Shown: one piece after another, positions 1-11,517 of the stretch | Layout of the letters: each line of letters begins with the position of its first letter | Numbering within the stretch: position 1 is the stretch's first letter | DNA from: CBDUXP01 sp965371225 [NCBI: uncultured bacterium] | GTDB lineage: Bacteria > Abyssobacteria > SURF-5 > CBDUXP01 | NCBI GenBank assembly: GCA_965371225.1 | Contig: CBDUXP010000092.1 | Coordinates: forward strand, 1-11,517 | Direction of reading: 5' to 3' | Length of the DNA stretch: 11,517 nt | Translations under genes and position numbers: made by a program | Notes under the pieces: model-generated | What the model was told of the DNA's origin: nothing | Database searches by the model: none | The model's input: only the letters and a program-made list of their open reading frames with translations

Positions 1-2
1 AC

Positions 3-1121
3 AGCCCCATCATGGGGAACAACATGATGGGTGGCGCGTTCTCCTGGGCGTTCATTTTGCAGGCGGTGCTGATCGGGATGTTGTTCGTCGGCGCGAACTA
101 CTACCTGTGGGTGGGCATGCAGCGCATCGAGGGCGCGCAGCGGTATCGGCGCTACATCCCCATCAACACGTTCATCCTCATGCTCTGCTTCGCCGTCTGG
201 CTGACGCCGCACAACCTGCCACTGTCCGGCGCGGAGAAAAGCCTGCTGGGCGGTGCGCAGTACCACCCGGTGCTGAAGTACTTCGGCCTGATGCCCGCGA
301 AGAACGCGGCGGTGAACTTCATCATCCTGTCCACGTTCTTCTCGTTCCTCATGTACCGCCGCGCGAACAAGGGCGCCGTGCCGCCGTTCGCCACACACGG
401 GTGGCTCGGCAAGGGCGTGGTGGCAGGAGCCGGCGCCGCCAGCCTCCTGCTGTTGTTCTGGTACGTGGGGGTCATACGGGGGCTCGATCCGGCGGAGCTG
501 TCCGTGCCACCGGAGAACGTGTGGGTGTTCCACTGGGCGGTGCGCGCACTGTGGGTCCAGATGGGGGCGGCCGTGGTGGTGGTGTTGTTGACGTTTGCGA
601 ACCGCGGCGTCGACGCCCAGTTCCTGTACTTTGGCGTGTCGGTGTTCGTGGCCGCCGGGTTTTTCGGGGTGTGGGGCTTCGTGGCGATGGTGGAGGCGAG
701 CGCGTTCCTGCGCAACATCGCGGTCTGCCAAGTGCTCGTGGTGCTCACCTGCCTGATCCTGAATACCACCATTGACGTGTTCCTGTTCCGCGGCGCGCCG
801 GTCGTTGGGCAGATTCGCTGGGGCCACATCGCCGCGCGGGCGCAGTACGCGCTCATCCTCACGTGCATTTCCGTGGTGCTGCTGATGGGGCTCATGGGGT
901 ACGTGCGCTCCGGGCTGCGCGAGGATTGGCACATCTTCGGCGTGCTGCGCGACACGTCGTCCGGCGCGCACACGCCGTCGCTGGCGTACATGACGCGCGT
1001 CGTGTCGCTCATTACCGCGGTGTTCTTCGGGCTCGTGGCGTTCGTGTTCTGGCTCGCGCACCTCGGCGACCAGCCAGAGGAGCCCGAGGCGCCCGCCTCG
1101 GCGGAGGGCACCCCGGCATGA
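3..1121 (+). CDS. Polytopic membrane protein, bd-like quinol oxidase subunit I-related, 5'-truncated by window edge
   Basis: The reading frame is open to the left edge (codons for S-P-I precede the first ATG at nt 12) and no ribosome-binding site lies before that ATG, so the true start is probably outside the window. From the ATG, 369 residues are visible with about nine hydrophobic segments (roughly 11-33, 51-66, 98-115, 133-155, 172-197, 203-229, 235-256, 274-298, 328-350) and a Glu/Pro-rich tail. Histidines in or near membrane segments that could bind haem include H67 (TPHN), H174 (VFHW) and H272 (WGHI). The TPHN and GAQYHPVLKYFG stretches resemble my recollection of the C-terminal half of divergent cytochrome bd-like oxidases of chemolithotrophs. 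The classical GRQPW motif of CydA is not in the visible part, so the family call is moderate. The stop overlaps the next start as ATGA, and the following genes are cytochromes, which supports a respiratory role in the cytoplasmic membrane. Confidence 0.6.
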   Translation, partial: SPIMGNNMMGGAFSWAFILQAVLIGMLFVGANYYLWVGMQRIEGAQRYRRYIPINTFILMLCFAVWLTPHNLPLSGAEKSLLGGAQYHPVLKYFGLMPAKNAAVNFIILSTFFSFLMYRRANKGAVPPFATHGWLGKGVVAGAGAASLLLLFWYVGVIRGLDPAELSVPPENVWVFHWAVRALWVQMGAAVVVVLLTFANRGVDAQFLYFGVSVFVAAGFFGVWGFVAMVEASAFLRNIAVCQVLVVLTCLILNTTIDVFLFRGAPVVGQIRWGHIAARAQYALILTCISVVLLMGLMGYVRSGLREDWHIFGVLRDTSSGAHTPSLAYMTRVVSLITAVFFGLVAFVFWLAHLGDQPEEPEAPASAEGTPA

Positions 1122-2053
1122 TCGGGCAGGCCGTCGGCCTCGGCGCCGTCTTCATCGCCCTCTGCGCGGCGGTGCTCTGGCCGGCCCGGCGCTTCGGGCC
1201 GCTCGGGCTGTTCGTTGCGACACTGGTGCTGGGGACGGTGTTCTTTACGGTCGCGCTGCCCGGGTACGTGCTGCCCGGTGGGACGGTGGTTCCGGGCATC
1301 GCGATGGCTGCGGCCAACTCCGTGCGTCCGCTGCCGCTGCCCGCCCTGGCGTACTGGGTCTATCTCCTGCTCATCGTCATCGGCGGACTGGTGGCGGTGT
1401 CGAGCGACGACGAGTGGTGGCGCGATTTCCGCCGGCCGATCGTGCGCGGCCTGTGCGGCGACGTGCCGCGCGCGGCGGCGCCGTTGCGCGTGCTCGTCCT
1501 GTACGCGTGCATTCCACTAGCGGTGGGGTGGGGCACGGTGCGCGGCGCGGGGGCCACGGCGGGCGTGCCCATCGAGTCGCGCCAAGCGCATCCGTCCATC
1601 TCGTACGACCCCGACCTCGTCAGCCCTGTGCGTCATCCCCGCGCGGACCGTCTGGCGGCGTTCGCGGCGGCAGAAGGGCTGGCGGACGCTCCGGTCGGCG
1701 ACGTGCCGGCGGCGTATCGCGAGGCGATACTGCGCGAGGGCCGGCACCTGTACGGGAAGAACTGCTCGCACTGCCACGGCGGGAAGGCCGATGGCACCGG
1801 ACACCTGGCGCGGGCGCTGCGCCTGCGGCCGGCGGACTTCACTGACTCGGGCACGATTGCCACGCTCGTCGAAGCCTACGCCTTCCGCCGCGTGATGGAC
1901 GGCGGCATCGGTCTGCCGGGGGCGGGCACCCCGTGGGATTCCGCCATGCCCAGGTGGAAGGGCGAACTGACCGAGGAAGAGGTTTTCAAGATCCTCCTTG
2001 CCGAATACGACATCGCCGGCGTCTCGCCGCGCGTGCCGGAGAAGCTGGAATGA
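1118..2053 (+). CDS. Membrane-anchored monohaem cytochrome c
   Basis: This 311-residue protein starts at the ATG overlapping the previous stop (ATGA). The same frame is open further upstream, but that part lies inside gene 1 and does not look coding. The N-terminal half holds about four hydrophobic segments (near 4-21, 28-50, 75-95, 123-141). The C-terminal domain has one haem c site, CSHCH at 216-220, in a class I cytochrome c context (GRHLYGKNCSHCHGG, later RPADFTD). M277 in SAMPRW is the likely sixth ligand. Fused membrane and cytochrome c domains of this kind often accept or deliver electrons for an adjacent membrane oxidoreductase. The overlap on both sides suggests a complex with the protein before it and the multihaem protein after it. 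The membrane part is not recognised as a named family. The cytochrome domain is secure; the partner assignment is inference. Confidence 0.88.
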   Translation: MIGQAVGLGAVFIALCAAVLWPARRFGPLGLFVATLVLGTVFFTVALPGYVLPGGTVVPGIAMAAANSVRPLPLPALAYWVYLLLIVIGGLVAVSSDDEWWRDFRRPIVRGLCGDVPRAAAPLRVLVLYACIPLAVGWGTVRGAGATAGVPIESRQAHPSISYDPDLVSPVRHPRADRLAAFAAAEGLADAPVGDVPAAYREAILREGRHLYGKNCSHCHGGKADGTGHLARALRLRPADFTDSGTIATLVEAYAFRRVMDGGIGLPGAGTPWDSAMPRWKGELTEEEVFKILLAEYDIAGVSPRVPEKLE

Positions 2054-3807
2054 GGGCGGCAGTCGGCCGGCGCTTTCGGTTGGTCCTGGCCGCGTGCGTG
2101 GTCGTGGCTGCGGTTCCCGCTGCCGCTCAGGAGAAGTACGATCCCGCCGCGCTCGGGCCGCGCAAGGCGCAGTTCCCGGTGGACGCGGCGGCCGTGGAGC
2201 GCGGGGAGGTGGTGTACGCGCGCTACTGCGCGTTCTGTCACGGAGACGCGGGCGCAGGCGACGGCGGCGCGGCGCTGTACCTGGCCCCCCGCCCGCGCGA
2301 CTTCACGCTCGGGCTGTTCAAGTTTCGCTCGACGCAGACGGGCGAGCTGCCGACGGACGAGGACCTGTTCCGTACGATTTCGCGCGGGGTGCCGGGTACG
2401 GCGATGCCCGCGTGGGGCGAGCCGCCCTCCGCACTGGCCGAGGCGGACCGGTGGGCCGTGACGTACTACCTGAAGACCATCGCGACGGAGGACTTCGAGG
2501 ACGAGGACTTCAATCCGTACGACTACCTGCTCGAGATGCCCGAGCCACCGCAGGTGACGCCGGAGCTGATTGCCACGGGACAGGCACTGTACCTGGACGA
2601 GAGCAAGGGCGGTTGCGTGAAATGCCACGGCCCGCTGGGGCGCGGCGACGGGCGCGAAGCCGGCACGCACCGGGACGATTGGGGCGATCCGATCCTGCCG
2701 GCGGACTTCACGAAGGCGTGGCAACTGCGCAATGGCGGCAGCATGCGCGAGTTGTTCCGGTCCATGTCCACAGGGTTCAACGGCACGCCCATGGCCGGGT
2801 TCGCCGAGACCTTCGATGAAGACGAACGGTGGGCGCTCGTGAGCTACGTACGCTCGCTCATGGACGCGCCGCCCCCGGAGGGAGCGGTGGTGCTTGTGGC
2901 GCACAAGGCGCTTGTGGACATCCCGCGCGACCCCGGCGATCCGTTCTGGGAGGCCCAGCCGGCGCTGGAGGTGCCGCTGGCCGGCCAGGCGGTGACGCCG
3001 CCCCGCCTCGCGTCCGCGTCGGTGGACCTGGTGCGCGTGCGCGCCGCGTACACGGACGAGGAGGTGGCGTTCCACTTCACGTGGAATGACCGCTTCAAGA
3101 ACGTACTGGCCCCGCGGGAGGAGGGCGGTGAGCCCGCCATCGCGCCGGACCTCTGGACGCCCGAGCTGGCCGACCCCGACACGTTCATCACGATGGCGCA
3201 ACTGTGGGCCCGCCGCAGCGACAGCTTCCGCGACCGGTTGCAAGTGCAGTTCCCCGTCAGGCCCTCCGACGGGCCGGACAAGCCGTTTTTCTTCCTCGGC
3301 GGCGCCCGCGCACCCGTGCACCTGTGGACGTGGAACGCGGACTGGAACGAGCGCCCGGCCGCGCACGGCGGCCGCGTCGCCGTCGAGCGTGTGGGCAAGG
3401 GATACAAGAAGGAGCCCGCGGCGCAGCCGGAGGACAGCCAGGCGCTCGACGGCCGCGGGGAGCACGAGGCGGGCCGGTGGCGCCTCGTACTCGTGCGGCC
3501 GCGCCTGACGGACGACGCGAGGCGGGACACGCAGTTTGAACCGGGGCGGCCGATTCCGTTCGCCCTCCAGGCCTGGGACGGCGGCAACGGCGAAGAAGGC
3601 CTCTTATGCGCCTTCTCGTCATGGCATTACGTGGTGCTCGAGGCGGAGGCGGATCCGCGGGTGTACGCGTGGGCCGGCGCCGGCACGCTGCTGACGCTTG
3701 CGGGCATGGCCGGCCTGGTCCGCGCCGCGCGCCGGGCCAACCTGGATGAACTTGAGGGAAGCGACCCGACACCGGCGGCCGATGGGCAGCCGGCGGAGAG
3801 TGGCTGA
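2050..3807 (+). CDS. Dihaem cytochrome c with C-terminal EB_dh-type haem-binding domain and membrane anchor
   Basis: This 585-residue protein begins at the ATG overlapping the previous stop (ATGA). That start gives a good signal peptide (basic MRAAVGRRFR, hydrophobic core, AAA-Q cleavage near residue 26), so the longer upstream frame is not used. Two cytochrome c domains follow: CAFCH at 60-64 with likely ligand M119 (TAMPAW), and CVKCH at 189-193 with likely ligand M248 (TPMAGF). Residues about 285-530 resemble the ethylbenzene-dehydrogenase/DMSO-reductase gamma family (EB_dh), which binds a b-type haem. Cues are AYTDEEVAFHFTWND, FPVRPSDGPDKPFFFLGG, PVHLWTWNADW and FALQAWDGG. A hydrophobic segment at 538-558 with a basic cytoplasmic-side flank (RAARRAN) anchors the C-terminus. 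The family includes gamma subunits of periplasmic molybdoenzymes such as NxrC-like proteins, but no alpha or beta subunit is in the window. It probably relays electrons on the periplasmic side. Confidence 0.88.
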   Translation: MRAAVGRRFRLVLAACVVVAAVPAAAQEKYDPAALGPRKAQFPVDAAAVERGEVVYARYCAFCHGDAGAGDGGAALYLAPRPRDFTLGLFKFRSTQTGELPTDEDLFRTISRGVPGTAMPAWGEPPSALAEADRWAVTYYLKTIATEDFEDEDFNPYDYLLEMPEPPQVTPELIATGQALYLDESKGGCVKCHGPLGRGDGREAGTHRDDWGDPILPADFTKAWQLRNGGSMRELFRSMSTGFNGTPMAGFAETFDEDERWALVSYVRSLMDAPPPEGAVVLVAHKALVDIPRDPGDPFWEAQPALEVPLAGQAVTPPRLASASVDLVRVRAAYTDEEVAFHFTWNDRFKNVLAPREEGGEPAIAPDLWTPELADPDTFITMAQLWARRSDSFRDRLQVQFPVRPSDGPDKPFFFLGGARAPVHLWTWNADWNERPAAHGGRVAVERVGKGYKKEPAAQPEDSQALDGRGEHEAGRWRLVLVRPRLTDDARRDTQFEPGRPIPFALQAWDGGNGEEGLLCAFSSWHYVVLEAEADPRVYAWAGAGTLLTLAGMAGLVRAARRANLDELEGSDPTPAADGQPAESG

Positions 3808-3812
3808 GTACG

Positions 3813-3830
3813 GTGGCGCTCGAACGCCAC
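3813..3830 (+). promoter_or_regulatory. Inter-cistronic hairpin
   Basis: A perfect 6-bp inverted repeat (GTGGCG / CGCCAC) with a 6-nt loop (CTCGAA) fills the middle of the 36-nt gap between the EB_dh cytochrome and the cupredoxin-like gene. There is no T-run, so it is not a standard intrinsic terminator. It sits directly upstream of the GAGGA ribosome-binding sequence and could affect translation or mRNA processing. A chance repeat in GC-rich DNA is possible. Confidence 0.35.
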
Positions 3831-3834
3831 GAGT

Positions 3835-3839
3835 GAGGA
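3835..3839 (+). promoter_or_regulatory. Ribosome-binding site of the cupredoxin-like gene
   Basis: GAGGA lies four bases before the ATG at 3844. It supports that start, which also gives a clean signal peptide. Confidence 0.6.
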
Positions 3840-3843
3840 CACA

Positions 3844-4632
3844 ATGCAGACACTACGAATCGCATGTGCGGCGCTAGTGGCGGTCGCTCTATGCGCCGCG
3901 CCGGTCGGTGCGGCGGAGAAATACGAAGAGATCGCCGTAGAGAACGGCGGCACGGTCAGCGGCCGGGTCGTGTGGAACGGTGCGGTACCGGCCCTGGAGG
4001 ACTACGCAATCAACAAGAACGTCGAAGTCTGCGCCCACGGCGGGGTCACGATGCGGCCGAGCGACCGGCTGCTCGTCTCGGCCGACGGTGGCGTGGCGAA
4101 CGCCGTCGTGTACCTGAAGGACGTGACGAGTGGCAAGCCGATGCCGAAGGTGGCCGCGACGCTGAACCAGCGGGGCTGCCGGTACGAGCCGCACGTCCAG
4201 GTGGTGCCGCGCAAGACCAAGCTCACCATGTCGAGCGAGGACGACGTGCTGCACAACATCCACATGTTCGGCGCCGCGACGTACAACATCCCGTTCTCCG
4301 GCCCGGAGTCGATCACCAAGAGTATGCGCAAGGCGGGCGTCGTGCGGATTCAGTGCGACGCAGGCCACGGCTGGATGAACGGGTACGTCCACGTGGCGAA
4401 CCACCCGTACTACGCGGTGACGGACGAGACTGGCGCCTTCACGCTGACCGACGTACCGCCCGGCTCCTACACGATCCTTATGTGGCACGAACACTGGGAG
4501 ATTACGCAGAAGCGCGAGAAGGATGGCGTGGTCACCGGCTACGAGTTCGCCGACCCCGTCGAGCTCAGTCAGCAGGTGGAGGTCGCCCCCGGCCGTGACA
4601 CCACCGTAACCTTCGAGCTGTCCGGCTCCTGA
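3844..4632 (+). CDS. Secreted cupredoxin-like protein with carboxypeptidase regulatory-like (beta-sandwich) segments
   Basis: This 262-residue protein has a signal peptide (MQTLRIACAALVAVALCAAP, cleavage near VGAA-EK at 24). The mature part opens with a GTVSGRVVWNGAVP strand typical of carboxypeptidase regulatory-like beta-sandwich domains. The same fold signature recurs at 189-216 (AVTDETGAFTLTDVPPGSY, then WHEH). Between them are potential type 1 copper ligands: H137 and H140 in LHNIHMF, then C171, H175 and M178 in CDAGHGWM. The Cys-x3-His-x2-Met spacing is close to that of cupredoxins. C63 and C112 could form a disulfide. Members of this group often sit beside cytochrome c genes and are annotated as plastocyanin-like or methylamine-utilisation-like proteins. 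It is probably a periplasmic electron carrier or copper-binding partner of the flanking cytochromes. Copper binding is inferred from motif spacing, and H137 and H140 compete for the N-terminal ligand position. Confidence 0.82.
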   Translation: MQTLRIACAALVAVALCAAPVGAAEKYEEIAVENGGTVSGRVVWNGAVPALEDYAINKNVEVCAHGGVTMRPSDRLLVSADGGVANAVVYLKDVTSGKPMPKVAATLNQRGCRYEPHVQVVPRKTKLTMSSEDDVLHNIHMFGAATYNIPFSGPESITKSMRKAGVVRIQCDAGHGWMNGYVHVANHPYYAVTDETGAFTLTDVPPGSYTILMWHEHWEITQKREKDGVVTGYEFADPVELSQQVEVAPGRDTTVTFELSGS

Positions 4633-4644
4633 TCGCCGGCGATC
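4631..4644. repeat. 14-bp perfect palindrome
   Basis: GATCGCCGGCGATC equals its own reverse complement. It begins inside the stop codon of the cupredoxin-like gene and lies in the 34-nt gap before the next cytochrome gene. It has no loop, so it is more like a protein-binding site than an RNA hairpin. Chance cannot be excluded at this GC content. Confidence 0.4.
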
Positions 4645-4666
4645 CGGAAGAACACCCGACACGATT

Positions 4667-5602
4667 ATGAACGGCGCGATTGGCAAAGTCGTCCTCTTCG
4701 GCCTCGCGAACCTCGCCTTGTTCGTCTACATGGGGGAGGCGATCACGCGGCTGACCGGCACCGGCGCCGCGGCCGGCGGGGCGGCGCTCAGCGGTGAGGT
4801 GTCGCCGGAAGCTGGGGAAGCGCTCTTCCTTGGCCGCGGCAAGTGTTACACGTGTCATGCGATCGGCGGCGAGGGTTCGGCCGTGCGCTGCCCGAATCTC
4901 GGCATGCAGGGCGAGAAGTTCACTGAACCCGTCGCCATCCGCGCGGCGGTGCGCGGCGCGGAGCGCGGCCTCTCGCGCGTCCAATACCTGTTCGAGTCAC
5001 TCTACGACCCGAACGCGTCCATCGTGCCCGGGTATCCGAAAGACCTGATGAAACCGATCCATCGGCCGCCGATTGCACTGTCCGACGACCAGATCGCGTC
5101 CGTGATCCTCTACCTCCTGCAAAAAGGCGGCGTTGACCTGGAGGCGGAGACGATGGCGGAGGTGCAGGCGGCGCAGCAGCGCTTCGCTGCCACGCGCGGT
5201 GCGGTTCCCGCTGCCGCCGGCGTGGCGTTGCCGGCGGGGGATGCCGACGACGGCCTCGAGGCTTTCGCCGAGCTGGGCTGTCGCCAGTGCCACCGCGTGG
5301 ACGGCGTCGAGTTCGACCTCGAGGTGGCGGCGGCGAGCGGTGTCGGGCCCGACCTGACGAGTATCGGCGCCATTCAGACCCGCGAGTACCTGGCTGAGTC
5401 GGTGCTCGCGCCGAGCAAACTCATCGTGGGCGACCCGGCCGGCGCGGAACCGGGCAGCCCGAAGAGCTACCAGCACGCCGCGGGCCTCAGCAAGATGCCC
5501 GAGTACCAGGCCCTCATGACGCTCGGCCAGTTGCAGGACATCGTCGAGTTCCTGACGCAACTCGAAGACGCCGAAACCAACGCGGAGCACTTCGGCGGAT
5601 AA
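4667..5602 (+). CDS. Membrane-anchored dihaem cytochrome c
   Basis: This 311-residue protein has a single N-terminal hydrophobic segment (residues 5-23) that should act as an uncleaved signal anchor, placing the rest in the periplasm. Domain 1 has CYTCH at 60-64 and a candidate Met ligand at M128, after VPGYPKDL. Domain 2 has CRQCH at 205-209 and M277 (LSKMPEY) as likely ligand. The two domains are joined by an Ala-rich linker around 165-195. The paired layout, haem site then a Pro-Gly-x-x-K/S-x-M loop, resembles tandem class I cytochromes of cytochrome oxidase or bc-type modules. No strong ribosome-binding site precedes the ATG (GGAAG lies 16 nt away), so translation may be coupled to the gene upstream, 34 nt before. 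It probably shuttles electrons among the membrane complex, the EB_dh cytochrome and the cupredoxin-like protein. Confidence 0.87.
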   Translation: MNGAIGKVVLFGLANLALFVYMGEAITRLTGTGAAAGGAALSGEVSPEAGEALFLGRGKCYTCHAIGGEGSAVRCPNLGMQGEKFTEPVAIRAAVRGAERGLSRVQYLFESLYDPNASIVPGYPKDLMKPIHRPPIALSDDQIASVILYLLQKGGVDLEAETMAEVQAAQQRFAATRGAVPAAAGVALPAGDADDGLEAFAELGCRQCHRVDGVEFDLEVAAASGVGPDLTSIGAIQTREYLAESVLAPSKLIVGDPAGAEPGSPKSYQHAAGLSKMPEYQALMTLGQLQDIVEFLTQLEDAETNAEHFGG

Positions 5603-5611
5603 GGAAAGGGG
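5603..5611 (+). promoter_or_regulatory. Ribosome-binding site of the Mrp gene
   Basis: GGAAAGGGG lies directly after the preceding stop and 10 bases before the ATG at 5622. It supports that start over the internal ATG at residue 36. Confidence 0.5.
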
Positions 5612-5621
5612 CGGCAGACCT

Positions 5622-6506
5622 ATGAAGCACTACCACGACATCCCCGGTGACGGCGGCTCCGGCATCGCCGAACAGGTCGGGGTCCTGACGCAGCGACTCA
5701 CCGACCGCCTGGCAGCGATCGAACACATGCTGGTCATCGGCAGCGGCAAGGGCGGCGTGGGTAAGAGCACGATCACGGCCAACCTGGCTGCGGCGCTCGC
5801 GTCGCGCGGACTCGCGGTCGGTGTGCTCGATGCGGATTTCAACGGCCCGAGTCAAGCGCGCCTGTTCGGCGTGGCCGCCGAGCCGATCACCCGCAGCGCG
5901 GACGGGGTCGTGCCCCCACAGGGTGCCGGCGGCGTTTCCGTGCTCTCCATGGCGGCGTTCATCGAAGACGGCGCCGCGCTTCGCTGGCGGGGGGGCGCCG
6001 AGGGGGCGCATCTCTGGCGTGGCGGGATGGAAGGCACTGCGTTGCGCGAATTCCTCGCCGACGCGGCGTGGGGCGCACTCGATTACCTCGTGGTGGACCT
6101 GCCGCCCGGCACGGACCGGCTTGCCACCGTGGCGGGGTTCGCGCCGGAGGGGGCCGCGACTCTGCTCGTGACGCTGCCGTCCGAACTCAGCCAGACAGTC
6201 GTCGCCCGGTCCGTCGACGTCGCACGCGAACGTGGACCTCGGCTGCTGGGGCTCGTGGAAAACATGGCCGGTTACCGCTGCCCGCGCTGCGGCGAGGTCG
6301 GGGAGCTGTTCAGCGGCGATGCGCGTGACATGGCGGAGGCGCTCCTGACGCCCGTGCTAGCACGTGTCCCGTTCGATCCGGCCGTCGTGTGCGCGTGCGA
6401 CCGCGGCGTGCCCATTGTGTTGGCCGAGCCCGACGGGGAAGCGGCCCGGAGCTTTCACCACTTGGCGGACGCCGTGCATGCCGCCATCGAGGAGGGAACC
6501 CAATGA
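5622..6506 (+). CDS. mrp: Mrp/NBP35 (ApbC) family P-loop ATPase, iron-sulfur cluster carrier
   Basis: This 294-residue protein has a deviant Walker A/P-loop, GKGGVGKS at 42-49, the partner motif LDADFNGPS at 69-77, and DLPPGT at 159-164. It also has the family CxxC pair C220-PR-C223, which in Mrp/ApbC/Nbp35 proteins bridges a 4Fe-4S cluster between two subunits. The N-terminal YHDIPGDGGSG stretch is a usual leader in bacterial members, supporting the upstream ATG. Known members bind and transfer Fe-S clusters to apoproteins in the cytoplasm. The stop overlaps the next start (ATGA), so it is tightly linked to the zinc-ribbon/PCP_red gene and, further on, to a radical SAM protein that needs 4Fe-4S clusters. 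It is therefore a plausible dedicated cluster donor. Extra cysteines occur near the C-terminus (C257, C259). A ParA/MinD-type role is less likely because of the CxxC. Confidence 0.88.
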   Translation: MKHYHDIPGDGGSGIAEQVGVLTQRLTDRLAAIEHMLVIGSGKGGVGKSTITANLAAALASRGLAVGVLDADFNGPSQARLFGVAAEPITRSADGVVPPQGAGGVSVLSMAAFIEDGAALRWRGGAEGAHLWRGGMEGTALREFLADAAWGALDYLVVDLPPGTDRLATVAGFAPEGAATLLVTLPSELSQTVVARSVDVARERGPRLLGLVENMAGYRCPRCGEVGELFSGDARDMAEALLTPVLARVPFDPAVVCACDRGVPIVLAEPDGEAARSFHHLADAVHAAIEEGTQ

Positions 6507-6952
6507 AATTCTTGTGCGTCCAATGTGACGAACCCATGAAGCTCCAACGCAATAACGGCGTCGAGCGTGGATCGCTGACCGTGCTCTTCGGCTGCCCCGG
6601 CTGCGGCTGGGAAGTGGCCATGCTAACGAATCCCGCGGAGACCACCATGGTGTCCAGCCTGGGGATTCGCGTGGGCGGCCGCGCGGGCGAGCCGCTGGTG
6701 CCCCTCGAAAGCACCAGCGCAAATCTCGCAGGCGGCTGCCCGTTCACCGGGGCGGCGGCCGAGGACGCGGCGCCGGCCGAGGGGCAGCGGCCACCGACAT
6801 GGACGCCGGAGGCGGAGGCACGCATGCAGCGGGTGCCCGACTTCGTGCGCCCGATGGCGACACGCCGCATCGAACAGTACGCGCGGGAGTGCGGCCACAC
6901 CACCATCACCGAGGATGTCGTGCTTCAGGCTCGCGCCGACGTCGGGATGTAA
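6503..6952 (+). CDS. Small zinc-ribbon protein with C-terminal PCP_red domain
   Basis: This 149-residue cytoplasmic protein starts at the ATG that overlaps the mrp stop; no signal peptide is seen. The N-terminus has four cysteines in a zinc-ribbon or rubredoxin-like arrangement, C5-VQ-C8 and C31-PG-C34, which could bind zinc, iron or an Fe-S cluster. A fifth cysteine is in GGCPF (C79). A Glu/Ala/Pro linker (85-98) leads to a ~48-residue helical domain at 100-147, starting WTPEAEARMQRVPDFVRPMA and ending near TITEDVVLQARADVG. I recognise this as PCP_red, the domain at the C-terminus of the BchB/ChlB subunit of dark protochlorophyllide reductase. No chlorophyll gene is present in the window. 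The same domain recurs in the next two genes, so the three proteins probably act together. Function is not established; tetrapyrrole or cofactor handling is inference. Confidence 0.85.
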   Translation: MKFLCVQCDEPMKLQRNNGVERGSLTVLFGCPGCGWEVAMLTNPAETTMVSSLGIRVGGRAGEPLVPLESTSANLAGGCPFTGAAAEDAAPAEGQRPPTWTPEAEARMQRVPDFVRPMATRRIEQYARECGHTTITEDVVLQARADVGM

Positions 6953-6961
6953 CGGTTTCCT

Positions 6962-6970
6962 GGAAAGGGG
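6962..6970 (+). promoter_or_regulatory. Ribosome-binding site of the USP/PCP_red gene
   Basis: GGAAAGGGG lies six bases before the ATG at 6977. It is the same nine bases used upstream of mrp, and it fixes the start in the 24-nt gap after the zinc-ribbon gene. Confidence 0.65.
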
Positions 6971-6976
6971 TCCATC

Positions 6977-9151
6977 ATGTACCAAGACATCTACATCGCC
7001 CTGGATAATTCGGAACTCTCGACGCGCGGTCTCGATCTCGGCATCAGGTTCGCGCACACATTCGGCGGCAAGCTGACCGGCAGCCACGTGTACGCCGCGG
7101 CGCTGCACGACCAACGCTTCCGCCAGATGGAGGGAGGGCTGCCCGAGCAGTTCAAGAAAGAGAAGGAACTCATCCGGCAGCGGAAGGTGCACGACTCGCT
7201 CATCACGCGCGGGCTGGAACTGATCACCGATTCGTACCTCGATGTGTTCCGCAGCCGCTGTGAGAAGGCGGACGTGCCGTACGACACGCGCTCGCTGGAG
7301 GGGAAGAACCACGTGCGCCTCGTCGAGGACATTGCGGAGCGCAAGCCCGACCTGGCGATCGTCGGCGCGCTTGGGCTCGGCGCCGTGCCCGATAGCCTGA
7401 TCGGCGGGGTGTGTGAGCGAGTGCTGCGGCACACGAGCGTCGACACCTGGGTGGTGCGTGGGCCGCTCGATCCGCACGGTGGCGAGTGCGAGCCGCGTAT
7501 CGCCGTCGCCATCGACGGGAGCCCGCGCGCTTATGGCGGGCTGGTGGCCGCGCTGGAACTCGGCAAATCGCTCGGTCTGGACGTGGAAGCCATCGCGGCA
7601 TTCGATCCGTACTTCCACACCGTGGCGTTCCGCTCCATCGCCACCGTGCTCAGCGAAGAGGCAGGGAAGATCTTCCGCTTTAAGGAGCAGGAGAAGCTTC
7701 ACGAGGAGATCATAGACTCGGGACTGGCGCGCATCTACCAGGCGCACCTCGACGTGGCGGCGCGCGTCGCCGAAGAGATGGGCGCATCGATCCGCGTGAA
7801 ACTGCTCGCGGGCAAGGCGTTCGCTGAAATCCTGCGGTACGTCCGCGAAGAGCGGCCGTGGGCGCTCGTGCTCGGCCGCTCCGGCATTCACCAGGATCCC
7901 GAAGGCGTCGGCGCCGAGATCGGCGGAACCTCCGAAAACCTGGTGCGCGCCGTGCCGTGCCACGTGTTGATGGCCGCGCGGACGTTCACGCCGCCCATGG
8001 ACGAGTTGGCGGAAGAGACCATGACGTGGACCACCGAAGCTGAAGCGCGTATGGAACACGTGCCTTCGTTCGTACGCAATATGGTGCACAAGGCCGTGGT
8101 GCGCTATGCGGCGGACATGGGCCACACGGTCGTCACGTCGGACTTGCTGGACCAGGCCATGGGCGACCTGATGCCCGCAGGCCACGGCAAGCCGGCCGGG
8201 GCGCCCCATGCGCCACCCGCCGCGGCCACGGACGCGCAGGGCAACGGTGCGCCGAAGCGCTGGACCGAAAAGGCGAAGGCGCGTCTGGGGCAGGTGCCCA
8301 AGGGGATGATGCGGACGCGCATGCGGGAGCGCGTGATCGAGATGGGGCAGGCGCGCGGGGCCACGTCGGTCGACCTTACGTTGGTGGAAGAAGCCATCGC
8401 CGCCGGGCGCGAAGAAATGCGGCAGGCGATGGAAGCCAAACCGGAACACCCGATTCCCGTGCCCACCGCGGCCCCTGCCGTCGTAGCGCCCACCGAGTCG
8501 TCCGGTGCGGTGACATTGCCCGAGGCGTTCATCCAGTGGCAGTTGGACGTGCGTCGCGGCGTGTTCGACCGGATCCGCAAGCGGGACCCGATCGCGTTTG
8601 TGGCCGCGCATCTGCCGATGTTGAGCACGTTGAACGCCGAGGGTGCGTTCCCCATCCACGCCAGCACGAAGGGCGTCGGCTTCTTCCCGCTCGTGGCGCA
8701 TCGCGACGCCTACCTGACAGCCATCGCGGATTGTCTTGAGCGCGTCAAGGGGTGCCCGGCGGACGAAACGGCTGAGCAGCGCGTCGCCGTTGCGCGTGAC
8801 TTCTACACGCAACGCGAGCACATCGACTGGAGCGCGTTCGGGCTCCTGGAAATCTTCAAGGGGCAGACGTGGCGTAACCTGGCCGCGGACCCGCGCGTGA
8901 CGCTGCTGTTCACCGGCACGGGGCCGACGTACACGAGCTACCAAGTGAACTGTACCGCCGAGATCGTCGGGCCGGAGGATTCGCGGTTCCAATTCCTGCA
9001 CGGCATGCGGCAGCTCTTCGAATACGAGCGTTTCCACCTGCACCAGCCCAGCTACACGGCTGCGTACATCCTGCACGTGCGCGAAGTGTTCGATAAAACG
9101 CCGGTGATGGGGCGCGCCGGGAAGAAAGTGGCGCACGGGGCCCCGGCATGA
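6977..9151 (+). CDS. Tandem universal stress protein fused to two PCP_red domains and an uncharacterised C-terminal domain
   Basis: This 724-residue cytoplasmic protein appears to have five parts. Residues 2-161 and 173-333 are two universal stress protein (USP) domains: MYQDIYIALDNSELSTRGL start, GALGLGAVPDS loop and TWVV end; then IAVAIDGSPRAYGGL start, LGRSG loop and CHVLM end. The nucleotide-binding loops are near, but not exact matches to, the usual G-2x-G-9x-G-S/T form. A PCP_red copy follows at 350-395 (WTTEAEARMEHVPSFVRNMV). After a Pro/Ala linker comes a more divergent copy at 428-476 (RWTEKAKARLGQVPKGMMR). Residues about 513-714 form an unassigned domain. The stretch GQTWRNLAADPRVTLLFTG and the following SYQVNCTAEIVG weakly recall FMN-binding split-barrel proteins. 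USP pairs commonly sense ATP or stress. The stop overlaps the radical SAM start (ATGA). Function unknown; a regulatory or cofactor-handling scaffold is inferred. Confidence 0.88.
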   Translation: MYQDIYIALDNSELSTRGLDLGIRFAHTFGGKLTGSHVYAAALHDQRFRQMEGGLPEQFKKEKELIRQRKVHDSLITRGLELITDSYLDVFRSRCEKADVPYDTRSLEGKNHVRLVEDIAERKPDLAIVGALGLGAVPDSLIGGVCERVLRHTSVDTWVVRGPLDPHGGECEPRIAVAIDGSPRAYGGLVAALELGKSLGLDVEAIAAFDPYFHTVAFRSIATVLSEEAGKIFRFKEQEKLHEEIIDSGLARIYQAHLDVAARVAEEMGASIRVKLLAGKAFAEILRYVREERPWALVLGRSGIHQDPEGVGAEIGGTSENLVRAVPCHVLMAARTFTPPMDELAEETMTWTTEAEARMEHVPSFVRNMVHKAVVRYAADMGHTVVTSDLLDQAMGDLMPAGHGKPAGAPHAPPAAATDAQGNGAPKRWTEKAKARLGQVPKGMMRTRMRERVIEMGQARGATSVDLTLVEEAIAAGREEMRQAMEAKPEHPIPVPTAAPAVVAPTESSGAVTLPEAFIQWQLDVRRGVFDRIRKRDPIAFVAAHLPMLSTLNAEGAFPIHASTKGVGFFPLVAHRDAYLTAIADCLERVKGCPADETAEQRVAVARDFYTQREHIDWSAFGLLEIFKGQTWRNLAADPRVTLLFTGTGPTYTSYQVNCTAEIVGPEDSRFQFLHGMRQLFEYERFHLHQPSYTAAYILHVREVFDKTPVMGRAGKKVAHGAPA

Positions 9152-11070
9152 CCGATTCCGCCGCACCGGCAAGGGCCCCCGCCGGCTCGGTGCTCCACGC
9201 GCTGTCGTGGAACCTGACAGCGCGCTGCAACCTCCGCTGTGGCCATTGCTACCTGGATGCGTCGGTGCGGGAGGCGCGCGATGCGCATGAGCTGGACCGC
9301 GCGGAGTGTCTCGCGCTGGTCGATGAGCTGGCGGCGGTCAATCCGCAGCTCTTCCTGATCCTGACGGGTGGGGAGCCGTTGTGCCACCCCTGGCTGGAGG
9401 ACATTGTCGCGCGGGCGACCGGCGCAGGCATGACCGTCGTGCTCGGCACGAACGGGACGCTGCTCACCGCGGACCGGGCGCGGGCGCTCAAGGCGCAGGG
9501 TTTGTCGGGCGTCGGCATCAGCATCGATGCGCCGGAATCCGAGGCGCACGACCGCCTGCGCGGTGTGGCCGGTGCGTGGGCGGGCGCCATGGAGGGGTTG
9601 CGCATCGCGCGCGACTGCGGCCTCGGTATCGTCGTGCAGACGTCTATCTTCTCGTGGAACCGGACAGGCCTCGATCGACTGGCGCGGTTGGCGGCGGATG
9701 TAGGGGCCGCGGCGCACAACGTGTACTTTCTCGTGTGCACCGGCCGCGGGCAGGGCATGACGGACTTGGACGCGGAGACGTATGAAGCGACGCTCGAGGA
9801 CATTCGCGCACTGCAATCGGAGTGGGCCGGGCGGCTGCACATCGGCGTGAAGTGTGCGCCCCACTACCAACGGCTGCTCGCGACACACGAACCTGCGTCG
9901 CCACATCTGCGCGGCTATGCCGGCGGCTGCCCGGCCGGAACGCATTACGCACGCGTGGATCCAATGGGCCAGGCGACGCCGTGCCCCTACCTGCCGCCCA
10001 CGGGCGAGAGCGTTCGGGAGCAACCATTCGCTGAGATCTGGACGAGTGCAGCGCCCTTCACCACGATCCGCGAACGATCGGCGCTGGGCGGAAAATGCGG
10101 CGGGTGCGACATGGTGCACGTGTGCGGCGGATGCCGGGCTCGCGCCTTTGCGCTGGAAGGCGATGTGATGGCGGAGGACCCGTCGTGCGCCTACGAGCCG
10201 CCGGAGCGAGACGCGGCGGCGCCGGCCGCGTTCGCGGCGGCGCCGGCCGCGTTCGCGGCTGCGCAGACGTTCGGGGCACAGGTGGAGCTCACCATGGCGT
10301 GGACGCCGGAAGCACGCGACCGCTTGGACCGTATTCCTTCGTTCCTCCGGGGCATGATCACGCAACGCCTGGAAGCGGCGGCACGGGAAGCCGGTGCCGA
10401 CGCCGTGACCGCCGAGATGATGCGGGAGTTGCGCGAGCGGGGGATGGGCGGGGGAATGCCTGCGGGACGTATTCCTGCAGGCGCGCCGCCCTTCCCGATT
10501 CCCGAAGCGCCGGGGCCATCCGCTGATTCGGATAGGGAAAGCGTGGGGTGCCGGAAAGACGAAGAGATCCAGTGGGACGCGGACGCGCTCGCGCGGTTGG
10601 CGAACGCGCCGGACTTCGTGCGGCCGGGGATTCGCAAGCTCATGGGGCTGCGGGCGCGGCAGCGGGGCCACACGCGGATCACAAGCGAGTTCCTCTCGGA
10701 AATCCGCAACGAATCCATGCTGCGCGTCGCCACGGTCGTGCGCCGTTTCGGTTTCGACGCCATGGAGGACGACGCGTTCGGCGAAGCGAAACAGCGGATG
10801 CACAAACGGCCGCGCAAGCTGCAGGTCATCGACGCGATCCGAGAATTCCTGGGTGCACGGACCGAGAAGAACGAGGACATCATCGCCAAGTTCGAACAGT
10901 ACATGGCCGTGGCTCCGACGCGCGGGGTCGCCTGGACGCCGGATGCCCTCGAGTGGTTGGAGGAGCACGACGCGGAGGGGGTGCGCGAAGACATCGAGGC
11001 GCGAGTACGGGCGTTGCACTTACCTGTGGTTAGTCTGGAACTCATCCAGGAGTTGTATGTGCCAAAATGA
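9148..11070 (+). CDS. Radical SAM protein (NirJ/AhbD/SPASM-like) with three C-terminal PCP_red-like domains
   Basis: This 640-residue protein starts at the ATG overlapping the previous stop. The radical SAM domain (about 16-235) has the CNLRCGHC cluster motif (C27, C31, C34), GGEP at 74-77 and a GISIDAPE strand. A cysteine-rich region follows: C236 (VKCAPHY), C261 (GGCPAG), C279 (TPCPYL), C317, C320, C326, C329 and C347. This matches SPASM-type auxiliary 4Fe-4S binding and the general layout of NirJ, AhbC and AhbD, which modify haem precursors. A low-complexity Ala/Pro/Phe linker (about 356-372) leads to PCP_red copies at 384-430 (AWTPEARDRLDRIPSFLRGM) and 475-521 (IQWDADALARLANAPDFVRP), then an unassigned helical stretch (522-590) and a degenerate copy at 594-637. 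Peptide-modifying SPASM enzymes are an alternative, but no precursor-peptide gene is seen. The tetrapyrrole link rests on NirJ-like features plus PCP_red and is inference. Confidence 0.9.
   Translation: MTDSAAPARAPAGSVLHALSWNLTARCNLRCGHCYLDASVREARDAHELDRAECLALVDELAAVNPQLFLILTGGEPLCHPWLEDIVARATGAGMTVVLGTNGTLLTADRARALKAQGLSGVGISIDAPESEAHDRLRGVAGAWAGAMEGLRIARDCGLGIVVQTSIFSWNRTGLDRLARLAADVGAAAHNVYFLVCTGRGQGMTDLDAETYEATLEDIRALQSEWAGRLHIGVKCAPHYQRLLATHEPASPHLRGYAGGCPAGTHYARVDPMGQATPCPYLPPTGESVREQPFAEIWTSAAPFTTIRERSALGGKCGGCDMVHVCGGCRARAFALEGDVMAEDPSCAYEPPERDAAAPAAFAAAPAAFAAAQTFGAQVELTMAWTPEARDRLDRIPSFLRGMITQRLEAAAREAGADAVTAEMMRELRERGMGGGMPAGRIPAGAPPFPIPEAPGPSADSDRESVGCRKDEEIQWDADALARLANAPDFVRPGIRKLMGLRARQRGHTRITSEFLSEIRNESMLRVATVVRRFGFDAMEDDAFGEAKQRMHKRPRKLQVIDAIREFLGARTEKNEDIIAKFEQYMAVAPTRGVAWTPDALEWLEEHDAEGVREDIEARVRALHLPVVSLELIQELYVPK
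10212..10259. repeat. 21-bp in-frame tandem repeat, 2.3 copies
   Basis: The bases repeat with a period of 21 without mismatch across 48 nt. They encode the AAPAAFA-type linker between the Fe-S region and the first PCP_red domain of the radical SAM protein. It is probably a slippage-prone flexible linker. Confidence 0.85.
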
Positions 11071-11276
11071 GAACACTTCTTCACGTTGTGGTCCTTCGGG
11101 AGGGGGGCGGAAGTCCACCAATCGTTGCCCCAGCGGTGGATGGTGGTTCCGGTGTGGCACACAGGCCCGAATGCAATCAGGCGGGCGCCGCATTCGTCTA
11201 TATATGTGAAGGGTTAGCACGCAATCCCACCGGCTGCGGTCCGCGACTGCGCCCGGAGGTAGGCTAGGTAAAGAAG
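11071..11276. other. Intergenic region after the operon
   Basis: This 206-nt gap is the only sizeable non-coding stretch. It separates the nine-gene operon from a new secreted-protein gene, so it should hold the operon's transcription end and the next promoter. It contains a 7-bp inverted repeat followed by an AT island (11197-11205). It also has a weaker 6-bp inverted repeat (TCCACC 11114-11119, GGTGGA 11135-11140), and a GC-rich leader with GCGGTCCGCGACTG at about 11235-11248. No convincing -35 box and no strong T-run terminator were found. Confidence 0.6.
11168..11205 (+). promoter_or_regulatory. Inverted repeat next to AT-rich island, candidate operator/promoter or weak terminator
   Basis: CGAATGC (11168-11174) and GCATTCG (11190-11196) are perfect 7-bp arms around a 15-nt loop. 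TCTATATAT follows immediately, a striking AT run in this GC-rich DNA. TATATA at 11199-11204 could serve as a -10 box for the downstream gene, with the repeat as an operator. Alternatively the repeat plus AT run is a weak terminator of the operon. No good -35 match sits 16-18 nt upstream. Confidence 0.35.
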
Positions 11277-11517
11277 ATGAACCTACACACGCGAAAGAAC
11301 GCGCTCATCGTGTCGGCGATTATTCTCGCCGTGGGGCTGTGCTGGACCGCAGCGCCGGCGGCGTGGGCCGGGGACGATCCGTCGATCCAGGGTGAGTTGC
11401 GCACGAACATTCAAGCGGCGATGCAAGACTTCGTGAAAGCGCAGACGGTGAACGGCGTCTTTTACCAGTACGATCCTGTCGACGGGCAGATGCTGCGCCT
11501 GCACTTCAAGAACCTGC
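11277..11517 (+). CDS. Secreted protein of unknown function, 3'-truncated by window edge
   Basis: The ATG at 11277 opens a frame that stays open to the window end (80 codons visible). An in-frame TAG at 11265-11267 rules out a start further upstream. The first ~31 residues are a clear signal peptide: basic MNLHTRK, a hydrophobic core and an AWA-GDD cleavage site. The visible mature part (DDPSIQGELRTNIQAAMQDF, then VNGVFYQYDPVDGQMLRLHF) is an amphipathic helix followed by beta-like sequence. No cysteines, haem motif or known domain are visible. GGAGG at 11255-11259 is too far (17 nt) to be an ideal ribosome-binding site; AAGAAG just before the ATG may serve. I do not recognise the family. Its separate upstream region suggests its own transcription, though its periplasmic location fits the neighbouring cytochromes. 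Confidence 0.75.
   Translation, partial: MNLHTRKNALIVSAIILAVGLCWTAAPAAWAGDDPSIQGELRTNIQAAMQDFVKAQTVNGVFYQYDPVDGQMLRLHFKNL

Follow-up and report, generated by a model that had tools for sequence, protein, structure and literature searches.

A gene trio carrying PCP_red domains beside a bd-like cytochrome gene set is a candidate heme-handling assembly module

We found that one small domain, PCP_red (Pfam PF08369), is shared by three unrelated scaffolds, a zinc-ribbon protein, a universal stress protein (USP) and a radical SAM protein, as had been proposed in an earlier note, and that the three genes lie downstream of an Mrp ATPase gene and a bd-like/EB_dh/c-type cytochrome gene set in the window (the whole stretch of DNA analysed, 11,517 nucleotides). 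Our preferred explanation, with a probability that we put at roughly 0.45, is that the trio and Mrp, joined in Gemmatimonadota by a ferredoxin, work as a module that handles heme in assembling a bd-like/EB_dh/c-type cytochrome respiratory complex.

Results

All three proteins, searched whole, match PF08369 above its cut-off of 32.5 bits (zinc-ribbon, 64.9 bits; USP, 76.1 bits in two stretches; radical SAM, 88.4 bits in two stretches). Six copies had been claimed, at positions that proved correct to between a few and roughly a dozen bases. When scored singly against PF08369, the six segments gave, in order, 68.3, 55.4, 33.5, 58.5, 47.0 and 14.7 bits; five of the six thus belong to the family (33.5–68.3 bits), the second USP copy barely, and the sixth falls short. 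Our own profile, built from 33 PCP copies taken from radical SAM proteins in other genomes, with the window excluded, scored the same segments at 59.7, 53.8, 24.9, 70.8, 38.8 and 4.2 bits. The best of 200 shuffles each reached 5.5 bits for the second USP copy and 4.6 bits for the sixth copy, which by this profile is no better than its shuffles. In an AlphaFold model of copies 5 and 6 (single sequence, mean pLDDT 61.3), both have the order strand-helix-helix-strand-helix, and the top two PDB matches of the model are the solved PCP_red domains 2l09 (E 0.31) and 2kru (E 0.36). These matches may come from copy 5; because of them and of the element order that it shares with copy 5, copy 6 may be a decayed PCP_red copy. 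By sequence, the zinc-ribbon copy leads to the same two structures, 2l09 (Asr4154, 62 residues) and 2kru (BchB C-terminus), and also to the chains 2ynm, 2xdq and 3aek of the dark protochlorophyllide reductase (DPOR).

Table 1. Genes and domains of the window, with the evidence for each
Feature	Position	Strand	Evidence
Putative cytochrome bd-like membrane protein, C-terminal part; 5' end beyond window	3..1121	+	
Cytochrome c, single CxxCH (CSHCH)	1118..2053	+	Cytochrome_CBB3 30.6 bits
Protein with two heme c motifs (CAFCH, CVKCH) and EB_dh (DMSO reductase type II gamma-like)	2050..3807	+	Cytochrome_CBB3 and EB_dh above cut-off
CarboxypepD_reg-like secreted protein	3844..4632	+	CarboxypepD_reg 31.1 bits, slightly below cut-off 32.3
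Diheme cytochrome c (CYTCH, CRQCH)	4667..5602	+	Cytochrom_C 47 bits
Mrp/NUBPL-type P-loop ATPase (Fe-S carrier family)	5622..6506	+	PF10609 223.8 bits
Zinc-ribbon protein (two CxxC), one PCP_red at 6800-6934	6503..6952	+	PF08369 64.9 bits
USP-USP-PCP_red-PCP_red protein; PCP_red ~8027-8158, ~8261-8395	6977..9151	+	Usp 88.5 bits, 2 stretches
USP protein C-terminal region, weak PNPOx/F420-type split-barrel match	8411..9148	+	Sub-cut-off scores
Radical SAM/SPASM protein; PCP_red ~10300-10434, ~10573-10704	9148..11070	+	Radical_SAM 82.8, SPASM 26.9 bits
Claimed sixth PCP_red copy, unconfirmed	10927..11058	+	14.7 bits PF08369; 4.2 bits own profile

The tandem USP protein had been described as ending in PCP_red; both copies are there, but not at its end, as about 245 residues lie downstream. 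That C-terminal region scored 23 bits against PNPOx_N (cut-off 28.1) and 23.2 bits against TIGR03618 (cut-off 79), and gave no useful PDB match, its structure model having a pLDDT of 38. Among 40 rows of Gemmatimonadota USP proteins, CPxT occurs in 36, CPI[RKE] in 34 and CPV in 36; such short CP motifs were considered as evidence of heme binding and set aside, being too short to prove it. A related idea, that the CPFT ahead of PCP_red in the zinc-ribbon protein is a heme motif, was dropped since the zinc-ribbon proteins of Gemmatimonadota do not conserve it; the zinc-ribbon cysteines C5, C8, C31 and C34 are conserved across 40 aligned rows. A plasmid search with the USP query returned seven records, all universal stress proteins or unannotated, and none of 55 pattern matches in viral contigs was a relative.

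Gene packing around the trio is tight: mrp overlaps the zinc-ribbon gene by 4 bases, a gap of 24 bases separates the latter from the USP gene, and the USP and radical SAM genes again overlap by 4 bases. The Mrp ATPase scored 219.5 bits against MrpORP, below the cut-off; in a defence library it gave 26.8 bits to PDC-M28B. The cytochrome gene set further upstream had been missed by the earlier note. Its first member, the fragment at the window's edge, has no Pfam match itself; it aligns at 37–49% to bd-like proteins at cluster loci, over their second half, and one of these proteins (L046:10610-12409) matches Cyt_bd_oxida_I at 67.9 bits over residues 49–306, and it is through these relatives that the fragment is probably bd-like. 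The EB_dh protein scored 87.8 bits, below cut-off, against TIGR03477, and relatives of the CarboxypepD_reg-like protein occur at 27 of 39 loci.

The radical SAM protein gave its top NCBIfam scores with AhbD (TIGR04545; 276.6 bits) and NirJ2 (274.5 bits), models of heme and heme d1 synthesis that were covered over nearly their whole length; both scores are below the cut-offs of 500 bits. In the relatives at L001 and L046, NirJ2 scores best and AhbD next. None of 18 genomes searched passed the AhbD cut-off, even with the AhbD-like rows of genomes carrying AhbA/B included; the AhbD-like rows of G002, G004 and G008 reached 440–454 bits and, unlike the window protein, carry no PCP_red. Eleven cysteines, CxxxCxxC among them, are conserved at 97% or more in an alignment of 38 rows. 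The radical SAM tree also holds five second radical SAM rows. A viperin reading (the radical SAM core scored 68.1 bits to pVip in the defence library) was set aside because the AhbD score is four times as high.

The genome-contig scan found a single relative, and its phylum, Gemmatimonadota, which does not include the window's own lineage, was surveyed in 298 genomes. The zinc-ribbon gene is present in 80 of them, about a quarter. It occurs together with the bd-like gene in 75 genomes, alone in 5, the bd-like gene alone in 4 and neither in 214, raw counts that ignore kinship. At 39 loci in 38 genomes, with the gene set on one strand, we found the USP gene at 39, the zinc-ribbon gene and mrp at 38 each, and the radical SAM and bd-like genes at 36 each, leaving out the zinc-ribbon row of L071 (a radical SAM piece) and the radical SAM row of L055 (a USP piece). 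A one-cluster ferredoxin gene adjoins mrp or the zinc-ribbon gene at 37 of the 39 loci. The trio thus recurs with a shared gene set, where the earlier note had named rare co-occurrence elsewhere as the outcome that would count against it. Individual genomes deviate: in G161 the zinc-ribbon gene and a radical SAM gene fused to PCP occur without a bd-like match, G236 has the cluster with no radical SAM match at E 1e-25, and G240 has a second bd-like set without an adjoining trio. Two ABC genes at 19 loci were considered as the CcmAB heme exporter and rejected (CcmA, 105.4 bits against 131.6; the permease matches ABC2_membrane).

The trio mostly occurs without DPOR, in line with the earlier note's remark that no chlorophyll gene is present: of 74 cluster genomes, 2 had BchL above its cut-off and 72 did not, whereas all 6 bchB controls did. 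BchB models match the trio proteins solely at the PCP_red end. The heme synthase ChdC was present in 21/21 cluster genomes tested and AhbA/B-type decarboxylases in 1/21 (lacking in 20), and therefore coproheme should be available. In 7 of the 21 genomes chdC and the cluster are no more than about 25 kb apart, against approximately 0.43 expected under a simple model, and in the other 14 the gene is distant or on another contig; hemL and hemH are also near the cluster in G104 and G282.

Discussion

The assembly module that we favour could work as follows. The AhbD/NirJ2-like radical SAM protein would act on an iron tetrapyrrole, either coproheme or a heme side chain, with the ferredoxin as electron donor and Mrp as the source of Fe-S clusters. 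Its product would then be held by the zinc-ribbon and USP proteins through PCP_red domains binding the tetrapyrrole, and handed on in a transfer that the USP part might gate, to be inserted at b-type heme sites in the bd-like or EB_dh subunits. The earlier note had suggested an undescribed tetrapyrrole or metal-cofactor system. The tetrapyrrole link is supported by the AhbD/NirJ2-like enzyme and, in some genomes, by nearby heme genes; a free-standing pathway is less likely than a role in respiratory-complex assembly, because relatives of the upstream cytochrome set accompany the trio. The respiratory and heme genes may also be neighbours for other reasons. It is a rather unlikely, more specific proposal that the genes form a dedicated system for one cofactor, with PCP_red carrying an iron tetrapyrrole from the AhbD-like enzyme to a bd-like/EB_dh complex with a chemically modified heme; we would be equally cautious in extending such a system to the 80 of 298 sampled Gemmatimonadota genomes and the window's lineage.

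PCP_red could instead be a protein docking module and the trio a chaperone or stress-control unit of the respiratory complex, with no tetrapyrrole bound. That a single small domain recurs on three scaffolds fits this, as do several extra PCP_red copies within the USP of G017, and the conserved core (W, P, FVR) is compatible with a purely structural role; since docking leaves the AhbD/NirJ2-like enzyme and the cluster-adjacent heme genes unexplained, we consider it a minority explanation, with perhaps one chance in a few. PqqE-type enzymes act on peptides, and the SPASM domain, the best PDB relative (PqqE, E 3.1e-19) and the mycofactocin and PqqE scores (117 and 112 bits) would agree with a PqqE-like modification of one of the complex's peptides or proteins, presented by the PCP_red proteins. 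However, the scores against AhbD and NirJ2 exceed those two by more than a factor of two, which makes this improbable.

We find it similarly doubtful that the cofactor which the module matures is of the metal or Fe-S kind rather than heme, with Mrp and ferredoxin handling clusters and the zinc ribbon and PCP_red as scaffold: the Mrp/NUBPL ATPase and the ferredoxin are regular members, but heme proteins make up the conserved respiratory partners, and Pfam showed neither a molybdoenzyme gene nor a gene for another Fe-S enzyme in the window. Least credible, and very improbable, is a cryptic DPOR-like tetrapyrrole reductase in which Mrp replaces BchL and the PCP_red proteins replace BchB. PCP_red is common to BchB and Mrp passes Fer4_NifH (27.2 bits, cut-off 25), yet Mrp reaches 22.7 bits against the BchL cut-off of 345, Pfam finds no nitrogenase-like catalytic domain, with PCP_red or otherwise, in the window proteins, and BchL is so rarely above its cut-off in cluster genomes.

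Compared with the BchB/ChlB C-terminus of DPOR and the solo PCP_red protein Asr4154, the window copies are alike in Pfam family (five copies), in the W, P and FVR core and in the PDB matches 2l09 and 2kru. They differ in lacking the nitrogenase-like BchB body; their fusion partners are instead a zinc ribbon, USPs and a radical SAM protein. The cluster genomes also depart from the AhbD setting, as they have ChdC and are mostly without AhbA/B. In gene content (a bd-like protein, an EB_dh gamma subunit with heme c motifs, and mono- and diheme cytochromes c), the window agrees with a cluster of Nitrospira, Nitrospina and Kuenenia, whose excerpted descriptions list a bd-like oxidase, an alternative NxrC with heme c motifs, mono- and diheme cytochromes c and one putative zinc-finger protein (PMC3578206, PMC6606698); this likeness is one of gene descriptions. 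Radical SAM, USP and protochlorophyllide are absent from those excerpts, which call the role of the bd-like/alternative NxrC complexes in nitrite oxidisers enigmatic or undetermined (PMC3578206, PMC6606698). In contrast to the NxrC setting, Pfam showed no NXR gene in the window, and in Gemmatimonadota cox2 and cox1 follow. Among open-licence PMC papers we found no description of the PCP_red trio or its cluster.

The conservation of an assembly module that includes an AhbD-like enzyme would indicate a heme feature of bd-like/NxrC complexes that is accessible to mass spectrometry and spectroscopy. If this is true, PCP_red, known from chlorophyll synthesis, would gain a role in bacteria mostly without DPOR, and the function of the domain would then be open to a simple binding test.

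Results

Organization of the window

The window (68% G+C) contains ten open frames, all on the same strand, and the gaps of -4 to 36 bases from the bd-like gene through the radical SAM gene suggest that these genes form one operon. A Pfam search of the partial protein of frame 10 gave no match.

Open frames of the window
Frame	Position	Strand	Product or feature
1		+	bd-like membrane protein, C-terminal part
2		+	cytochrome c
3		+	EB_dh domain and two heme c motifs
4		+	CarboxypepD_reg-like protein
5		+	diheme cytochrome c
6		+	Mrp-type ATPase
7		+	zinc-ribbon/PCP_red protein
8		+	USP-USP-PCP_red-PCP_red protein, long C-terminal region
9		+	radical SAM/SPASM protein with PCP_red repeats
10	11277-11517	+	gene start 206 bases past the radical SAM gene; signal-like N-terminus; cut by window edge

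The earlier note had claimed six PCP_red copies at the ends of three adjacent proteins. Five of them singly exceed the Pfam cut-off, and a sequence search with the first retrieves two PCP_red domains of solved structure, those of Asr4154 and BchB. The sixth falls below the cut-off; against a profile of 33 radical SAM copies from other genomes it scored 4.2 bits, within the range of its own shuffles. Since a low-confidence model gives it the same strand/helix order as the fifth copy, it may be a worn one. Nor does PCP_red end the USP protein, where a long C-terminal region comes after it. This region (8411-9148) has a weak PNPOx/F420-type match, and is absent from the USP protein of L001, the relative described below.

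A conserved cluster in Gemmatimonadota

A scan of genome contigs returned one relative, L001, in a metagenome assembly titled Gemmatimonas phototrophica. Among 298 genomes of its phylum, PCP_red was found in 116 at E 0.001 (113 above the cut-off); of the 116, 34 lacked both the zinc-ribbon and the bd-like gene. The 30 best PCP_red matches (one per genome) all have the core IPFFVR and were assigned to BchB. They come from 28 of the 34 genomes and from G101 and G193. DPOR is mostly lacking in the cluster genomes: its BchL subunit exceeded the cut-off in 6/6 bchB controls but in 2/74 cluster genomes (a count leaving out the zinc-ribbon genomes G017, G161, G227 and G266), again G101 and G193, both of which also have a BchB-type match.

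Forty regions fetched around PCP_red matches, plus L001 and minus two that overlapped, gave 39 loci from 38 genomes. At these loci the matched genes lie on a single strand in nearly invariant order: mrp, zinc-ribbon, ABC-2 exporter (19 loci), USP, radical SAM, bd-like, diheme c, cytochrome c, EB_dh and CarboxypepD_reg. Corrected counts were 39 for USP, 38 each for zinc-ribbon and mrp, 36 each for radical SAM and bd-like and 32 for EB_dh, missing genes being mostly cases where the contig or region stops short. At 37/39 loci a one-cluster ferredoxin gene (PF13370) adjoins mrp or the zinc-ribbon gene, and cox2 follows EB_dh within 300 bases at 26/32 EB_dh loci, the other six being cut at that point. 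A small membrane gene occurs at 19 loci in variable position. In the window the core set is arranged differently, with the cytochromes ahead of mrp, and the window proteins are 31-47% identical to their best-scoring matches at the 39 loci; no ferredoxin or exporter gene was seen in the window.

The USP proteins of L036-L075 carry three Cys-Pro motifs, CPxT, CPI[RKE] and CPV, in 36, 34 and 36 of 40 rows, respectively, and six USP histidines are conserved in at least 95% of 41 rows, the window included. In G253, a small membrane protein (L054:5853-6167; sub-threshold Pfam match only) is encoded between chdC and the ferredoxin gene; G104, G117, G119 and G282 have relatives close to the cluster, G205 one at a greater distance.

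Because the regions at the 39 loci were picked by their PCP_red matches, co-occurrence was tested independently by scoring whole genomes for gene presence (thresholds E < 1e-15 for the zinc-ribbon and E 1e-20 for the bd-like gene). Both genes were present in 75 of the 298 genomes, the zinc-ribbon gene alone in 5, the bd-like gene alone in 4 and neither in 214 (Fisher p 6e-59, ignoring kinship). Some of the nine single-gene genomes may be broken assemblies. G161 has the zinc-ribbon and PCP-fused radical SAM genes on separate contigs and gave no bd-like match in the genome search at E 1e-20; its radical SAM protein is the closest by identity to that of the window in the tree described below (48% over 341 columns). 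G236 gave no radical SAM match at E 1e-25. In G017 the radical SAM gene adjoins the zinc-ribbon gene and mrp; the USP gene is about 6 kb off. The USP fragment there (L124:8126-9643) has three PCP_red-type matches, two above cut-off, with a stretch carrying two CxxC pairs between them. G240 has a second bd-like/EB_dh/cytochrome c set (L131:4194-12858) with two EB_dh matches and a bd-like protein 52% identical to that of the window; no zinc-ribbon, USP or radical SAM match was found nearby.

The radical SAM protein and heme synthesis

The radical SAM core of the window scored highest against AhbD (276.6 bits) and NirJ2 (274.5 bits), with PqqE at 112.4; for the roles of AhbD and NirJ we drew on parts of a review (PMC7242693). 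The cores of L001 and L046 likewise scored highest against NirJ2 and AhbD. All three fall below the 500-bit cut-offs; however, AhbD-like proteins of G002, G004 and G008, genomes with AhbA/B-type decarboxylases, reach only 440-454 bits, and the cut-off alone is thus not decisive. In a 21-row tree the window, PCP-fused and AhbD-like proteins cluster apart from five other radical SAM proteins, the window protein being on a long branch and its placement unsure.

ChdC was found in 21/21 cluster genomes tested, and an AhbA/B-type match in 1/21 (G243, 34.5 bits). Eight genomes without PCP_red had ChdC in one and AhbA/B-type matches in five, and three bchB genomes had neither. Across all 32, ChdC (22) and AhbA/B-type matches (6) were largely mutually exclusive, meeting only in G243. 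Ferrochelatase was present in 22/24 cluster genomes. By distances computed by hand, 7/21 genomes (G014, G016, G023, G061, G104, G205 and G253) have chdC no more than about 25 kb from the cluster, against 0.43 expected under a simple model that ignores kinship; in the other 14 it is far off or on a different contig. In G104 and G282, hemH, chdC and hemL lie on the strand of the cluster, upstream of the ferredoxin gene and mrp.

Discussion

In its respiratory part the cluster is similar to the bd-like/alternative NxrC clusters that nitrite oxidisers carry. The portions consulted of PMC3578206 and PMC6606698 describe the function of those clusters as enigmatic or still to be determined; bd-like terminal oxidase complexes are also described in Manganitrophaceae (PMC9040806, consulted in part). 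A role for the BchB C-terminus is not stated in the consulted sections of PMC7242693. The main rival explanation holds that PCP_red is a docking module without a ligand. Our best reading is that the zinc-ribbon, USP and radical SAM proteins, together with Mrp and the ferredoxin, would modify or deliver heme for the bd-like respiratory complex, with PCP_red binding a putative ligand.
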